A stretch of 64,000 bases of DNA from Mycolicibacterium fallax (GTDB lineage: Bacteria > Actinomycetota > Actinomycetes > Mycobacteriales > Mycobacteriaceae), in NCBI RefSeq assembly GCF_010726955.1, contig NZ_AP022603.1, positions 372,001 through 436,000 on the forward strand, given 5' to 3'. Below are positions 1-64,000 of this stretch, piece after piece. Within the stretch, counting starts at the first letter, position 1. Every line of letters begins with the position of its first letter. The notes under the pieces are model-generated. The model was not told the DNA's origin. It worked only from the letters and a program-made list of their open reading frames with translations, and searched no databases. The position numbers were made by a program, and so were the translations under genes.

Positions 1-118
1 ACGCGCCGGGGCCGCCGCCGTGCAGCATCACCACCGCGGGCCCGGCGCCGTGTTCGGCGACGAAGATCGGCTTGCCGGACACGGTGACGATGCGTTCGGT
101 CAATGGGCTGGTGATCAT
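1..118 (-). CDS. Alpha/beta hydrolase, N-terminal part only (MhpC/HsaD-like C-C bond hydrolase)
   Basis: Only the first 39 residues are inside the window; the gene runs off the left edge. The fragment ends in the motif HGGGPGA, the oxyanion-hole signature of alpha/beta hydrolases that cleave meta-ring-fission products (BphD, MhpC, HsaD). Its ATG overlaps the TGA of the upstream monooxygenase as ATGA, so the two are translationally coupled in one operon. An aromatic monooxygenase followed by a C-C hydrolase suggests an aromatic degradation pathway. That role is inferred from the motif and neighbour; the catalytic Ser, Asp and His lie outside the window. Confidence 0.75.
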   Translation of the reverse strand, partial: MITSPLTERIVTVSGKPIFVAEHGAGPAVVMLHGGGPGA

Positions 119-1786
119 GCGGAGACTCCGATCGTGGTGTGGGCGGGGATTGGCGGGGCGGGCAACGGTCTGCCGGATTGTGTTGCGGCGTAGACGAACC
201 CGTCCGGTCGCACGATGACGGCGGTGGCCTGGTAGCGGTGCATCCAGGCGGTCAGGACCCCGGAGACGTCCGGCGCGGCGAGGTCGAGGGCGGGCACCCC
301 GCGGGCGGTCCACGCGGCGGTGCCGGCCGGCGGTGCGCCCAGGTGCAGCAGCGTCCACCGGCCGCCCAGCAGGTCGTCCAGGCGCACGGCGGTGCCGTCG
401 GCCCGCCGCACCCGGGGCTGCGGCAGCTGCCGCCCGGCCGCGCGATGGTCGCCGACGAAGAAGCCGTCGCGGTAGCGGGCCTCCGGAATCCACCAGAACC
501 GCTGCGCCCACGTGACCAGGCCCGGGACCCTGGAGAGCGCCCGCAATCCGCGATTGCGGGCGGTCGCGAGCCAGCGCCGCCGCTCGTTGATGACGCGGCC
601 GACCAGCACGGCGCGCCGGGTCACCTCGGTGACGTGCGGCTTGCGTTCGGCCTGATAGGAGTCCAGCAGCCGGTCGGGCGCCTCGCCGCGCAGCACGGCG
701 GCGATCTTCCAGCACAGGTTGGCCACGTCGCGGACCCCCGCGCCCATGCCCTGACCGATCCACGGCGGCATGGCGTGCGCGGCGTCGCCGGCCAGGAATA
801 CCCGCCCGACGCGCCAGCGGTCGGCGACCCGGACGTGGTGGCTGTAGCAGACCGCGCGCAGGATCTTGACGTTGTCGGGCCCGATCCCGCGGCGGCGCAG
901 CAGTGTCCAGATCGCCGTGTCGGTCAGCAGCTCGCCCTCATCCTCGTCGTCCTGGACGGGGAACTCCCAGCGGTGGTGCCCGAGCGGGGTCGGGCAGTCG
1001 ACCATCGGCCGGGCCGGGTCGCAGTGGAAGCGCATCAGGTCGTGACCGGCCCATTCCTGGATGATCTCGGTGTCGATCACGATCCAGCGTTCCTCGTAGG
1101 TCCGCCCGCTGTACGACACGCCCAATTGGCCTCGGGTGGGCGAGGATCCGCCGTCGGCGGCGATCACGTAGCGCGCACGCAGTCGTCGCAGTTCGTCGCC
1201 GCGATGGTCGACCAGCAGCAGTTCGACGCCGTCGTCGGTGTCGGCGACCCGCAGGCATTCGTGCTCGAGCAGGATCTCGACGGTGCCGAATCGCTCGACG
1301 CCGTGGCGCAGCACCTCGTCGACCACCGGCTGGTAGAGGAACTGCTGTGCGGGATGCCCGGCCGCGCCGCCGGCGAGGGCGGACTCGATGAAGGCGATCC
1401 CGTCGGCGTCGACGAAGGCCACCGGGCGGTTGGGCATCATGTCGGCCTGCAGCCGGTCGGCCAGCCCCACCGACTGCCAGATGCGCATGACCTCCTCATC
1501 GGTGGAGATGGCCCGGGCGCGGCCGTAGATGTCGGGATCGCGTTCGATCACCGCCACCCGCAGGCCCTGTTGGCCGAGCAGATTGGCCGCGGTTGCGCCG
1601 GTCGGCCAGCCCCACCGACTGCCAGATGCGCATGACCTCCTCATCGGTGGAGATGGCCCGGGCGCGGCCGTAGATGTCGGGATCGCGTTCGATCACCGCC
1701 ACCCGCAGGCCCTGTTGGCCGAGCAGATTGGCCGCGGTTGCGCCGGTCGGCCCGTATCCGATCACCGCTACGTCGTAGGTCTCCAC
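115..1786 (-). pseudogene. FAD-dependent aromatic monooxygenase (MhpA/PheA-TfdB type), frameshifted by a 145-bp tandem duplication
   Basis: From the GTG at 1786 the product begins METYDVAVIGYGPTGATAAN, the Rossmann FAD-binding GxGxxG of class A flavin hydroxylases. Later residues include a GD motif (FLAGDAAHAMPPWIGQGM) typical of 3-(3-hydroxyphenyl)propionate or phenol hydroxylases. Bases 1452-1607 and 1597-1752 are the same 156 bp, offset by 145 bp. As 145 is not a multiple of 3, the GTG-started frame shifts after GLAD and stops near 1496. The rest of the protein stays open as a 1.5-kb frame to 115 but has lost the intact dinucleotide-binding start. Removing one copy would restore a normal gene of about 500 residues. 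A spacer of about 90 bp with a strong dyad separates it from the divergent TetR gene. It could be a true mutation, a reversible switch or an assembly error. Confidence 0.8.
1452..1752. repeat. 145-bp tandem duplication with 11-bp junction homology
   Basis: Positions 1452-1607 match 1597-1752 without a difference that I can find, a direct repeat with a 145-bp period. The 11-mer GCCGGTCGGCC occurs at 1452, 1597 and 1742, at both outer ends and the centre. This is the signature of a duplication that arose by slippage or recombination between short homologies. It lies in the 5' part of the flavin monooxygenase gene and shifts its frame by +1. Confidence 0.9.
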
Positions 1787-1802
1787 GGTGGCTCACTTTC
1801 AT

Positions 1803-1836
1803 GTAGTGATCGCTACAGTAGTGTAGCGATCACTAC
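1803..1836. promoter_or_regulatory. Probable TetR operator between divergent genes
   Basis: Two 14-bp arms, GTAGTGATCGCTAC (1803-1816) and GTAGCGATCACTAC (1823-1836), are perfect inverted copies separated by 6 bp. Each arm is itself a near-palindrome, so the site could hold two repressor dimers about 20 bp apart. It lies between the monooxygenase start (1786) and the TetR start (1880). A -10-like TAAGAT (1839-1844) or TATGAT (1844-1849) for the regulator lies directly beside it. Binding by the adjacent TetR is inferred. Confidence 0.75.
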
Positions 1837-1879
1837 GGTAAGATATGATCGGCGTCACAGTCAAGAGGGAGGGCGGAAA

Positions 1880-2497
1880 ATGGAGCAGGCCACGCGCAGG
1901 CGGCGCGTCAACGGCGAGGCGTCGCGGGCGAAGATCCTCGACGCGGCCGCGGAAATCGCCGTCGAACGCGGCTACGACGGCACCAGCATCGCGTTGGTGA
2001 GCGCCAAGTGCGGGCTGCCGGCCAGCTCCATCTATTGGCATTTCCGCGACAAGGACGCCCTGATCGCGGCGGTCATCGCGCGCAGCTTCGAGCGGTGGAG
2101 CGGCGCCTGGACCATTCCCACCGACGGCACGCCGGAGCTGCGGATCGAGGCGATGGTCGCCCAGATCGCCCAGGCCCTGCTGGACTCGCCGGACTTCCTG
2201 CGGCTCGGGCTGATGCTCGCCCTGGAGCACCGGCCGGTGGAGGCCAGCGCGCGCGCGATGTTCCTGCGGGTGCGGGCCGAGGCGCGGGCCACGCTGGCGG
2301 CGGGTTTCGGCGACATGATCGACGGGCTGACCCCCGTCCAGCTCGACCAGTTGGTCACCTACGCGATCGCCGGCGCCGACGGGCTGTTCATCGCCAACGA
2401 GATCGGTGGTGACGCCGTCGATCTGGTCGAACTGCTGGGTATCCACGCCCACGCGCTGCTGGACCTGGCCCAGCGGATGTCGGGCGCGCGGCTCTAG
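1880..2497 (+). CDS. TetR-family transcriptional regulator
   Basis: A 205-residue protein with a typical TetR N-terminus: a helix-turn-helix at about residues 15-60 (AKILDAAAEIAVERGYDG ... SSIYWHFRDKDAL) followed by a helical ligand-binding domain. The ATG at 1880 is chosen because a purine-rich ribosome site (GAGGGAGGGCGGA) lies just upstream. It is divergent from the monooxygenase/hydrolase operon, with a strong dyad between them, so it probably represses that operon and itself until a pathway substrate is bound; this is inferred. Its TAG stop shares the palindrome CTAG (2494-2497) with the TAG stop of the convergent mntR gene. Confidence 0.9.
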   Translation: MEQATRRRRVNGEASRAKILDAAAEIAVERGYDGTSIALVSAKCGLPASSIYWHFRDKDALIAAVIARSFERWSGAWTIPTDGTPELRIEAMVAQIAQALLDSPDFLRLGLMLALEHRPVEASARAMFLRVRAEARATLAAGFGDMIDGLTPVQLDQLVTYAIAGADGLFIANEIGGDAVDLVELLGIHAHALLDLAQRMSGARL

Positions 2498-3195
2498 CCC
2501 GAGATCACCCAGATCGCCTGTGCGGCAGGGCTGCCCAGGTCGACGGTGGTGGCGGGGGTCGGCCCGGTGGGCGGCTGCACCTCCACCGAGATCAGCCCGG
2601 CGAAGTCGCGGCGGGCCAGCACCCGAACCCGGGCGTCCAGCGTGATGCCCACATCGTCGAAGTAGCGCAGCATCGCCGGATCGGCGTCGGAGATCCGCGC
2701 CACCGTCGCCGATTCGTTGTCGGCGCAGTCGGCCAGCCGCCGCGCCGGCGGCGTCGCGACCCGGCCGTCGGCGGCCGGGATCGGGTCGCCGTGCGGGTCT
2801 CGGGTCGGGTGGCCCAGCTTGGCGTCGATCCGATCCAGCATCCGGTCGCTGATCGCGTGCTCGAGCACCTCGGCCTCGTCGTGCACCTCGTCCCAGCCGT
2901 AGCCGAGCTCGCTGACCAGGAACGTCTCCAGCAGCCGGTGCCGGCGCACCATCGCCAGCGCCGCGGCCCGGCCGGCTTCGGTCAGCGTCACCCCGCCGTA
3001 TTTCTCGTGGTCCACCAGCCCCTGATCGGCCAGCCGCCGGACGGATTCACTGACCGTGCTGGCGGACACCCCGAGCCGTTCGGCCAGCAGCTTCGTGCTG
3101 ACCCGCTCCGGCGACCATTCCTGGGTGGTCCAGATCGTCTTCAGGTAGTCCTGGGCGACGGCCGTCAACTCGCCTGCACCTCCGCCGGGACCCAC
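2494..3195 (-). CDS. mntR: DtxR/MntR-family metal-dependent repressor (SirR/MntR, Rv2788 type)
   Basis: A 233-residue iron/manganese-dependent repressor. The N-terminal winged helix reads AERLGVSASTVSESVRRL (about residues 37-54). It is followed by the metal-binding and dimerisation region (RHRLLETFLVSELGYGWDEV, HDEAEVLEHAISDRM) and a C-terminal FeoA/SH3-like domain. It closely resembles my recollection of M. tuberculosis SirR/MntR (Rv2788). The GTG at 3195 is preceded by TAGACT and 7 nt, a leaderless mycobacterial promoter, which decides the start; an in-frame TTG at 3168 is the alternative. It is divergent from ribF with only 36 bp between start codons, as in M. tuberculosis. Expected role: manganese homeostasis. 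Confidence 0.9.
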   Translation of the reverse strand: MGPGGGAGELTAVAQDYLKTIWTTQEWSPERVSTKLLAERLGVSASTVSESVRRLADQGLVDHEKYGGVTLTEAGRAAALAMVRRHRLLETFLVSELGYGWDEVHDEAEVLEHAISDRMLDRIDAKLGHPTRDPHGDPIPAADGRVATPPARRLADCADNESATVARISDADPAMLRYFDDVGITLDARVRVLARRDFAGLISVEVQPPTGPTPATTVDLGSPAAQAIWVISG

Positions 3196-3202
3196 CCCAC
3201 CG

Positions 3203-3208
3203 AGTCTA
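3203..3208 (-). promoter_or_regulatory. -10 element of mntR (leaderless)
   Basis: On the minus strand TAGACT is followed by 7 nt and the GTG start of mntR, giving a leaderless transcript. It lies 11 bp from the -10 of divergent ribF, so the two promoters are back to back and their polymerase footprints must overlap. Confidence 0.65.
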
Positions 3209-3219
3209 GGGCGTGGTCG

Positions 3220-3225
3220 TAGGCT
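3220..3225 (+). promoter_or_regulatory. -10 element of ribF (leaderless)
   Basis: TAGGCT is followed by 6 nt (TGGGGC) and the GTG start of ribF at 3232, the standard spacing for a leaderless mycobacterial mRNA that starts at the first base of the initiation codon. Confidence 0.65.
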
Positions 3226-3231
3226 TGGGGC

Positions 3232-4227
3232 GTGCAGCGGTGGCGGGGAGCAGACGAGATCCCCACGGACTGGGGTCGATGTGTACTGACCGTCGGAGTG
3301 TTCGACGGGGTGCACCGAGGGCATGCCGAACTGATCGCGCGGGCGGTCAAGGCCGGCCGGGACCGCGGGGTGCCCACGGTGCTGATGACCTTCGATCCGC
3401 ATCCGATGGAAGTGGTGTTCCCCGGCAGTCATCCGGCGCAGCTGACCACGCTGACCCGGCGCGCCGAGCTGGTCGAGGAACTCGGCGTCGACGTCTTCCT
3501 GGTGATGCCGTTCACCTCCGACTTCATGAAGCTCACCGCGGACCGCTACATCCACGAGCTGCTGGTCGAACGCCTGCACGTGCTTGAGGTGGTGGTCGGG
3601 CAGAACTTCACCTTCGGGCGCAAGGCCGCCGGCGACGTCGAGATGCTGCGGGCCGCCGGTGAGCGGTTCGGTTTCGCCGTGCAGACCATCTCGCTGGTCG
3701 CCGAGCCCAGCCCGGTCGAACGGGCCGTCACCTATTCCTCCACCTACGTCCGGTCCTGCGTGGACGCCGGTGACATGGTCGCCGCGGCCGAGGCGCTGGG
3801 TCGGCCGCACCGGGTCGAGGGCGTGGTGGTGCGCGGCGACGGGCGTGGCCGGGGGCTGGGCTTCCCGACCGCCAACGTCGCCCCGCCGATGCACTCGGCC
3901 ATCCCGGCCGACGGCGTGTACGCCTGCTGGTTCAGCGTGCTGGGCCACGGGCCCGCCGTGGACACCGTGCAGCCGGGCCTGCGCTATCAGGCCGCGGTGT
4001 CCGTCGGCACCAATCCGACCTTCTCCGGTCGCACCCGCACCGTTGAGGCGTTCGTGCTGGACACCGAGGCCGACCTGTACGGCCAGCACGTCGCCGTCGA
4101 CTTCGTCGCCCGGCTGCGCGGGATGGAGAAGTTCGCCGGGGTCGAGGAGCTGATCGAGGCGATGGGCCGCGACGTCGAGCGGGCCCGGACGCTGCTGGAC
4201 GCCGACGCCGGGACCGCCGCGGATTAG
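3232..4227 (+). CDS. ribF: Bifunctional riboflavin kinase / FAD synthetase
   Basis: A 331-residue RibF that phosphorylates riboflavin to FMN and adenylates FMN to FAD in the cytoplasm. The N-terminal nucleotidyltransferase domain has the signature [10 protein letters not shown] (about residues 22-31). The C-terminal riboflavin kinase domain has [11 protein letters not shown]. Length and order are normal for the family. The GTG start follows TAGGCT-N6, so the mRNA is probably leaderless and the internal MQRW frame begins at the first transcribed base. It lies between divergent mntR and downstream rpsO, as in M. tuberculosis. Confidence 0.95.
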
Positions 4228-4248
4228 CGGCCACCGCCGGGTCGCTGC

Positions 4249-4254
4249 TAGGCT
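4249..4254 (+). promoter_or_regulatory. Probable -10 element for rpsO
   Basis: TAGGCT lies just after ribF. A transcript from about 4261 would carry a leader of roughly 90 nt before the rpsO GTG, and that leader contains the terminator-like hairpin at 4303-4326. Confidence 0.5.
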
Positions 4255-4302
4255 CGGCTCCCGAATCCGGTATGTGCTGCAGTTCGCGGTGGCTCATGTC
4301 TT

Positions 4303-4326
4303 GTCCCCGCCGGGGACCGTTTTTTT
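4303..4326 (+). terminator. Intrinsic terminator-like hairpin in the rpsO leader
   Basis: GTCCCC (4303-4308), a GCC loop and GGGGAC (4312-4317) are followed by CG and seven T residues (4320-4326). This is a short GC stem with a U-tract, unusual in mycobacteria. It lies 27 nt upstream of rpsO and downstream of the likely rpsO promoter, so it could be the ribF terminator or an attenuator for rpsO. Confidence 0.6.
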
Positions 4327-4352
4327 CGCGGACCGACAGATGGAGTGAATTC

Positions 4353-4622
4353 GTGGCGCTTACCGCCGAGCAGAAGAAGCAGATCCTCGCCGAGTACGGC
4401 CTGCACGACACCGACACCGGTTCGCCGGAGGCTCAGATCGCGATGCTGACCAAGCGGATCCAGGATCTGACCGAGCACCTCAAGACCCACAAGCACGATC
4501 ACCACAGCCGTCGTGGTCTGCTGCTGCTGGTCGGCCGTCGCCGCCGGCTGCTGAAGTACATCGCCCAGGTCGACGTCGCCCGCTACCGGACGCTCATCGA
4601 GCGCCTCGGCCTGCGTCGCTGA
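4353..4622 (+). CDS. rpsO: 30S ribosomal protein S15
   Basis: An 89-residue protein with the full S15 pattern: [43 protein letters not shown] and [13 protein letters not shown]15 binds the central domain of 16S rRNA early in 30S assembly. The GTG start is preceded by TGGAGTGAATTC, a usable ribosome site. It lies between ribF and gpsI; the rpsO-pnp order is very widespread. The leader holds a terminator-like hairpin, and S15 genes in several phyla are feedback-controlled through leader structures, so autoregulation is possible but not shown here. Confidence 0.97.
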
Positions 4623-4959
4623 CCCTGGCACGAATCCGCCCGCGGAAGTCTTCGGCGACGAAGCTCCGCGGGCGGTTCGGTGTAGAGTGAGGCTGTTTGC
4701 AGCCGACGTGGCTGGAACATCCTGGTGCGGTTCGCGCAGTCCGCGCGACCGTTCCAGCGCGTCACGACAGGACCAGTTCCCGGAGTGTGGACGGTCTTCG
4801 GTAGTGGCTGCCGGGCCCCCGAGAGGGTGGGCCGGCCGCTTCGATCGACGGCCGTAGCCGCATCCGGACCCACTGGTTCATCTGGCGTGACGGCGCGAAA
4901 CAGCTGTACCCGCGGTGGCCGCGGCCCCGCGGGTGAACAGAGAGGCCAAACGGACTTTT
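4623..4959 (+). promoter_or_regulatory. rpsO-gpsI intergenic region: terminator, promoter and structured leader
   Basis: This 337-bp stretch has no convincing gene. It holds an 11-bp perfect inverted repeat (CCGCCCGCGGA 4636-4646 / TCCGCGGGCGG 4665-4675) with a nested CTTCG/CGAAG stem, probably the rpsO terminator, though the U-tract is poor. A -10-like TAGAGT (4683-4688) would start a leader of about 265 nt. That leader contains a long imperfect hairpin with outer arms GCTGGAAC (4711-4718) / GTTCCAGC (4751-4758) and an inner GC stem around the loop AGTCC. In other bacteria such stems in the pnp leader are RNase III and PNPase autoregulation targets; here this is inferred. Confidence 0.55.
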
Positions 4960-7182
4960 ATGTCTGTCGCTGAAATTGACGAGGGCGTGTTCGAAGCGAC
5001 CGCCGTCATCGACAACGGGAGCTTCGGCACCCGCACCATCCGATTCGAGACCGGCCGGCTGGCCCAGCAGGCCGCCGGCGCCGTCGTCGCCTACCTCGAC
5101 GACGAGACCATGCTGCTCTCGGCCACCAGCGCCAGCAAGGCGCCCAAGGAGCACTTCGACTTCTTCCCGCTGACCGTCGACGTCGAGGAGCGGATGTACG
5201 CCGCGGGCCGGATCCCGGGCTCGTTCTTCCGCCGCGAGGGCCGGCCGTCCACCGACGCGATCCTGACCTGCCGGCTGATCGACCGGCCGCTGCGCCCGTC
5301 GTTCGTCTCCGGCCTGCGCAACGAGATCCAGGTCGTGGTGACGGTGCTGAGCCTGGATCCCAAGGACCTCTACGACGTGCTGGCCATCAACGCCGCGTCG
5401 GCGTCCACCCAGCTGGCCGGCCTGCCGTTCTCCGGCCCGGTCGGCGGCGTGCGCGTCGCGCTGATCGACGGCACCTGGGTCGCGTTCCCGACCGTCGAGC
5501 AGCTTGAGCGCGCGGTGTTCGACATGGTCGTCGCGGGCCGGGTGGTCGGCGACGACGTGGCGATCATGATGGTCGAGGCCGAGGCCACCGACAACGTCAT
5601 CGCGCTGATCGCCGGCGGCGCCACCGCGCCGACCGAGACCGTGGTCGCCGAGGGCCTGGAGGCCGCCAAGCCGTTCATCAAGGTGCTCTGCGACGCGCAG
5701 GCCGCGCTGGCCGGCGCGGCCGCCAAGGAGACCGGCGAGTACCCGCTGTTCCCGGAGTACGCCGATGACGCCTATGACGCGGTCGCCGCGGTGGCCACCG
5801 ACGCGCTGTCGGAGGCGATGAGCATCGCCGACAAGACCGCGCGCAACGACCGCACCGACGAGATCAAGGTCGACGTGCTGGCGAAGCTGGGCGAGACCTT
5901 CGCCGGCCGGGAGAAGGAGATCGGCGCCGCGTTCCGGTCGCTGACCAAGAAGCTGGTCCGCCAGCGCATCCTGACCGACCACTTCCGCATCGACGGCCGT
6001 GGCATCACCGATATCCGGGCGCTGTCGGCCGAGGTCGCCATCGTCCCGCGGGCGCACGGCAGCGCGCTGTTCGAGCGCGGCGAGACCCAGATCATGGGTG
6101 TCACCACTCTCGACATGGTCAAGATGGCCCAGCAGATCGACTCGCTGGGACCGGAGACGTCCAAGCGCTACATGCACCACTACAACTTCCCGCCGTACTC
6201 GACCGGTGAGACCGGCCGGGTCGGTTCGCCCAAGCGCCGCGAGATCGGCCACGGCGCGCTGGCCGAGCGGGCCCTGATGCCGGTGCTGCCGAGCATCGAG
6301 GAGTTCCCGTACGCGATCCGCCAGGTGTCCGAGGCGCTGAGCTCCAACGGCTCGACGTCGATGGGCTCGGTGTGTGCCTCCACCCTGTCGCTGCTGAACG
6401 CCGGTGTGCCGCTGAAGGCCCCGGTCGCCGGCATCGCCATGGGCCTGGTCTCCGATGAGGTCGGCGATGAGCGGCGTTTCGTCGCGCTGACCGACATCCT
6501 CGGCGCCGAGGATGCCTTCGGCGACATGGACTTCAAGGTCGCCGGCACCAAGGACTTCGTCACCGCGCTGCAGCTGGACACCAAGCTCGACGGCATCCCG
6601 TCGACGGTGCTGGCCGGTGCCCTGGCCCAGGCCAAGGACGCCCGGCTGACCATCCTGGAGGTGATGGCCGAGGCCATCGACGCCCCGGACGAGATGAGCC
6701 CGTACGCCCCGCGGATCACCACCATCAAGGTGCCGGTCGACAAGATCGGCGAGGTGATCGGGCCCAAGGGCAAGATGATCAACTCGATCACCGAGGAGAC
6801 CGGCGCGCAGATCTCCATCGAGGACGACGGCACCGTGTTCGTCGGTGCGGCCGACGGCCCGTCGGCGCAGGCCGCGATCGACAAGATCAACGCCATCGCC
6901 AACCCGCAGCTGCCGAAGGTGGGCGAGCGGTTCCTCGGAACCGTCGTCAAGACCACCGATTTCGGCGCGTTTGTCTCGCTGCTGCCCGGCCGTGACGGCC
7001 TGGTGCACATCTCCAAGCTGGGCCGCGGCAAGCGCGTGGCCAAGGTCGAGGATGTGGTCAGCGTCGGCAGCAAGCTGCGGGTGGAGATCGCCGACATCGA
7101 CAACCGCGGCAAGATCTCGCTGATCCTGGTCGACGAGGACGAGCCGGCAGCCCCGGCCGATGCAGCGCCCGCCGACGCGTAG
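4960..7182 (+). CDS. gpsI: Polyribonucleotide nucleotidyltransferase / guanosine pentaphosphate synthetase (PNPase)
   Basis: A 740-residue 3'-5' phosphorolytic exoribonuclease. The domain order is two RNase PH-like units (first from about residue 12, second from about 340) separated by a helical linker, then KH ([17 protein letters not shown], about 590) and S1 ([18 protein letters not shown], about 660). The start [13 protein letters not shown] at 4960 matches the family N-terminus and follows AGAGAGG. An in-frame upstream codon at 4915 would add 15 atypical residues. It overlaps pepR by 23 bp. It degrades mRNA and polymerises 3' tails; actinobacterial members were first described as guanosine pentaphosphate synthetases. 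Confidence 0.96.
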
Positions 7183-8485
7183 CCGCACGGCCGCCGAGAA
7201 CGACAAGACCGAAGTCCGCCGGACGGTACTGCCCGGCGGACTTCGGGTCGTCACCGAGCGGGTGCCGCACGTGCGCTCCGCCTCGGTCGGGGTGTGGGTC
7301 GGCGTCGGCTCCCGCGACGAGGGCCGCTCGGTCGCCGGCGCCGCGCACTTCCTGGAACACCTGCTGTTCAAGTCGACCCCGACCCGCAGTGCGGTCGACA
7401 TCGCCCGCGCGGTCGACGCGGTCGGCGGTGAGCTCAACGCGTTCACCGCCAAGGAGCACACCTGCTACTACGCGCACGTGCTCGACACCGACCTCGAGCT
7501 GGGCTTGGACCTGGTCGCCGACGTGGTGCTGCGCGGCCGGTGCGCCATCGAGGACGTCGAGGTGGAACGCGACGTGGTGCTCGAGGAGATCGCCATGCGC
7601 GACGACGACCCCGAGGACACCCTGGGCGACGAGTTCCTCTCGGCGATGTTCGGCGAGCATCCGGTCGGACGCCCGGTCATCGGCAGCATCGACTCGGTGT
7701 CGACGATGAGCCGCGGCCAACTGCAGTCCTTTCACCAGCGCCGCTACACCCCCGAGCGGATGGTGGTCGCGGTGGCCGGCAACGTCGACCACGACGAGGT
7801 GGTGGCGCTGACCCGGGCGCACTTCGGCCCGCGGCTGGCGGCCGGCCGGGACCCCGTCGCGCCGCGCGGCGGCCGCGGCCGGATCCCCGGCAAACCGGGC
7901 CTGCGGATGATCCACCGGGACAGTGAACAGAGCCACCTGCTGCTCGGCGTGCGTACCCCGGGCCGGCACTGGGAGCATCGCTGGGCGCTCGCGGTGTTGA
8001 ACACCGCGCTCGGTGGCGGCCTGAGTTCCCGGCTGTTCCAACAGATTCGGGAATCCCGCGGGCTGGCGTACTCGGTGTACTCGACCGTCGACAGCTTCGC
8101 CGACGGCGGCGCGCTGTCGGTGTATGCCGGCTGCCTGCCGGAACGCTTTGCCGAGGTGGCCGCGCTGACCACCGAGGTGCTCGCCGAGGTGGCCGACAAC
8201 GGCATCACCGCCGAGGAATGCCGGATCGCCCAGGGCTCGCTGCGCGGCGCGCTGGTGCTCGGGTTGGAGGACTCCGCGTCCCGGATGAACCGGATCGGGC
8301 GCAACGAGCTCAACTACGGCGAGCCGCGCGCGTTGTCGGAGAGCCTGGCCCAGATCGAGGCGGTCACCCTCGAACAGGTCAACGCGGTGGCCGCCAAGCT
8401 GCTTTCCCGCCCGTACGGGGCGGCCGTGCTCGGCCCGCATCGGGGCAGGCGCTCGCTGCCCAAACCGCTGCGCGACATCGGCTGA
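7160..8485 (+). CDS. pepR: M16-family zinc metalloprotease PepR
   Basis: A 441-residue processing-peptidase-like protein. It has the inverted zinc motif HxxEH (HFLEH, residues 63-67) and the downstream third-ligand glutamate region ([16 protein letters not shown]). The C-terminal half contains the substrate-binding GLSSRLFQ and [12 protein letters not shown] patterns. Length is normal for a single M16B subunit. The ATG at 7160 lies inside the end of gpsI, suggesting translational coupling, as in the M. tuberculosis Rv2783c-Rv2782c pair. The substrate is unknown. The protein starts only about 20 residues before the conserved [10 protein letters not shown]. Confidence 0.93.
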
Positions 8486-8642
8486 GGCGGCGCCGGTCGA
8501 CCCACCCGGACCCGGCCGGACGCGGGTACCGTCGTTGGCGACCCGCGTGCAGTGCAATCGCAGTGCGTCCTGCCGTCCGCCGGGCTCGGGTCGCCGCTGG
8601 GGCGGGCGGCATCGGCTGCCCAATCCCGTGAGGACAATTCCC

Positions 8643-9437
8643 ATGAGCGATTACCGCGCCCCGGTCGGGGCGCCCATCTGGTTTGACCTGGTCAGCAGCG
8701 ACCCGGAGCGGGCCGGTCAGTTCTACGGCGCGATCTTCGGCTGGGAACTGCAGGCCCCGGCGCGCCCCGATCTCGGCGGCTACCGCAACTTCACCCTCGG
8801 CGGCGAACCGATCGCCGGCGTCATGACACCGATGCCCGACGGGCCGCGTGATGTCTGGTCGGTCTACCTGCACAGCGCCGACGTGGCGGCCACCGGTGCT
8901 GCCGTGCAGGCGGCCGGCGGCACCGTCGTCGTCGAATCGATGCCGGTCGCCGAGCTGGGCGCCATGCTGGTGGCCACCGACCCGGCCGGCGCAACGATCG
9001 GTTTCTGGCAGCCGGGCAGCCACCCGGGATTCACCGAGTGGGGCAGCCACGGCGCCCCGTACTGGTTCGAATGCCACAGCCAGGACTACGCCGCGTCGCT
9101 GGCGTTCTACCCGGCGGTGACCGGGGCGGTGCTGGAGGAGGTCGGTACCGGCGGAGACCCGGCGGTACCCGGCCCGGACCGCTACAGCGTGCTGCGTTTC
9201 GGCGAGACCGGCTACGGCGGGATCATGGACGCCGCCGGGTTGCACCCGGCCGGCACGCCGTCGTTCTGGCAGGTTTACATCACCGTCGACGACGTGGCGG
9301 CCACCGTCGCGCGGGCGGCGGAGCTGGGGGCGGGGATCCTGATGCCGGGCGAGGACACCCCGTACGGCACGCTGGCGGCCATCACCGATCCGCTCGGCGC
9401 GGTGATCTGCCTGGGCCACCCGCCGGCCGGCATGTGA
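8643..9437 (+). CDS. Two-domain VOC (glyoxalase/dioxygenase fold) protein
   Basis: A 264-residue protein of two tandem vicinal-oxygen-chelate domains. The first runs from APIWFDLVSSDPERAGQFYG to GATIGFWQPG, the second from GAPYWFECHSQDYAASLAFY to DPLGAVICLG. The arrangement resembles mycobacterial Rv0577/CFP32-type proteins, whose biochemical role is not settled. The ATG is preceded by GTGAGGAC. The 157 bp upstream carries no further gene. It faces a convergent DUF4334 gene 7 bp away. I can support the fold but not a substrate; antibiotic binding, glyoxalase-like and signalling roles all occur in such families. Confidence 0.85.
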   Translation: MSDYRAPVGAPIWFDLVSSDPERAGQFYGAIFGWELQAPARPDLGGYRNFTLGGEPIAGVMTPMPDGPRDVWSVYLHSADVAATGAAVQAAGGTVVVESMPVAELGAMLVATDPAGATIGFWQPGSHPGFTEWGSHGAPYWFECHSQDYAASLAFYPAVTGAVLEEVGTGGDPAVPGPDRYSVLRFGETGYGGIMDAAGLHPAGTPSFWQVYITVDDVAATVARAAELGAGILMPGEDTPYGTLAAITDPLGAVICLGHPPAGM

Positions 9438-9444
9438 GCCGCGG

Positions 9445-10020
9445 TCAGCGCACCGGCAGCGAGTCGTCGCGGCGCAGCACAAAGAAGTACGGGCGGCGGG
9501 ATCCGCGGGCATCCATCGCGCCCAGCACGGCCTGCACCGGGGTGTCGGCGGCGCCGGGATCGAGTCGACGGAACACATCCATGATCGGCAACTGGTCGTA
9601 GATCATCGTCGCGGTGTCCACGCCGCGGTAGCGGGTGGTGCGCAGCCTGGCCTTGGATCCGCGGGCGGCCAACGCGGGGCGCAGCGCGGTGATGCCCCGG
9701 GCCACCGGCAGCCGATGGCGGCCGGGCAGCCTGCCGGTCGCGCCCAGGCCGGCGAAGGCCAGCGTCGGGTTCAGCGGCCACAGCGCGCTGCCGTCGGCGG
9801 TCGGGAACAGCAACGGGTGCACGGTCTCGGCGTCGACGAACTGCTTGCCCCGCCAGCCGCTGAGCTCCAGCATGCCGTCCATCGGATGCCCGGTCGGCAG
9901 CTCGGCGCCGTGCCAGGTGCCGATCATCGACGCGGCGTCGACGGCCGGGGCGGCGTCGAACAACGCCAGCGCCTCCTCGGTGGCGGTGGGGGCGGTCGGC
10001 AGCACCTCGGCGAGCAGCAT
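9445..10020 (-). CDS. DUF4334 / GXWXG-motif domain protein
   Basis: A 191-residue soluble protein. The N-terminal part has IGTWHGAELPTGHPMDGML, the GXWXG motif, followed by WRGKQFVDAETVHPLLF. The C-terminal part has the DUF4334 core (TTRYRGVDTATMIYDQLPIM and YFFVLRR). These families are common in actinobacteria and have no firmly known function; a small-ligand-binding beta barrel has been suggested. The ATG at 10020 follows TATGCT-N6 on the minus strand, which fits a leaderless mRNA. It is divergent from the UPF0225 gene, and a perfect GACACGTGTC palindrome (10035-10044) lies between them. Confidence 0.8.
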   Translation of the reverse strand: MLLAEVLPTAPTATEEALALFDAAPAVDAASMIGTWHGAELPTGHPMDGMLELSGWRGKQFVDAETVHPLLFPTADGSALWPLNPTLAFAGLGATGRLPGRHRLPVARGITALRPALAARGSKARLRTTRYRGVDTATMIYDQLPIMDVFRRLDPGAADTPVQAVLGAMDARGSRRPYFFVLRRDDSLPVR

Positions 10021-10025
10021 GCCCG

Positions 10026-10031
10026 AAGCAT
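10026..10031 (-). promoter_or_regulatory. -10 element of the DUF4334 gene (leaderless), with adjacent palindrome
   Basis: TATGCT on the minus strand is followed by 5-6 nt and the ATG at 10020. Just upstream, GACACGTGTC (10035-10044) is a perfect 10-bp palindrome in the intergenic space shared with the plus-strand UPF0225 gene, a possible operator. Confidence 0.5.
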
Positions 10032-10092
10032 ACTCGACACGTGTCAAGTATGCGGGCACGGCTGGTGTGTGGCAGCAGGGCAGACTGTGTCG

Positions 10093-10476
10093 ATGAGCGG
10101 TTCGCAACCCTGCCCGTGTGGCACCGGTGAGCGGTACGACCGATGCTGTGGGCCGCTGCACCGCGGCGAACGCCGGCCGGACACCGCCGCGGCGCTGATG
10201 CGCTCGCGCTACAGCGCATTCGCCGTCGGCGACGTCGACTACCTGTGGCGCAGCTGGCACCCGAGCACCCGGCCCAACCGGGTCGATCCGGACCCGGGCA
10301 CCGTCTGGACCGGGCTGGAGATCCTGGATGTGGTGGCCGGGCAACCCGGCGACGAGCGCGGCGAGGTGGAGTTCCGGGCGCACCACCGCGACCCGGCCGG
10401 GCGGCCCGGGGTGCTGCACGCGCGGTCCCGATTCGCCGTGCGCGCCGGACGCTGGCTGTACCTCGACGATGCGTAG
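10093..10476 (+). CDS. UPF0225 / YchJ-family SEC-C motif protein
   Basis: A 127-residue protein. It begins with a SEC-C-type zinc knuckle CPCGTGERYDRCCGPLH (about residues 7-23), followed by an NTF2-like domain (MRSRYSAFAVGDVDYLWRSW). The C-terminal SEC-C knuckle found in longer relatives such as E. coli YchJ is absent, so this is the short form. The family is widespread but uncharacterised; metal binding by the CPC...CC cluster is likely. It is divergent from the DUF4334 gene and followed 85 bp later by a secreted-protein gene that appears to have its own promoter. Confidence 0.85.
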   Translation: MSGSQPCPCGTGERYDRCCGPLHRGERRPDTAAALMRSRYSAFAVGDVDYLWRSWHPSTRPNRVDPDPGTVWTGLEILDVVAGQPGDERGEVEFRAHHRDPAGRPGVLHARSRFAVRAGRWLYLDDA

Positions 10477-10480
10477 GGCT

Positions 10481-10511
10481 GGATCTGCAACGGCCCGGAT
10501 CTGCAACGGCC
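10481..10511. repeat. Short tandem repeat, 16-bp period, two copies
   Basis: GGATCTGCAACGGCC occurs at 10481-10495 and again at 10497-10511, in the spacer before the secreted-protein promoter. No function is evident. Confidence 0.8.
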
Positions 10512-10548
10512 GGGGATTTCTGCGTGCTGGGGCCGGCCCGGTCGATGC

Positions 10549-10554
10549 TAGGTT
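10549..10554 (+). promoter_or_regulatory. -10 element of the secreted-protein gene (leaderless)
   Basis: TAGGTT is followed by TTCCTG (6 nt) and the GTG start at 10561, the leaderless spacing. Confidence 0.6.
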
Positions 10555-10560
10555 TTCCTG

Positions 10561-11382
10561 GTGCGCTTTCGGCAATCCACTCGACTGATCGGCGCGGCGC
10601 TGGTCGCTGCCGCGGCGCTGGTGGCCGGACCGGTCGGCGTCGCGACGGCCGCACCCGAGGACGCGCCGACCTGCAAGGCGCACGTCGACGCCTTCGACAC
10701 CGTCGTTCGTGACATCGAGACGCACAACGCCAAGCCGCATCTGTTCGATCCCAGCCAGCAGGCCGAGTTCAACGCCTACAACGCGGCCGCGGCCGCCTTG
10801 AACGCCCGGCTGGCGTCGATCCGCACCAAGCGGCTGGCCTGCGAGGTGGCCGTCAAGAGCCTCGGCGGCGCCCCGGCGGCGATGCCGGCCGGCTTCCCGG
10901 CGCTGATCAGCGCGGTCAAACCGACCGGCAGCACCGTCTCAACAACGGCCGCCGCGACGTTCACCGTCGGCCTGGCCGATCTGGTCACCGCCGACACCTG
11001 GGGCGAGCAGAACCTGCAGGGCAAAAAGCGGCCCGCCGTCGGCGACAACGACCCGGCCTTCGACGGGGCCGTCATCACCGGCTATTCCGACGGCAGCCCG
11101 GCCGTCAGCGCCGAGGCTGTGCTGCCGATCGCCGATGTGCTGGCGCTGCCGAAGTTCTTCGACCTGACCCCGGAGAACCAGTGGGCGATCCTGATGGCGC
11201 GCAAAAACCACCGGTGGATCTCCAATCAGGCGCTGCTGGCGCGCGTCTCGGCGAGCGTGGCGGCGATCAACGGCCTGGACCAGGATTGGCTGCGCAATCA
11301 GGACCAACAGGCCAAGACCGCCCGGGAGGCCCTGACCAGCGGGATCGACCTCCTGGCGCAAAGCCAGGATCTGCCCAGGTAG
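10561..11382 (+). CDS. Secreted protein of unknown function
   Basis: A 273-residue protein with a clear Sec signal peptide: basic start MRFRQSTR, a hydrophobic stretch to about residue 25, and a cleavage site near ATA-APED at about residue 30. There is no lipobox, so it should be released or cell-wall associated. The mature part has few cysteines (THL-type residues aside, one at CKAHVDAF and one at RLACEVAV, which could form a disulfide), a helical Ala-rich segment and a central region DTWGEQNLQGKKRPA. I do not recognise a catalytic family. The GTG start follows TAGGTT-N6. The next gene, a membrane-anchored protein, starts 10 bp downstream, so they are probably co-transcribed. Confidence 0.8.
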   Translation: MRFRQSTRLIGAALVAAAALVAGPVGVATAAPEDAPTCKAHVDAFDTVVRDIETHNAKPHLFDPSQQAEFNAYNAAAAALNARLASIRTKRLACEVAVKSLGGAPAAMPAGFPALISAVKPTGSTVSTTAAATFTVGLADLVTADTWGEQNLQGKKRPAVGDNDPAFDGAVITGYSDGSPAVSAEAVLPIADVLALPKFFDLTPENQWAILMARKNHRWISNQALLARVSASVAAINGLDQDWLRNQDQQAKTAREALTSGIDLLAQSQDLPR

Positions 11383-11392
11383 GAGCGTCGTC

Positions 11393-12121
11393 GTGAGTCA
11401 ACCCCCCGGCCCGCAGGGCAGCTATCCGGGCCAGCCGCCGCGGGCCTTCGACCCGAACGCTCCGGTGGAGTATCCGGCCGAGCCGCCGGTCAGCTACGGC
11501 ATGCCCGGTGCCGGCGGGCCGGTGATGCCGCAGATGCCGCCGCAGCCCGCGATGCCGCCGCAGCCGGTGGCGCCGGGCCCGCAGGGCTGGGTGGCGGGGT
11601 ACCCGGCGGTGATGCCGCCGGGTGGTCAGCCCGGCATGCCGGGTGGCTGGCCGTATCCCGGCGCGCCGGTGCCGGCGGAGCCGGGCGCCACCGAGCCGGC
11701 CGGCAAAAACCGCAAGAAGTGGTTCATCGTCGGGGCGACCGTGCTGGTCATCGCCCTGGTCGGCGGCGGCATCGGGATCTACCAGGTGTTCTTCTCCGGT
11801 GCCCGCGATCGCGACGCGATCAACACCGCCGCCGTGGAGTTCACCCGCGCCGCGGCCGCCGGGGACGCCCAGCAGGTGCGCGACCTGCTGTGCGAGCAGG
11901 AGGCCGCCGCGGTTCCCAGTATCAACCCGCCCGCCGGGGCGAGCGTCGAACCGGCCGATGACCTGCAGGTCGTCGTCGGAACCGTCGAGGTGCGCGACGA
12001 CGTCGGATCGGCCGCGGTCACCAAGGGCTCGGACTCCGACGTGACGTTGTACTTCCGCAAGGAATCCGACAAGTGGACGGTCTGCGCGTCGGCGGAAGAC
12101 GACTTCACCGCCGCCAAATAG
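11393..12121 (+). CDS. Proline-rich single-pass membrane protein with an extracytoplasmic C-terminal domain
   Basis: A 242-residue protein in three parts. Residues 1-105 are a Pro/Gly-rich cytoplasmic tail with repeats such as MPPQPAMPPQP. Residues about 108-132 are a transmembrane helix (WFIVGATVLVIALVGGGIGI) after basic NRKK. The rest is an extracytoplasmic domain of about 110 residues (RDRDAINTAAVEFTRAAAAGD) resembling the small NTF2-like/DUF4878 domains on many mycobacterial membrane proteins. The GTG start follows GGTAGGAG. It is probably co-transcribed with the secreted protein upstream. Function is unknown; a cell-envelope role is inferred. Confidence 0.8.
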   Translation: MSQPPGPQGSYPGQPPRAFDPNAPVEYPAEPPVSYGMPGAGGPVMPQMPPQPAMPPQPVAPGPQGWVAGYPAVMPPGGQPGMPGGWPYPGAPVPAEPGATEPAGKNRKKWFIVGATVLVIALVGGGIGIYQVFFSGARDRDAINTAAVEFTRAAAAGDAQQVRDLLCEQEAAAVPSINPPAGASVEPADDLQVVVGTVEVRDDVGSAAVTKGSDSDVTLYFRKESDKWTVCASAEDDFTAAK

Positions 12122-12155
12122 CGTCGCGGGGCTAGGGTTCGGGACCAAGCGCCGG

Positions 12156-12206
12156 TATACTCCAGATTAAATTCAGTTCAAACTGTCGACATATGACGTC
12201 AGTTTG
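12156..12206 (+). promoter_or_regulatory. Promoter and operator of the 12228-16030 operon
   Basis: An AT-rich island with a -10 TATACT (12156-12161). Downstream is a 28-bp dyad centred on CATATG, running from CAAACTG (12179-12185) to CAGTTTG (12200-12206), with 12 of 14 base pairs symmetric. The dyad covers the start of the transcribed region, where a repressor would block elongation or initiation. No regulator gene is adjacent, so the regulator must be encoded elsewhere. Confidence 0.6.
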
Positions 12207-12227
12207 TAAAATTTATGGAGGCCGGAG

Positions 12228-13136
12228 ATGCTCAACGTCGAGGATCGGGCTGCGCAGTCCCGGGGCGGCGCCCCGGATCACGAGTCGATCGTGTTGCAGG
12301 CCCGCGATGTGCACTACGACTGGTCGGACCTGCCGGTGCACTACATTCCCGGCGAGCCCTTCGTCACGCACTTCTGCAACGTGCTGCACCTGCTGCTGCC
12401 CGCCGGTGAGGAATTCTTCGTCGAGGTGTTCAAGCAGGCCCTGCCGCTGATCCAGGACGATCAGCTGCGGCTGGACGTGCAGGGCTTCATCGGCCAGGAG
12501 GCGATGCATTCGCAGACCCACGCCGACGTCGTCGAACACCTGCGCGGCCAGGGCCTGGACATGTCGCGCTACACCGACCAGATGCGCTGGCTGTTCGAGA
12601 AGATGCTCGGCGACCGCCCCCGCTGGAGCAAGCGCAGGCAGCGGACCTGGCTGCTGGAGCGCATCGCGCTGGTGTCCGCGATCGAGCACTACACCGCCAT
12701 CCTCGGCGAGTGGATCCTGGACACCCCGCAGCTCGACGAGGTCGGCGCCCACCCGGCGATGCTGGACATGCTGCGCTGGCACGGCGCCGAAGAGGTCGAG
12801 CACAAGGCGGTCGCCTTCGACGTCATGAAGCACCTGAAGGCGGGCTACTTCCGGCAGGTGCGGACCCAATGGCTGGTCACCCCGCTGCTGCTGCTGCTGT
12901 GGATCCGCGGGGTGCGGTTCATGTACTCCATCGACCCGGAGCTGCCGGCGGGCACCAAGGCGCGCTGGCGGGACTGGATGATCGCCGCGCGCCGCGGGCT
13001 GGTCCCCGGACCGCTGCGGTTCGTCCGGATGGTCGGCGCCTACTACCGGCCCGGCTTCCATCCCGCCCAGCTCGGTGGGATCGAGCAGGCGGTCAACTAC
13101 CTGTCCATCTCGCCGTCCGCGCGCGCCGCCCACTGA
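12228..13136 (+). CDS. Predicted metal-dependent hydrolase (COG3687, ferritin-like fold)
   Basis: A 302-residue protein of the PF10118/COG3687 family. Repeated acidic/histidine motifs on long helices are visible: GQEAMHSQTH, IEHYTAILGEW and WHGAEEVEHKAVAFD. They look like a di-metal site of the ferritin-like class. A hydrophobic segment TPLLLLLWIRGVRF near residue 218 may contact the membrane. The ATG at 12228 follows GGAGGCCGGAG. It heads an operon with the EphD-type fusion (8 bp gap) and a flavin/ferredoxin reductase. A lipid desaturation or hydroxylation pathway with the reductase as electron donor is plausible but inferred. Confidence 0.85.
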   Translation: MLNVEDRAAQSRGGAPDHESIVLQARDVHYDWSDLPVHYIPGEPFVTHFCNVLHLLLPAGEEFFVEVFKQALPLIQDDQLRLDVQGFIGQEAMHSQTHADVVEHLRGQGLDMSRYTDQMRWLFEKMLGDRPRWSKRRQRTWLLERIALVSAIEHYTAILGEWILDTPQLDEVGAHPAMLDMLRWHGAEEVEHKAVAFDVMKHLKAGYFRQVRTQWLVTPLLLLLWIRGVRFMYSIDPELPAGTKARWRDWMIAARRGLVPGPLRFVRMVGAYYRPGFHPAQLGGIEQAVNYLSISPSARAAH

Positions 13137-13143
13137 GGAACCC

Positions 13144-14949
13144 ATGACCAGCATTGAGTCCGTCACGACGGTGACGGCCAGCGATGGTGTCACGCTGGCC
13201 GTGCACCGCTACACCGAGATCGACCCGGCCCGCCCGACCCTGCTGGCCGTGCACGGCTACCCGGACAACCACCACGTCTGGGACGGTGTCGCCGAGGCGC
13301 TGGCCGAGGGGGACACCGCCGGGGCTTATACCGCCGGGTCCTACACCGCCGGGGCCTACAACATTGTGGCCTTCGACGTGCGCGGGGCCGGCGACTCCAC
13401 CGAGCCGGCGCACCGGGACGGCTACCGTTTCCCGCAGCTGATCGCCGACATCGGCGCGGTCATCGACCACCTCGGCGTCGACAAGGTGCACCTGCTCGGG
13501 CACGACTGGGGCTCCATTCAGGGCTGGGCCGCGGTCACCGACCCGGCGCTGATGCCCCGGATTGCGTCCTACACCTCGATCTCCGGCCCGCACCTGGAGT
13601 ACGCCGGCAAGTTCCTGCGGTCGGGGCGCACCCCGGCCGGGCTCGCCGCGGTCGGCAAACAGCTGCTGGCATCGGGCTACATCGGCTTCTTTCTCACCCC
13701 GCGGGTGCCCGAGGCGGTCTTCGGCTCCAGGTTCGGCGGCCGGATCATCGACACCTTGGACCGGATCGGCCGGACCAGCACCCGCACCCGGCGGGCCCCG
13801 GCGTTCCGCACCAAGCGGGATTTCACCAACGGGCTCAACCTGTACCGCGCCAACATGCCCGCCCCGATGGTGTCGCCGCCGGCCGAGCTGCCGCCGACCA
13901 CGGTGCCGGTCCAGGTGCTGGTGCCGCGGATGGACATCTTTGTGACCCCGGCGCTGCAGCGGTTCACCGGCGCCATTCCCGAGGGCGGCCGGGTGGTGTC
14001 GATCGAGGGCGGCCACTGGGTCGTCACCGCGCGGCCCGACGTCATCGCCGCGCTGACCGCCGAATGGATCGACCGCGCCGAGGCGGGCGGCACCGCCGCG
14101 GGTGCCGAGCGGGCGACCGAGCCCCGCCGGGTGGCCGGCAGCCTGGCCCTGGTCACCGGGGCCGGCTCCGGCATCGGCCGGGCCACCGCGGTGGAACTGG
14201 CCCGCCAGGGCGCGCGCACCGTGATCGTCGTCGACCGCGACGAGGACGCCGCCGCCGACACCGCGGCCGCGGTAACCGCCGCGGGTGCCCGGGCGGCCGC
14301 CTACCGGGTCGACGTCACCGACGAGGACGCGGTGAAAAACCTTGCCGCACAGGTCAACTCCGAGCACGGCGTGATCGACATCCTGATCAACAACGCCGGC
14401 ATTGGGATGGCCGGTCGATTCCTGGAGACCACCGCGCAGAACTGGGAGGCGATCCTCGGGGTGAACCTCGGCGGTGTGCTGAACTGCAGCCGCGCGTTCG
14501 CCGAGCAGATGGTCACCCGCGGGCGCGGCGGCAGCATCATCAACATCGCGTCGGCCTCGGCGTACCTGCCGTCGAAATCGATGGTCGCCTACGGCACCAC
14601 CAAGGCCGCGGTGTTGGCATTCAGCGAATCGCTGCGCGCCGACCTGGCCGACGACGGCATCGCCGTCACCGCGGTGTGCCCGGGCTTCGTCAACACCAAC
14701 ATCGCCACCAGCACGGTCTACGCCGGGATGAGCGCCGCCGACCAGGACCGCGCCCGGGCCAAGGCCGACGCCGCCTACCGGCGCCGCAACTACACCCCGG
14801 AGGCCACCGCCCGGGCGATCGTCAAGGCCGTGCGGACCGCGCCGGCGGTGCTTCCGGTCGCGCCGGAATCCCGGCTCGGCTACGCGATGCGACGGATCAG
14901 CCCCGGCGCGATCCGGCTGCTGGCCCGCTACGACATTCGGCAGAGCTGA
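13144..14949 (+). CDS. ephD: EphD-like fusion: epoxide-hydrolase-type alpha/beta hydrolase + short-chain dehydrogenase
   Basis: A 601-residue two-domain enzyme. Residues 1-330 are an alpha/beta hydrolase with HGYPDNHHVW, nucleophile motif GHDWGS and a late GGHWV. Residues about 335-601 are an SDR with TGAGSGIG, NNAG and YGTTK. The order matches M. tuberculosis EphD (Rv2214c), reported to act in mycolic-acid metabolism; the reaction here is inferred from that. Unusual is a run of three 5-residue repeats, TAGAY-TAGSY-TAGAY (residues 58-72), from three 15-bp DNA repeats in the hydrolase domain just before NIVAFDVRGAGDS. It is the middle gene of a three-gene operon. Confidence 0.87.
   Translation: MTSIESVTTVTASDGVTLAVHRYTEIDPARPTLLAVHGYPDNHHVWDGVAEALAEGDTAGAYTAGSYTAGAYNIVAFDVRGAGDSTEPAHRDGYRFPQLIADIGAVIDHLGVDKVHLLGHDWGSIQGWAAVTDPALMPRIASYTSISGPHLEYAGKFLRSGRTPAGLAAVGKQLLASGYIGFFLTPRVPEAVFGSRFGGRIIDTLDRIGRTSTRTRRAPAFRTKRDFTNGLNLYRANMPAPMVSPPAELPPTTVPVQVLVPRMDIFVTPALQRFTGAIPEGGRVVSIEGGHWVVTARPDVIAALTAEWIDRAEAGGTAAGAERATEPRRVAGSLALVTGAGSGIGRATAVELARQGARTVIVVDRDEDAAADTAAAVTAAGARAAAYRVDVTDEDAVKNLAAQVNSEHGVIDILINNAGIGMAGRFLETTAQNWEAILGVNLGGVLNCSRAFAEQMVTRGRGGSIINIASASAYLPSKSMVAYGTTKAAVLAFSESLRADLADDGIAVTAVCPGFVNTNIATSTVYAGMSAADQDRARAKADAAYRRRNYTPEATARAIVKAVRTAPAVLPVAPESRLGYAMRRISPGAIRLLARYDIRQS
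13315..13359 (+). repeat. Three tandem 15-bp repeats inside the ephD-like gene
   Basis: Three copies of ACCGCCGGGNCNTAY-like units encode TAGAY, TAGSY and TAGAY. They are in frame (15 bp), so copy-number change would lengthen or shorten a surface loop without breaking the protein. Confidence 0.85.
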
Positions 14950-14956
14950 GGCAGCC

Positions 14957-16030
14957 GTGTCCGAAAGTTTGTGGCAGTCCCGGCCGGCGGATCTGTACGG
15001 CCGGCGCAAGAGGGACCGGCTCGTCACCGTTTTCTGGGGCCTGAGCCGGCTGTTCAGCGTGATCGTCGCCGCGTCGCGGTGGACCCCGGCGAAGGTGGTG
15101 CCGGTGCGCCGGACCATCGACGCGGTCATCACCGAAAGGGTCGAACTCACCCCCGACGTCGTCGCGCTGACCCTGGTCGACCCCGACGGCGGGTTGCTGC
15201 CGGCCTGGACCCCGGGGGCACACATCGATGTGCGGCTGCCCTCGGGGCGGGTCCGGCAGTACTCGCTGAGCGGTCCGCCCGGGCGACGCACCGAATACCG
15301 CATCGCGGTGCGGCGGATCCCCGACGGCGGTGGCGGCTCGGTGGAGATGCACGGCCTGGCCCTCGGTGACACGCTGAGCTTCGAGGGGCCGCGCAACGCG
15401 TTCCACCTCGGCTCGGGGGAGTCGGACCTGCTGTTCGTCATCGGCGGTATCGGCGTCACCCCCATCCTGCCGATGATCCGGCAGGCGCAGGCGGCCGGAA
15501 TGAACTGGCGCGCAGTGTATGCCGGCCGCAGCCGGGAGTACATGCCGCTGTTGGACGAGGTGCTCGCGGTGGCGCCGGACCGGGTCACGGTGTGGGCCGA
15601 CGATGAGCGCGGCGGGTTCGCCGACGTGGCGGATCTGCTCGCCGATGCCGGCCCGCGGACCGCGGTGTACGTCTGCGGGCCGTCGGCGATGCTCGACGGG
15701 GTGCGGATCGCCCGCGACGAAAACGCCGACGCCCCACTGCACTACGAGCGGTTCTCCGCCGCGCCGGTGGTCGACGGGGTGCCCTTCGAACTGGAACTGG
15801 CCCGCTCGGGCCGGGTGCTGACCGTCCCGGCGGACCGCTCCGCGCTTGCGGTGCTGCTCGACGACGACCCGACCACCCCGTACTCGTGTCAGCAGGGCTT
15901 CTGCGGCACCTGCCGGGTCGGGGTGCGCGCCGGGAGCGTGCAGCGGCACGGCCGCACCGCCGAGGCCGACGACGAGATGCTGGTCTGCGTGTCCCGCAGC
16001 GGCGGCGAGCGGATCGTCATCGACCGCTGA
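14957..16030 (+). CDS. Ferredoxin-reductase-type oxidoreductase (PDR/VanB family) with C-terminal [2Fe-2S]
   Basis: A 357-residue electron-transfer protein. After an N-terminal hydrophobic or amphipathic segment (residues about 23-45) comes an FMN/FAD-binding barrel with RQYSLSG. Next is an NAD(P)-binding domain with GGIGVTPILPM and YVCGPSAML. Last is a plant-type [2Fe-2S] domain with the ligands CQQGFCGTC plus a later Cys (MLVCVS). The order is that of phthalate dioxygenase reductase and VanB. The GTG start at 14957 is 7 bp after the ephD-like stop. As last gene of the operon it probably feeds electrons to the di-metal protein encoded first; that partnership is inferred. Confidence 0.9.
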   Translation: MSESLWQSRPADLYGRRKRDRLVTVFWGLSRLFSVIVAASRWTPAKVVPVRRTIDAVITERVELTPDVVALTLVDPDGGLLPAWTPGAHIDVRLPSGRVRQYSLSGPPGRRTEYRIAVRRIPDGGGGSVEMHGLALGDTLSFEGPRNAFHLGSGESDLLFVIGGIGVTPILPMIRQAQAAGMNWRAVYAGRSREYMPLLDEVLAVAPDRVTVWADDERGGFADVADLLADAGPRTAVYVCGPSAMLDGVRIARDENADAPLHYERFSAAPVVDGVPFELELARSGRVLTVPADRSALAVLLDDDPTTPYSCQQGFCGTCRVGVRAGSVQRHGRTAEADDEMLVCVSRSGGERIVIDR

Positions 16031-16046
16031 TCTCTGCGGGCGCCGG

Positions 16047-18923
16047 TCACTGGCGATCCGGCGCGGGCAGCAGGAATCTGCGCACCAGCGGCCGGGAGCC
16101 GTAGGGCCGCAGCATCACGCTGGCGGGCCGGGGCCGGATCCGTTGCGGCCACCAGAACCAGCGGCCGAGCAGGGCCGCGATGCTCGGCGTCATGAACGCC
16201 CGCACGATGAGGGTGTCGAACAGCAGGCCGAGTCCAATGGTGGTGCCGATCTGGCCGAGCACCCGCAGCTCGCTGAACACGAACGAGGACATGGTGGCCG
16301 CGAACACCAGGCCCGCGGCGGTCACCACCGACCCCGAGCCGGCCATCGCGCGGATGATCCCGGTGTTCACCCCGGCGGAGATCTCCTCCCGCAGCCGGGA
16401 GATCAGCAGCAGGTTGTAATCCGAGCCCACCCCCAGCAGCACGATGATCGCCAGCGGCAGCACGATCCAGTACAGCGGCACCCCGAACAGGTGCTGCCAG
16501 ACCAGCACCGACAGGCCGAACGATGCGCCCAGCGACAGCGCCACCGTGCCGACGATGACCAGCGCGGCCACCAGCGAGCGGGTCACGAACATCATGATCA
16601 GCAGGATCAGGCTGAGCGCGGAGACCGCGGCGATCAGCAGGTCATAGCCCGCACCGATCTCGATGTCCTGGTAACTCGCGGCGGTGCCGGCCAGCGCGAT
16701 GGTCGCGCCGTGCAGGCTGGTGCCCTTGATCGCCTCGCGGGCCGCGTCCTTGATCGGCTCGACCTGCGCGATCGCCTCCGGTGTGGCGGGGTCGTGCTCG
16801 CGGGTGATGATCATCCGGGCGGCGTGGCCGTCGGCGGACAGGAACATCGCCAGGCCGCGCCGGAAATCGGGATTGTCAAAGGCTTCCGGCGGCAGGTAGA
16901 AGAAGTCGTCGATGCGGGCGGCGTCGAAGGCCCGGCCCATCGCGGTCGCGTTGTCGGTCATTGCCGTCGCCTGGTCGTTGATGCCGGACATGGTGGCGTA
17001 GTTGTTCAGCACCAGCTTGCGATTGGCTTCTTGGCTGGCGATCTGCTGGGGGATCAGCGCCACCAGCTGGGGTTGCAGCGCGGCCAGGGTGTCCAGGGTC
17101 TGCCCGACGTCGCTCAACTGGCCGCTGAGCCGGTCGACGTTGTCCAGGGCGTCGAACATCGACCGCACCGCGGCGCACGCCGGGATGGTGGCGCAGTGCG
17201 GCTCCCAGTAGAAATAGTTGCGGATCGGTCGCAGGAAGTCGTCGAGGTCGGCGATCTTGTCGCGCAGATCGCCCGCGGTGGCGGCGGTCTTGTTCAGCTG
17301 ACCGGCCTGATTGCGGGTGGTGTCGGCGAGTTGCTGCTGCAGCGTGTACTGCTGCTTGAGCACCGCGATGGACTTGCCCAGCTCGTCGGCCTGCCGGAGC
17401 AGGTCGGCGGCCCGGTCCCGCTGGTAGCTCAGGTTCATCACCTGGCCGGTGTTCTGCATGCTGGCCTGGAACGGCAGGGAGGCGTGCTCGATCGGGGTGC
17501 CCAGCGGCCGGGTGATGGTCTGCACCCGGGCGATCCCGGGCTGATGGAAGATCGCCCGGGCGATCCGGTCCAGGACCAGCATGTCGGCCGGGTTGCGCAT
17601 GTCGTGGTCGGACTCGATGAGCAGCAGATCGGGGTTGAGCCGGGCGGGGGAGAAGTGCCGTTCGGCGGCCGCGTAGCCGATGTTGGCCGGGGCGGTCGCC
17701 GGGATGTAGCCGCCGATGTCGTAGTCGGTGCGGTAGCCCGACAGCGCGAGCAGGCCGATCAGGGCCAGCGCGCCGGTCACGGTGAGGATCGGGCCGGGCC
17801 AGCGGACGATCGCGGTGCCGATCCGCCGCCAGCCGCGGGTGCGCAGCGCGCGTTTGGGGTCGCCGACGCCGAGCCGGCCGGCCAGCACGATGACGGCGGG
17901 GGTCATGGTCAGGGCGGCGGCCAGCGCGACCAGGATGGCGGTGGTGACCGGCACGCCCAGGCTGTGGAAGTAGGGCAGCCGGGTGAAGTTGAGGCAGGCG
18001 ACCGCGCCGGCGATGGTCAGCCCGGAGCCGAGGATGACGTGCGCGGTGCCGCGGTACATGGTGTGAAAGGCCGCGGACCGGTCCTGCCCGGCGTCGCGGG
18101 CCTCCTGGTAGCGGCCGAGGAAGAAGATCGAATAGTCGGTGCCCGCCGCGATGACCAGCAGGGTCAGCAGGTTGGTGGCGTACACCGACAGGCCGATGAT
18201 CCCCGCGTCGGCGAGCAGTGCGATGACGCCGCGGGCGGCCAGCAGCTGGAGCAGTACCGTCAGCAGCACCAGGATCACGGTGCCCACCGAGCGGTAGACG
18301 ATCAGCAGCATTGTCGCGATCACCAGCAGCGTGATCAGGGTGACCTTGACGGTGCCCTTGGTGCCGACCCCGAACTGGTCGGTCAGCAGCGGTGCCGGGC
18401 CGGTGACGTAGACGTCGAGGCCCTCGGGGGCCGGCAGGTTCGCGACCAGGTCGCGGACGGCGTCCACCGATTCGCTGGACAGCGCCTGGCCCTGATCGCC
18501 GGCCAGATACACCTGCAGGTAGGTGGCCAGGCCGTCGCTGCTCTGCACCCCGGCGGCGGTCAGCGGATCGCCCCAGAAGTCCTGGACGTGCTGGACGTGG
18601 CGGGTGTCGGCGGACAGCTGCCGAACCAGGGTGCGGTAGTAGTCGCGGGCGGCGTCGCCGAGCGGTTCGCCGCCCTCCAGGACGATCATCGCGGCGCTGT
18701 CGGAATCGAATTCGCCGAACACCTCGCCGATGCGTTTCATCGCCCGCAGCGACGGCGCGTCGGACGGGCTCATGGTCACGTTGTGTTCGTGGGCCACCAC
18801 CTCCAGCCGCGGCTGGGTGAGGTTGGTGAGCGCCGCCAGCGCCACCCAGAACAGCAGGATCGGCACCGCCATCCGGTGGATCGCCCGCGATGCCCGGGTC
18901 GGGGTCGTCTCGGTGGCGGTCAT
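16047..18923 (-). CDS. MmpL-family RND transporter
   Basis: A 958-residue MmpL. The first membrane helix is near residue 20 (MAVPILLFWVALAALTNLTQP). A large extracytoplasmic loop follows, then clustered helices near 190-370 and 750-930, giving about 12 segments. MmpL signatures are visible: TVKVTLITLLVIATMLLIVY, AAGTDYSIFFLGRYQEAR and GVGSDYNLLLISRLREE. The paired Asp-Tyr residues in the latter two are the proton-relay pairs of MmpL proteins. The start overlaps the mmpS stop as ATGA. Such pairs export lipids or siderophores; the substrate here cannot be told from sequence. Confidence 0.94.
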   Translation of the reverse strand: MTATETTPTRASRAIHRMAVPILLFWVALAALTNLTQPRLEVVAHEHNVTMSPSDAPSLRAMKRIGEVFGEFDSDSAAMIVLEGGEPLGDAARDYYRTLVRQLSADTRHVQHVQDFWGDPLTAAGVQSSDGLATYLQVYLAGDQGQALSSESVDAVRDLVANLPAPEGLDVYVTGPAPLLTDQFGVGTKGTVKVTLITLLVIATMLLIVYRSVGTVILVLLTVLLQLLAARGVIALLADAGIIGLSVYATNLLTLLVIAAGTDYSIFFLGRYQEARDAGQDRSAAFHTMYRGTAHVILGSGLTIAGAVACLNFTRLPYFHSLGVPVTTAILVALAAALTMTPAVIVLAGRLGVGDPKRALRTRGWRRIGTAIVRWPGPILTVTGALALIGLLALSGYRTDYDIGGYIPATAPANIGYAAAERHFSPARLNPDLLLIESDHDMRNPADMLVLDRIARAIFHQPGIARVQTITRPLGTPIEHASLPFQASMQNTGQVMNLSYQRDRAADLLRQADELGKSIAVLKQQYTLQQQLADTTRNQAGQLNKTAATAGDLRDKIADLDDFLRPIRNYFYWEPHCATIPACAAVRSMFDALDNVDRLSGQLSDVGQTLDTLAALQPQLVALIPQQIASQEANRKLVLNNYATMSGINDQATAMTDNATAMGRAFDAARIDDFFYLPPEAFDNPDFRRGLAMFLSADGHAARMIITREHDPATPEAIAQVEPIKDAAREAIKGTSLHGATIALAGTAASYQDIEIGAGYDLLIAAVSALSLILLIMMFVTRSLVAALVIVGTVALSLGASFGLSVLVWQHLFGVPLYWIVLPLAIIVLLGVGSDYNLLLISRLREEISAGVNTGIIRAMAGSGSVVTAAGLVFAATMSSFVFSELRVLGQIGTTIGLGLLFDTLIVRAFMTPSIAALLGRWFWWPQRIRPRPASVMLRPYGSRPLVRRFLLPAPDRQ

Positions 18924-19357
18924 GCGGCCTTGTCCAGGCAGTAGGTGTACGCACTGACCTTGCTGACCGTCCGCTCATCCTTGACGACGCCGTTGACGGT
19001 GATCCGGCAGCCGATGACGTCGCCGTCGCCCTGGGCGACCAGGTTCGCCAGCACCGCCGGCGCGGTCGAGGTGATCAGGTGCGACCAGGGCAGCGGTGCA
19101 TCCCGGACCTGCGCGACGGTGGCGTCGGCGTCGAGGTAGTTGATGGTCGCCACCGCGCCGGGGGCACCGAAGACCTCCAGCACCACGTGCTTGGGGTTGA
19201 ACGGCCGGATGTCTTCGGGCGGCGCCGGGGCGGCGGCCGCGGTGTGCCGTTCGGACAGCGCGTGCAGTCGGTGCACGGTGAACCCGGCGACCGCGACCAC
19301 CACCACGGTGACCAGCAGCATCCAGTGACCGGCGAGTACGCGGCTGATCGACCTCAC
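18920..19357 (-). CDS. MmpS-family accessory membrane protein
   Basis: A 145-residue MmpS. It has a short cytoplasmic start (MRSISRVLAGHW), one transmembrane helix (about residues 10-30) and an extracytoplasmic domain with the MmpS pattern VVLEVFGAPGAVATINYLD and the conserved end VSAYTYCLDKAA. The GTG at 19357 is chosen because AAGGAG lies 8 nt upstream. It works with the MmpL partner, whose start it overlaps by 4 bp. A TetR gene lies upstream on the same strand, with an inverted repeat in between. Confidence 0.92.
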   Translation of the reverse strand: MRSISRVLAGHWMLLVTVVVVAVAGFTVHRLHALSERHTAAAAPAPPEDIRPFNPKHVVLEVFGAPGAVATINYLDADATVAQVRDAPLPWSHLITSTAPAVLANLVAQGDGDVIGCRITVNGVVKDERTVSKVSAYTYCLDKAA

Positions 19358-19408
19358 GGGGAGGGGCTCCTTGCGGGTGCGGGGGTGCGGAGTGAGACGC
19401 AACACACG

Positions 19409-19427
19409 GTACGGTACGGAACCGTAC
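19409..19427. promoter_or_regulatory. Probable TetR operator upstream of mmpS-mmpL
   Basis: GTACGGT (19409-19415) and ACCGTAC (19421-19427) are inverted copies around a 5-bp spacer, with an inner TACGG-AA-CCGTA dyad (19415-19426). The site is 50-70 bp before the mmpS GTG, in a locally AT-richer stretch after the TetR gene. Binding by the adjacent TetR is inferred. Confidence 0.6.
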
Positions 19428-19468
19428 TAAACAAGGATGTGCGGGTACCGCCGGCGGCGCGGCCGGGC

Positions 19469-20062
19469 TCACTGCGCCCGGGGCAGCAGGCTGGGCACGA
19501 TGATGTCGTCCACCAGCGCCCGCACCGTCTGCGCGGTGGGCGGATCACCCGGGATCAGGAAACGGAACGCCAGGTATCCCGGCAGCAGGTCCCACAGCTC
19601 GTCGTGTACGGCGTCGGCGGCGATCTCGCCGCGCTCCACCGCGCGCTGCAGGATCTGGTGCATCAGCGCCCGGCGCTGGTCGACGAAGTGCCGCTGCAGT
19701 TCCTGGTTGAGCCCGGGATTTCGGGACACCTCGACCAGCACGGCGCGGATGGTGGCCATGTGGGCGCCGGCGTTCTGGCAGATCAGATCGCCCAGCTGGA
19801 TCAGGTCATCGCGCAGCGAACCGGTCGGGGCGGGCGCCGGACCGGGCCGGACGGCTTCGGCGAAGGCCGCCGAGACCAGCTCGGACTTCGACGGCCAGCG
19901 CCGGTACACGGTGGCCTTGCTGGCCCGCGCGGCCGACGCCACCGCGTCCACGGTGAGCCCGTCGTAGCCGTTCTGTCGCAGCAACTCCACGGTGGTGCTC
20001 AGCAACTCGATCTCTCGGGGAGACCAGTGCGAGGCGGGTGCCGTGCCGTCATCGTCGAGCAT
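19469..20062 (-). CDS. TetR-family regulator, likely of mmpS-mmpL
   Basis: A 197-residue TetR protein. The HTH is at about residues 18-60 (TTVELLRQNGYDGLTVDAVA, ARASKATVYRRWPSKSELV). A helical C-terminal domain of the TetR_C type (LMHQILQRAVERGEIAADAV) follows. The ATG at 20062 is used; a GTG one codon upstream is also possible because TATGCT lies 8 nt before it. It is on the same strand as mmpS-mmpL, 111 bp upstream, with an inverted repeat in the gap. The likely role is repression of that exporter. Confidence 0.88.
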   Translation of the reverse strand: MLDDDGTAPASHWSPREIELLSTTVELLRQNGYDGLTVDAVASAARASKATVYRRWPSKSELVSAAFAEAVRPGPAPAPTGSLRDDLIQLGDLICQNAGAHMATIRAVLVEVSRNPGLNQELQRHFVDQRRALMHQILQRAVERGEIAADAVHDELWDLLPGYLAFRFLIPGDPPTAQTVRALVDDIIVPSLLPRAQ

Positions 20063-20125
20063 CACGGCATCCGAGCATAGGAGCCAGGGGGCCGGAGCTG
20101 CCAGTCTTGCCCGCGGTGCGCCGGT

Positions 20126-20875
<750 letters not shown>

Positions 20876-20899
20876 CCCGGAAACCGCCGCGAGCCGACC

Positions 20900-21352
20900 G
20901 TGAAAACACTGCGCACCCAGCTGCTCATCGGGTTCTTCTGCATCGCCCTGCTGTTCTACTTCGCCACCCTGGGCAAGATGGCCGTGGCGATGATCGCCGA
21001 CGGCCGCGCCGCCGCGGTGGGCCTGGGCATCGCGGTGCTGATCATGCCGCTGATCGGGCTGTGGGCGACGGTGGCCACCCTGCGGGCCGGCCTGGCGCAC
21101 CAGCGGCTGGCCCGGCTGGCCGGCGAAGCGGGCATGGAGCTCGACGTCGAGTCGCTGCCGCGGCGGGCCAGCGGACGGATCGAACGCGCCGCGGCCGATG
21201 AACTCTTCGAGACGGTGCGCGCCGAACTGGACGCCGACCCGGGCAACTGGATGCGCTGGTACCGGGTGGCCCGGGCCTACGACTACGCCGGGGACCGCAG
21301 CCGGGCGCGCGAGGCGATGCGCCGCGCCGTCGAACTGCAGGAGCAGCGGTGA
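20900..21352 (+). CDS. Conserved mycobacterial membrane protein (Rv2772c type)
   Basis: A 150-residue protein with two predicted membrane helices, about residues 7-30 (LLIGFFCIALLFYFATLG) and 42-63 (GLGIAVLIMPLIGLWATVATL). A cytoplasmic, charged helical tail follows (PRRASGRIERAAADELFETV ... MRRAVELQEQR) that could form a TPR-like hairpin. The GTG start is 24 bp after dapB, and the stop overlaps the next start as GTGA. Conserved position next to dapB suggests orthology to Rv2772c. No function is known. Confidence 0.85.
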   Translation: MKTLRTQLLIGFFCIALLFYFATLGKMAVAMIADGRAAAVGLGIAVLIMPLIGLWATVATLRAGLAHQRLARLAGEAGMELDVESLPRRASGRIERAAADELFETVRAELDADPGNWMRWYRVARAYDYAGDRSRAREAMRRAVELQEQR

Positions 21353-21804
21353 GCGCCACCCTGCTGATCGTCCACCACACCCCGTCGCCGCACTGCCAGG
21401 AGATGTTCGAGGCGGTGCTGGCCGGGGCGAGTGATCCGGAGATCGAGGGCGTGCAGGTGCTGCGCCGACCGGCGCTGACCGTCTCGCCGACCGAGATGCT
21501 GGCCGCCGACGGCTACCTGATCGGGTCCCCGGTAAACCTCGGCTACCTGTCCGGTGCGGTCAAGCACGCGTTCGACCTCGGCTACTACCCGCTGCTGGAC
21601 TCCTCCCGGGGCCGGCCGTTCGGGGCCTGGCTGCACGGCAACGAGGGCGCCGAGGGCGCGGTGCGGGCGCTCGACGGCATCACCGCCGGGCTGGGCTGGG
21701 CCAAGGTCACCGAGCACGTCATCGTGTCCGGCAAGCCGGCGAAGGCCGACCTGGAGGCGTGCTGGAACCTGGGGGCGACGGTCGCGGCGTCGCTGATGGC
21801 CTAG
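21349..21804 (+). CDS. Flavodoxin-like / NAD(P)H-dependent oxidoreductase family protein (Rv2771c type)
   Basis: A 151-residue flavodoxin-fold protein. The N-terminal strand and phosphate loop is LLIVHHTPSPHCQEM. The flavin-contacting segment is DGYLIGSPVNLGYLSGAVKHAFD, as in WrbA and FMN reductase-like families, and a later loop is LHGNEGAEGAVRALDGI. The GTG overlaps the preceding TGA, so the two genes are coupled. The fold is well supported; the redox partner is not known. It ends 12 bp before the convergent SulP-carbonic anhydrase gene. Confidence 0.85.
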   Translation: MSATLLIVHHTPSPHCQEMFEAVLAGASDPEIEGVQVLRRPALTVSPTEMLAADGYLIGSPVNLGYLSGAVKHAFDLGYYPLLDSSRGRPFGAWLHGNEGAEGAVRALDGITAGLGWAKVTEHVIVSGKPAKADLEACWNLGATVAASLMA

Positions 21805-21815
21805 CCGGTCCGGGT

Positions 21816-24074
21816 TCAGTGCGCCGGCCCGGACAGCCGGCGTTCGGTGATGCCCTCGATGTCGACCTCGTACACGTACGCGGTCGACACGTCGAAATAC
21901 GCGCCGATCACCTCGATGCGCCCGGCCGCCAACGCGCCGGCCAGCAGCGGATGGCTGCGCAGCCGGGCCACCTGCACCGCGACGTTGACCACACCCAGCT
22001 GGTCCTCGTCGGCGAATCCGCGGGCCGCGGCGTCGATCTGCGCGGGATGCTCGCCCCGGTAGCAGCGCAGGCTCTCGCGTCCGTGATCGAGCCAACGGGT
22101 CACCGGCGTCGGTGCGTCGGCGGGCAGTTTCAGCAGTTCGTGGATCGCCGCGCAGGCCGAATGCCCGCACACCACAACCGAACTCACATTCAGCGAGTTC
22201 ACCGCGAAATCCAGTGCCGCGGAAAGGGAGTCGTCGTCGGGGTGGACCAGGTTGCCGACATTGCGGACGGTGAACAGGTCACCGGGCCCGCTGGCGGTGA
22301 TCACGTTGGGCATCACCCGGGAATCGGTGCAGGTCAAAAACAGCGCGTCGGGATTCTTGGTGGTCGCGGTGTCCCGGATCACCGGGTGCAGCGCCGTCGC
22401 CGCCCGCTGGTTGTACTCGCCGATGCCGTCGAGCACCGACCCGCCGTCGTGCCCCTCCCACGGCAGCCAGGACCGCCAGGGCGCAAAGCCCAGCGCCCGG
22501 GACATGAAGTGGCGCTGCGGTGGTGCCGCGTGCGCCTGGTGCAGCTTGGCGTGGGTGGACTCGATCACCATCACCGTGCCGCCGGTGGCCTCATGGGCAC
22601 GGCGGAAGTCGGCGATCGCCTCGGAGATCGCGTGGTCGATGTAGTCGGCGTTCAGGGTGAAGGTGACCCGCGCCCGCGGTGGGATCTGGGCGAGCTGCTT
22701 GGACAGCCGGGGCAGCGACAGGAAGCTCAGCGTGCCGTCGAGCTCCACCGTCCAGTTCGGCGCGTCGCCGTCGGGCTGAGCCGCCCGAACCTGCATCTGC
22801 ACCCGCGTCACCCGCCACAGCAGCAGGGCGATGGAAATGCCCAGCCCGATTCCGACCCCCTCGAGCAGGTTCAGGAACACCACGCCGAGCATGGTCGCCA
22901 GGTACACCACGAAGTCGCCGGTTCGCCGGGCCAACCGCATGTGGGCCAGCTTCACCAGCTGCATCCCGACGACGATCAGCAGGCCGGCCAGCGCGGCCTG
23001 GGGGATCAGCTCCACCAGGTTCGGCAGCAGCGTGGCGAACAGCAGGATCCACAGCCCGTGCAGCACCGCCGACCACCGGGTGATCGCGCCGGCGGCGACG
23101 TTGGCCGAACCGCGGATGATGACCCCGGTCACCGGCAGGCCGCCGAGAGCGCCCGAGAGGATGTTCGCGCTGCCCTGTCCGATCAGTTCGCGGTCGAAGT
23201 TGCTGCGCGGTCCGGCGTGCAGCTTGTCCACCCCGACCGCCGACAGCAGCGACTCCACGCTGGCGATCAACGCGACGGTGAGCACGCCGAGCGCGATGGC
23301 GGCGTATTGGGTGTGCCAGGGCGCCCCGCCGGGGGTGGTGCCGGGCACCGCGGGCAGGCCGATGGCGTCGAACAGGCTGCCGGACAGGGCGATCCGATCG
23401 ATCGGCAGCGTCAGCGCCAGCGCCACCGCGGTGCCGGCGACGATGGCGACCATCGGCCCCGGAATGATCCGGAGTCTGGCCGGCATCCGCGGCCAGAGCA
23501 CCAGCAGCACGATCACCAGCGCACCGATCGCGGCATCCAGGACGTGGATGTGCGCGACGGCTGGGGGCAGCGCCACCAGGTTCTCCCAGGCCGAGCTGCG
23601 CGGTTCCCCGCCGAGCAGGACGTGGATCTGCTGCAGCGCGATGGTGATGCCGATCCCGGCCAGCATGGCGTGCACCACCACCGGCGCCACCGCGAGCGCG
23701 GCCCGGGCGATCCGGCTGATGCCGAAGATGACCTGCAGGACTCCGGCGCAGGCGGTGATGACGCACGTCATCGCCCAGCCGAACTGGGCGATCATGCCGG
23801 CGACGACCACCACCAGGCCCGCCGCCGGCCCGGTGACCTGCATCGGGGAGCCGCCGATCACCCCGGCGACCACGCCGCCGATCACCGCGGCGATCAGCCC
23901 CGCCATCAGCGGCGCCTCGGAGGCGTAGGCGATGCCCAGCGACAGCGGCAGCGCGACCAGGAACACCACCAGCGACGCGGGCACATCGTGGCGCAGCACC
24001 TCGGACAGCAGCGGCCGGGCCGTCAGCGGCCGGGCCTGCGTCGACCCGGACTGCGTCTGACCTCCCTGTTTCAC
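21816..24074 (-). CDS. SulP-family anion transporter fused to a beta-carbonic anhydrase (Rv3273 type)
   Basis: A 752-residue fusion. Residues about 25-400 are a SulP/SLC26 transporter core with SLVVFLVALPLSLGIAYAS, GSPMQVTGPAAG and RGSANVAAGAI. About 430-510 resembles a STAS-type domain. About 560-745 is a beta-carbonic anhydrase with zinc ligands in CTDSR and CGHSACAAI. The likely job is bicarbonate uptake or CO2/HCO3- balance at the membrane, inferred from the fusion. It matches M. tuberculosis Rv3273. The GTG at 24074 follows TAGCGT-N7 on the minus strand. It is divergent from a small membrane-protein gene. Confidence 0.93.
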   Translation of the reverse strand: MKQGGQTQSGSTQARPLTARPLLSEVLRHDVPASLVVFLVALPLSLGIAYASEAPLMAGLIAAVIGGVVAGVIGGSPMQVTGPAAGLVVVVAGMIAQFGWAMTCVITACAGVLQVIFGISRIARAALAVAPVVVHAMLAGIGITIALQQIHVLLGGEPRSSAWENLVALPPAVAHIHVLDAAIGALVIVLLVLWPRMPARLRIIPGPMVAIVAGTAVALALTLPIDRIALSGSLFDAIGLPAVPGTTPGGAPWHTQYAAIALGVLTVALIASVESLLSAVGVDKLHAGPRSNFDRELIGQGSANILSGALGGLPVTGVIIRGSANVAAGAITRWSAVLHGLWILLFATLLPNLVELIPQAALAGLLIVVGMQLVKLAHMRLARRTGDFVVYLATMLGVVFLNLLEGVGIGLGISIALLLWRVTRVQMQVRAAQPDGDAPNWTVELDGTLSFLSLPRLSKQLAQIPPRARVTFTLNADYIDHAISEAIADFRRAHEATGGTVMVIESTHAKLHQAHAAPPQRHFMSRALGFAPWRSWLPWEGHDGGSVLDGIGEYNQRAATALHPVIRDTATTKNPDALFLTCTDSRVMPNVITASGPGDLFTVRNVGNLVHPDDDSLSAALDFAVNSLNVSSVVVCGHSACAAIHELLKLPADAPTPVTRWLDHGRESLRCYRGEHPAQIDAAARGFADEDQLGVVNVAVQVARLRSHPLLAGALAAGRIEVIGAYFDVSTAYVYEVDIEGITERRLSGPAH

Positions 24075-24081
24075 GGCCGAC

Positions 24082-24087
24082 ACGCTA
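24082..24087 (-). promoter_or_regulatory. -10 element of the SulP-carbonic anhydrase gene (leaderless)
   Basis: On the minus strand TAGCGT, then GTCGGCC (7 nt), then the GTG start. Confidence 0.55.
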
Positions 24088-24153
24088 TCAGCAGCGCACC
24101 GGTGTCCCGGTAGGATTCGCCTCCAATCATCGCTCGACGGCAGGAGACCTCCG

Positions 24154-24600
24154 ATGGTGGCCATCGCGGACATCGCAATGGGTAGCGCGCCGATCCTCGG
24201 CGGCGTTCTGCTGGCACTGTTCGCCGGCAGTGCCAAGGGCGGGCCCGACGTGCGGGCGGCGATCAAGGCTGACATGGAACTGCTGGAGCTGCTGCCCGCC
24301 GACCAGGTCGAGCGTCGCGCCGCCCTGCAGAAAAGCATCGACACCCGTATCGACGAGCTGGTGGCCGGGGTGGAGCGCGCCCGCGAACTGCGCGAGTTCG
24401 CGCTGTCCTACAAGGGCAATGCCCGCGACATCATCACCTTCCTGTGCACGCTGGCCTTCGCCATCGTGTGGTGGAACGTCGACCACGACCGCGGGCATTG
24501 GGTTCCGCTGTTCGTCGCGCTGGTCGGACTGGCGCTGCTGTCCGGCTATCTGGCGGTCCGGGGCGTGCGCAGGTCCTGGCTGAATCGGGCGGAGGAGTGA
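24154..24600 (+). CDS. Small membrane protein with C-terminal hairpin, unknown function
   Basis: A 148-residue protein. It has an N-terminal hydrophobic segment (residues about 8-27), a central charged helical region (VRAAIKADMELLELLPADQVERR) likely to be a coiled coil, and two C-terminal membrane helices around residues 91-130 (IITFLCTLAFAIVWW, VPLFVALVGLALLSGYLAV). I do not recognise a family. The ATG follows GGCAGGAGACC, and TAGGAT (24111-24116) could serve as -10 with a leader of about 30 nt. It is divergent from the SulP fusion and followed by an MFS gene. Confidence 0.75.
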   Translation: MVAIADIAMGSAPILGGVLLALFAGSAKGGPDVRAAIKADMELLELLPADQVERRAALQKSIDTRIDELVAGVERARELREFALSYKGNARDIITFLCTLAFAIVWWNVDHDRGHWVPLFVALVGLALLSGYLAVRGVRRSWLNRAEE

Positions 24601-24646
24601 CCAGCGCGGTTCGAGGAACCGGGCCCGTCGGTGACACCATGTCCGG

Positions 24647-25870
24647 GTGGCTACCGAGCAGGACCGCGAACGTGAACTCGACGGCGCGATAGAACTCCCA
24701 CCGGCGGCGATGGCCGCCGGCGGCGCGCTGGTGGTCACCGCGGTGGTGCTGGCCGCGCTGAACATGCGCCCGGTGGTCAACAGCGTCGGGCCGGTGCTCG
24801 GCGACATCCGCACGGACCTGGGTGTTTCGGCCATCTGGGCCGGGGTGCTGACCATGCTGCCGGTGCTGTGCTTCTCCGTCGCCGGGCTGACCGCGCCGCT
24901 GCTGGCCCGCCGGTGGGGCCTGGGCCGCACCATCGGTGCCGCGCTCGCGGTGCTCACCGTCGGCACCGCGGTCCGGGCGCTCGGCGGGCCGACGGTGATG
25001 CTGGCCGGAACCCTGGCGGCCTGCGCCGCCATCGCGCTGGCCAACGTGCTGATCCCGGTGGTGATCAAGGGGTCGTTTCCGACCCGGATCGGCGTGCTGA
25101 CCGGGATCTACTCGGCGGCGCTGCAGGGGGGCGGCGCCCTCGGGTCGGCGGCGACGCCGTTCCTGGCCGACGCGCTGGGCGGCTGGCGACCGGCGCTGGC
25201 GTCCTGGACGGTGCTGGCCGCGCTGGCCTGGCTGTTCTGGCTGCTCGCCGCCGGCCGGATCGACGGCATCCGGCTGGCCGAGGCGGCGCGCGGACCCGGG
25301 ATCCGGGGGCTGCTGCGCAACCGGATGGCCTGGACGGTGACGGTGTTCTTCGGTTGCCAGTCCTTCATCGCCTACGTGGTCTTCGGTTGGCTGCCCGAGG
25401 TCTTCATCGACAACGGGATCGACCAGCGCAGCGCCGGCATGCTGGTCGGGCTGATCTCGGTGCTCGCCGTCCCGGTCAGCCTGTTCATCGTGCCGCTGGC
25501 CGCGCACCGGCGCAGTCAGAGCGGCTGGATCATCGCGATGGGCCTGACCGGGATCGCCGGGATGATCGGGCTGCTGGTCGCACCGGCGGCGGCCCCGGTG
25601 CTGTGGAGCCTGCTGGTCGGATTCGGGCTGAGCGCGTTCTCGATGGCGCTGGCGGTGATCGCCCTGCGCGCCCGCGACGCCGAAACCACCGCGTCGCTGT
25701 CCGGGATGGCGCAGGGCATCGGCTACCTGTTCGCCGGGTTGGGCCCGCTGCTGTTCGGTGTGCTGCACGGCGTCACCGGAGGGTGGACGGTGCCCTGGCT
25801 GATGGTGCTGGCGGTGTACTCGGTCCAGTTGGTCAGCGGGGCGCTGGCCGGACGGGACCGGCACGTCTGA
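24647..25870 (+). CDS. MFS transporter, CynX/NimT family
   Basis: A 407-residue major-facilitator protein with about 12 membrane helices. The family pattern is visible: VVLAALNMRPVVNSVGPVLG near residue 35 (the LRP-type signature of CynX cyanate and NimT nitroimidazole transporters), LARRWGLGRTIG, and QGGGALGSAATP in the middle. The GTG at 24647 is the first usable start; a later start near residue 22 would also keep all helices. It is 46 bp after the previous gene. The substrate cannot be told from sequence. Confidence 0.87.
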   Translation: MATEQDRERELDGAIELPPAAMAAGGALVVTAVVLAALNMRPVVNSVGPVLGDIRTDLGVSAIWAGVLTMLPVLCFSVAGLTAPLLARRWGLGRTIGAALAVLTVGTAVRALGGPTVMLAGTLAACAAIALANVLIPVVIKGSFPTRIGVLTGIYSAALQGGGALGSAATPFLADALGGWRPALASWTVLAALAWLFWLLAAGRIDGIRLAEAARGPGIRGLLRNRMAWTVTVFFGCQSFIAYVVFGWLPEVFIDNGIDQRSAGMLVGLISVLAVPVSLFIVPLAAHRRSQSGWIIAMGLTGIAGMIGLLVAPAAAPVLWSLLVGFGLSAFSMALAVIALRARDAETTASLSGMAQGIGYLFAGLGPLLFGVLHGVTGGWTVPWLMVLAVYSVQLVSGALAGRDRHV

Positions 25871-25883
25871 CCGGGCGCGCCCT

Positions 25884-26798
25884 TCAGTAGTGGTAGGTGT
25901 CCGACGGGGCCGGGCGGTGCCCGCGCTCGTCGTAACCGAATTCACTGACCTCGATGCCGTAGGCCCGGGCCAGATCGAGGATCTTGGTGGCGCGGGCGAT
26001 CCGCGGCAGGTCCGACCCGTTGCGGATCTCCCCGCCGTCACGGGTGAACTCGGCGAAGAACTCCTTGGCCCAGGCGATCTCGTCCTGGGACGGCGACAGT
26101 CCGGCGTTGACCGGTGCGCACTGGTCCGGGGTCAGGCAGATCTTGCCGGTCATGCCGAACTCCGCGGACACCGCCGCCGCCTCGGACAGCTTCAGCGCGC
26201 TGGAGCTGACCGTGGGGCCGTCGATCGCGGAGGGCAGGTGCGCGGCGCGGGCGGCGATGGTGAACCGGGACCGGGCGTAGGCCAGGGTGGCCGGGTTGTC
26301 GCCGAAACCGGTGTCCCGGCGGAAATCGCCGATGCCGAACGCCAGCCGGAAGGTGCCCTTGGTGGCCGCGATCTCGGTGATGCGCTCCAGTCCGCGGGCG
26401 GTCTCCACCAGCGCCACGATCGGCACCCCGGGCAGCATCCGCGCGGTCTCGGTGACGTGGTCGACGGATTCGACCATCGCCAGCATCACCCCGCCGATGC
26501 CGGTGCCGGCCAGCATCTCGCAGTCCCCGGCCCACCACTGGGTGCCGAACCCGTTGATCCGCACCCAGTCCTGGTGCCCGTCGGCCAGCCAGCCCAGCAC
26601 GTGCTCCCGGGCGGCATTCTTGTCCTTGGGCGCGACGGCGTCCTCGATGTCGAGCACCACCACGTCGGCGTGCGACCGCGAGGCGGCCTCGAACCGATCG
26701 TGATGAGAGCCGTTGACCAGCAGCCAGCTGCGGGCCAGAACCGGGTCGAGCCGGAAGCCGGCCTCGGTGGAGTCGTCGGTGAAGGGCTGGTCGTACAC
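25884..26798 (-). CDS. CitE-like lyase / HpcH-HpaI aldolase family protein
   Basis: A 304-residue TIM-barrel enzyme of the CitE-like branch. It has RSWLLVNGSHHDRF, metal-site region VVLDIEDAVAPKDKNAAREHV, GVMLAMVESVDHV and the second metal Glu/Asp region (ALVETARGLERI, AFGIGDFRRDTG). Members act as CoA-thioester lyases, for example on citramalyl- or malyl-CoA, outside citrate lyase complexes. The GTG at 26798 sets the start. It is the second of two minus-strand genes after a dienelactone-hydrolase-like gene. The exact substrate is unknown. Confidence 0.88.
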   Translation of the reverse strand: MYDQPFTDDSTEAGFRLDPVLARSWLLVNGSHHDRFEAASRSHADVVVLDIEDAVAPKDKNAAREHVLGWLADGHQDWVRINGFGTQWWAGDCEMLAGTGIGGVMLAMVESVDHVTETARMLPGVPIVALVETARGLERITEIAATKGTFRLAFGIGDFRRDTGFGDNPATLAYARSRFTIAARAAHLPSAIDGPTVSSSALKLSEAAAVSAEFGMTGKICLTPDQCAPVNAGLSPSQDEIAWAKEFFAEFTRDGGEIRNGSDLPRIARATKILDLARAYGIEVSEFGYDERGHRPAPSDTYHY

Positions 26799-26876
26799 GC
26801 CCTAATCGTTGCCTATCGGCACCCGGCGGTCGCCACCCGGGTCGGAAAGCGCGGTTGTTCAGCCCGGCGCCGCTGA

Positions 26877-27617
26877 TCAGCCCAGCGTCGCCCCGAACGT
26901 CCGCTCCATCGCCGCCCAGTGCCGCGCCGCGGCCGCCTCGTCATAGACGGTGGGCATGTCGCGCACCGCGAAGCCGTGCGCGGCGGGATAGAACTCCACG
27001 GTGTGGTCGACGCCGGCGTCGCTGAGCGCCGCGCGCAGGGTGGCGCCGTCCTCGGCGGTGAACGACGCGTCGTTCTCGGCGGCCCCGACGTAGACCACGG
27101 CCCGGATCTGCCGGGCCCGCAGGTGCGGGCTGTCGGCGGCGTCGGTGACCAGCCCGCCGCCGTGGAACGACATCGCCGCGGCGACCCGGTCGGGCAGCAG
27201 CCCGGCCACCGTGAACGACGTCCGTCCGCCCATGCAGTACCCGGTGGTGCCGAACCGGGTCCCGACGACGTCGGGCCGGGCCTGCAGAAAGTCGAAGAAC
27301 GCGGCGGCGTCGGTGGCCATCCGGTCCGGGGTGACCGCGGCCATCATGGCGAACAGCCGGGTCCGCTCGTCCGGGTCGGCGAACGCGGTGCCCAGGTCGA
27401 ACGGTGCCCAGCCGGGCTCGCGGTAGTAGATGTCGGGCACCAGCACCGCGTAGCCCAGGCCGGCCAGCCGGGCCGCCATCTCGTCGAACACCGGGCGCGG
27501 GCCCCCGGCGTCGGGATACATGACGACCCCCGGCCACGGGCCGCCGACCTCGGGGGTGGCCAGGGTGATCCGGCAGTCGCCGTCGACGGTGGGCACGGTG
27601 TCGGTGCTGATCGGCAT
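26877..27617 (-). CDS. Dienelactone hydrolase family protein
   Basis: A 246-residue alpha/beta hydrolase of the dienelactone hydrolase family. The nucleophile is Cys in GYCMGGRTS (near residue 113), and the late catalytic His lies in YPAAHGFAV. An Asp within VGAAENDASFT fits the triad acid. The ATG at 27617 is preceded on the minus strand by TATAAC and 6 nt, close to the leaderless pattern. It is divergent from thyA with 31 bp between the two start codons. The substrate is not known. Confidence 0.88.
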   Translation of the reverse strand: MPISTDTVPTVDGDCRITLATPEVGGPWPGVVMYPDAGGPRPVFDEMAARLAGLGYAVLVPDIYYREPGWAPFDLGTAFADPDERTRLFAMMAAVTPDRMATDAAAFFDFLQARPDVVGTRFGTTGYCMGGRTSFTVAGLLPDRVAAAMSFHGGGLVTDAADSPHLRARQIRAVVYVGAAENDASFTAEDGATLRAALSDAGVDHTVEFYPAAHGFAVRDMPTVYDEAAAARHWAAMERTFGATLG

Positions 27618-27623
27618 GGTTCT

Positions 27624-27629
27624 GTTATA
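27624..27629 (-). promoter_or_regulatory. -10-like element of the dienelactone hydrolase gene
   Basis: TATAAC on the minus strand, then 6 nt, then ATG. The last base departs from TANNNT. The element lies 6 bp from the thyA -10, giving back-to-back divergent promoters. Confidence 0.45.
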
Positions 27630-27635
27630 GCGAAG

Positions 27636-27641
27636 TAGGCT
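27636..27641 (+). promoter_or_regulatory. -10 element of thyA (leaderless)
   Basis: TAGGCT, then GGCCGTC (7 nt), then the GTG of thyA at 27649. Confidence 0.65.
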
Positions 27642-27648
27642 GGCCGTC

Positions 27649-28461
27649 GTGTCAGTCTCTGCGGCCATCGCGACCCCCTACGAGGATCTGCTGCGGCTGG
27701 TGCTGGAGCGGGGCACCCCGAAGGCCGACCGCACCGGGACCGGAACCCGCAGCGTCTTCGGCCACCAGCTGCGCTACGACCTGGCCGCCGGATTCCCGCT
27801 GATCACCACCAAGAAGGTGCACACCAAGTCGGTGCTCTACGAGCTGCTGTGGTTCCTGCGCGGGGACTCCAACGTGCGCTGGCTGCAGGACCGCGGCGTC
27901 ACCATCTGGAACGAGTGGGCCGGGCCCGACGGGGACCTGGGGCCGGTCTATGGCGTGCAGTGGCGCAGCTGGCCGACCCCCTCGGGTGAGCACATCGACC
28001 AGATCTCCAACGCGCTGGCGCTGCTGCGGTCGGACCCCGATTCCCGGCGCAACATCGTCTCGGCCTGGAATGTGGGGGAGATCCCGCAGATGGCGCTGCC
28101 GCCGTGCCACGCGTTCTTCCAGTTCTACGTCGCCGACGGCAAGCTGTCCTGCCAGCTGTATCAGCGCAGCGCCGACCTGTTCCTCGGGGTGCCGTTCAAC
28201 ATCGCCAGTTACGCGCTGCTGACCCACATGATGGCCGCGCAGGCCGGCCTGGGGGTGGGGGAGTTCATCTGGACCGGCGGGGACTGCCACATCTACGACA
28301 ACCACGTCGAGCAGGTCACCGAGCAGCTGTCCCGCGATCCGCGCCCCTATCCGAAACTGGTTCTGGCGCCCCGTGATTCGATCTTCGACTACACCTTCGA
28401 GGACATCGAGATCGTCGGCTACGACCCGCACCCGGCGATCAAGGCGCCGGTGGCGGTGTGA
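27649..28461 (+). CDS. thyA: Thymidylate synthase (folate-oxidising)
   Basis: A 270-residue ThyA converting dUMP to dTMP with methylenetetrahydrofolate and releasing dihydrofolate. Visible motifs are [29 protein letters not shown], the catalytic cysteine in [12 protein letters not shown], and the nucleotide-binding [17 protein letters not shown]. The GTG start follows TAGGCT-N7, so the mRNA is probably leaderless. dfrA, which regenerates tetrahydrofolate, starts 10 bp downstream. The second thymidylate synthase, thyX, is also in this window, so the organism carries both, as M. tuberculosis does. Confidence 0.97.
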
Positions 28462-28471
28462 GCCCGATCCG

Positions 28472-28942
28472 ATGACACTGTCGCTGATCTGGGCGCAGTC
28501 GGTGTCCGGGGTGATCGGCCGCGACGGCGACATCCCCTGGCAGCTGCCCGAGGACATGGCGCACTTCAAGGCGCTGACCCTGGGGCAACCGGTGCTGATG
28601 GGCCGGGCGACCTGGGAGTCGCTGCCACCGCGGTTCCGGCCGCTGCCGGGCCGGCGCAACCTGGTGCTGACCCGCGACCGGGCCTACCGGGCCGAGGGCG
28701 CCGAGGTGCTCACCGAACTGCCCGCGGACCTGGACGGCTGGGTGATCGGCGGCGCGCAGGTCTACGCCCTGGCGCTGCCGCATGCGGCGGTGTGCGAGGT
28801 CACCGAGATCGACGTCGAGTTGGCCGCCCGCCCCGACGACGCGCTGGCCCCGGTGCTCGACGACGCCTGGGACCGCACGGCCGGCCCCTGGCTGACCGGC
28901 GCGGGCGGGCTGCGCTACCGGTTCTGCACCTACCGCAGGTGA
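28472..28942 (+). CDS. dfrA: Dihydrofolate reductase
   Basis: A 156-residue DHFR. It begins MTLSLIWAQSVSGVIGRDGD, with the catalytic acidic residue in IPWQLPEDMAHFK. NADPH-binding motifs are LMGRATWESLPPRFRPLPG and VIGGAQVY. The ATG at 28472 is the correct N-terminus. It follows thyA in the same operon (10 bp gap), which makes sense because ThyA yields dihydrofolate. It is the target of trimethoprim-like drugs in general; no resistance change can be judged from this sequence. Confidence 0.96.
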   Translation: MTLSLIWAQSVSGVIGRDGDIPWQLPEDMAHFKALTLGQPVLMGRATWESLPPRFRPLPGRRNLVLTRDRAYRAEGAEVLTELPADLDGWVIGGAQVYALALPHAAVCEVTEIDVELAARPDDALAPVLDDAWDRTAGPWLTGAGGLRYRFCTYRR

Positions 28943-29013
28943 AACGGCGGCTCGCCGGTTCCCGCGGTGACACCGGCTGAGGTGCTGTCGGCGGGCTGCG
29001 AGACGATGCACGG

Positions 29014-30216
29014 GTGGCCACGCTCACTCTCGCCCAGGCCCGGCGGGTCGCCGTCGCCGCGCAGGGATTTCACCAGGCGCCGCCCCGGGGCGTGGTCACC
29101 CGCGCGCACCTGCGCCGGCTGATCTCCAGAATCCAGCTGCTGCAACTGGATTCGGTGTCAGTGGCGGTCCGGGCGCACTACGCGCCGGTGTACAGCAGGC
29201 TGGGCCCCTACGACCGGACACTGCTGGACCGCGCGGCCTGGTCGGACACCGCCCGGGCGCCGCGGCTGCTGGTCGAATACTGGGCGCACGAGGCGGCGCT
29301 GGTGTCGGTCGCCGACTGGCCGCTACTGGCGTGGCGGATGCGCGAATACACCCACGGCCGCTGGGGCACCGAGATCGTCCGGCGCAACCGGGCGCTGGCC
29401 GAGGACATCCTGGCCGCGGTCGCCGAGCTCGGGCCCAGCACCGCCGGGCAGATCGAGGCCGCGGTCGCCGCCCAGCCGCGCGGCGCGACGGGGCCGTGGT
29501 GGGGCCGCAGCGACACCAAATGGGTGGCCGAGGCACTGTGGTCGGCCGGGACGCTGGCCACGGCAACCCGCTCGGGCTTCGCCCGGCACTACGACCTGGC
29601 CGCCCGGGTGCTGCCCGCGGAGGTGCTGGCGCGCCGCGTCGACGACGACGAGGCGATTCGCGAGCTGACCCTGCGGGCGGCGACCGCGCTGGGGGTGGGC
29701 ACCGCCGCCGACATCCGCGACTATTTTCGGCTGTCGGCCGCGCAGGTCCGCCCCGCACTGGCGGCGCTGGTCGGCTCCGGCGATCTGGAACCGGTGAGCA
29801 TCGCCGGCAGCCCGGGGTATCTGGCTGCCGGGCAACCGATTCCGCGCGCCGACCGCGGCACCGCGCTGCTGTGCCCGTTCGACCCGCTGATCTTCTTCCG
29901 GCCCCGGGTGCAGCGACTGTTCGGCTTCCGGTACCGCATCGAGATCTACACCCCGGCCGCCAAACGCGAGTTCGGCTACTACGTGTGGCCACTGCTGCTC
30001 GACGGCGAACTCGTCGCGCGAGTGGACCTCAAGGCGGACCGGGCCACCGGCGCGCTGCAGGTTCCCGGGGCCTTCCTGGAGGACGGCCGCGACCCCGGAC
30101 GGGTGGCCCCGGCGCTGGCCGCCGAACTGGTGACGATGGCCGGGTGGCTGGGGCCGTCGCGGGTCGACGTGGGCCGGCGCGGTGACCTGGCCGCGGCGCT
30201 GCGGGCGGCGCTGTAG
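29014..30216 (+). CDS. Winged-helix DNA-binding/DNA glycosylase-like protein (YcaQ/AlkX family, Rv2762c position)
   Basis: A 400-residue protein of the HTH_42/YcaQ family. The N-terminus is LTLAQARRVAVAAQGF and a signature is IQLLQLDSVSVAVRAHYAPVYSRLG (near residue 45), where the QLDSV-type motif contains the proposed catalytic residues of interstrand-crosslink glycosylases. The middle holds winged helices (AADIRDYFRLSAAQVRPAL) and the C-terminus DPLIFFRPRVQRLFGF. Such enzymes (E. coli YcaQ, Streptomyces AlkX) unhook DNA crosslinks; activity here is inferred. It occupies the place of Rv2762c after dfrA and marks the left border of the restriction island. Confidence 0.85.
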   Translation: MATLTLAQARRVAVAAQGFHQAPPRGVVTRAHLRRLISRIQLLQLDSVSVAVRAHYAPVYSRLGPYDRTLLDRAAWSDTARAPRLLVEYWAHEAALVSVADWPLLAWRMREYTHGRWGTEIVRRNRALAEDILAAVAELGPSTAGQIEAAVAAQPRGATGPWWGRSDTKWVAEALWSAGTLATATRSGFARHYDLAARVLPAEVLARRVDDDEAIRELTLRAATALGVGTAADIRDYFRLSAAQVRPALAALVGSGDLEPVSIAGSPGYLAAGQPIPRADRGTALLCPFDPLIFFRPRVQRLFGFRYRIEIYTPAAKREFGYYVWPLLLDGELVARVDLKADRATGALQVPGAFLEDGRDPGRVAPALAAELVTMAGWLGPSRVDVGRRGDLAAALRAAL

Positions 30217-30262
30217 GGGCGTGGGGTTCGGCGAAGCGGCCGGCGCTGTGGTGCTACAGCGG

Positions 30263-30268
30263 TAGATT
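30263..30268 (+). promoter_or_regulatory. -10 element of the orphan antitoxin-like gene (leaderless)
   Basis: TAGATT, then GGGGCG (6 nt), then ATG at 30275. An intact promoter means the short gene is probably still transcribed. Confidence 0.6.
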
Positions 30269-30274
30269 GGGGCG

Positions 30275-30430
30275 ATGGCGACCATCCCGATCCGGGATAT
30301 CCCCGAAGACCCCTACAAGGTGCTTCGGCGTCGCGCCTGGGCGGTGATGGCCGGCCTCCGGGCGGCCAGTGACGCACCCGGCGCCACGACGGACTCGATC
30401 CTGGCCGATCTGGCGGCCGACCGCCGGTGA
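30275..30430 (+). CDS. Orphan VapB/FitA-like antitoxin, apparently internally shortened
   Basis: A 51-residue protein. The start MATIPIRDIPEDPYKVLRRRA is a ribbon-helix-helix opening typical of VapB/FitA antitoxins. The end DSILADLAADRR looks like the tail that binds a VapC toxin. The usual 20-30 residues between them are missing, so the second RHH helix is likely incomplete. No PIN-domain toxin follows; the TGA overlaps a GTG (GTGA) that opens only a 26-codon frame. In M. tuberculosis this position carries vapBC42 and vapBC21, so it looks like a remnant of a toxin-antitoxin pair. A leaderless promoter is present. Confidence 0.6.
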   Translation: MATIPIRDIPEDPYKVLRRRAWAVMAGLRAASDAPGATTDSILADLAADRR

Positions 30431-30507
30431 TCGACAGGATTATTGACGCGCTGTATGCGGCGCTTGGGGGACCGGACCCGATCTGCCATTGCCCGTCTTG
30501 CCGTTGA
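30427..30507 (+). CDS. Possible 26-residue cysteine-containing small protein
   Basis: A GTG overlapping the antitoxin-like stop opens a short frame, VIDRIIDALYAALGGPDP, followed by ICHCPSCR and TGA. It could be translated by re-initiation and has a CxCxxC cluster. It does not resemble the start of a PIN toxin convincingly. It may be chance, or the decayed residue of the missing toxin gene. Confidence 0.2.
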   Translation: MIDRIIDALYAALGGPDPICHCPSCR

Positions 30508-30570
30508 CACGCCTGGCGAACACGCCGGGTTTCGGCGACGCGGTGGAGGCGGCATAGCCCCCTCGGATCA

Positions 30571-30822
30571 TCAACCCGCCGGGGCCTCGCCCTTCGGGAT
30601 TGAGGTCAGGTGCCATCGGCCGCAGGGACACAGATAGGCCCGCACCGGGCGATGGCTGCGCCCGACGTGGTGGCTGTATTGCAGCGACTCCAGGGCGCTG
30701 ACTTGGCTGTCCCAGACGAGCTTGTGTGGGGTGGGACATCCCCGCATTGTGGCGGTTTTGTCGGCGCACCGGTTCCCACGATGCCGTCGCAACCCCACGT
30801 TGCGTGCGCGGTCCGTCATCAT
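30571..30822 (-). CDS. Small zinc-ribbon protein (actinobacterial/phage type)
   Basis: An 83-residue basic protein. It carries one Cys in GCPTPHKLVWDSQVSALESL and two in YLCPCGRWHLTS near the C-terminus. This CP-P-K ... CPCG-WHLTS layout recurs in small actinobacterial proteins and their phages, and looks like a one-zinc ribbon. Two adjacent ATG codons (30822, 30819) follow GAGGAA, a good ribosome site, which supports translation. It lies antisense in the gap between the antitoxin remnant and the hsd operon. A nucleic-acid-binding role is likely but unproven. Confidence 0.6.
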   Translation of the reverse strand: MMTDRARNVGLRRHRGNRCADKTATMRGCPTPHKLVWDSQVSALESLQYSHHVGRSHRPVRAYLCPCGRWHLTSIPKGEAPAG

Positions 30823-31058
30823 CTATTCCTCGGTGTGGTGTGTGGCGCTGCACCGGGGTCCTGGCCGTGGGCCGGTGTCCCCGGTGCAGTTCGATCCGTC
30901 GCCCGCCCCTCGTCAGGCGACGGCACCGTCCGCGGAATCCACGGCGGTGGTCTGTGCGGCGGCCTCGCCGATGGGTTTTCTCCTCGTTTCTCGTGCCGCC
31001 GCGTGACGGCGGGTTGGCACGAGATTCACATCTGAGATGAGAACTAACAATGGTCTGA
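30823..31058. other. Structured non-coding gap upstream of the hsd operon
   Basis: I see no convincing gene here. It contains two perfect hairpins: CTGCACCGGGG (30848-30858) / CCCCGGTGCAG (30879-30889) with an inner GGCC-GTG-GGCC, and CCGTCGCC (30896-30903) / GGCGACGG (30916-30923). The right part is AT-richer and runs into the operator of the hsd operon. The hairpins could end transcription coming from either side, or belong to a small RNA. Confidence 0.5.
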
Positions 31059-31097
31059 ACTGATAAGGGGACTTATCAGTCTTATCTATGGTTATCT
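31059..31097 (+). promoter_or_regulatory. Operator and promoter region of the hsd operon
   Basis: ACTGATAAG (31059-31067), a GGGA spacer and CTTATCAGT (31072-31080) form a perfect 9-bp inverted repeat. The half-site core TTATC recurs at about 31073, 31082 and 31093. A -10-like TATGGT (31087-31092) lies beside it, about 50 bp before the first gene. The first gene encodes an HTH protein, so autoregulation is a reasonable guess. Confidence 0.6.
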
Positions 31098-31141
31098 GAT
31101 CCGCAGTGATCTATGTTCACGAGGGACAGGAGGGGGTGGAC

Positions 31142-33016
31142 GTGAACACACTGACGTTGCAGGACGTGGCCGATTTGGCCGGCGTGCAGCGCCCCGTCGT
31201 CAGCATGTGGCGCAGGCGCCCCACGGTCAGGGGCGTGTCGATGCCGTTCCCTGAACCGTGCGAGACCGCCGGCGGGATCTCGATGTTCGCTCGCGACGAG
31301 ATCGTCGACTGGTTGGAGCGCACGGGCCGAGGCAACAACGCCGAGGTGGTGGCCGACGCGCCCGCTCTGGCGGTTCCGGAGGGCGCCGAGCTGGAGGACA
31401 TCGTCACGTTGCTGGTCTGGCATGTGCTCACCGGCGAGGACCTGGCGGGGACTTCGCACGCCTACCGCGTCAAACGTGGTGCTGCGGTGGACCCCGAGGA
31501 CGCGGTACTGCTCCACGAACTGACCCAACTGCGCGTTCCCGATGCGGTGCTGGACTACGTGGACGCCTTGCTGGGCGCATCGTTCGGCCCCTCCGATGCG
31601 CTGGCCCGCCTGGAGCGCGGCAGGCTCACCCGGCGCCGAGGTGACCGAGACCTGACCCCCGAGGCGATCGAACTGCTGGCTCAGGTCGTCGGCGCCGCAG
31701 CTGTTCATCAGGGGCCGGACTCGGTCACGCTGCGCGTTCAGGGTGGAGCGGCCGCCCTCGAAGTCGCTTCGATCGACGGTGTCTCGGTCACCACCGCCGA
31801 CCGGTCCCTGGTGCGACGCGCGTTGCTGTGCGACATCCCCCTGTCGGACCGCCACGGCACCGCGACGGTCTCCTTCCTCTCGACCATCGGATTGGCCCCC
31901 GGCGAGGTGCTCGATCGGGCCGACGACGCTGTTCTCGAGCTTCCACCCGGCCACATTGCCGTCGTGCTAGGGCCGGCCGAGGCCCTGACCGATGCGCTGG
32001 CGGGGCCATTGCAGAACAGGCGGGCCGAGGTGCTGCGGGTGCGTAACGTCGTCGCGGCGCTGCGGATGCCGCGCGGACTCTGGCGTGAGGCGCACCGGCA
32101 GAGTCTGGCGCTGTGGGTCTGCCTGGGCGGCGCGAACGAGGACCGGCCCTGGGTGGGCGACCTGGCGGGCGAGCCTGCGTTGGCACCCGGCGACGTTGCC
32201 GCCGACGTGGCGGCCGCGTTGGCACAGACCGAGGAGCGGTCTTTCCGGTATCTGCGCCGCATCGACCTCTCGACGATCGTCGCGGGTCGCACCGTTGTTC
32301 CGCGCGGTGTACGAGCCACCACCATGCGATTGCTCGACACCGACACGCATGTTGATCACGTGCACCGGGCGACGCTCGTCACCAGCGCGCCGGTCCCGGT
32401 GCTTGACGTTCTTGTATCGGCAGCGCCGGGGCACGTGCGGCTCGTGCAGCACTCACTGGCCGAGTTGGTCGACGCCAAACGCCTGGTGGTGAAACGCGGC
32501 ACCCGGATCAACCCAGACCATCACAGCGCCGAGGGTTCGGTCGAAGTGCTGCAGCCGGGGCGCGACCGGCTCCGGCTCGATCCGATCGATGCCGAGCGGC
32601 ACTATCCCCGCTCCACGCGTACCCAGCCCGGAGATGTGGTGATCTGTGAACGTCCCGAGCCTTGGGCGTGGGTGGACCGCACCGGTGGTGCGATGGTCGC
32701 CTCCCCAGCCTTGATCCTGCGGCCGGCACCGGCGGCCGGACTCGGCCCACGACTGCTGGCCGAGGCCATCAACACTCGAGGCCGCGGCACCGAGTGGAGA
32801 TCGTGGACGGTGCCGAACGTCGAGCCGGCCGAGGCCACACGGCTGGAGGCCGTACTGGAAGATCTTGATCATTACCGCGACGAACTCTGCGAGCGCCTCG
32901 AGGCGGCCGGGGAGTTGGCCAATGCCCTGATCGACGGCGTCTCCGCCGGAGCCCTGACCCTCGACGCCGGAGATGCCGGCGCCGCAACCCGAAGGAACCC
33001 CGATGCCACCGCGTAA
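31142..33016 (+). CDS. HTH + degenerate N6-methyltransferase-like + half-HsdS-like protein at the head of the hsd operon
   Basis: A 624-residue protein, start GTG chosen for AGGAGG 8 nt upstream. Residues 1-65 are an excisionase/MerR-like HTH (LTLQDVADLAGVQRPVVSMW). About 80-420 parallels the HsdM core: LTPEAIELLAQVVGAAAVH, then RVQGGA (198-203) where motif I DPxxGxG should be, then DDAVLELPPG (E266-G270) where the catalytic NPPF/Y should be, then VVAALRMPRGLWREAHRQSL matching the VSCMLALPTQLFRS region of HsdM. About 500-624 resembles half a specificity subunit (TQPGDVVICERPEPWAWV ... coiled coil ... LIDGVSAGALTL). The catalytic motifs look lost. It overlaps hsdM by 14 bp. Role unknown: a regulator or structural subunit of the type I complex is inferred. 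Confidence 0.75.
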   Translation: MNTLTLQDVADLAGVQRPVVSMWRRRPTVRGVSMPFPEPCETAGGISMFARDEIVDWLERTGRGNNAEVVADAPALAVPEGAELEDIVTLLVWHVLTGEDLAGTSHAYRVKRGAAVDPEDAVLLHELTQLRVPDAVLDYVDALLGASFGPSDALARLERGRLTRRRGDRDLTPEAIELLAQVVGAAAVHQGPDSVTLRVQGGAAALEVASIDGVSVTTADRSLVRRALLCDIPLSDRHGTATVSFLSTIGLAPGEVLDRADDAVLELPPGHIAVVLGPAEALTDALAGPLQNRRAEVLRVRNVVAALRMPRGLWREAHRQSLALWVCLGGANEDRPWVGDLAGEPALAPGDVAADVAAALAQTEERSFRYLRRIDLSTIVAGRTVVPRGVRATTMRLLDTDTHVDHVHRATLVTSAPVPVLDVLVSAAPGHVRLVQHSLAELVDAKRLVVKRGTRINPDHHSAEGSVEVLQPGRDRLRLDPIDAERHYPRSTRTQPGDVVICERPEPWAWVDRTGGAMVASPALILRPAPAAGLGPRLLAEAINTRGRGTEWRSWTVPNVEPAEATRLEAVLEDLDHYRDELCERLEAAGELANALIDGVSAGALTLDAGDAGAATRRNPDATA

Positions 33017-34613
33017 AAAGGCCGACGCCGCTGCCGTGCCGTCAACGATGAAGGAACTCAAGGACACGCTGTGGAAGGCCGCGGACAAGCTGCGCGGGTC
33101 GCTGTCGGCCAGCCAGTACAAGGACGTGATCCTGGGGCTGGTTTTCCTCAAGTACGTCTCCGACGCCTATGCCGAACGCCGCGAGGCGATTCGCGCGGAA
33201 CTCGCCGCCGACGGCATGGACGCCGAGCAGATCGAGGATCTCATCGACGACCCGGAGGAGTACCAGGGCTACGGGGTGTTCGTCGTCCCCGAACGCGCCC
33301 GGTGGAGCTTCCTCGCCGATCATGCCAAGGGCCTCGGTGGCAAGACGGTCGGGCAGCTGATCGACGAGGCGATGGCCGTGGTGATGAAGGCGAACCCGCA
33401 GCTGGACGGCACGTTGCCGCGAATCTACAACCGGGACAACATCGATCAGCGTCGCCTCGGTGAGCTGATCGACCTGTTCAACAGCGCCCGGTTCTCCCGC
33501 CAGGGAGAACACCGGGCCCGCGACTTGATGGGCGAGGTGTACGAGTACTTCCTGGGCAACTTCGCCCGCGCCGAAGGCAAGCGGGGCGGGGAGTTCTTCA
33601 CTCCGCCGAGCGTGGTCAAGACCCTTGTCGAGGTCCTCGAGCCCACTAAGGGACGGGTATATGACCCGTGCTGTGGCTCGGGCGGCATGTTCGTACAGAC
33701 CGAGAAGTTCATCTACGAACATGACGGTGACCCGAAAGACGTTGTCGTCTATGGCCAGGAGTCGATCGAGGAGACCTGGCGGCTAGCGAAAATGAATCTG
33801 GCCATCCACGGCATCGACAACTCGGGGCTCGGTGCCCGCTGGGGCGACACCTTCGCCCGCGATCAGCATCCGGGCGTGAACATGGACTACGTGCTGGCCA
33901 ATCCGCCGTTCAACATCAAGGACTGGCGCCGCAACACCGAGGATCCGCGCTGGCGCTACGGCGTGCCCCCGGCCAACAACGCCAACTACGCCTGGATCCA
34001 GCACATCCTTTCCAAACTGGCGCCCGGCGGTAAGGCCGGTGTGGTGATGGCCAACGGATCGATGTCGTCGAACACCGGCGGTGAGGGCGACATACGCGCG
34101 CAGATCGTGGAGGCCGATCTGGTGTCCTGCATGCTGGCGCTGCCCACCCAGCTGTTCCGCTCGACCGGGATCCCGGTGTGCGTGTGGTTCTTCGCCAAGG
34201 ACAAGGGGATCGGGGAGCAGGGTTCGGTCGACCGGTCGGGGCAGGTGCTGTTCATCGATGCCCGGGAGATGGGCTACATGGTCGACCGGGCCGAACGGGC
34301 ACTCTCGGATGAGGACATCGTCAAGATCGGTGACACCTACCACGCCTGGCGGGGCTCGGCCTCGGCCGCCGCCAAGGGTGTTGTGTACGAGGACGTTCCG
34401 GGATTCTGCAAGTCGGTGCCGTTGCCCGAGATCGCCGCCGCTGGGTATGCGCTCACTCCCGGCCGTTACGTCGGGGCGCCGGAGGTCGAGGACGACGGTG
34501 AGCCGATCGACGAGAAGATCGCCCGATTGAAGAAGGAACTGCTGTCGGCGTTCGAGGAGTCAGCCCGGGCGGAAGCCGTGGTGCGCGAGCAGTTGGAGCG
34601 AGTCGATGGGTGA
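33003..34613 (+). CDS. hsdM: Type I restriction-modification methyltransferase subunit HsdM
   Basis: A 536-residue N6-adenine methyltransferase subunit. The N-terminal HsdM helical domain reads KELKDTLWKAADKLRGSLSA and VILGLVFLKYVSDAY. The SAM site is DPCCGSGGMF (D221) after GGEFFTPPSVVKTLVEVL. The catalytic motif IV is NPPF (300-303). All expected motifs are intact, in contrast to the protein encoded upstream. With HsdS it methylates one adenine in each half of a bipartite target. The ATG lies 14 bp inside the upstream gene, and the end overlaps hsdS by 8 bp, so the three are tightly coupled. Confidence 0.96.
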   Translation: MPPRKKADAAAVPSTMKELKDTLWKAADKLRGSLSASQYKDVILGLVFLKYVSDAYAERREAIRAELAADGMDAEQIEDLIDDPEEYQGYGVFVVPERARWSFLADHAKGLGGKTVGQLIDEAMAVVMKANPQLDGTLPRIYNRDNIDQRRLGELIDLFNSARFSRQGEHRARDLMGEVYEYFLGNFARAEGKRGGEFFTPPSVVKTLVEVLEPTKGRVYDPCCGSGGMFVQTEKFIYEHDGDPKDVVVYGQESIEETWRLAKMNLAIHGIDNSGLGARWGDTFARDQHPGVNMDYVLANPPFNIKDWRRNTEDPRWRYGVPPANNANYAWIQHILSKLAPGGKAGVVMANGSMSSNTGGEGDIRAQIVEADLVSCMLALPTQLFRSTGIPVCVWFFAKDKGIGEQGSVDRSGQVLFIDAREMGYMVDRAERALSDEDIVKIGDTYHAWRGSASAAAKGVVYEDVPGFCKSVPLPEIAAAGYALTPGRYVGAPEVEDDGEPIDEKIARLKKELLSAFEESARAEAVVREQLERVDG

Positions 34614-35781
34614 TTACACGCTCGGTGAGCTCAGTGACAATGGTCCATTGGAAATGAGCGACGGTTATCGGACGAAGCGTTCCGAACTCGGTCAGCCGGG
34701 GTTTCGGATTCTCCGGGTGGCCGACGTCGGAGACTGGTGTGTCTCCACCTCAGGTGACGATTTTGTCCGCAAGGAGTTTCGACGACAGATCGGTTCGAAG
34801 CTGAGTGCGCCCGGTGATGTGCTCCTCAGTACCAAGGGCACTATTGGGCGGGTCGCACTATTTCCGGAGTTGGCAGAGCAGGTTGTCTATAGTCCACAGT
34901 TGTGTTTTTTTCGAGTTCTAGATCCTGAGGTAATTGACGCGCGGTATCTCGCCTATTGGTTGAAATCTCCGGAATTTTTACGTCAGGCTTCCTATCGGTC
35001 AAATAGCAGCGATATGGCACCATACATCAGTCTTAGGGATCTGCGCAGCGTGTCCGTGAACCTTCCCGATGTATACACTCAGCGCGCTATTGCGGGCGCG
35101 TTAGGTGCCCTCGACGGCAAGATCGCCGCCAATGAGCGCGTTTCTCGCGATGCGGATGAACTTGCTGGATCGCTGTGGACTCGGTCGGTAGTGGACGGGC
35201 GATCGCTACCTTTGTCGGAGTTGGCGCAGTTTGTGAACGGGAGACCTTTTACTAAATCTGCTAGCGGCACTGGCAGGGTCGTAGTCCGTATTGCTGAACT
35301 AAATTCGGGAATTGGTCCCTCCACTGTGCGCAACGATATCGAGGTTGCCGACGAGTACGTCGTCCGCCCCGGTGATCTGCTGTTTGCGTGGTCGGGATCG
35401 TTGACAGTTGCCCGCTGGTTTCGGCCGGAGGGGATTGTAAATCAGCACATCTTCAAGGTGATTCCAAAGTCAGGATTCCCGATCTGGCTGTTGAACCAGG
35501 CTATCCGGTCCAAATTGGCTGAATTCAAGGCCATCGCCAGCGATAAAGCGACAACGATGGGTCACATTCAGCGTCGTCATCTAGATGAGCCCGTAAAAAT
35601 TCCAACGACCGGCTCAATTGAAACGCTGGATCCTGCGATGGGTGCGTTGTGGTCAGCCGCGCTCGCGGCTGAAATAGAGAACCTGAAGCTCGCTCGCACC
35701 CGGGACGAACTCCTCCCGCTCCTGATGTCCGGCAGGCTCCGGGTCAAGGACGCCGAAGCGATCGCATCGGATGTGCTGTGA
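34606..35781 (+). CDS. hsdS: Type I restriction-modification specificity subunit HsdS
   Basis: A 391-residue HsdS with two target-recognition domains, residues about 1-150 (VLLSTKGTIGRVALFPEL, YISLRDLRSVSVNLP) and about 195-345 (GDLLFAWSGSLTVARWFRPEG, TTMGHIQRRHLDEPVKIP). Each is followed by a conserved helical spacer (QRAIAGALGALDGKIAANER; DELLPLLMSGRLRV). The base composition is clearly more AT-rich than all neighbours, with A/T-ending codons common. That is typical of horizontally exchanged HsdS recognition domains. The start ATGGGTGA overlaps the hsdM stop. The DNA target cannot be read from sequence. Confidence 0.94.
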   Translation: MGDYTLGELSDNGPLEMSDGYRTKRSELGQPGFRILRVADVGDWCVSTSGDDFVRKEFRRQIGSKLSAPGDVLLSTKGTIGRVALFPELAEQVVYSPQLCFFRVLDPEVIDARYLAYWLKSPEFLRQASYRSNSSDMAPYISLRDLRSVSVNLPDVYTQRAIAGALGALDGKIAANERVSRDADELAGSLWTRSVVDGRSLPLSELAQFVNGRPFTKSASGTGRVVVRIAELNSGIGPSTVRNDIEVADEYVVRPGDLLFAWSGSLTVARWFRPEGIVNQHIFKVIPKSGFPIWLLNQAIRSKLAEFKAIASDKATTMGHIQRRHLDEPVKIPTTGSIETLDPAMGALWSAALAAEIENLKLARTRDELLPLLMSGRLRVKDAEAIASDVL

Positions 35782-35834
35782 GAAGGACTCGACGGTCGCG
35801 AGTTCCAAGCGCGGGGACCCGATTCCCCGGGCAG

Positions 35835-36257
35835 TTAGTTGATGTCCTGCGGCGTGAATTCGACGATCGCCTTTTCATTGAGCATGTAGATCCACGGACC
35901 CGCCGGGCGGTCAGCGACGATCTGTTCCATCTGCGGCCAGTGCCGCACCACCCGGACCAACCAGTCCCATGTCGACATGTCTCTTTTGCCGCCGATGTTG
36001 AACACCCGCAGTCCGTGCTCCCAGAGGGTCCGGATCTCAACCGGCTTGGTGCGCAGCTTTTTGTCCCGGGCGATGACGACGAGGCCACGTCTGGCGACCT
36101 CCGGGATCCACTCGGTGTCGAGCGCGCCGCGCGGGCATTCGGGGATCAGCGAGTGCCCCACCGGGACGGTGTCCTTGCGGGCGGCGGCCAGCGCCAACCC
36201 GAGGCCGGCAGCGCTCTCATCGACGTAGAAGCGGAGGCGGCTGGCAACCGGGGCCAT
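35835..36257 (-). CDS. VapC45-like PIN-type toxin (Rv2019 type)
   Basis: A 140-residue protein with a PIN-like core: RLRFYVDESAAGLGLALAAA at the start (first acidic Asp-Glu), LDTEWIPEVARRGLVVIARDKKL in the middle, and EIRTLWEHGLRVFNIGG. This matches the length and style of M. tuberculosis VapC45 (Rv2019, 138 residues) rather than the short classical VapC. PIN toxins are Mg-dependent RNases. Its partner gene ends 18 bp upstream on the same strand. The pair runs antisense between hsdS (54 bp away) and hsdR. Toxicity and the RNA target are inferred from family only. Confidence 0.78.
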   Translation of the reverse strand: MAPVASRLRFYVDESAAGLGLALAAARKDTVPVGHSLIPECPRGALDTEWIPEVARRGLVVIARDKKLRTKPVEIRTLWEHGLRVFNIGGKRDMSTWDWLVRVVRHWPQMEQIVADRPAGPWIYMLNEKAIVEFTPQDIN

Positions 36258-36275
36258 CTTTTCGTCGGTCCTGGA

Positions 36276-37007
36276 TCATCCGGCCAAGGCCGCGTACGCC
36301 CCGGCGGTCTTGAGCTCGTAGCGGACCGCGTCCTCGACGAGTCCTTGGGGCAACTCGTAGAGTTCGGCGATCATCTCGATCGGATCCCCGGCGACGTACA
36401 GCTCGCGGATCACCTCCGTCGGAACCCCGCCGGTGGCGGGCTCACCGAAACGCTGCAGTGGATTGACCACGACGCTGTGAATCGCCGGGTCGGGACTCAG
36501 GCTGGTCACCACGGTGCGCTTGGAACGGCCGCTGCCGACCTCCTCCCAGTTCAGCGAGTCGGCGAATTCCTGGGCCTGCGGCGACCAGGCCAGCATCTGC
36601 TGGTCATTGCGCACCACCACCAGGCGCAGCCGCCGGTGCAGGCCGACGGTCTCCTCGACGCGGCGCACCAGTTCGCGCCCCTCGACCGCCAGCCAGGTCT
36701 TCGCCGAGGCCAACGGATACGGGGTGCCCAGCTCCTCGCGAAGGCGTTCCACCGCCGGCCGCATCTTGACCAGCGGGACGCCCTCCTCGCGGTACTCGGC
36801 CAGCAGCCGAGCCTCGATGAACTCGCCCCAGGTGACGGCCTCGTCTCCGGTGCGCTCCGGCCGGATGACCGGCGGGTAGCTCTTGCCGCCTCTGCGGTAG
36901 CCGTCGATCCAACGCTGCGACGTGCCGGCGCGAACACCGAGGATGCGGTCAACCTGGCCGAACCCGTACACGGGCCGGTCCTGGAGTTGGACCGCGTCGC
37001 TGCTCAC
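36276..37007 (-). CDS. VapB45-like antitoxin: HTH + DUF433 (Rv2018 type)
   Basis: A 243-residue protein. The N-terminal MerR-like HTH is YGFGQVDRILGVRAGTSQRW (about residues 14-33). A linker with an EARLLAEYREEGVPLVKMRP helix follows. The C-terminal DUF433-type domain contains PATGGVPTEVIRELYVAGDP and IAELYELPQGLVEDAVRYE. Both length and order match M. tuberculosis VapB45 (Rv2018, 239 residues), an antitoxin unlike the short VapB proteins. The GTG start at 37007 is divergent from hsdR, so antitoxin and restriction subunit share a control region of about 100 bp. It probably represses its own operon; this is inferred. Confidence 0.78.
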   Translation of the reverse strand: MSSDAVQLQDRPVYGFGQVDRILGVRAGTSQRWIDGYRRGGKSYPPVIRPERTGDEAVTWGEFIEARLLAEYREEGVPLVKMRPAVERLREELGTPYPLASAKTWLAVEGRELVRRVEETVGLHRRLRLVVVRNDQQMLAWSPQAQEFADSLNWEEVGSGRSKRTVVTSLSPDPAIHSVVVNPLQRFGEPATGGVPTEVIRELYVAGDPIEMIAELYELPQGLVEDAVRYELKTAGAYAALAG

Positions 37008-37105
37008 AAGGCCACATCATGCCAGCCCACCTGGCGAAGCCGCGCCCGACTTTCCACAGCTCATCCGCATCGCCGAATGCATTGCCCAACCAGCAGGGGG
37101 ACGTC

Positions 37106-40100
37106 GTGACCTTGTTCAGTGAAGCCGACTGGGAGCAGCTCGCGCTGGAAACCCTCGGCAGGCAGGAATGGCAGCACCTGAGTGTCGCGGCGATCGCGCC
37201 CGGCACCGAAGGCGGCCGCACCGGCTGGGATGACCTGGTGCTGCCGGATCGGATGCTGGCGCGGATGCGGGCGCTGAACCCGCAGATCCCACCGGAGTAC
37301 CTGGAACAGGCCCGGGCGAGCATCATCGCGGCGACCTCCGCCGATGCGATGGCCGAAAACCACCGCATCCACGACTATCTCGTGCACGGCTACCGCGGCA
37401 TCACCTACATCGACGACAACGGGATCGAGCAGACCCCGACTATCCGGCTGGTCGGCACCCGGCCCGAGGACAACGAACTGCTGGCCGTCGACCAGGTCAG
37501 CATCCGGGCCGGGGATCGGCAGCGCCGCTTCGACATCGTCGCCTACCTCAACGGCATGCCGGTCGCGCTCTTCGAACTCAAACAGGCCGGCGCGCGGGGG
37601 GCGGACCTGGCCGCCGCGCACGCACAGCTGCAGACCTACCTGCGGGAGTTCCCGCTGGCGTTCCGGTTCGCGGTGTTCAACGTCATCAGTGACGGCATCA
37701 CCGCCGCCTACGGCACCCCGTTCACCGGCTACGAGCACTATGCGCCGTGGAACGTCGACGACGACGGCATGCCGGTGCAACCGGGCGCGCCCCTTGACGA
37801 CGAACACAGCGGCACCGCTCTGGAATACCTCATCGAGGGACTGTTCAACCCGGAACGATTTCTGCAACTGCTCCGCAATTTCACCGCGTTCGACTCCGAC
37901 GGTGACGGCCTGCGCAAGCGAATTGCCAAGCCGCATCAGTACTTCGCCGTCACAAAGGCCGTCGGCACGACGGTCGACGCCTTCGAAAGCGACGGGAAGG
38001 CCGGTGTTGTCTGGCACACCCAGGGCTCGGGCAAATCCATGGAGATGGAACTGTTCACCCACCTGCTCGGCGAGGCGCCCAAGCTGAAAAATCCCACCAT
38101 CGTCGTTGTTACCGACCGCACCGATCTCGATGACCAGCTGTTTGAGACCTTCAGCCGCTCAGAACTGCTGCGCGAACATCCGAAGAAGGTGACGTCGCGG
38201 TCCGAACTGCGCCGCGAACTCACCGAGCGCGTCACCGGAGGCATCTACTTCACCACGCTGCAGAAGTTCGGCCTGACCCAGGTGGAGAAGGACGCCGGCG
38301 CCGAGCACCCCCTGCTCTCGGAGCGGCGCAACATCGTCGTCATCGTGGACGAAGCGCACCGCAGTCATTACGACACCCTGGACGGATACGCCCGGCATAT
38401 CCGCGATGCACTGCCCAATGCGGTGTTCATCGCGTTCACCGGCACCCCCATCGCCGAGGCAGACCGCAACACCCGCGCGGTATTCGGCGACTACATCGAC
38501 ATCTATGACCTGACCCGAGCCGTGGACGACGGCGCGACGGTCCCGGTCTACTTCGAGCCCCGGCTGATCCGGGTGGGCCTGGCGCAAGATGTGACCGAGG
38601 CCGACCTCGACCGCGCCGCCGACGAGGCCACCGCCGGTCTCGACGACACCGAGCGCGCCCAGATCGAGAAGTCGGTGGCGGTGATCAATGCCGTCTACGG
38701 TGCCCCGCAGCGACTCGCCGCGCTGGCCGCCGACCTGGTGGCGCACTGGGAGAGTCGCTCCCAGCAGATGTCGCGCTTCATTGAAGTCCCCGGTAAGGCG
38801 CTCGTCGTCGGTGCCACCCGGCAGATTTGCGCCGACCTATACGAGGAGATCATCGCGCTGCGCCCGCAGTGGCACAACGATGCCATCGACAAGGGCGTCA
38901 TCAAGGTCGTGTACTCCGGAGCGGCCAAAGACCAGGGGCGCATCGCCAAACACGTGCGCCGCGAGGCCCAGAACAAAACCATCCAACAGCGACTTCGCGA
39001 CCCCGACGACGAGTTGCAGATCGTCATCGTCAAGGACATGCTGCTGACCGGCTTCGACGCCCCGCCGCTGCACACGCTCTATTTGGACCGGCCACTGCGA
39101 GGCGCGCTGCTCATGCAGACCCTGGCGCGGGTCAACCGGACCTTCCGCGGCAAGCAGGACGGCCTGCTGGTGGCCTACGCCCCGCTGGTGGAGAAGCTCA
39201 ACGCCGCGCTGGCCGAATACACCACCAGCGACCAGCGCACCAAGCCGTTGGGTCGGCGCCTCGATGAGGCGGTGGCGCTGACCGAGACGCTGATCGGCCA
39301 GATCGATGCACTGACCGCCGGTTACCCGTGGCGGACGGTGGCCACCGGGGCGCCGGGCAGTTGGCGTAAGGCCGCTCTCGGGCTGACCAACTACCTGAGC
39401 TCGCCGGAGGCGACCAAGGCGGCCGCCGAGGGCCAGCCGAGCCGGCAAGAGCGGTTCCGAGCCCTGACGAACCAACTGGCCCGTGCTTGGGCGCTGTGCT
39501 CCGGGAACGAGACCCTGGCACCGCTGGCTCAGACAGTGCGGTTTTACGAGGAGGTTCGGGTCTACCTGGCCAAGTTCGCCGCCCAGGAACGGCAGTCGTC
39601 CGGCCGGCCGATCCCGGAGGACATTCGCAGGATGCTGTCCACCCTGGTGGACGAGTCGACGGCATCGGGGCAGATCGTCGACATCTACGCCGCGGCCGGG
39701 CTGCCGAAGCCGGCGCTGGCCGATCTGGACGCCGAGTTCGCCGCCAAGGCGCGCAACACCGACAACCCGCACCTGGCGATTGAAGCGCTGCGGGCGACGA
39801 TCACCGAGGAGGCCGCGCGGAACACCGGCGGGAACCTGGTGCGTCAACGGGCGTTCTCCGAGCGCATCACCGACCTGATGCGTCGCTACACCAATCAGCA
39901 GATCACCTCGGCCGAGGTCATCGCCGAACTCGTCGAGATGGCGAAAGAGATTGCCGCAGAGGGGGATCGTGGTACCCGCTTTGATCCACCGCTGTCCCGC
40001 GACGAACTCGCCTTCTATGACGCGGTGGCGGCCAACGAGTCCGCGATCGAGCAGCAGGGTGAGGAGGTTCTCGCCCAGATCGCCCGGGAACTCGTCGCCG

Positions 40101-40309
40101 TGATGCAACGGGACACCAAGCGGGACTGGACGGTTCGTGACGACGTCCGGGCCAAGTTGCGTTCGGTGATCAAACGACTACTGGTCAAGCACAAGTACCC
40201 GCCGGACAAACAGCCGGAGGCGATCAAACAGGTCATCGAGCAGATGGAAGAGCTCGCGCCGCGATATGCGGATCGGGCGGAGATTATCGGGGAGGAACAA
40301 CAGCTATGA
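37106..40309 (+). CDS. hsdR: Type I restriction endonuclease subunit HsdR
   Basis: A 1067-residue motor and nuclease subunit. The N-terminal PD-ExK nuclease shows D143 (RRFDIVAY) and E157-L-K159 (ALFELKQAG). The SF2 translocase follows: Walker A HTQGSGKS (about 304-311), DEAH 415-418 and FIAFTGTPI. Then comes DMLLTGFDAPPLHTLYLDRPL, and a C-terminal helical domain that docks on the methylase core. All key residues are present, so it should be active. The GTG at 37106 is chosen over an upstream ATG (37019) because AGGGGG precedes it. M. tuberculosis has HsdM/HsdS here but, as far as I recall, no HsdR. Confidence 0.94.
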   Translation: MTLFSEADWEQLALETLGRQEWQHLSVAAIAPGTEGGRTGWDDLVLPDRMLARMRALNPQIPPEYLEQARASIIAATSADAMAENHRIHDYLVHGYRGITYIDDNGIEQTPTIRLVGTRPEDNELLAVDQVSIRAGDRQRRFDIVAYLNGMPVALFELKQAGARGADLAAAHAQLQTYLREFPLAFRFAVFNVISDGITAAYGTPFTGYEHYAPWNVDDDGMPVQPGAPLDDEHSGTALEYLIEGLFNPERFLQLLRNFTAFDSDGDGLRKRIAKPHQYFAVTKAVGTTVDAFESDGKAGVVWHTQGSGKSMEMELFTHLLGEAPKLKNPTIVVVTDRTDLDDQLFETFSRSELLREHPKKVTSRSELRRELTERVTGGIYFTTLQKFGLTQVEKDAGAEHPLLSERRNIVVIVDEAHRSHYDTLDGYARHIRDALPNAVFIAFTGTPIAEADRNTRAVFGDYIDIYDLTRAVDDGATVPVYFEPRLIRVGLAQDVTEADLDRAADEATAGLDDTERAQIEKSVAVINAVYGAPQRLAALAADLVAHWESRSQQMSRFIEVPGKALVVGATRQICADLYEEIIALRPQWHNDAIDKGVIKVVYSGAAKDQGRIAKHVRREAQNKTIQQRLRDPDDELQIVIVKDMLLTGFDAPPLHTLYLDRPLRGALLMQTLARVNRTFRGKQDGLLVAYAPLVEKLNAALAEYTTSDQRTKPLGRRLDEAVALTETLIGQIDALTAGYPWRTVATGAPGSWRKAALGLTNYLSSPEATKAAAEGQPSRQERFRALTNQLARAWALCSGNETLAPLAQTVRFYEEVRVYLAKFAAQERQSSGRPIPEDIRRMLSTLVDESTASGQIVDIYAAAGLPKPALADLDAEFAAKARNTDNPHLAIEALRATITEEAARNTGGNLVRQRAFSERITDLMRRYTNQQITSAEVIAELVEMAKEIAAEGDRGTRFDPPLSRDELAFYDAVAANESAIEQQGEEVLAQIARELVAVMQRDTKRDWTVRDDVRAKLRSVIKRLLVKHKYPPDKQPEAIKQVIEQMEELAPRYADRAEIIGEEQQL

Positions 40310-41166
40310 CAATTCGTATTCACCGGGCGCTGACCGCGGTCCAGGGGTACGCCGGGGAACCGGTGCCCGAGGGCGCCTACGAGATGTTGGACCAGCAGCA
40401 GCGCCAGATGGCCGGGGACCTCTGGGACGCCGCCGATGCCGAGGCCGACGGACTGCGCGGCGCCGCCGCCGTGACGGCTGCACTTGCCGCTCATCATCAG
40501 GCCGAAGAGGTGGTCGTGGACCTGGTTGTGCTCGGATCCCTCGATCCGCGGGCCGTCCACGAGGACCGACACCGCGACCTGTATGGGGCGGGCCTGGGTG
40601 CACCGGTGGATCCCACGGAGAGCGCTGCGACCCGCGCCGACACGCGACACTGGTTTGCCGAAGCCGAGCGCCGCGGCGTGGACATCGAAAGGATCGGCGA
40701 TCACGGATCATATTCGGGCGCCGATTCGATCGAGAGCCTTGCGCTGCCGCCGAGGGCGCCCTGGGGTCCGGCCGACCACCGGGCGATGCTGGAGGATGCC
40801 GTCAGGCTGCACGGACTGGCCCCTGGGCGGTGGATCGAACTGGAATGGCCGCCGACCGCGGGGCTGGCAACCCCAGGGCAGGTCGTCACGACCAGCTTCG
40901 CGCCGTGCGACCGGCACGAGAACGATGCCGACGAGTCACGCTGGGATGACTGTGCGGACTGCCAGGATTCGGTGCGCGAGGTTGTCGAAAGCATGGCCGA
41001 GTGGACGTGGATCGCGCCGCTGACCGTTCGGCAGATTCGTTTCGACGTCGACGGTACCGAGCGCAGCGAGGTGGTTTACGCCGATCCCGGCCACGAAGTG
41101 GCCACCACGACGCAGGATCCTCGGGACGTCCTGATCGGCCCGCCGGGGCGCGACACGAAGTGGTGA
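40306..41166 (+). CDS. Unknown protein translationally coupled to hsdR
   Basis: A 286-residue acidic protein; its ATG overlaps the hsdR stop (ATGA), so the two are read from one mRNA. The N-terminal 60 residues are helical and Ala-rich (YEMLDQQQRQMAGDLWDAAD). The middle has LPPRAPWGPADHRAMLEDAV and GLAPGRWIELEWP. Near the end, SFAPCDRHENDADESRWDDC plus a following CxxC-like pair could bind a metal, and the last 60 residues are beta-rich. No membrane segment or signal peptide. I do not recognise a family. Position and coupling suggest a partner or modulator of the restriction system, but no motif proves it. Confidence 0.7.
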   Translation: MTIRIHRALTAVQGYAGEPVPEGAYEMLDQQQRQMAGDLWDAADAEADGLRGAAAVTAALAAHHQAEEVVVDLVVLGSLDPRAVHEDRHRDLYGAGLGAPVDPTESAATRADTRHWFAEAERRGVDIERIGDHGSYSGADSIESLALPPRAPWGPADHRAMLEDAVRLHGLAPGRWIELEWPPTAGLATPGQVVTTSFAPCDRHENDADESRWDDCADCQDSVREVVESMAEWTWIAPLTVRQIRFDVDGTERSEVVYADPGHEVATTTQDPRDVLIGPPGRDTKW

Positions 41167-41195
41167 CCGCGCCGGGGCCGGCGCACCGGCGACGT

Positions 41196-41201
41196 TAGGC
41201 T
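41196..41201 (+). promoter_or_regulatory. -10 element of thyX (leaderless)
   Basis: TAGGCT, then TCCGGC (6 nt), then the GTG of thyX at 41208. Confidence 0.65.
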
Positions 41202-41207
41202 TCCGGC

Positions 41208-41960
41208 GTGGCCGAGACCGCGCCGCTGCGTGTGCAGCTGATCGCCAAGACCGAGTTCACCGCCCCCGACGGTGTCCCGTGGAGCAGCACCGCCGACGGC
41301 GGGCAGGAGCTGACCGAGTTCGCCGGCCGGGCCTGCTATCAGGCCTGGGACAAGGTCAATCCGCGTACCGCCGACAACGCCGACTACCTGCGCCACCTCA
41401 TCGACGTCGGCCACCTGGCCGCCCTGGAACACGCGCACGCCACGGTCTACATCACCGGGCTGTCCCGGTCCTGCGCCCACGAGGTGATCCGGCACCGGCA
41501 CCTGTCGTTCTCCGAGTTGTCCCAGCGCTACGTCCCCGAGCCGGACGCCCGCGTCGTCAGCCCGCCGGGCATCGCCGAGGACCCCGAGCTGGAGGCGCTG
41601 TTCCTGGCCGCCGCGGACGCCAGCCGCGAGGCCTACACCGAGCTGCTGGCCCGGCTGGAGACCACGCTGGCCGGCGACCCGCAGGCCACCCTGCGCCGCA
41701 AGCAGGCCCGGCAGGCCGCCCGCGCGGTGCTGCCGTACGCCACCGAGACCCGGATCGTGGCGACCGGAAACTACCGCGCCTGGCGGCACTTCATCGCGAT
41801 GCGGGCCAGCGAGCACGCCGACCTGGAGATGCGCCGGCTGGCCATCGCCTGCCTGCGGGCGCTGGCCGCGTCGGCCCCGGCGGTGTTCGGCGACTTCCAG
41901 ATCTCGGCGCTGGCCGACGGCACCGAGGTCGCCACCAGTCCGCTGGCGACCGAAGCCTGA
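41208..41960 (+). CDS. thyX: Flavin-dependent thymidylate synthase
   Basis: A 250-residue ThyX with the defining motif [14 protein letters not shown] (RHRxxSxxxxSxR, near residue 96). It makes dTMP using FAD and NADPH and yields tetrahydrofolate, so it does not need DHFR. Other conserved parts are [31 protein letters not shown] and the C-terminal [22 protein letters not shown]. The GTG start follows TAGGCT-N6. It marks the right border of the restriction island and is followed 39 bp later by dapA, as in M. tuberculosis Rv2754c-Rv2753c. Confidence 0.97.
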
Positions 41961-42899
<939 letters not shown>

Positions 42900-42913
42900 A
42901 CCGAGGACAGACC

Positions 42914-44590
42914 ATGAATACCGACCTTGCCCCGCCGGGGCCGCTTGCCGACGGCGGGTTGCGGGTCACCGCGCTCGGCGGGATCGGCGAAATCGGCCGT
43001 AACATGACGGTTTTCGAACATCTGGGCCGGCTGCTGATCGTCGACTGCGGGGTGCTGTTTCCGACCCACGACGAGCCGGGCGTGGACCTGATCCTGCCGG
43101 ATCTGCGGCACATCGAGGACCGGCTCGACGACGTCGAGGCGCTGGTACTCACGCACGCGCACGAGGACCACATCGGCGCCATCCCGTTCCTGCTGAAGCT
43201 GCGCCCCGACATCCCGGTGGTCGGCTCGAAGTTCACCCTGGCGCTGGTCGCCGCCAAGTGCCGCGAGCACCGGATCAAGCCGGTCTTCGTGCGGGTCGCC
43301 GAGGGGCAGCGCAGCAGCCACGGGGTGTTCGAGTGCGAATACTTCGCGGTCAACCACTCCATCCCGGACGCGCTGGCCATCGCCATCCACACCGGCGCGG
43401 GCACCGTGCTGCACACCGGGGACATCAAGCTCGACCAGCTGCCGCTGGACGGCCGGCCCACCGACCTGCCCGGCATGTCGCGGCTCGGCGACGCCGGGGT
43501 GGACCTGTTCCTGTGCGATTCGACGAACTCGGAGATCCCCGGCGTCGGGCCCTCGGAGAGCGAGATCGGGCCGAACCTGCACCGGCTGATCCGCGGCGCC
43601 GAGGGCCGGGTCATCGTGGCCTGCTTCGCCTCCAACGTCGATCGCGTGCAACAGATCATCGACGCCTCGGTCGCACTCGGCCGCAAGGTGGCCTTCGTCG
43701 GGCGATCCATGGTCCGCAACATGGCGATCGCCCGGGAACTGGGGTTCCTGACCGTCGCCGACGCCGACGTCATGGACATCGGTGCCGCCGAGATGATGCC
43801 GGGGGCCAAGGTGGTGCTGATCACCACCGGCACCCAGGGCGAACCGATGGCCGCGCTGAGCCGGATGTCGCGCGGCGAGCACCGCAGCATCACCCTGACC
43901 GCCGGCGACCTGATCATCTTGTCCAGCTCGCTGATCCCCGGCAACGAGGAGGCGGTCTACGGGGTGATCGACGCGCTGGCCAAGGTCGGCGCCCGGGTGG
44001 TCACCAACAATCAGGTCCGGGTGCATGTGTCCGGGCACGCCTACTCCGGGGAACTGCTGTTCCTCTACAACGGGGTGCGGCCGCGCAACGTCATGCCGGT
44101 GCACGGCACCTGGCGGCACCTGCGCGCCAACGCCAAGCTCGCCGCCAGCACCGGGGTGCCCGAGGAGAACATCGTGATCGCCGAGAACGGCGTCAGCGTG
44201 GACCTGGTCGGCGGGCTGGCCCGCCGGGCCGGCGCGGTCCCGGTCGGCAAGATGTTCGTCGACGGCCTGATCACCGGTGACGTCGGCGACGCGACGCTCG
44301 GCGAGCGGCTGATCTTGAGCTCCGGGTTCATCGCGGTCACCGTGGTGGTGCACCGGGGCACCGGAAAGCCGGCCGGACCCGCGCACCTGCACGCCCGCGG
44401 TTTCTCCGAGGACCCCAAGGCGCTGGAACCGGCGGCCCGCAAGGTCGAGGCGGAACTGGCAAAGCTGGTCGACGACAACGTGACCGACCCGGTGCGCATC
44501 GCGCAGGTGGTCCGCCGGACCGTCGGCAAATGGGTCGGTGAGGTCTACCGGCGTCAGCCGATGATCGTGCCGACCGTCATCGAAATCTGA
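42914..44590 (+). CDS. rnj: Ribonuclease J
   Basis: A 558-residue metallo-beta-lactamase/beta-CASP nuclease. The zinc motif is THAHEDHIG (near residue 79), with later metal ligands in VNHSIPDA and HTGDIKLD. The beta-CASP part has CDSTNSE and VACFASNVDRVQ, and the C-terminal half has HVSGHAYSGELL and MPVHGTWRHL. It has both endonuclease and 5'-3' exonuclease activity in relatives (Rv2752c), acting in mRNA and rRNA processing. The ATG is 14 bp after dapA. Full length, with nothing odd. Confidence 0.96.
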   Translation: MNTDLAPPGPLADGGLRVTALGGIGEIGRNMTVFEHLGRLLIVDCGVLFPTHDEPGVDLILPDLRHIEDRLDDVEALVLTHAHEDHIGAIPFLLKLRPDIPVVGSKFTLALVAAKCREHRIKPVFVRVAEGQRSSHGVFECEYFAVNHSIPDALAIAIHTGAGTVLHTGDIKLDQLPLDGRPTDLPGMSRLGDAGVDLFLCDSTNSEIPGVGPSESEIGPNLHRLIRGAEGRVIVACFASNVDRVQQIIDASVALGRKVAFVGRSMVRNMAIARELGFLTVADADVMDIGAAEMMPGAKVVLITTGTQGEPMAALSRMSRGEHRSITLTAGDLIILSSSLIPGNEEAVYGVIDALAKVGARVVTNNQVRVHVSGHAYSGELLFLYNGVRPRNVMPVHGTWRHLRANAKLAASTGVPEENIVIAENGVSVDLVGGLARRAGAVPVGKMFVDGLITGDVGDATLGERLILSSGFIAVTVVVHRGTGKPAGPAHLHARGFSEDPKALEPAARKVEAELAKLVDDNVTDPVRIAQVVRRTVGKWVGEVYRRQPMIVPTVIEI

Positions 44591-44591
44591 C

Positions 44592-45467
44592 TCACACCCG
44601 CTGCGCGACGGCGGTCCACTCGATCTGCGACCCGGTCAGGTCGCGTCCGGTCGGGCGGATGTAGGTGTCGCGGTAGTACGCCGGGCCGGCCTGCTCGGAG
44701 AGCCGCCAGCCGTGTTCGTGCAGGACCTCGCCGAGCTGCTCGGGGACGAACCCGGTCTGCCACACCTGGGTGCGGTCCCGGAACCGTCGGTACAGCGACT
44801 CGGCGCCGTAGCGGTTCTCGCCGTCGATGAAGTCCTGGCGCACGTAGCTGAAGATCAGCTGGCTGCCCTCGGCGGCCGCCGCCAGCCGGGTGAACATCGC
44901 GCTCACCGCCGCGGGGGAAAGGTACTGGGTCAGCCCCTCGGCGATGAACAGGGTGCGGTGGCCGGCCTGGAACGTGTTGTCGGTCAGGGTTGTCCAGATG
45001 TCGTCGCGCTCCAGGTCGGCGACCACCAGGTGAACCGAATCGGGTTGCGCGCCGAGCACCCGGTGCACCACCTCGGCCTTGCGGTCGATGTTGAGTTGCT
45101 GGTCGACCTCGAACACCGGCAGCGCCGAATGCCGGGCGATCCGGTAGGCGCGGGTGTCGAAACCGGCGCCGAGCACCACCACGGCGTCGAAGGCGTTCAG
45201 CGGATCCGACACCCGGTCGTCGATCAGCCGCTTGCGGCAGGCCAGGCTCGCCCACAGCCCGGGTCCGGCGCGGTCGGCGGCCCGCACCAGCGCCTCGCGC
45301 ACCCAACCGATCCGGGCCGCGGCCACCAGCGCGCGCAGCCGGGGCGGCAGAAACGCCGCCGCCAGGTCGTCGTCGACCAGCCGGCGGCCGGCCGGGTACT
45401 GGTGCTCGATCGCCGCCAGCACCATCGGCCCGAAGGCGGTCTGGGCGGCGGCGTTGCTGGACACCAC
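44592..45467 (-). CDS. SAM-dependent methyltransferase, leucine-carboxyl-methyltransferase family (Rv2751 type)
   Basis: A 291-residue member of the PF04072-type family that is expanded in mycobacteria. The SAM loop reads AVVVLGAGFDTRAYRI. Further family features are VFEVDQQLNIDRKAE, FIAEGLTQYLSPAAVSAMF, and the C-terminal FVPEQLGEVLHEHGWRL. Substrates of most mycobacterial members are unknown. The GTG at 45467 lies 2 bp after the SDR stop, and a second GTG follows immediately, so it is the last gene of a three-gene minus-strand operon. The order (monooxygenase, SDR, methyltransferase) matches Rv2749-Rv2751. Confidence 0.88.
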   Translation of the reverse strand: MVSSNAAAQTAFGPMVLAAIEHQYPAGRRLVDDDLAAAFLPPRLRALVAAARIGWVREALVRAADRAGPGLWASLACRKRLIDDRVSDPLNAFDAVVVLGAGFDTRAYRIARHSALPVFEVDQQLNIDRKAEVVHRVLGAQPDSVHLVVADLERDDIWTTLTDNTFQAGHRTLFIAEGLTQYLSPAAVSAMFTRLAAAAEGSQLIFSYVRQDFIDGENRYGAESLYRRFRDRTQVWQTGFVPEQLGEVLHEHGWRLSEQAGPAYYRDTYIRPTGRDLTGSQIEWTAVAQRV

Positions 45468-45469
45468 GT

Positions 45470-46288
45470 TCAGCGCTTGTTGGTGTAGCCGGCGTCGACC
45501 GGCAGCGCGACCCCGGTGACGTAGCGGCCGGTGTCGGTGACCAGGTAGAACGCGGCGTTGGCGATGTCCTCGGGGTCCAGGGTCTGCACCGGCAGCGCGT
45601 TGCTCATGTCGGGGCCGCCCTGGGACTGCTGGGCCAGGCCGTCGAGCCAGGATCGGGTGAAGTCGTTGTCGATCATCGGTGTGTTCACCCCGGCCGGATG
45701 CACCGAGTTGACCCGGATCCGGTGCGGTGCAAGCAGGTTCGCGTACACCCGCATCAGCCCGACGATGCCGTGCTTGGCCGCCGCGTAGCCGATCGAGCCG
45801 GCCATCGGCGCGGCAAGTCCGACCAGGCCGGCCACCGAGCTGGTCAGCACAATGGATCCGCCGTTGCCGTATTTGATCATCGGCCGCATGGCGGCCTCGA
45901 CGGTGTTGTAGACGCCGGTCAGGTTGACGTCGATGACGTCCTGCCAGGCGTCCTCGCCGGCCATCGGCGCGATGCCGGCGTTGGCGATGACGATGTCGAG
46001 CCGATCGCCCAGGGCGGCGGTCCCGTCGCGCAGCGCGGCGGTCAGGGCCGCGCGGTCGCGGACGTCGGCGTGCGCCGTCACGCACCGCGCGCCGGCCTGC
46101 GCCACCAGTTCGGCGGTGTGCTCGAGGTCGGCGGCATCGGCCAGCGGGTAGGGCACCGAGTCGATCGGTGCGCACAGGTCGACGGCGATGATGTCGGCGC
46201 CGGCACCAGCGAGCTTGACCGCGTGCGCGCGGCCCTGCCCGCGCGCCGCGCCGGTGATGAAGGCGATCTGCCCGTCGAGGACCCCCAT
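45470..46288 (-). CDS. Short-chain dehydrogenase, probably of the mycofactocin-coupled subfamily
   Basis: A 272-residue SDR. The NAD site is [15 protein letters not shown], the acidic strand DIIAVDLC, then IANAGIAPM, the catalytic Ser in [11 protein letters not shown] and YAAAKHG for Tyr and Lys. The GARGQGRxHA start, the long insertion after [14 protein letters not shown] and the VDAGYTNK end fit the SDR subfamily described as mycofactocin-dependent, whose NAD is held tightly. That assignment rests on resemblance only; the mycofactocin genes are not in this window. It lies 2 bp from both neighbours. Confidence 0.88.
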
Positions 46289-46290
46289 GC

Positions 46291-46605
46291 TCAGCCCCGC
46301 ACCAGCCCCTTGGCCGGGTCGCCGCCGTCGACCGGGGTGAGCACCTTGATGTCCGGGGCGCCGTCGAGCAGCGGCCCCACGGTGCCGAACAGCGTGGCGA
46401 CCGACGGCGCGGCGCTGTGCGCCTGCAGGGCGGCCTGATCGGCCCACTGCTCGACGAAGACGAAGGTGTTGTCGCTCTCGTGCAGGGCGTAGAGCTCGCA
46501 GCCCGGCTCGGCATGGACCTCCTCGACCGCCGCCCGGCAGGCCGCGCGGACCGCGTCGACCGTTTCGGGCAGGGCGGTCATGGTGGCGACAACGACAACC
46601 GGCAT
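46291..46605 (-). CDS. Antibiotic-biosynthesis-monooxygenase (ABM) domain protein
   Basis: A 104-residue single ABM (ferredoxin-like dimeric barrel) domain: [48 protein letters not shown] and AHSAAPSV. Such small proteins are quinol or aldehyde monooxygenases or heme-degradation relatives; the real reaction here is unknown. The ATG follows GAAGGAG, and TAGGGT on the minus strand (46648-46653) is a good -10 with a short leader. It is the first gene of the operon with the SDR and methyltransferase, the same set as Rv2749-Rv2751. Confidence 0.85.
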
Positions 46606-46755
46606 GGTTGCGGCTCCTTCGGGTGTGACAACGGTGTGTTCCGCCTCACCCTAAACCCGGCCACCGACGGCTCGGGGGAGGTCCGTCGGTAACGAACCGG
46701 TTGCGGCCGGGCCCGTGACCCCTGTGGCGGATGGTGTTGATGAGGCGTCTGGGAC

Positions 46756-46761
46756 TAGGCT
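46756..46761 (+). promoter_or_regulatory. -10 element of ftsK (leaderless)
   Basis: TAGGCT, then GGGCCGC (7 nt), then the ATG of ftsK at 46769. This decides the start against an upstream in-frame codon. Confidence 0.65.
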
Positions 46762-46768
46762 GGGCCGC

Positions 46769-49447
46769 ATGTCAAGTAAGACCGCGGCCCGATCCGGCAG
46801 CAAAAAGAGCAGGTCAGGGGCTACGCCTCGGTCCGGCTCCGGGGCAAACGCCAAGGGCAAGCGGCCCGCCCCGCGCAAGCCGTCGACCGCCCGCAGCGCG
46901 CCGGCCAAGCGTCCGGCGCGCCCGGCGCCGCAGGGATCGGCCGTCGGTACCGCCGGCGTCGCCGTCGGCCGCGCGAGCCGGGCCACCTGGCTGCTGTTGG
47001 CCCGCGGCGCCGGCGGCACCGTCCGCTCGGCCGGCCGCGCCCAGCACATCGAGCCCGATCACCGCCGCGACGGCATCGGGCTGGCCCTGCTGCTGCTGGC
47101 CGCGGTGGTGGCGGCCGCGTCCTGGTTCGACGCCGCCCCGCCGGTCGGGGGCTGGATCGACACCGCGCTGCGCAGCCTGCTCGGCTCCGGTGTGATGGTG
47201 CTGCCGGTGGCCCTTGCGGTGGCCGCCATCGTGCTGATGCGCACCGAGCCGGACCCGGAGTCGCGGCCCCGGCTGATCCTGGGCGTGCTGATGGTGGCGC
47301 TGCCGGTGCTGGGCCTGTGGCACCTGTGGTCGGGCTCCCCGGCCGATCCGGTCGCCCGGCGCAGCGCGGCCGGCTTCGCCGGCTTCGCCCTCGGCGGTCC
47401 GCTGTCGGACGGCCTGACCGTGTGGTTGGCCGCGCCGCTGCTGTTCATGGCCGCGGTCTTCGGCGTGCTGCTGATCACCGGAACCTCGGTCCGGGACGTG
47501 CCCGCGACGCTGCGCACCATGTTCACCGCCCGGCTGGACCGCGACCACGACGTCTACGACGCCTACGACGCCTACGACGACTACGACGAGGACTACGCCG
47601 ACTACGACGAGTTCGCCGACGACTACCCCGGCGACCCGGCCGAGCCCGACGACGGCGACGGGCCCGGTCGTCGCCGCGGGTCGCGGCGCGGCGACGCCGC
47701 CACCCGGGAGCTGCCGCGCGGCGCCGCGGGCCCGGTCGACGACTTCTCCGACGGCTACTACGACGACCCGTCCCACTACGGGGACACCGACGAGGCGTCC
47801 TGGCAGGGCGCCAGCCCCGCCGACAACTACCCGCTGACCGAGCCGGCGCCGCGGACCCGCAAGCGCCCGGCCAAGCCGGCCCGCGCCGCCGCCGCGGCGC
47901 CCGCCGCGGCGCCCGCCGCCGAGTCCGACAGCATCGACACCACCGCGCTGGACCGGGTGGTGGAGGGGACCTACGCGCTGCCGACGCTGGACCTGCTCTG
48001 CGAGGGCGATCCGCCGCGGCGGGCCAGCCGGGACAACGACCGGATCATCGCCGCGATCTCCGAGGTGCTGTCCCAGTTCAAGGTCGACGCGACCGTCACC
48101 GGCTATCAGCGCGGACCGACCGTCACCCGCTACGAGATCGAGCTCGGGCCCGGGGTCCGGGTGGAGCGGTTCACCCAGCTGCAGCGCAACCTGGCCTATG
48201 CGGTGGCCAACGAACACATCCGGCTGCTCGCCCCGATCCCGGGCAAGTCCGCCGTCGGCATCGAGGTGCCCAACTCCGACCGCGAGCTGGTCCGGCTGCG
48301 CGACGTGCTCAGCGCGCCGAGCACCCGCAAGGATCACCACCCGATGGTGTTCGGCATCGGCAAGGACGTCGAGGGCCACTTCGTCAGCTACAACCTGGCC
48401 AAGATGCCGCACCTGCTGGTGGCCGGCTCCACCGGCTCGGGTAAGTCCAGCTTCATCAACTCGATGCTGGTCTCGCTGCTGCAGCGGGCCACCCCCGAGG
48501 AAGTCCGGATGATCCTGATCGACCCGAAGATGGTGGAATTCCCGCCGTACCAGGGGATTCCGCACCTGATCACGCCGGTGATCATCGACCCGAAGAAGGC
48601 CGCCGCCGCGCTGGCCTGGCTGGTCGAGGAGATGGAACAGCGCTACCAGGACATGAGCGCCAGCGGGGTGCGGCACATCGACGACTTCAACGCCAAGGTG
48701 CGCTCCGGGGAGATCACCGCGCCGCTGGGCAGCGAGCGGGTCTACCGGCCGTACCCCTACATCCTGTGCGTGGTCGATGAGCTCGCCGACCTGATGATGC
48801 AGGCGCCGCGCGACGTCGAGGACGCCATCGTGCGGATCACCCAGAAGGCCCGCGCCGCGGGCATCCACCTAGTGCTGGCCACCCAGCAGCCGGTGGTGTC
48901 GGTGGTCACCGGCCTGATCAAGGCCAACGTGCCGTCCCGGATGGCCTTCGGGGTCACCAACGCGACCAACTCGCGGGTCATCCTCGACCAGGTCGGCGCC
49001 GAGAAGCTGACCGGCAAGGGCGACGGGCTGTTCCACCCGTCCGAGTTGCCCAAGCCGATCCGCGTGCAGGGCGCCTTCGTCAGCGACGAGGAGATCCAGG
49101 CCGTCGTCGCGTTCACCAAGGCGCAGGCCGAGCCGGAGTTCATCGAGGGCGTCACCGTCAAGACCGTCGAGAAGCGCGAGATCGACAGCGACATCGGCGA
49201 CGACATGGACGTCCTGCTGCAGGCCGTCGAACTGGTGGTGTCCAGCCAGTTCGGCTCCACCTCGATGCTGCAGCGCAAGCTGCGGGTCGGTTTCGCCAAG
49301 GCTGGCCGGTTGATGGACCTGATGGAGACCCGCAGCATCGTCGGGCCCTCGGAGGGTTCCAAGGCGCGCGAGGTGCTGGTCAAGCCCGACGAGTTGGCGG
49401 GCACCCTGGCGCTGATCGCCGGCGGCAGCGACGCGGTGGGCGGCTGA
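46769..49447 (+). CDS. ftsK: DNA translocase FtsK
   Basis: An 892-residue FtsK/SpoIIIE ATPase acting at the septum to move chromosome ends and dimer sites. After a basic, Ser/Lys/Pro-rich tail (residues 1-85) come four membrane helices (about 105-250). An acidic linker follows in which Tyr-Asp units repeat (about 260-300), then an Ala/Pro segment. The motor has Walker A GSTGSGKS (about 556) and [12 protein letters not shown]. The C-terminal winged-helix gamma domain reads [20 protein letters not shown]. The start follows a leaderless promoter. Length and order are normal; the DNA of the acidic linker is low-complexity (TACGAC units, about 47549-47630). Confidence 0.95.
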
Positions 49448-49448
49448 C

Positions 49449-49502
49449 GGCTACACCACCGCCAGCGGCCACACCACAGCCAGCGGCTACAAAACCGCCA
49501 GC
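49449..49502. repeat. Three 18-bp tandem repeats between ftsK and argA
   Basis: GGCTACACCACCGCCAGC (49449-49466), GGCCACACCACAGCCAGC (49467-49484) and GGCTACAAAACCGCCAGC (49485-49502). They begin 2 bp after the ftsK stop, and the third overlaps the last codons of the convergent argA gene. I see no hairpin, so this is probably a minisatellite rather than a terminator. Confidence 0.85.
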
Positions 49503-50008
49503 ATCCGGGTGTTGCCCAGGATGTTCGGTTTGACGTAGCTCAGGTCGAGGAACTCCGCCACGCCGATGTCGTAGGAGCGGCACATCTCCTCGTACACCTC
49601 GGCGGTGACCGGGGTGCCCTCGATCTCGGCGAAGCCGTGCCCGCCGAAGAACTCGGTTTCGAAGGTCAGCACGAACAACCGCTTGAGCTCCAGGGTGCGG
49701 GCCACCTCCAGCAACTTGACGACGATCGCGTGCCCGACGCCGCGGCCCTTGACCCGCGGATCGACCGCAACGGTGCGCACCTCGCCGAGGTCGGCCCACA
49801 GCACGTGCAGCGCCCCGCAGCCGACCACCGTGCCGGACAGCTCGGCGACCCAGAATTCCTGCACGGATTCGTAGAGCGTGACGAGGTTTTTCTCCAGCAG
49901 AATCTTGCCGGCGTAGGTGTCGACCAGCCGCTTGATCGCCGGCACATCGGAGGTGCGGGCGCGCCGAACTTCGATGACCTCGACCTGCTGCCCGGCACCG
50001 GCGTCCAC
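49487..50008 (-). CDS. argA: L-glutamate/amino-acid N-acetyltransferase (ArgA, Rv2747 type)
   Basis: A 173-residue GNAT acetyltransferase catalysing the first step of arginine synthesis in mycobacteria, where a short stand-alone GNAT replaces the long classical ArgA. The pattern is VRRARTSDVPAIKRLVDTYA, the CoA-binding VDPRVKGRGVGHAIV, FVLTFETEFFGGHGF and the conserved end LSYVKPNILGNTRML. The GTG at 50008 gives the M. tuberculosis length and follows TACTGT-N6 on the minus strand. It is divergent from pgsA. The last codons are formed by the third 18-bp repeat. Confidence 0.93.
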   Translation of the reverse strand: MDAGAGQQVEVIEVRRARTSDVPAIKRLVDTYAGKILLEKNLVTLYESVQEFWVAELSGTVVGCGALHVLWADLGEVRTVAVDPRVKGRGVGHAIVVKLLEVARTLELKRLFVLTFETEFFGGHGFAEIEGTPVTAEVYEEMCRSYDIGVAEFLDLSYVKPNILGNTRMLAVL

Positions 50009-50014
50009 GGATGC

Positions 50015-50020
50015 ACAGTA
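50015..50020 (-). promoter_or_regulatory. -10 element of argA (leaderless)
   Basis: TACTGT on the minus strand, then GCATCC (6 nt), then the GTG start. Confidence 0.55.
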
Positions 50021-50049
50021 GGGCCTCCGGGCCCGGTGACGCCAACCGA

Positions 50050-50055
50050 TATCCT
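50050..50055 (+). promoter_or_regulatory. -10 element of pgsA (leaderless)
   Basis: TATCCT, then GTGGCC (6 nt), then the GTG of pgsA at 50062, which sets its start. Confidence 0.6.
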
Positions 50056-50061
50056 GTGGCC

Positions 50062-50664
50062 GTGTCGGGGCTCCCACCCGCCGGAGACCCGGCGTCACCA
50101 GCGAGCGTATTCAACGTCGCCAATTTCCTGACCGGCGTGCGCCTGGTGCTGGTTCCGGTGTTCCTGCTGGCGCTGTTCGCCGACGACGGTCACGACCCCG
50201 CCTTCCGGGTGGTGGCGTTCGTGATCTTCACCGTGGCGGTCGTCACCGACCACCTGGACGGCCGGATCGCCCGCAGCTACGGCATGGTGACCGAGTTCGG
50301 CAAGCTCGCCGACCCGATCGCCGACAAGATGCTCATCGGCGCGGCGCTGATCGGCCTGTCCATGCTGCAGGACCTGCCGTGGTGGGTGACCCTGGTGATC
50401 CTGGCTCGGGAGATCGGCGTCACGCTGCTGCGGCTGGCGGTGCTGCGCCGCGGCGTCATCCCGGCCAGTCGCGGCGGCAAGCTCAAGACGCTGGTCCAGG
50501 CCGTGGCGATCGGTCTGTTCATCCTGCCGCTGCACGATTGGCCGGCGCCCTGGCTCACCACCGCCTGGGTGGTGATGTGGGCGGCGATCGTGCTGACCGT
50601 CGTCACCGGAGCCGATTATCTGATCTCAGCGCTGCGCGGCGGGAACCAATCATCGCGCGCCTGA
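50062..50664 (+). CDS. pgsA: CDP-diacylglycerol--glycerol-3-phosphate 3-phosphatidyltransferase family protein (PgsA3 type)
   Basis: A 200-residue CDP-alcohol phosphatidyltransferase with about four to six membrane helices. Most of the family signature D-G-x2-A-R-x8-G-x3-D-x3-D is visible as [27 protein letters not shown]. The N-terminus [17 protein letters not shown] is typical of phosphatidylglycerophosphate synthases. Orthologous by position to Rv2746c. It makes phosphatidylglycerophosphate or a related lipid head group at the inner membrane. The start follows a leaderless promoter; clgR begins 70 bp downstream. Confidence 0.93.
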
Positions 50665-50734
50665 CGTTGAACCTCAGGACGGTCGGCGGTGTCACGACGC
50701 TCGACGGTGCTACGACGGACGAAGGAGAATCCGA

Positions 50735-51046
50735 ATGACGGCTCTGCTGCGCGAGGCGATCGGCGAGGAGCTGCGCCGGACCCGTATTGCACAGGGGCGC
50801 ACGCTGCGGGAGGTGTCCGATTCGGCGCGGGTGAGCCTGGGGTACCTGTCGGAGGTGGAGCGCGGCCGCAAGGAGGCCTCCAGTGAACTGCTGAGCGCGA
50901 TCTGCGGTGCCCTGGACCTGCCGTTGTCCAGGGTTCTGCTGGGCGCGGGGGAGCGGTTGAACCGCAGCGAACGGGTCGGTGCCGCGCACATCGACCGCGC
51001 CACCAAGGTGGTCATTCCGCCGGTTCCGGCGATGGCGGTTGCCTGA
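50735..51046 (+). CDS. clgR: ClgR, XRE-type regulator of Clp proteases and envelope stress
   Basis: A 103-residue helix-turn-helix activator. The HTH reads [37 protein letters not shown] in two pieces (about residues 14-50), as in mycobacterial and corynebacterial ClgR, which activates clpP1P2, clpC and the psp genes. The short hydrophobic tail PAMAVA could be the degron through which Clp protease limits ClgR; that is known for the family, not shown here. The ATG has a strong GAAGGAG. It precedes pspA and pspM, as in Rv2745c-Rv2743c. Confidence 0.95.
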
Positions 51047-51172
51047 TCGGCCGTTTTTTGGCCGTTTCGGGCGTGATGTCGGCGGGCCGAGCCGATAGGG
51101 TTTGAAAGCAGAACGGCGCGGCGGCGAACGCCGCGCGGGATCGATCAACGACAGCGAAGGTGGAGCAAAGTC

Positions 51173-51973
51173 ATGGCCAACCCGTTCTCCAAGGCGTGGC
51201 GTTACCTGATGGCGCTGTTCAACTCGAAGATCGACGAGCACGCCGATCCGAAGGTGCAGATTCAGCAGGCCATCGAGGAGGCGCAGCGTCAGCATCAGGG
51301 TCTGACCCAGCAGGCCGCCCAGGTGATCGGTAACCAGCGTCAGCTGGAGATGCGGCTCAATCGTCAGCTCGCCGACATCGAGAAGCTGCAGGTCAATGTG
51401 CGTCAGGCGCTGACGCTGGCCGACCAGGCCGCCGGCACCGGTGACGCCGCCAAGGCCACCGAGTACACCAACGCCGCCGAGGCGTTCGCCGCCCAGCTGG
51501 TCACCGCCGAACAGAGCGTGGAGGACCTCAAGACCCTGCACGATCAGGCGCTCGGTGCGGCCAGCCAGGCCAAGCGGGCCGTCGAACAGAACGCGATGGT
51601 GCTGCAGCAGCGCATCGCCGAGCGCACCAAGCTGCTCTCCCAGCTGGAGCAGGCCAAGATGCAGGAGCAGGTCAGCGCGTCGCTGCGGTCGATGAGTGAG
51701 ATCGCCGCCCCCGGCAACACCCCGAGCCTGGAGGAGGTGCGCGACAAGATCGAGCGCCGCTACGCCGACGCGATGGGCGCCGCCGAGCTCGCGCAGAACT
51801 CGGTGCAGGGCCGGATGATGGAGATTCAGCAGGCCAGCGTGCAGATGGCCGGGCACAGCCGGCTCGAGCAGATCCGTGCGTCGATGCGCGGTGACACGCT
51901 GCCGGCCGGCGGGTCCGCCGCCCCGGCGACGCCCACCCAGCTGCCGACGCCGGAAAATCCGTTGGGCCACTGA
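51173..51973 (+). CDS. pspA: PspA, phage-shock / 35-kDa antigen-type membrane stress protein
   Basis: A 266-residue PspA/Vipp1-type protein, almost fully helical. It has an amphipathic N-terminus ([20 protein letters not shown]), long coiled coils ([39 protein letters not shown]) and a flexible Pro/Ala-rich tail. It coats and stabilises the inner membrane under stress, and in mycobacteria works with ClgR and PspM. The 126-bp gap after clgR has TAGGGT (51096-51101) as a possible own promoter. The start of pspM overlaps its stop by one base (TGATG). Confidence 0.95.
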
Positions 51974-52794
51974 TGTCCGGCGGGTCGCTTTCCCGGGCGG
52001 TGCGGGGATTGCTGCAGCGCGGGGTCGACGCGGCCAGCGAGGCCGCCGACACCGCGGCGCACACGCTGCGGCTGGCCGCCGACCCGCGGGCCCGCCAGCT
52101 GCGCAAACGCCGGTACGCGTGGTGGCTGGGAACGGTCTTCACCGGCGCCATGCTGACGCTGATCGGTGTCACCGCGCTGCTCGCGCTGTGGGACCTGCCG
52201 CCCTGGGCGCTGCTGATCCCCGGGCTGATGGCGGCCGCCGCGGCCTTCCCGGCGACGCTGGCGTTCCTGCGGTTCCGCCGGCTGCGGGCCCTTCCGCTGC
52301 CCACCCCGCGGCCAGCCAACAGCCGCAAGCTGCCGCCGCACGGTTCGGCGGCCCGCCCGGCCATGTACGCCCTGGGCGCCTCCGAGCGCGGGCTGTTCTC
52401 GCTGCTCGGGGTTCTCGAGCGCGGCGACCTGCTGCCCGGCGAGGAGCTGCGCGAACTGACCGAGGCGGCCAACCACGCGTCCTCGACGATGACGGCCACC
52501 GCGGCCGAGGTGGTGTCCATGGAGCGGGCGGCCGCGACGAGCCCGGACAGCCGCAGCTTCCTGGTGCCGACCATCAACGCCTACACCACCCAGCTCAGCG
52601 CCGGTGTGCGTCAGTACAACGCGATGGTCACCGCCGCCGCGCAACTGGTGTCCTCGGTCAACGGCGGACCCGGTGCCGCGTCGGCCTCGCCGATGTCGGC
52701 CCAGCGCTACCGCGGCGAGCTGATCGGTGCCACCGACCGGATGCTCGGCTGGGCCGACGCCTTCGAGCAGCTCGGCCAGCTGCGCCGGGCCTGA
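51973..52794 (+). CDS. pspM: PspM, membrane partner of PspA (Rv2743c type)
   Basis: A 273-residue integral membrane protein. After a basic N-terminal helix there are two membrane segments at about residues 50-75 (WWLGTVFTGAMLTLIGVTA) and 78-100 (WALLIPGLMAAAAAFPATL). A soluble C-terminal domain follows (MYALGASERGLFSLLGVLER ... YRGELIGATDRMLGWADAF). Position and layout match Rv2743c, reported to hold PspA at the membrane. The fourth gene of the M. tuberculosis cluster (Rv2742c) is absent here: a convergent ephG gene ends just 1 bp away. Confidence 0.88.
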   Translation: MSGGSLSRAVRGLLQRGVDAASEAADTAAHTLRLAADPRARQLRKRRYAWWLGTVFTGAMLTLIGVTALLALWDLPPWALLIPGLMAAAAAFPATLAFLRFRRLRALPLPTPRPANSRKLPPHGSAARPAMYALGASERGLFSLLGVLERGDLLPGEELRELTEAANHASSTMTATAAEVVSMERAAATSPDSRSFLVPTINAYTTQLSAGVRQYNAMVTAAAQLVSSVNGGPGAASASPMSAQRYRGELIGATDRMLGWADAFEQLGQLRRA

Positions 52795-52795
52795 G

Positions 52796-53236
52796 TCAGA
52801 GCCGGGGCCGCAGCGCCGGGATGACCGCGCCGATCAGGCCGCGGACCAGCGCCTTGGTCATGTCCAGCACGTCGAAGTAATCCCGCCACAGGGTGATCCG
52901 GCCGTCGTGCACCTCGAACACCCCGCACACCCAGAAGGTCAGCTGCACCGGGCCGACCCGCAGCAGGTCGGTCCGCTCGTTGAGCACGGTCGGGCCGTCC
53001 TGGGCGCTGCGGTGTACCCGGACGTCGAAGCCCAGGGCGGGCCGGCGCATGGCGGCGAACACCTGCAGCACCCGCCGGGACCCGCGCAGCCGGGAGAATC
53101 CGACGTTCTCGTAGACGATGTGGTCGTCGATCAGGCTGGCCGCGGTGTCCAGGTCGGTGTCGCGCAGCGCCGCCAGGAATCGATCGACCACCGCGACGTT
53201 GGTCGCACCGGTGCTGAGGTCATGCAATTCGGTCAT
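52796..53236 (-). CDS. ephG: Limonene-1,2-epoxide hydrolase family protein (EphG, Rv2740 type)
   Basis: A 146-residue SnoaL/LEH-fold protein. The limonene epoxide hydrolase pattern is visible: VVDRFLAALRDTDLDTAASL, the tyrosine-containing IVYENVGFSRLRG (near residue 45), and FEVHDGRITLWRDYFDVLDM, which contains the Arg-Asp pair of the active site. Closely similar to what I recall of Rv2740, a epoxide hydrolase thought to act on lipophilic or sterol-like epoxides. The ATG at 53236 follows TAAGGT-N7 on the minus strand. It is divergent from a glycosyltransferase gene with 23 bp between start codons and shares its promoter palindrome. Confidence 0.9.
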   Translation of the reverse strand: MTELHDLSTGATNVAVVDRFLAALRDTDLDTAASLIDDHIVYENVGFSRLRGSRRVLQVFAAMRRPALGFDVRVHRSAQDGPTVLNERTDLLRVGPVQLTFWVCGVFEVHDGRITLWRDYFDVLDMTKALVRGLIGAVIPALRPRL

Positions 53237-53243
53237 GGCGCCC

Positions 53244-53253
53244 ACCTTAAGGT
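53244..53253. promoter_or_regulatory. Bidirectional promoter: palindrome ACCTTAAGGT gives both -10 elements
   Basis: The perfect palindrome ACCTTAAGGT contains TAAGGT on each strand. On the plus strand TAAGGT (53248-53253) plus GAGCCG reaches the GTG at 53260. On the minus strand TAAGGT (53249-53244) plus 7 nt reaches the ATG of ephG at 53236. Both fit leaderless spacing. Confidence 0.7.
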
Positions 53254-53259
53254 GAGCCG

Positions 53260-54453
53260 GTGGAGCAGAACCGGCCAATCCGAGTCGCCGTCGTCGCCGG
53301 ACCGGATCCCGGGCACGCCTTGCCGGCGCTGGCGCTGTGCCTGAAGTTCGCCGCCGCCGGTGACGATCCGATCCTGCTGACCGGCCGGAGCTGGCTGGAC
53401 ACCGCGCGCGAGGCCGGGATCACCGCCACCGAACTGCTCGGCCTGGACGTCACCGAGGACGACGACGACAGCGATCAGGGCGAGAAGATCCACCGGCGGG
53501 CGGCCCGAATGGCGGTGCAGAACGCGCCGGTGCTGGCCGACCTGGCCCCGGATCTGGTGGTCTCCGATGTGATCACCGCGTGCGGCGGGATGGCCGCCGA
53601 ACTGCTCGGGTTGCCGTGGATCGAGCTGTGCCCGCATCCGCTGTACCGGCCGTCGAAGGGGCTTCCCCCGATCGGCAGCGGCCTGGCGCCGGGCACCGGG
53701 TGGCGCGGCCGGCTGCGTGACACCGTGATGCGGGCGCTGACCGCCCGCTCGCTGCGGGTCGGGGAGCGGCAGCGCACCGCCGCCCGGGCCGGCATCGGGC
53801 TGCCGGCCCGCGATCCCGGCCCGCTGCGCCGGCTGATCGCCACCCTGCCGGCCTGCGAGATGCCGCGGCCGGACTGGCCCGCCGAGGCGGTGGTGGTGGG
53901 GCCGCTGCACTTCGAGCCGACGAGCGCGGTGCTCACCCCGCCGCCGGGCGACGGGCCGCTGGTGGTGGTGGCCCCGTCCACCGCGACGACCGGGACCGCC
54001 GGCCTGGCCGAGCTGGCGCTGACGGCGCTGGTGCCGGGCCAGACGCTGCCGGCCGGGTCCCGGCTGGCGATCTCCCGGCTGTCCGGACCGGAGCTGACGC
54101 TGCCGGCCTGGGCGACCGCCGGGCTGGGCCGTCAGGACGAGCTGCTGCGGCAGGCCGACGTGATGATCTGCGGCAGTGGGCACGGCATCGTCGCCAAGAC
54201 CCTGCTGGCCGGGGTGCCGATGGTGCTGGTGCCCGGCGGCGGCGACCAGTGGGAGATGGCCAACCGGATGGTGCGCCAGGGCAGCGCGCTGCTGATCCGG
54301 CCGCTGACCGCCGAGGCGCTGGCCGCCGCGGTCGGCGAGGTGCTCGCCGACGGCGGCTTTCGCCGGGCCGCGGTGGCCGGGGGCGCCGGCCTCGACGGGC
54401 TGGCCGATCCGGTCGTGGTTTGCCGGGACGCCCTCGTCGGTCGCAACGGGTAG
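53260..54453 (+). CDS. GT-B-type (UGT-like) glycosyltransferase (Rv2739c type)
   Basis: A 397-residue glycosyltransferase with two Rossmann-like domains. The N-terminus is VAVVAGPDPGHALPALALCL, the acceptor-side domain. The C-terminal nucleotide-sugar domain has ADVMICGSGHGIVAKTLLAG followed by VPMVLVPGGGDQWEMANRMV, the G-H-G ... P...DQ...N pattern of MGT/UGT enzymes. Matches Rv2739c in place. The acceptor is unknown; glycolipids are the usual guess. The GTG is leaderless from the shared palindromic promoter. Its TAG stop is the first half of the next gene's -10. Confidence 0.88.
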   Translation: MEQNRPIRVAVVAGPDPGHALPALALCLKFAAAGDDPILLTGRSWLDTAREAGITATELLGLDVTEDDDDSDQGEKIHRRAARMAVQNAPVLADLAPDLVVSDVITACGGMAAELLGLPWIELCPHPLYRPSKGLPPIGSGLAPGTGWRGRLRDTVMRALTARSLRVGERQRTAARAGIGLPARDPGPLRRLIATLPACEMPRPDWPAEAVVVGPLHFEPTSAVLTPPPGDGPLVVVAPSTATTGTAGLAELALTALVPGQTLPAGSRLAISRLSGPELTLPAWATAGLGRQDELLRQADVMICGSGHGIVAKTLLAGVPMVLVPGGGDQWEMANRMVRQGSALLIRPLTAEALAAAVGEVLADGGFRRAAVAGGAGLDGLADPVVVCRDALVGRNG

Positions 54454-54456
54454 GTT
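54451..54456 (+). promoter_or_regulatory. -10 element of the DUF3046 gene, overlapping the upstream stop codon
   Basis: TAGGTT, then GATCCG (6 nt), then GTG at 54463. The TAG of the hexamer is also the stop codon of the glycosyltransferase gene. Confidence 0.65.
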
Positions 54457-54462
54457 GATCCG

Positions 54463-54657
54463 GTGCGGCTGACCGAATTTCACGAACTCGTCTACGCGCA
54501 GTTCGGTACCGTCCGCGGCTCCTCGATGCTGGTCGATCACGTCCTCAGCGGGCTCGGCGGGCGCACCGCGGCCCAGGCCGTCGAGGCCGGGACCGAACCC
54601 CGCGATGTGTGGCGGGCGCTGTGCGCCGACTTCGACGTACCCCGCGATCAGTGGTGA
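54463..54657 (+). CDS. DUF3046 family protein (Rv2738c type)
   Basis: A 64-residue protein: RLTEFHELVYAQFGTVRGSS, then MLVDHVLSGLGGRTAAQAVE and DVWRALCADFDVPRDQW. This is the complete DUF3046 family, which in actinobacteria lies just before recA. It is all-helical and very conserved, with no known function. The GTG start is leaderless from TAGGTT-N6. The neighbouring alpha/beta hydrolase starts 8 bp downstream. The constant link to recA hints at a DNA-related role, but nothing in the sequence shows it. Confidence 0.92.
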   Translation: MRLTEFHELVYAQFGTVRGSSMLVDHVLSGLGGRTAAQAVEAGTEPRDVWRALCADFDVPRDQW

Positions 54658-54664
54658 GCCGCCG

Positions 54665-55348
54665 GTGACGACCTTCGTGCTGGTGCATGGCTCCTGGCAC
54701 GGGCCGTGGTGCTGGGAACGGCTGATTCCCGAGCTGGACCGGTGCGGGCACCGCGCGGTGACGCCCCAGCTGCCCTCGGCGGATCCCGCGGCGAGCTTCG
54801 CGGACTACGCCGACGTGGTGGCCGCGGCCGTCGACGACGACGACACCGTGCTGGTCGGGCACTCGCTGGCCGGCTATCTGCTGCCGCTGGTGGCCCAGCG
54901 CCGGGCGGTCCGCCACCAGGTGTACCTGGCGGCGCTGGTGGCCGAGCCGGGCCTGAGCTTCGCCGAGCAGCAGCGCCGTGACGGCATGCTGAACCCGGCG
55001 TATCGCGGCGCGCTGCGCCCGGTCGCCGGCGGCACCGAATGGGTCGACCGGGACCTGGCCCGGGAGCTGTTGTTCTCCGACTGCGACGAGCCGACCGTGG
55101 CGGCCGCGTTCGGGCGGCTCAGTGGGCAGGCGAACCACCCGCTGCGCCAGCCCGCCGCCGACGCCGAGCCGCCCGCGGTGCCGACCACGTATCTGGTCTG
55201 CACCGAGGACCGGATGCTGGATCCGTCCTGGTCCCGGCGGGTCGCCGAGCGGCGATTGGGGGTGCGGGCGGTCGAGCTGGCGGGCGGGCACAGCCCGTTC
55301 TATTCCCGGCCGGAGGCGCTGGCCGCGGTGCTCGTGGGTCTCATCTGA
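54665..55348 (+). CDS. Alpha/beta hydrolase
   Basis: A 227-residue hydrolase of the plant-esterase/MenH-like type. The oxyanion motif is LVHGSWHGPWCW near residue 6, the nucleophile elbow GHSLAGYLLP (Ser at about 64), the acid region TYLVCTEDRMLDPSW and the late catalytic His in LAGGHSPFYSRPEAL. No signal peptide. The GTG at 54665 has GAGCCGCC only; an in-frame ATG 60 bp upstream lies inside DUF3046 and is less likely. Inserted between DUF3046 and recA. Substrate unknown. Confidence 0.85.
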   Translation: MTTFVLVHGSWHGPWCWERLIPELDRCGHRAVTPQLPSADPAASFADYADVVAAAVDDDDTVLVGHSLAGYLLPLVAQRRAVRHQVYLAALVAEPGLSFAEQQRRDGMLNPAYRGALRPVAGGTEWVDRDLARELLFSDCDEPTVAAAFGRLSGQANHPLRQPAADAEPPAVPTTYLVCTEDRMLDPSWSRRVAERRLGVRAVELAGGHSPFYSRPEALAAVLVGLI

Positions 55349-55376
55349 CCCATCTGACACATCGCGGCGCGCCTAC

Positions 55377-55404
55377 TTGCGGTCGAACACCTGTTCGCTA
55401 AACT
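55377..55404 (+). promoter_or_regulatory. recA promoter with LexA (SOS) box
   Basis: TCGAAC (55383-55388), ACCT, GTTCGC (55393-55398) matches the mycobacterial SOS box TCGAAC-N4-GTTCGA at 11 of 12 positions. It lies between a -35 TTGCGG (55377-55382) and a -10 TAAACT (55399-55404), 16 bp apart. LexA bound there would block the promoter, so recA is DNA-damage inducible. Confidence 0.85.
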
Positions 55405-55507
55405 GGCCGCACGTTCGGTGGAACGGATCTGTCGGTGGCCCGGTCTAACGTCACAGACAACCGACCGAGCCCGGTCACCGACCATCATCTTCCGGAGAGG
55501 CAAAACC

Positions 55508-57649
55508 ATGGCACAGCGAGTCCCCGACCGCGAAAAGGCCCTCGAACTGGCAATGGCCCAGATCGAAAAGAACTTTGGCAAGGGCTCGGTGATGCGGCTC
55601 GGCGAGGAGGCGCGCCAGCCGATCGCCATCATCCCCACCGGATCGATCGCCCTGGACGTGGCGCTGGGCATCGGCGGCCTGCCGCGCGGCCGGGTCGTCG
55701 AGATCTACGGCCCGGAATCCTCGGGTAAGACCACCGTGGCGCTGCACGCGGTCGCCAATGCCCAGGCCGCCGGCGGCATCGCGGCCTTCATCGACGCCGA
55801 GCACGCGCTGGACCCGGAGTACGCCCGGGCGCTGGGCGTGGACACCGACGCGCTGCTGGTGTCTCAGCCGGACACCGGCGAGCAGGCGTTGGAGATCGCC
55901 GACATGCTGATCCGCTCCGGCGCGCTGGACATCCTGGTCATCGACTCGGTGGCCGCGCTGGTGCCGCGCGCGGAGATCGAGGGCGAGATGGGCGACAGCC
56001 ACGTCGGTCTGCAGGCCCGGCTGATGAGCCAGGCGCTGCGGAAGATGACCGGTGCGCTGAGCAACTCGGGCACCACCGCGATCTTCATCAACCAGCTCCG
56101 CGAGAAGATCGGGGTGATGTTCGGGTGTTTCTCCTACGGCACCCGGGTCCAGTTGGCCGACGGATCCACCGAGAAGATCGGCAAGATCGTCAACCAGAAG
56201 ATGGACGTCGAGGTGATGTCCTACGACCCGGTCACCGACCAGATCGTGCCCCGCAAGGTGGTGAACTGGTTCAACAACGGGCCGGCTGAGCAGTTCCTGC
56301 AGTTCACCGTCGAGAAGTCCGGCGGCAACGGTCGCTCGCAGTTCGCCGCGACCCCGAACCACCTGATCCGGACTCCGGCCGGGTGGACCGAGGCGGGCGA
56401 TCTGATCGCCGGTGACCGGGTGCTGGCCGCCGAGCGTCATCTGCTCAGCGACCAGCAGTTCCAGGTCATCCTCGGTTCGCTGATGGGTGGCGGCAACCTG
56501 TCCCCGAATCTGCATGACCGCAACGGTGTCCGGTTCCGGATGGGCCACGGTGCCCGCCAGGCCGACTACCTGGAGTGGAAGACCGCACTGCTGGGCAACA
56601 TCGGGCACTCGGTGCGCGAGAACGACCAGGGGGCGCGGTTCGTCGACTTCACCCCGCTGCCCGAACTCGGCGAGCTGCGGCGCGCGGTGTACCTCGGCGA
56701 CGGGAAGAAGTTCCTGTCCGAGGACTACCTGAAGGCGCTGACCCCGCTGGCGCTGGCGGTCTGGTACATGGACGACGGGTCGTTCACCGTGCGATCCAAG
56801 GGCGTGCAGCAGCGCACTCAGGGTGGCAGCGGGCGCATCGAGATCTGCGTTGAGGCGATGGCCGAGGGCACCCGGGAACGGTTGCGGGACTATCTGCGTG
56901 ACACCCACGGTCTCGATGTCCGGCTGCGTTCGGCCGGTAGCGGCAAGTCGATGCTGACCTTCTCGACCGAGGCCACGGCGAAGTTCCAGGAACTGGTGGC
57001 GCCCCACATGGCGCCGTCCATGGAGCACAAGCTGCTGCCCCGGTTCCGCGGGCTCGGCACCGTTGAACCCCGGTTCGTCGAACCCGCACAGCGGCTGGTG
57101 CCGGCCCGGGTGCTCGACGTCCAGGTCAAGCCGCGCACCCGGTCGATGAACCGCTTCGACATCGAGGTGGAGGGTAATCACAACTATTTCGTCGACGGCG
57201 TGATGGTGCACAACTCGCCCGAAACGACCACGGGCGGAAAGGCGTTGAAGTTCTACGCCTCGGTCCGGATGGACGTGCGCCGAATCGAGACGCTCAAGGA
57301 CGGCAGCGACGCGGTGGGTAACCGCACTCGGGTCAAGGTCGTCAAGAACAAGGTCAGCCCGCCCTTCAAGCAGGCCGAGTTCGACATCCTGTACGGCAAG
57401 GGCATCTCCAAGGAGGGCTCGCTGATCGACATGGGTGTCGACCAGGGCTTCATCCGCAAGTCCGGGTCCTGGTTCACCTACGACGGCGAGCAGCTGGGTC
57501 AGGGCAAGGAGAACGCCCGCAACTACCTGCTGTCGAACCCGGACGTGGCCGCCGAGATCGAGAAGAAGATCAAGGAGAAGCTCGGCATCGGGGCGGTCCT
57601 GAACGACGAGCTGTCCGATGACGCGGTCCCCGCGCCGGTCGACTTCTGA
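55508..57649 (+). CDS. recA: Recombinase RecA, intein-containing precursor
   Basis: A 713-residue precursor that should splice to a 350-residue RecA. The N-extein (206 residues) has Walker [10 protein letters not shown] and Walker [11 protein letters not shown]. It ends at REKIGVMFG. The C-extein (144 residues) resumes with [16 protein letters not shown]. Between them is a 363-residue intein. The [10 protein letters not shown] site, where M. tuberculosis RecA has its different intein, is uninterrupted here. RecA drives strand exchange and LexA self-cleavage. An SOS box controls the promoter, with a leader of about 95 nt. The end overlaps recX by 32 bp. Confidence 0.97.
56126..57214 (+). mobile_element. 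RecA intein, M. leprae type (insertion site GVMFG / SPET), LAGLIDADG endonuclease apparently inactive
   Basis: A 363-residue intein from Cys1 ([19 protein letters not shown]) to the terminal His-Asn (DGVMVHN), followed by extein Ser. The splicing blocks are intact: A (Cys1), B ([12 protein letters not shown] with His), F ([14 protein letters not shown]) and G (HN). The sequence is very similar to the M. leprae RecA intein at the same site. The first LAGLIDADG block reads [10 protein letters not shown]. The middle Gly (residue 122, codon GGC at 56489-56491) replaces the Asp of the usual LMGDG, while GDG at residue 192 and WYMDDGSF (216-217) are kept. Splicing should work; DNA cleavage probably does not. 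Confidence 0.93.
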
Positions 57650-58187
57650 GCCTGATTCTGGGTCGGCGGCCGACACCGCCGCCGACCCAGAATCGGCCGC
57701 CAAGCGGGTGGCGCAGGCGCAGAACGTCTGCCTGCGGCTGCTCACCGCGCGGGCCCGAACCCGCGCCGAGCTGACCGACCGGCTGACCGGACGCGGATAC
57801 TCCGACCACGTGATCGCCACCGTGCTCGGCCGGCTGGAACGCGCCGGCCTGCTCGACGACGCCGAGTTCGCCCGGGAATGGGTGCGATCCCGCCAGCAGT
57901 TCGCCGGCAAGGGCAAACGCGCGCTGGCGGTCGAACTGCGCAACAAGGGCGTCGACGCCGAGATCATCGCCGAGGCCCTGGCCGGCATCGACGCGGACAC
58001 CGAACGGCGCCGGGCCGAGGAGCTGGTCGCCGCCCGGCTGCGCCGGGAACGGCTCGTCGACGGCGACGAGATGAAGGTCACCCGCCGGCTGGCCGGCATG
58101 CTGGCCCGCCGCGGCTACTCCTCGGCGATGGCGTTCGACGTGGTCAGCGTCGCGCTGGCCGGGGAGCGGGAACGCCGCCGGGTGTAG
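57618..58187 (+). CDS. recX: RecX, regulator of RecA
   Basis: A 189-residue RecX, made of three-helix repeats: [20 protein letters not shown], then [20 protein letters not shown] and [20 protein letters not shown]. RecX binds RecA filaments and inhibits them. The ATG lies 32 bp inside recA, as in M. tuberculosis, so recX depends on recA transcription and translation. The first 27 codons carry a perfect 17-bp inverted repeat that starts 5 nt after the recA stop, which should reduce readthrough into recX. The N-terminal 30 residues ([20 protein letters not shown]) are otherwise unstructured. Confidence 0.94.
57654..57694 (+). terminator. Perfect 17-bp hairpin just after recA, inside the recX coding region
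   Basis: Arms 57654-57670 and 57678-57694 are exact reverse complements (GATTCTGGGTCGGCGGC and its partner) with a 7-nt loop CGACACC. No U-tract follows. It is placed like the recA-recX attenuating terminator known in other bacteria, but lies within recX codons 13-26. Confidence 0.7.
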
Positions 58188-58212
58188 CGACCGAACCAGG
58201 CCGCGGTATCCC

Positions 58213-59091
58213 TCAGTCCCCGGGCACGATGGGCGTGCCGTCGGCGTCCAGAAGGTCGGGATCCATCGGTTCCGGGGCGCGTTTGGACCGGCGCATCCGC
58301 TTCTCGATCCACACCGCCAGCGCCGAGAGCGCGAAGTTGGCGGTGATCATCAGCACCGCGATCACCGACAGGGCGGGCAGGTAGTTGCCGTACTGGGAGC
58401 CGATCACGGTGCCCTGACGGACCATCTCCATGAAGGTGATCTGGTAGCCGATCGCGGTGTCCTTGAGCACCACCACCAGCTGCGACACGAGTACCGGCAG
58501 CATCGCGGCGATGGCCTGTGGCAGCTCAATCATCCGGGTGGTCTGCCACCAGCTCAGCCCCAGCGAACTGGCCGCCTCGGTCTGCCCGCGCGGCAGCGAG
58601 CGCACCCCGGTGCGGATGATCTCGGCGATCACCGCGCCGTTGTAGAGCGTCAGGCCGGTCACCACGCCGGCCAGCGCCAGCTGCTGGGACGGAAACACGC
58701 CGTACAGCGCGAACAGGAAGTAGGCGAAGATCATCATGATCAGCACCGGCACGGCGCGGAAGAACTCGACGATCACCGCGGCGGGCCGCTGCAGCCACCG
58801 GTTGGGCGAGAGCCGGGCAACCCCGAGCGCGACACCGAGGATGCCGGCCAGCACCACCGACAGCGCGGCCGCGCTCAAGGTGCCCTGCACGCCCGGCCAC
58901 ACGTAGGTCCGCCACAGGTCGGCGGTCAGGAACGGCTTCCACTTCGCGGCGGCCAGCTGGCCCGCGTCGGCCAGCTGCAGCAGCACCACCGCCAGCACTG
59001 CGACCGCGATCACCAGCACGGCCGCCGAGATCACCCGGTTGCGTACCCGCGCCCGCGGCCCGGGCGCGTCGAACAGCACCGACCCGCTCAT
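58213..59091 (-). CDS. Glutamate-type ABC transporter permease (GluD-like)
   Basis: A 292-residue HisM/GlnP-family permease. It has a cytoplasmic start, a first helix at about residues 20-42, an extracytoplasmic segment (KWKPFLTADLWRTYVWPGVQ) and four or five further helices. The EAA loop reads EAASSLGLSWWQTTRMIELPQA (near residue 190). The C-terminal cytoplasmic tail is charged (KRMRRSKRAPEPMDPD). Its ATG overlaps the TGA of the SBP-permease fusion (ATGA). Together with the fused permease it forms the membrane channel of an amino-acid importer of the Corynebacterium GluABCD type. Glutamate is the most likely substrate, by resemblance. Confidence 0.9.
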   Translation of the reverse strand: MSGSVLFDAPGPRARVRNRVISAAVLVIAVAVLAVVLLQLADAGQLAAAKWKPFLTADLWRTYVWPGVQGTLSAAALSVVLAGILGVALGVARLSPNRWLQRPAAVIVEFFRAVPVLIMMIFAYFLFALYGVFPSQQLALAGVVTGLTLYNGAVIAEIIRTGVRSLPRGQTEAASSLGLSWWQTTRMIELPQAIAAMLPVLVSQLVVVLKDTAIGYQITFMEMVRQGTVIGSQYGNYLPALSVIAVLMITANFALSALAVWIEKRMRRSKRAPEPMDPDLLDADGTPIVPGD

Positions 59092-60602
59092 CGGAGCACC
59101 GCCAGCCGAGTGCCGAGGCGGCCGAACAACAACCCCAACGGCAGCGTCAGGATGATGAACCCGACCGCGAAGATCGAACCGACCACCAACAGCATCGCGG
59201 TGTTCTCGATCATCTCGCTCATCAACAGCGCCGCCTCGGTCACGCCGATCGCCGAGGCGATGGTGGTGTTCTTGATCAGGGCGATCAGCACCGACCCCAG
59301 CGGTACCAGCACCGCGCGAAAAGCCTGCGGCAGCAGGATGAGTCGCAGGTTCTGGCCGAAGGTCAGGCCCAGCGAGCGGGCCGCCTCGGCCTGGCCCAGC
59401 GGAATGGTGTTGACGCCCGAGCGCAGCGTCTCGCAGACGAAGGCCGCGGTGTAGACGCTCAATCCGAGCACCGCGAGCCGGAAGTTGCTGTCCACCACGA
59501 AGCTGGACGAATCCGTATGCGCCAGCGTCACGCCCAGCGTCTGGGCCAACCCGAACGAGCAGAACAGCAGGATCAGCGTGAGTGGGGTATTGCGCACGAC
59601 GTTGATGTAGACCGTGCCGAGCCAGGCCAGCACCGGGACCGGGGACAGCCGCATCGCGGCCAGCGCGGTGCCCAGCACCAGCGCGCCGATCGCCGAAAAC
59701 ACCGCCAGTTGAATGGTCACCCAGAACGCCCGCAAGATCTTGGCGCCGTACTCGCCGAGCAGGTCGACATCGGCCACGCCGGCGACATTCGTGTACCGAT
59801 CGGGCTGCGGCGGGATGGGCGTGGGAATGCCGGCCGGGCCCAGGTTGCGCTGGAAGGCCTGCGCCCACGCCCCGGTGCTGATCATCTTCTCCAGCGCGGC
59901 GTTGACCTGCTCGCGGAGCTCGAGATCTTCCCTGTGCAGTCCGATGCCGTAGTTCTCCACCGAGAACGGCTCACCGGCCAGCTTGAACTTCCCGGGGTAC
60001 TGGGCGGCGTAGCCGGCCAGGATCACCTCGTCGGTGCTCAGCGCGTCCATGATCCCGTTGTTCAGCGCCTCCAGGCACGCCGAGTAGGTGTCGTACACCT
60101 GGACCTGCACCCGCGGATACATCTGTTTGATCCGTTGCGCCGGCGTCGACCCCTTCACCGAGCACAGCTTCTTGTTGTTCTCCAGCGACTGCGGTCCGGT
60201 GATGTCGGTCTCGCCGGCCCGGACCAGCAGGCCCTGGCCGGTGACCAGGTACGGCCCGGCGAAGCCGACCTTCTGCTTGCGGGCGTCGGTGATCGAGTAG
60301 GTGGCGACGATGTAGTCGACCTGACCGTTCTGGATCAGCGTCTCGCGCTGCGGGGACGGCGCCTCCTTCCAGTCGATCTCATCGGGGGAGTAGCCCAGTT
60401 CCTCGGCGACGTAGCGCGCCACGTCGACGTCGAAGCCGGCCATCGACCCGTCGGGCAGCTTGGCCGCCAGGCCGGGCTGGTCGAACTTGGTCCCGATGGT
60501 GATCTTCTTGCCGCCATCGGAGCACGACGTCAAGCCCAGCGGGACCAGCACCGCCAACAGCACCAGCGCGAGCAGCCGCAACGGCCGAGACGCCATGGTC
60601 AT
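59088..60602 (-). CDS. Fused substrate-binding lipoprotein and permease of a glutamate-type ABC transporter (GluB-GluC-like)
   Basis: A 504-residue fusion. Residues 1-27 are a lipoprotein signal peptide ending in LGLTSC (Cys27). Residues about 30-275 are an amino-acid-binding protein (KITIGTKFDQPGLAAKLPDG, FDVDVARYVAEELGYS, NYGIGLHREDLEL). A linker of about 20 residues follows. Residues about 300-504 are a permease very similar to corynebacterial GluC (AFWVTIQLAVFSAIGALVLG, INVVRNTPLTLILLF, EAARSLGLTFGQNLRLILLP). No stop or strong internal start separates the halves. GGGAGG precedes the ATG at 60602. The tethered binding protein would sit on its own channel. Confidence 0.88.
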   Translation of the reverse strand: MTMASRPLRLLALVLLAVLVPLGLTSCSDGGKKITIGTKFDQPGLAAKLPDGSMAGFDVDVARYVAEELGYSPDEIDWKEAPSPQRETLIQNGQVDYIVATYSITDARKQKVGFAGPYLVTGQGLLVRAGETDITGPQSLENNKKLCSVKGSTPAQRIKQMYPRVQVQVYDTYSACLEALNNGIMDALSTDEVILAGYAAQYPGKFKLAGEPFSVENYGIGLHREDLELREQVNAALEKMISTGAWAQAFQRNLGPAGIPTPIPPQPDRYTNVAGVADVDLLGEYGAKILRAFWVTIQLAVFSAIGALVLGTALAAMRLSPVPVLAWLGTVYINVVRNTPLTLILLFCSFGLAQTLGVTLAHTDSSSFVVDSNFRLAVLGLSVYTAAFVCETLRSGVNTIPLGQAEAARSLGLTFGQNLRLILLPQAFRAVLVPLGSVLIALIKNTTIASAIGVTEAALLMSEMIENTAMLLVVGSIFAVGFIILTLPLGLLFGRLGTRLAVLR

Positions 60603-60615
60603 GCGCCCTCCCACG

Positions 60616-61368
60616 TCAGTGGTTGAGGATCTTGCCGAGGAAGTCCCGGGCCCGATCCGAACTCGGATTGGAGAAGAACGTCTCCGGGTCGGCGTCCTCG
60701 ACCACGGCCCCGTCGGCCATGAACACCACCCGGTTGGCGGCGCGGCGGGCAAAGCCCATCTCGTGGGTGACCACCACCATGGTCATGCCCTCGCTGGCCA
60801 GCGCGGTCATCACCCCCAGCACCTCGTTGACCATCTCCGGATCCAGGGCGCTGGTCGGCTCGTCGAACAGGATCGCCTTGGGCGTCATCGCCAGCGACCG
60901 GGCGATGGCCACCCGCTGCTGCTGCCCGCCGGACAGCTGCGCCGGATACTTGTCGGCCTGATTGGCCACCCCAACCCGTTCCAGCAGCTCCATGCCGTGC
61001 TTGCGGGCCGCGGCCTTGTCCATCCCGCGGACCTTGATCGGGGCCAGCGTGACGTTGTCCAGGATCGTCTTGTGCGCGAACAGGTTGAACGACTGGAACA
61101 CCATCCCGACGTCCGAGCGCAGCTGCGCCAGCCGTTTGCCCTCCTCGGGCAGTTCGACGCCGTCGATCTCGATGGTGCCCGAGTCGATGGTCTCCAGCCG
61201 GTTGATGGTCCGGCACAGCGTCGACTTTCCGGAGCCCGAGGGGCCCAGCACCACCACGACTTCGCCGCGGGCGATCTCCAGATTTATCTCCTTGAGCACG
61301 TGCAGCTGCCCGAAGTGTTTGTTCACTTTGCGGATCGCGATCATCGGCGTACCGCCGTTGCCCTCCAT
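60616..61368 (-). CDS. Glutamate-type ABC transporter ATPase (GluA-like)
   Basis: A 250-residue polar-amino-acid ABC ATPase. It has Walker [10 protein letters not shown] (about residues 42-50), Q-loop [11 protein letters not shown], signature [15 protein letters not shown], Walker [14 protein letters not shown] and the H-loop [10 protein letters not shown]. The ATG at 61368 opens MEGNGGTP; an ATG eight codons later (MIAIRKV) is the alternative and fits relatives better in length. First gene of a minus-strand operon with the fused binding protein-permease (13 bp gap) and second permease. It is divergent from miaB. It powers uptake from the cytoplasmic side. Confidence 0.93.
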
Positions 61369-61433
61369 GGGCAGTAGACCCTACTCAGCAGGCGGCACTG
61401 ATGCGGCGATTTCCGGTGCCGCGGGCGGCTGCC

Positions 61434-61439
61434 TACCAT
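61434..61439 (+). promoter_or_regulatory. -10 element of miaB (leaderless)
   Basis: TACCAT, then GGTTGG (6 nt), then the GTG at 61446. It favours this start over an in-frame ATG at 61401. Confidence 0.55.
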
Positions 61440-61445
61440 GGTTGG

Positions 61446-62950
<1,505 letters not shown>

Positions 62951-62963
<13 letters not shown>

Positions 62964-63631
62964 ATGAGAAACAGAGTCCCGACCGCGCCTTCGAGGCCTA
63001 CCGCGGAGACATCAACGCCGTCCAGCGCCGAGTGGCCCGTGAGATCGACCCGGGGGCGCGCGCCCTGGTGGTCGCGATCCTGGTCTTCGTGCTGATTGTG
63101 GCGCTGCTGCTGCCGCACACCGGCGGCGTCAACGGGATCGACGTGCTGCTCGGCGGCGACGACGCCCGGGCGGCCCGGGTGGCGCTGCCGCACCGCATCT
63201 TCTGCTGGCTGGCCCTGGTGTTCGGGGTCGGGTTCTCCATGCTGGCGCTGCTGACCCGGCGCTGGGGGATGGCCTGGACCGCGGCGGCCGGCTCGGGAAT
63301 CGGGTGCGTCTTCGGGATGCTGGCGGTGTGGAGCCGGCAGACCGCGACCGCCGGACTGCCCGGTCCCGGCGTCGGCCTCTACCTGGCCTGGGTCGCGGTC
63401 ATCCTGTTGACCTTCCACTGGATCCGGGTGGTGTGGGAGCGCACCGCCGCCCAACTGGCCGAGGAACAACTGCAGCGCCAGGCCGCCGAAGAGCAGCCGC
63501 AGGAGGGCCTGCTGCGGCGCAATGAGCGCAAACACGGCGCCGTGGCGGGTGATCCGCCCGCCACCAGCGAACCCGCCAAGAACAGCGGTCCCGCCGCCAA
63601 CAGCGACCCCGAACCCGAGGTCGACTCCTAG
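62951..63631 (+). CDS. Conserved mycobacterial membrane protein (Rv2732c type)
   Basis: A 226-residue protein with four likely membrane helices, about residues 39-56 ([16 protein letters not shown]), 84-103 ([18 protein letters not shown]), 108-128 ([20 protein letters not shown]) and 140-157 ([18 protein letters not shown]). A long cytoplasmic tail follows that is rich in Glu, Gln, Pro and Asn ([16 protein letters not shown]). The ATG at 62951 overlaps miaB; a GTG at 62960 forming GTGA with the miaB stop is equally possible. The position after miaB matches Rv2732c. Function unknown. Its TAG stop is part of the next gene's -10. Confidence 0.83.
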
Positions 63632-63634
63632 ACT
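63629..63634 (+). promoter_or_regulatory. -10 element of the last gene, overlapping the upstream stop codon
   Basis: TAGACT, then TCGCTGC (7 nt), then ATG at 63642. The first three bases are the TAG stop of the preceding gene. Confidence 0.6.
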
Positions 63635-63641
63635 TCGCTGC

Positions 63642-64000
63642 ATGAGCGAACAGCACACCGAGCCGCGGCCGCCGAGTTTCGGTGAGCGGGCACGGGGCTG
63701 GGCCCGCAAGGCGGTCCTGGCCCTGATCCTGATCGCGGCGGCGGTCGGCGGCTACTTCCTGGCCGAGTCGTTCCTGCCGCGCTGGTGGGCCCAGCAGATC
63801 GGGCACCGGGTCGACGGGTCCTTCAGCGGCGGCATCGGCATCGGCCTGGCCATCGGGTTCGTCTGTACTTTCCTGCCGATCATGCTGATCCAGTTCGCCA
63901 TCCTGTGGCGGCGTCGGTGGAAGAACATCCCGGCAATCGTCTGTGGGGTCGGCGCGGTGCTGACCGCGCTGCCCAACCTGCTGACCCTGTCGGTGGTGCT
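63642..64000 (+). CDS. Membrane protein, N-terminal part only
   Basis: The first 119 residues are inside the window; the gene runs off the right edge. After a hydrophilic start (MSEQHTEPRPPSFGERARGW) there is a helix at about residues 24-42 (AVLALILIAAAVGGYFLAE), an external segment (SFLPRWWAQQIGHRVDGSFS), a second helix near 67-88 (IGIGLAIGFVCTFLPIMLI) and the beginning of a third (IPAIVCGVGAVLTALPNLLT). It looks like a small multi-pass membrane protein such as those that follow miaB in mycobacteria. The start is leaderless from TAGACT-N7. Confidence 0.75.
   Translation, partial: MSEQHTEPRPPSFGERARGWARKAVLALILIAAAVGGYFLAESFLPRWWAQQIGHRVDGSFSGGIGIGLAIGFVCTFLPIMLIQFAILWRRRWKNIPAIVCGVGAVLTALPNLLTLSVV

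Follow-up and report, generated by a model that had tools for sequence, protein, structure and literature searches.

The stretch of DNA analysed here (the window) comprises 64,000 nucleotides of the Mycolicibacterium fallax genome and contains a type I restriction-modification operon with the gene order X-hsdM-hsdS-hsdR, headed by a gene that we call X (Table 1). The hsdM start given in the table is the most likely one, picked from homologue alignments, and gives a 14-base overlap between hsdM and the end of X; the longest frame opens at 32973. The hsdR start is placed where the homologue alignments set in, the longest frame beginning at 37019. Between hsdS and hsdR, two genes on the opposite strand encode a PIN_10 protein and an HTH_66/DUF433 protein and likely form a toxin-antitoxin pair. 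The gap between hsdS and hsdR looks like a cargo site because other loci carry different genes there, such as those for YhcG (L021) and a 5'-nucleotidase (L034). The plus-strand ORF at 35778-37109 was rejected as an operon protein, as it matches no family and lies opposite the two minus-strand genes. After hsdR, a 286-aa protein (40306-41166, plus strand) has no match in Pfam, PADLOC or NCBIfam, and its relatives also follow hsdR at three other loci (L022, L027, and L028). In a 640-aa frame on the minus strand (44592-46514), residues 361-544 form a leucine carboxyl methyltransferase domain, and the long N-terminal part belongs to no family.

Table 1. Coordinates of the operon, of the parts of X and of the putative control elements upstream of X.
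Feature	Position	Strand	Basis or remark
Outer CAA	31048..31050		Mirror partner of the -35 TTG in other mycobacterial loci
Operator palindrome CTGATAAG-N4-CTTATCAG, proposed X binding site	31060..31079		0 mismatches
-35-like hexamer TGGTTA (putative)	31089..31094	+	Position +29 of the palindrome
-10-like hexamer TATGTT (putative)	31112..31117	+	17 bp after the -35-like hexamer
X	31142..33016	+	624-residue frame; winged HTH, degenerate HsdM-like fold and half-HsdS
X, winged HTH	residues about 1-66		Predicted structure
X, recognition helix (residues 17-25)	31190..31216	+	DSSP of both models
X, helical part and degenerate HsdM-like methyltransferase fold	residues 79-392		Predicted structure
X, half-HsdS (TRD and coiled coil)	residues about 410-603		Predicted structure
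hsdM	33003..34613	+	PF02384, E 8.1e-114; DPCCGSGG and NPPF intact
hsdS	34606..35781	+	PF01420, E 2.7e-12, two stretches
PIN_10 protein	35835-36257	-	E 2e-13
HTH_66/DUF433 protein	36276-37007	-	E 3.6e-6
hsdR	37106..40309	+	TIGR00348, E 2.7e-142; PF04313; PF11867

X is a real gene. The preliminary description had proposed that its product joins an N-terminal HTH to an HsdM-like middle part and a C-terminal half HsdS with its coiled coil, and structure prediction backs this anatomy. The wing of the N-terminal HTH may be MerR/Xis-like. The stretch of residues 80-420, for which a methyltransferase fold had been claimed, holds a predicted HsdM fold at 79-392, and the C-terminal part contains one TRD-coiled coil unit, whereas HsdS has two TRDs and two conserved helical spacers. 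Searches of X against Pfam, PADLOC and NCBIfam returned nothing convincing, the best Pfam match being a LacI HTH (E 0.067), and the Pfam N6_Mtase and HsdM_N profiles gave no match to X at E <= 1. Likewise, a direct profile alignment of X to HsdM gave no match (hhalign 0.2), and a profile search of solved structures with X found none at E <= 1. The mean column identity is 0.75 in the HTH and 0.62-0.67 in the body but only 0.50 from motif I to strand 4.

The SAM-binding motif I is absent from X, as had been noticed earlier, and none of the 83 locus X proteins fits its pattern; it is also found in none of the 120 homologues listed, a single match in P0030, which falls in the TRD region, being due to chance. 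The diverged X of one locus (L070) keeps DPTGCG, a weak vestige of motif I. Motif IV (NPPF/Y) is absent at its place in X and in the other locus proteins, 2 of the 83 having SPPW elsewhere, at about residue 286. The preliminary description took LELPPG for the substitute of motif IV, which was wrong, since LELPPG is a later loop; its conclusion that X is catalytically dead nevertheless stands on the absence of motifs I and IV. The neighbouring HsdM has both motifs intact, also as described. An active methyltransferase was rejected for X on account of the two missing motifs, and X is, as far as its sequence tells, a catalytically dead relative of the M-S fusions.

A protein search returned 425 relatives of X at E <= 1e-3; among the 120 listed, the named ones are actinobacterial and nearly all annotated as "hypothetical protein", and by these matches X is an actinobacterial family. 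In one public-genome scan, 95 places fell within the limit and 80 were kept, which gave 79 X loci. The gene directly after X is hsdM in 73 of the 79, bearing out the suggested co-occurrence with hsdM across Actinobacteria; no hsdM was seen in four (L068, L075, L092, and L094), and it is far away or unrelated in two (L053 and L083). HsdR was seen within the available DNA at 68 of the loci, and at seven further loci with hsdM, where the sequence stops at a contig end, it was not. Across loci, the neighbouring HsdM is 64-88% identical to that of the window and X only 29-57%. In a sample of the phylum, a single-sequence query (E <= 1e-3) found X in 7 of 396 genomes, several of the matches partial, and absences in the genome searches are to be read as lower bounds because only a few candidates were scored per genome.

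Upstream of X lies the palindrome CTGATAAGGGGACTTATCAG (31060-31079). With up to 3 mismatches allowed, it occurs once in the window, and with up to 2, once in the whole genome of 4,156,821 bases. For the study of this candidate operator we used the 83 loci with an aligned X N-terminus, from 90 given. The best site upstream of X scores at least 26 in 80 of the 83 loci versus 2 of 4150 dinucleotide shuffles, and at least 28 in 72 loci versus none of the shuffles, by a score that was shaped on the same sites it was then used to count. A sequence-blind test (arms of 8, spacer 4) found full complementarity in 36/83 loci versus 14/4150 shuffles, and 7 or more complementary arm pairs in 57/83 versus 255/4150. 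The gap between the palindrome and the aligned X start has a median of 81.5 bases and a range of 59-168 (82 loci). Two sites are weak, with scores of 22 (L056) and 20 (L060) that are reached by 30 and 123 of the 4150 shuffles, respectively. X, M, S and R also occur together on conjugative Arthrobacter plasmids (3 records matched), and both of the two inspected carry the palindrome, with scores of 32 and 31.

The palindrome accompanies X. Among the best 40 of 90 mycobacterial hsdM neighbourhoods, it is present in 20 of the 21 with X and in none of the 19 without X. In Candidatus Mycobacterium methanotrophicum (L022, the same species as L109), X and HsdR are intact and no operator was found upstream of X; at another locus (L104), X and R are broken and the operator is still there. 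At a Nocardia camponoti locus (L053), X and hsdM are 6.9 kb apart and an operator precedes each by about 100 bp, as would suit control in trans; a duplicate of the hsdM 5' region contains a third copy. Extra copies are few at a score of at least 29 in the 79 loci (two in L036, one in L048, and two in L053), and no second operator was found before hsdR in the window at a score of at least 26. In two Nocardia loci, such copies lie at a distance from X (L036 at 9419 and 20506; L048 at 8278) and may be additional targets.

A putative promoter stands at a constant distance after the palindrome in 19 mycobacterial loci, with TTG as the -35, a 17-bp spacer, and TAnnTT as the -10, the latter conserved at +52 of the palindrome. 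TTG occupies the -35 place in most mycobacterial loci, and the window has TGGTTA there. The centre of the palindrome lies about 54 bp upstream of the predicted start, and the site overlaps neither the -35 nor the -10; a MerR-type promoter, with the operator between these two elements, does not fit the spacing. On the other side of the palindrome, promoter-like bases are mirrored (31022-31117 in the window, and 19 mycobacterial loci). A CAA at -12 to -10 mirrors the -35 TTG, its three bases being conserved in 17, 17 and 18 of the 19 mycobacterial loci, and the -10 has its counterpart in an A/T pair at -38 and -34 in the window and the same 19 loci. The mirrored bases would be accounted for by a divergent promoter or by an outer half-site pair.

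Base 4 of the half-site varies: 75 loci have A, 6 have T on both sides, and 1 has a G/A mixture. Accompanying this variation, residue 19 of the recognition helix is alanine (A19) in all six T loci and valine (V19) in all 75 AA loci and in the single GA locus, and a site search that disregards base 4 yields an identical table. Among the 611 columns of X, V19 ranks first for base 4 with a normalised MI of 0.776, and the next, P18, reaches 0.239 (66 thinned loci). On a tree built without the HTH, which is a quick tree with SH-aLRT only, both traits change four times and 4/4 independent pairs agree; the sign test stops at p 0.125 and cannot reach 0.05, because there are only four independent changes. 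Half-site bases 1, 2 and 8 vary without tracking the HTH, and their best columns lie elsewhere in X. The TRD was considered as the reader of the operator and is unsupported, its mean covariation with base 4 being 0.051 versus 0.153 for residues 14-27. The covariation points to the HTH of X itself as the reader.

The palindrome might instead be bound by another regulator, with X having no role there and the match between V19 and base 4 reflecting shared ancestry of adjoining DNA. Operator and HTH are about 100 bp apart, hence joint recombination could carry them together, and the independent changes are only four. We consider this explanation highly improbable, however, since the genes flanking the operon differ between loci and X is always present, no locus among the 40 mycobacterial ones that has lost X retains the operator, and the other columns of the HTH and of X track base 4 far less well than V19.

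X also goes with HsdR. At E <= 1e-100, hsdM is found in 90 of 297 mycobacterial genomes; of these 90, 20 have an intact HsdR of the same clade (>= 56% identity) and 21 an intact X. X and HsdR are both intact in 20 genomes, X alone in 1, HsdR alone in 0, and neither in 69. The single genome with X alone (G500) keeps its HsdR in pieces; the 69 include one with both genes broken (G483) and one with an R of 41% identity from another clade (G487). The Fisher p of the association is 4e-19 in a test that ignores kinship, and the table is phylogenetically non-independent: in most genomes without X, the M is only 65-76% identical, probably representing one old solo lineage. Remnants of X beside an intact hsdM were found in five genomes (G029, G015, G625, G474, and G514) and remnants of R in two (G474 and G612). 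In G029 (L100 / L111), a C-terminal X remnant lies upstream of the intact hsdM with no hsdR nearby, and the neighbouring frames resemble thyA, dfrA and thyX by eye. By these comparisons, hsdM can persist in the absence of X, and X is rarely retained once R is gone. The link of X seems to be with restriction and not with methylation, as genomes that have lost X and hsdR still keep an intact hsdM.

Such an association would also suit a restriction enzyme subunit, in which X would be a dead M-S arm on HsdR-HsdM-HsdS for cleavage or loading, the HTH would contact DNA, and the operator would belong to another regulator or to a side function. In line with this, X retains the HsdM fold and the half-S with its coiled coil, its body is nearly as conserved as the HTH outside the segment from motif I to strand 4, it overlaps hsdM as co-made subunits do, and it accompanies HsdR, not HsdM. 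However, a subunit role leaves unexplained the unique X-linked palindrome and its covariation with the recognition helix, and related systems whose HsdR is about 42% identical consist of M, S and R without X. X was absent from 11 type I stretches of this kind (10 genomes of the phylum search and G487), two of which are incomplete, the sequence ending upstream of hsdM in one (L154) and no hsdM being seen in the other (L161). On this ground, the idea that every system of this type I family contains X was rejected, and we regard the subunit explanation as unlikely. X may also act as a brake, an in-house antirestriction protein that binds HsdR or M2S and restrains restriction, with an HTH that is only autoregulatory. 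X and HsdR are lost together, and by their fold the pseudo-M and the half-S could compete for subunits, but a genome with both X and HsdR broken (G483) argues against a brake, which we think very unlikely.

The best explanation is that X is probably a DNA-binding autoregulator of the type I operon, built from a dead M-S fusion. Comparison between loci reveals an operator that is conserved, goes with X and covaries with its recognition helix, and an X that goes with HsdR; from this pattern, we infer that X binds the operator and, as a dimer, controls transcription. The winged HTH would contact the two-fold symmetric site that immediately precedes the -35, the dimer presumably being held by the half-S coiled coil, and operator-bound X would set the transcription of X, hsdM, hsdS and hsdR. 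As a guess at the sign of control, the position of the site would fit either activation or repression by hindrance of the polymerase. The preliminary description had offered DNA recognition, complex assembly or operon control as the role of X; of these, operon control via the HTH is the one favoured now, given a palindromic operator that is conserved and varies in step with the recognition helix.

The 550 conserved residues of the M-S body count against an autoregulator, as they are not obviously needed by a plain regulator. If the body has kept the ability to pair with either HsdM or HsdS, it could signal how much of them is present. It is conceivable, though rather doubtful, that the decayed modification enzyme serves as a sensor, with X pairing with free HsdM, HsdS or recognition DNA and releasing or holding the operator such that HsdR is made only at complete protection. 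The M-S body would then measure free HsdM/HsdS or the DNA state, and HsdR would appear only once the DNA is protected, which is a guess. In that case, the balance between restriction and modification would be read out by a pseudoenzyme.

Type II C proteins are small XRE-type HTH proteins. Similar to X, they have a conserved operator at their own promoter, but X has 624 aa and an HTH whose wing may be MerR/Xis-like. In type I systems of gammaproteobacteria, RptR (PMC12255303) is a protein of 79 residues and four helices that binds repeated TAGCTA. Like X, it is encoded by the first gene of the operon and has conserved palindromic sites; it autorepresses its own promoter, and its operon also carries toxin-antitoxin cargo between hsdS and hsdR. 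X, in contrast, is 624 residues long, combines its winged HTH with an apparently dead M and half an S, and is associated with a single 20-bp palindrome. The C protein HsdC belongs to a type I hsd operon of Mycoplasma gallisepticum (PMC5282649; EcoSal review); it is likewise encoded upstream of hsdM-S-R and binds the promoter of its own operon, but it is a small member of the C-protein family that binds direct repeats, (GTGTTAN5)2, and lacks an M-S body. M.SsoII and M.Ecl18kI resemble X in having an N-terminal HTH-like region on a DNA methyltransferase, and theirs regulates the restriction operon (PMC3978073; PMC3695355). They are type II, active cytosine-5 enzymes that also methylate, whereas X is N6-type by fold, apparently dead, fused to a half S and adjoined by an HsdM of the active type.

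X therefore differs in anatomy from RptR, HsdC and M.SsoII alike. HsdM and M-S fusions such as 7eew_A share the fold of residues 79-392 and the half S with X, but they are catalytic, whereas X lacks motifs I and IV and has an HTH. Two different M proteins, as at the X locus, also occur in PacII M1M2S (PMC9613975), and X is, as had been proposed, a part outside the usual R2M2S description. Autoregulators of restriction operons are already known; one that, like X by its sequence, derives from a dead M-S fusion was not found in print, and the mostly open-access literature, among the matches listed, held no description of an X-like protein or of the palindrome as its operator. The transcriptional means by which type I systems spare a new host cell are poorly known, and the EcoSal review speaks of surprisingly little information on control of type I systems at the level of transcription. 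If X is an autoregulator, Actinobacteria, including many Mycobacterium species, would have in this dead modification enzyme a dedicated switch for the operon, and a family now annotated as hypothetical protein would gain a name and a function. The pair of V19 and base 4 makes the regulator reading specifically testable.

Longer mycobacterial HTH-MTase-TRD proteins (nine; L096 and L142-L149) have the same domain order as X and match it by profile with a probability of 99.4. Unlike X, they keep motif I as DPACGI or DFACGT and have EPPF or IPPF at motif IV, and PF02384 matched all four of the nine that were scanned. No palindrome of the X type was found in the 250 bp upstream of the nine genes. 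Four of them (L143 and L146-L148) have no hsdM detected nearby, and the other five (L096, L142, L144, L145, and L149) lie beside other type I operons.
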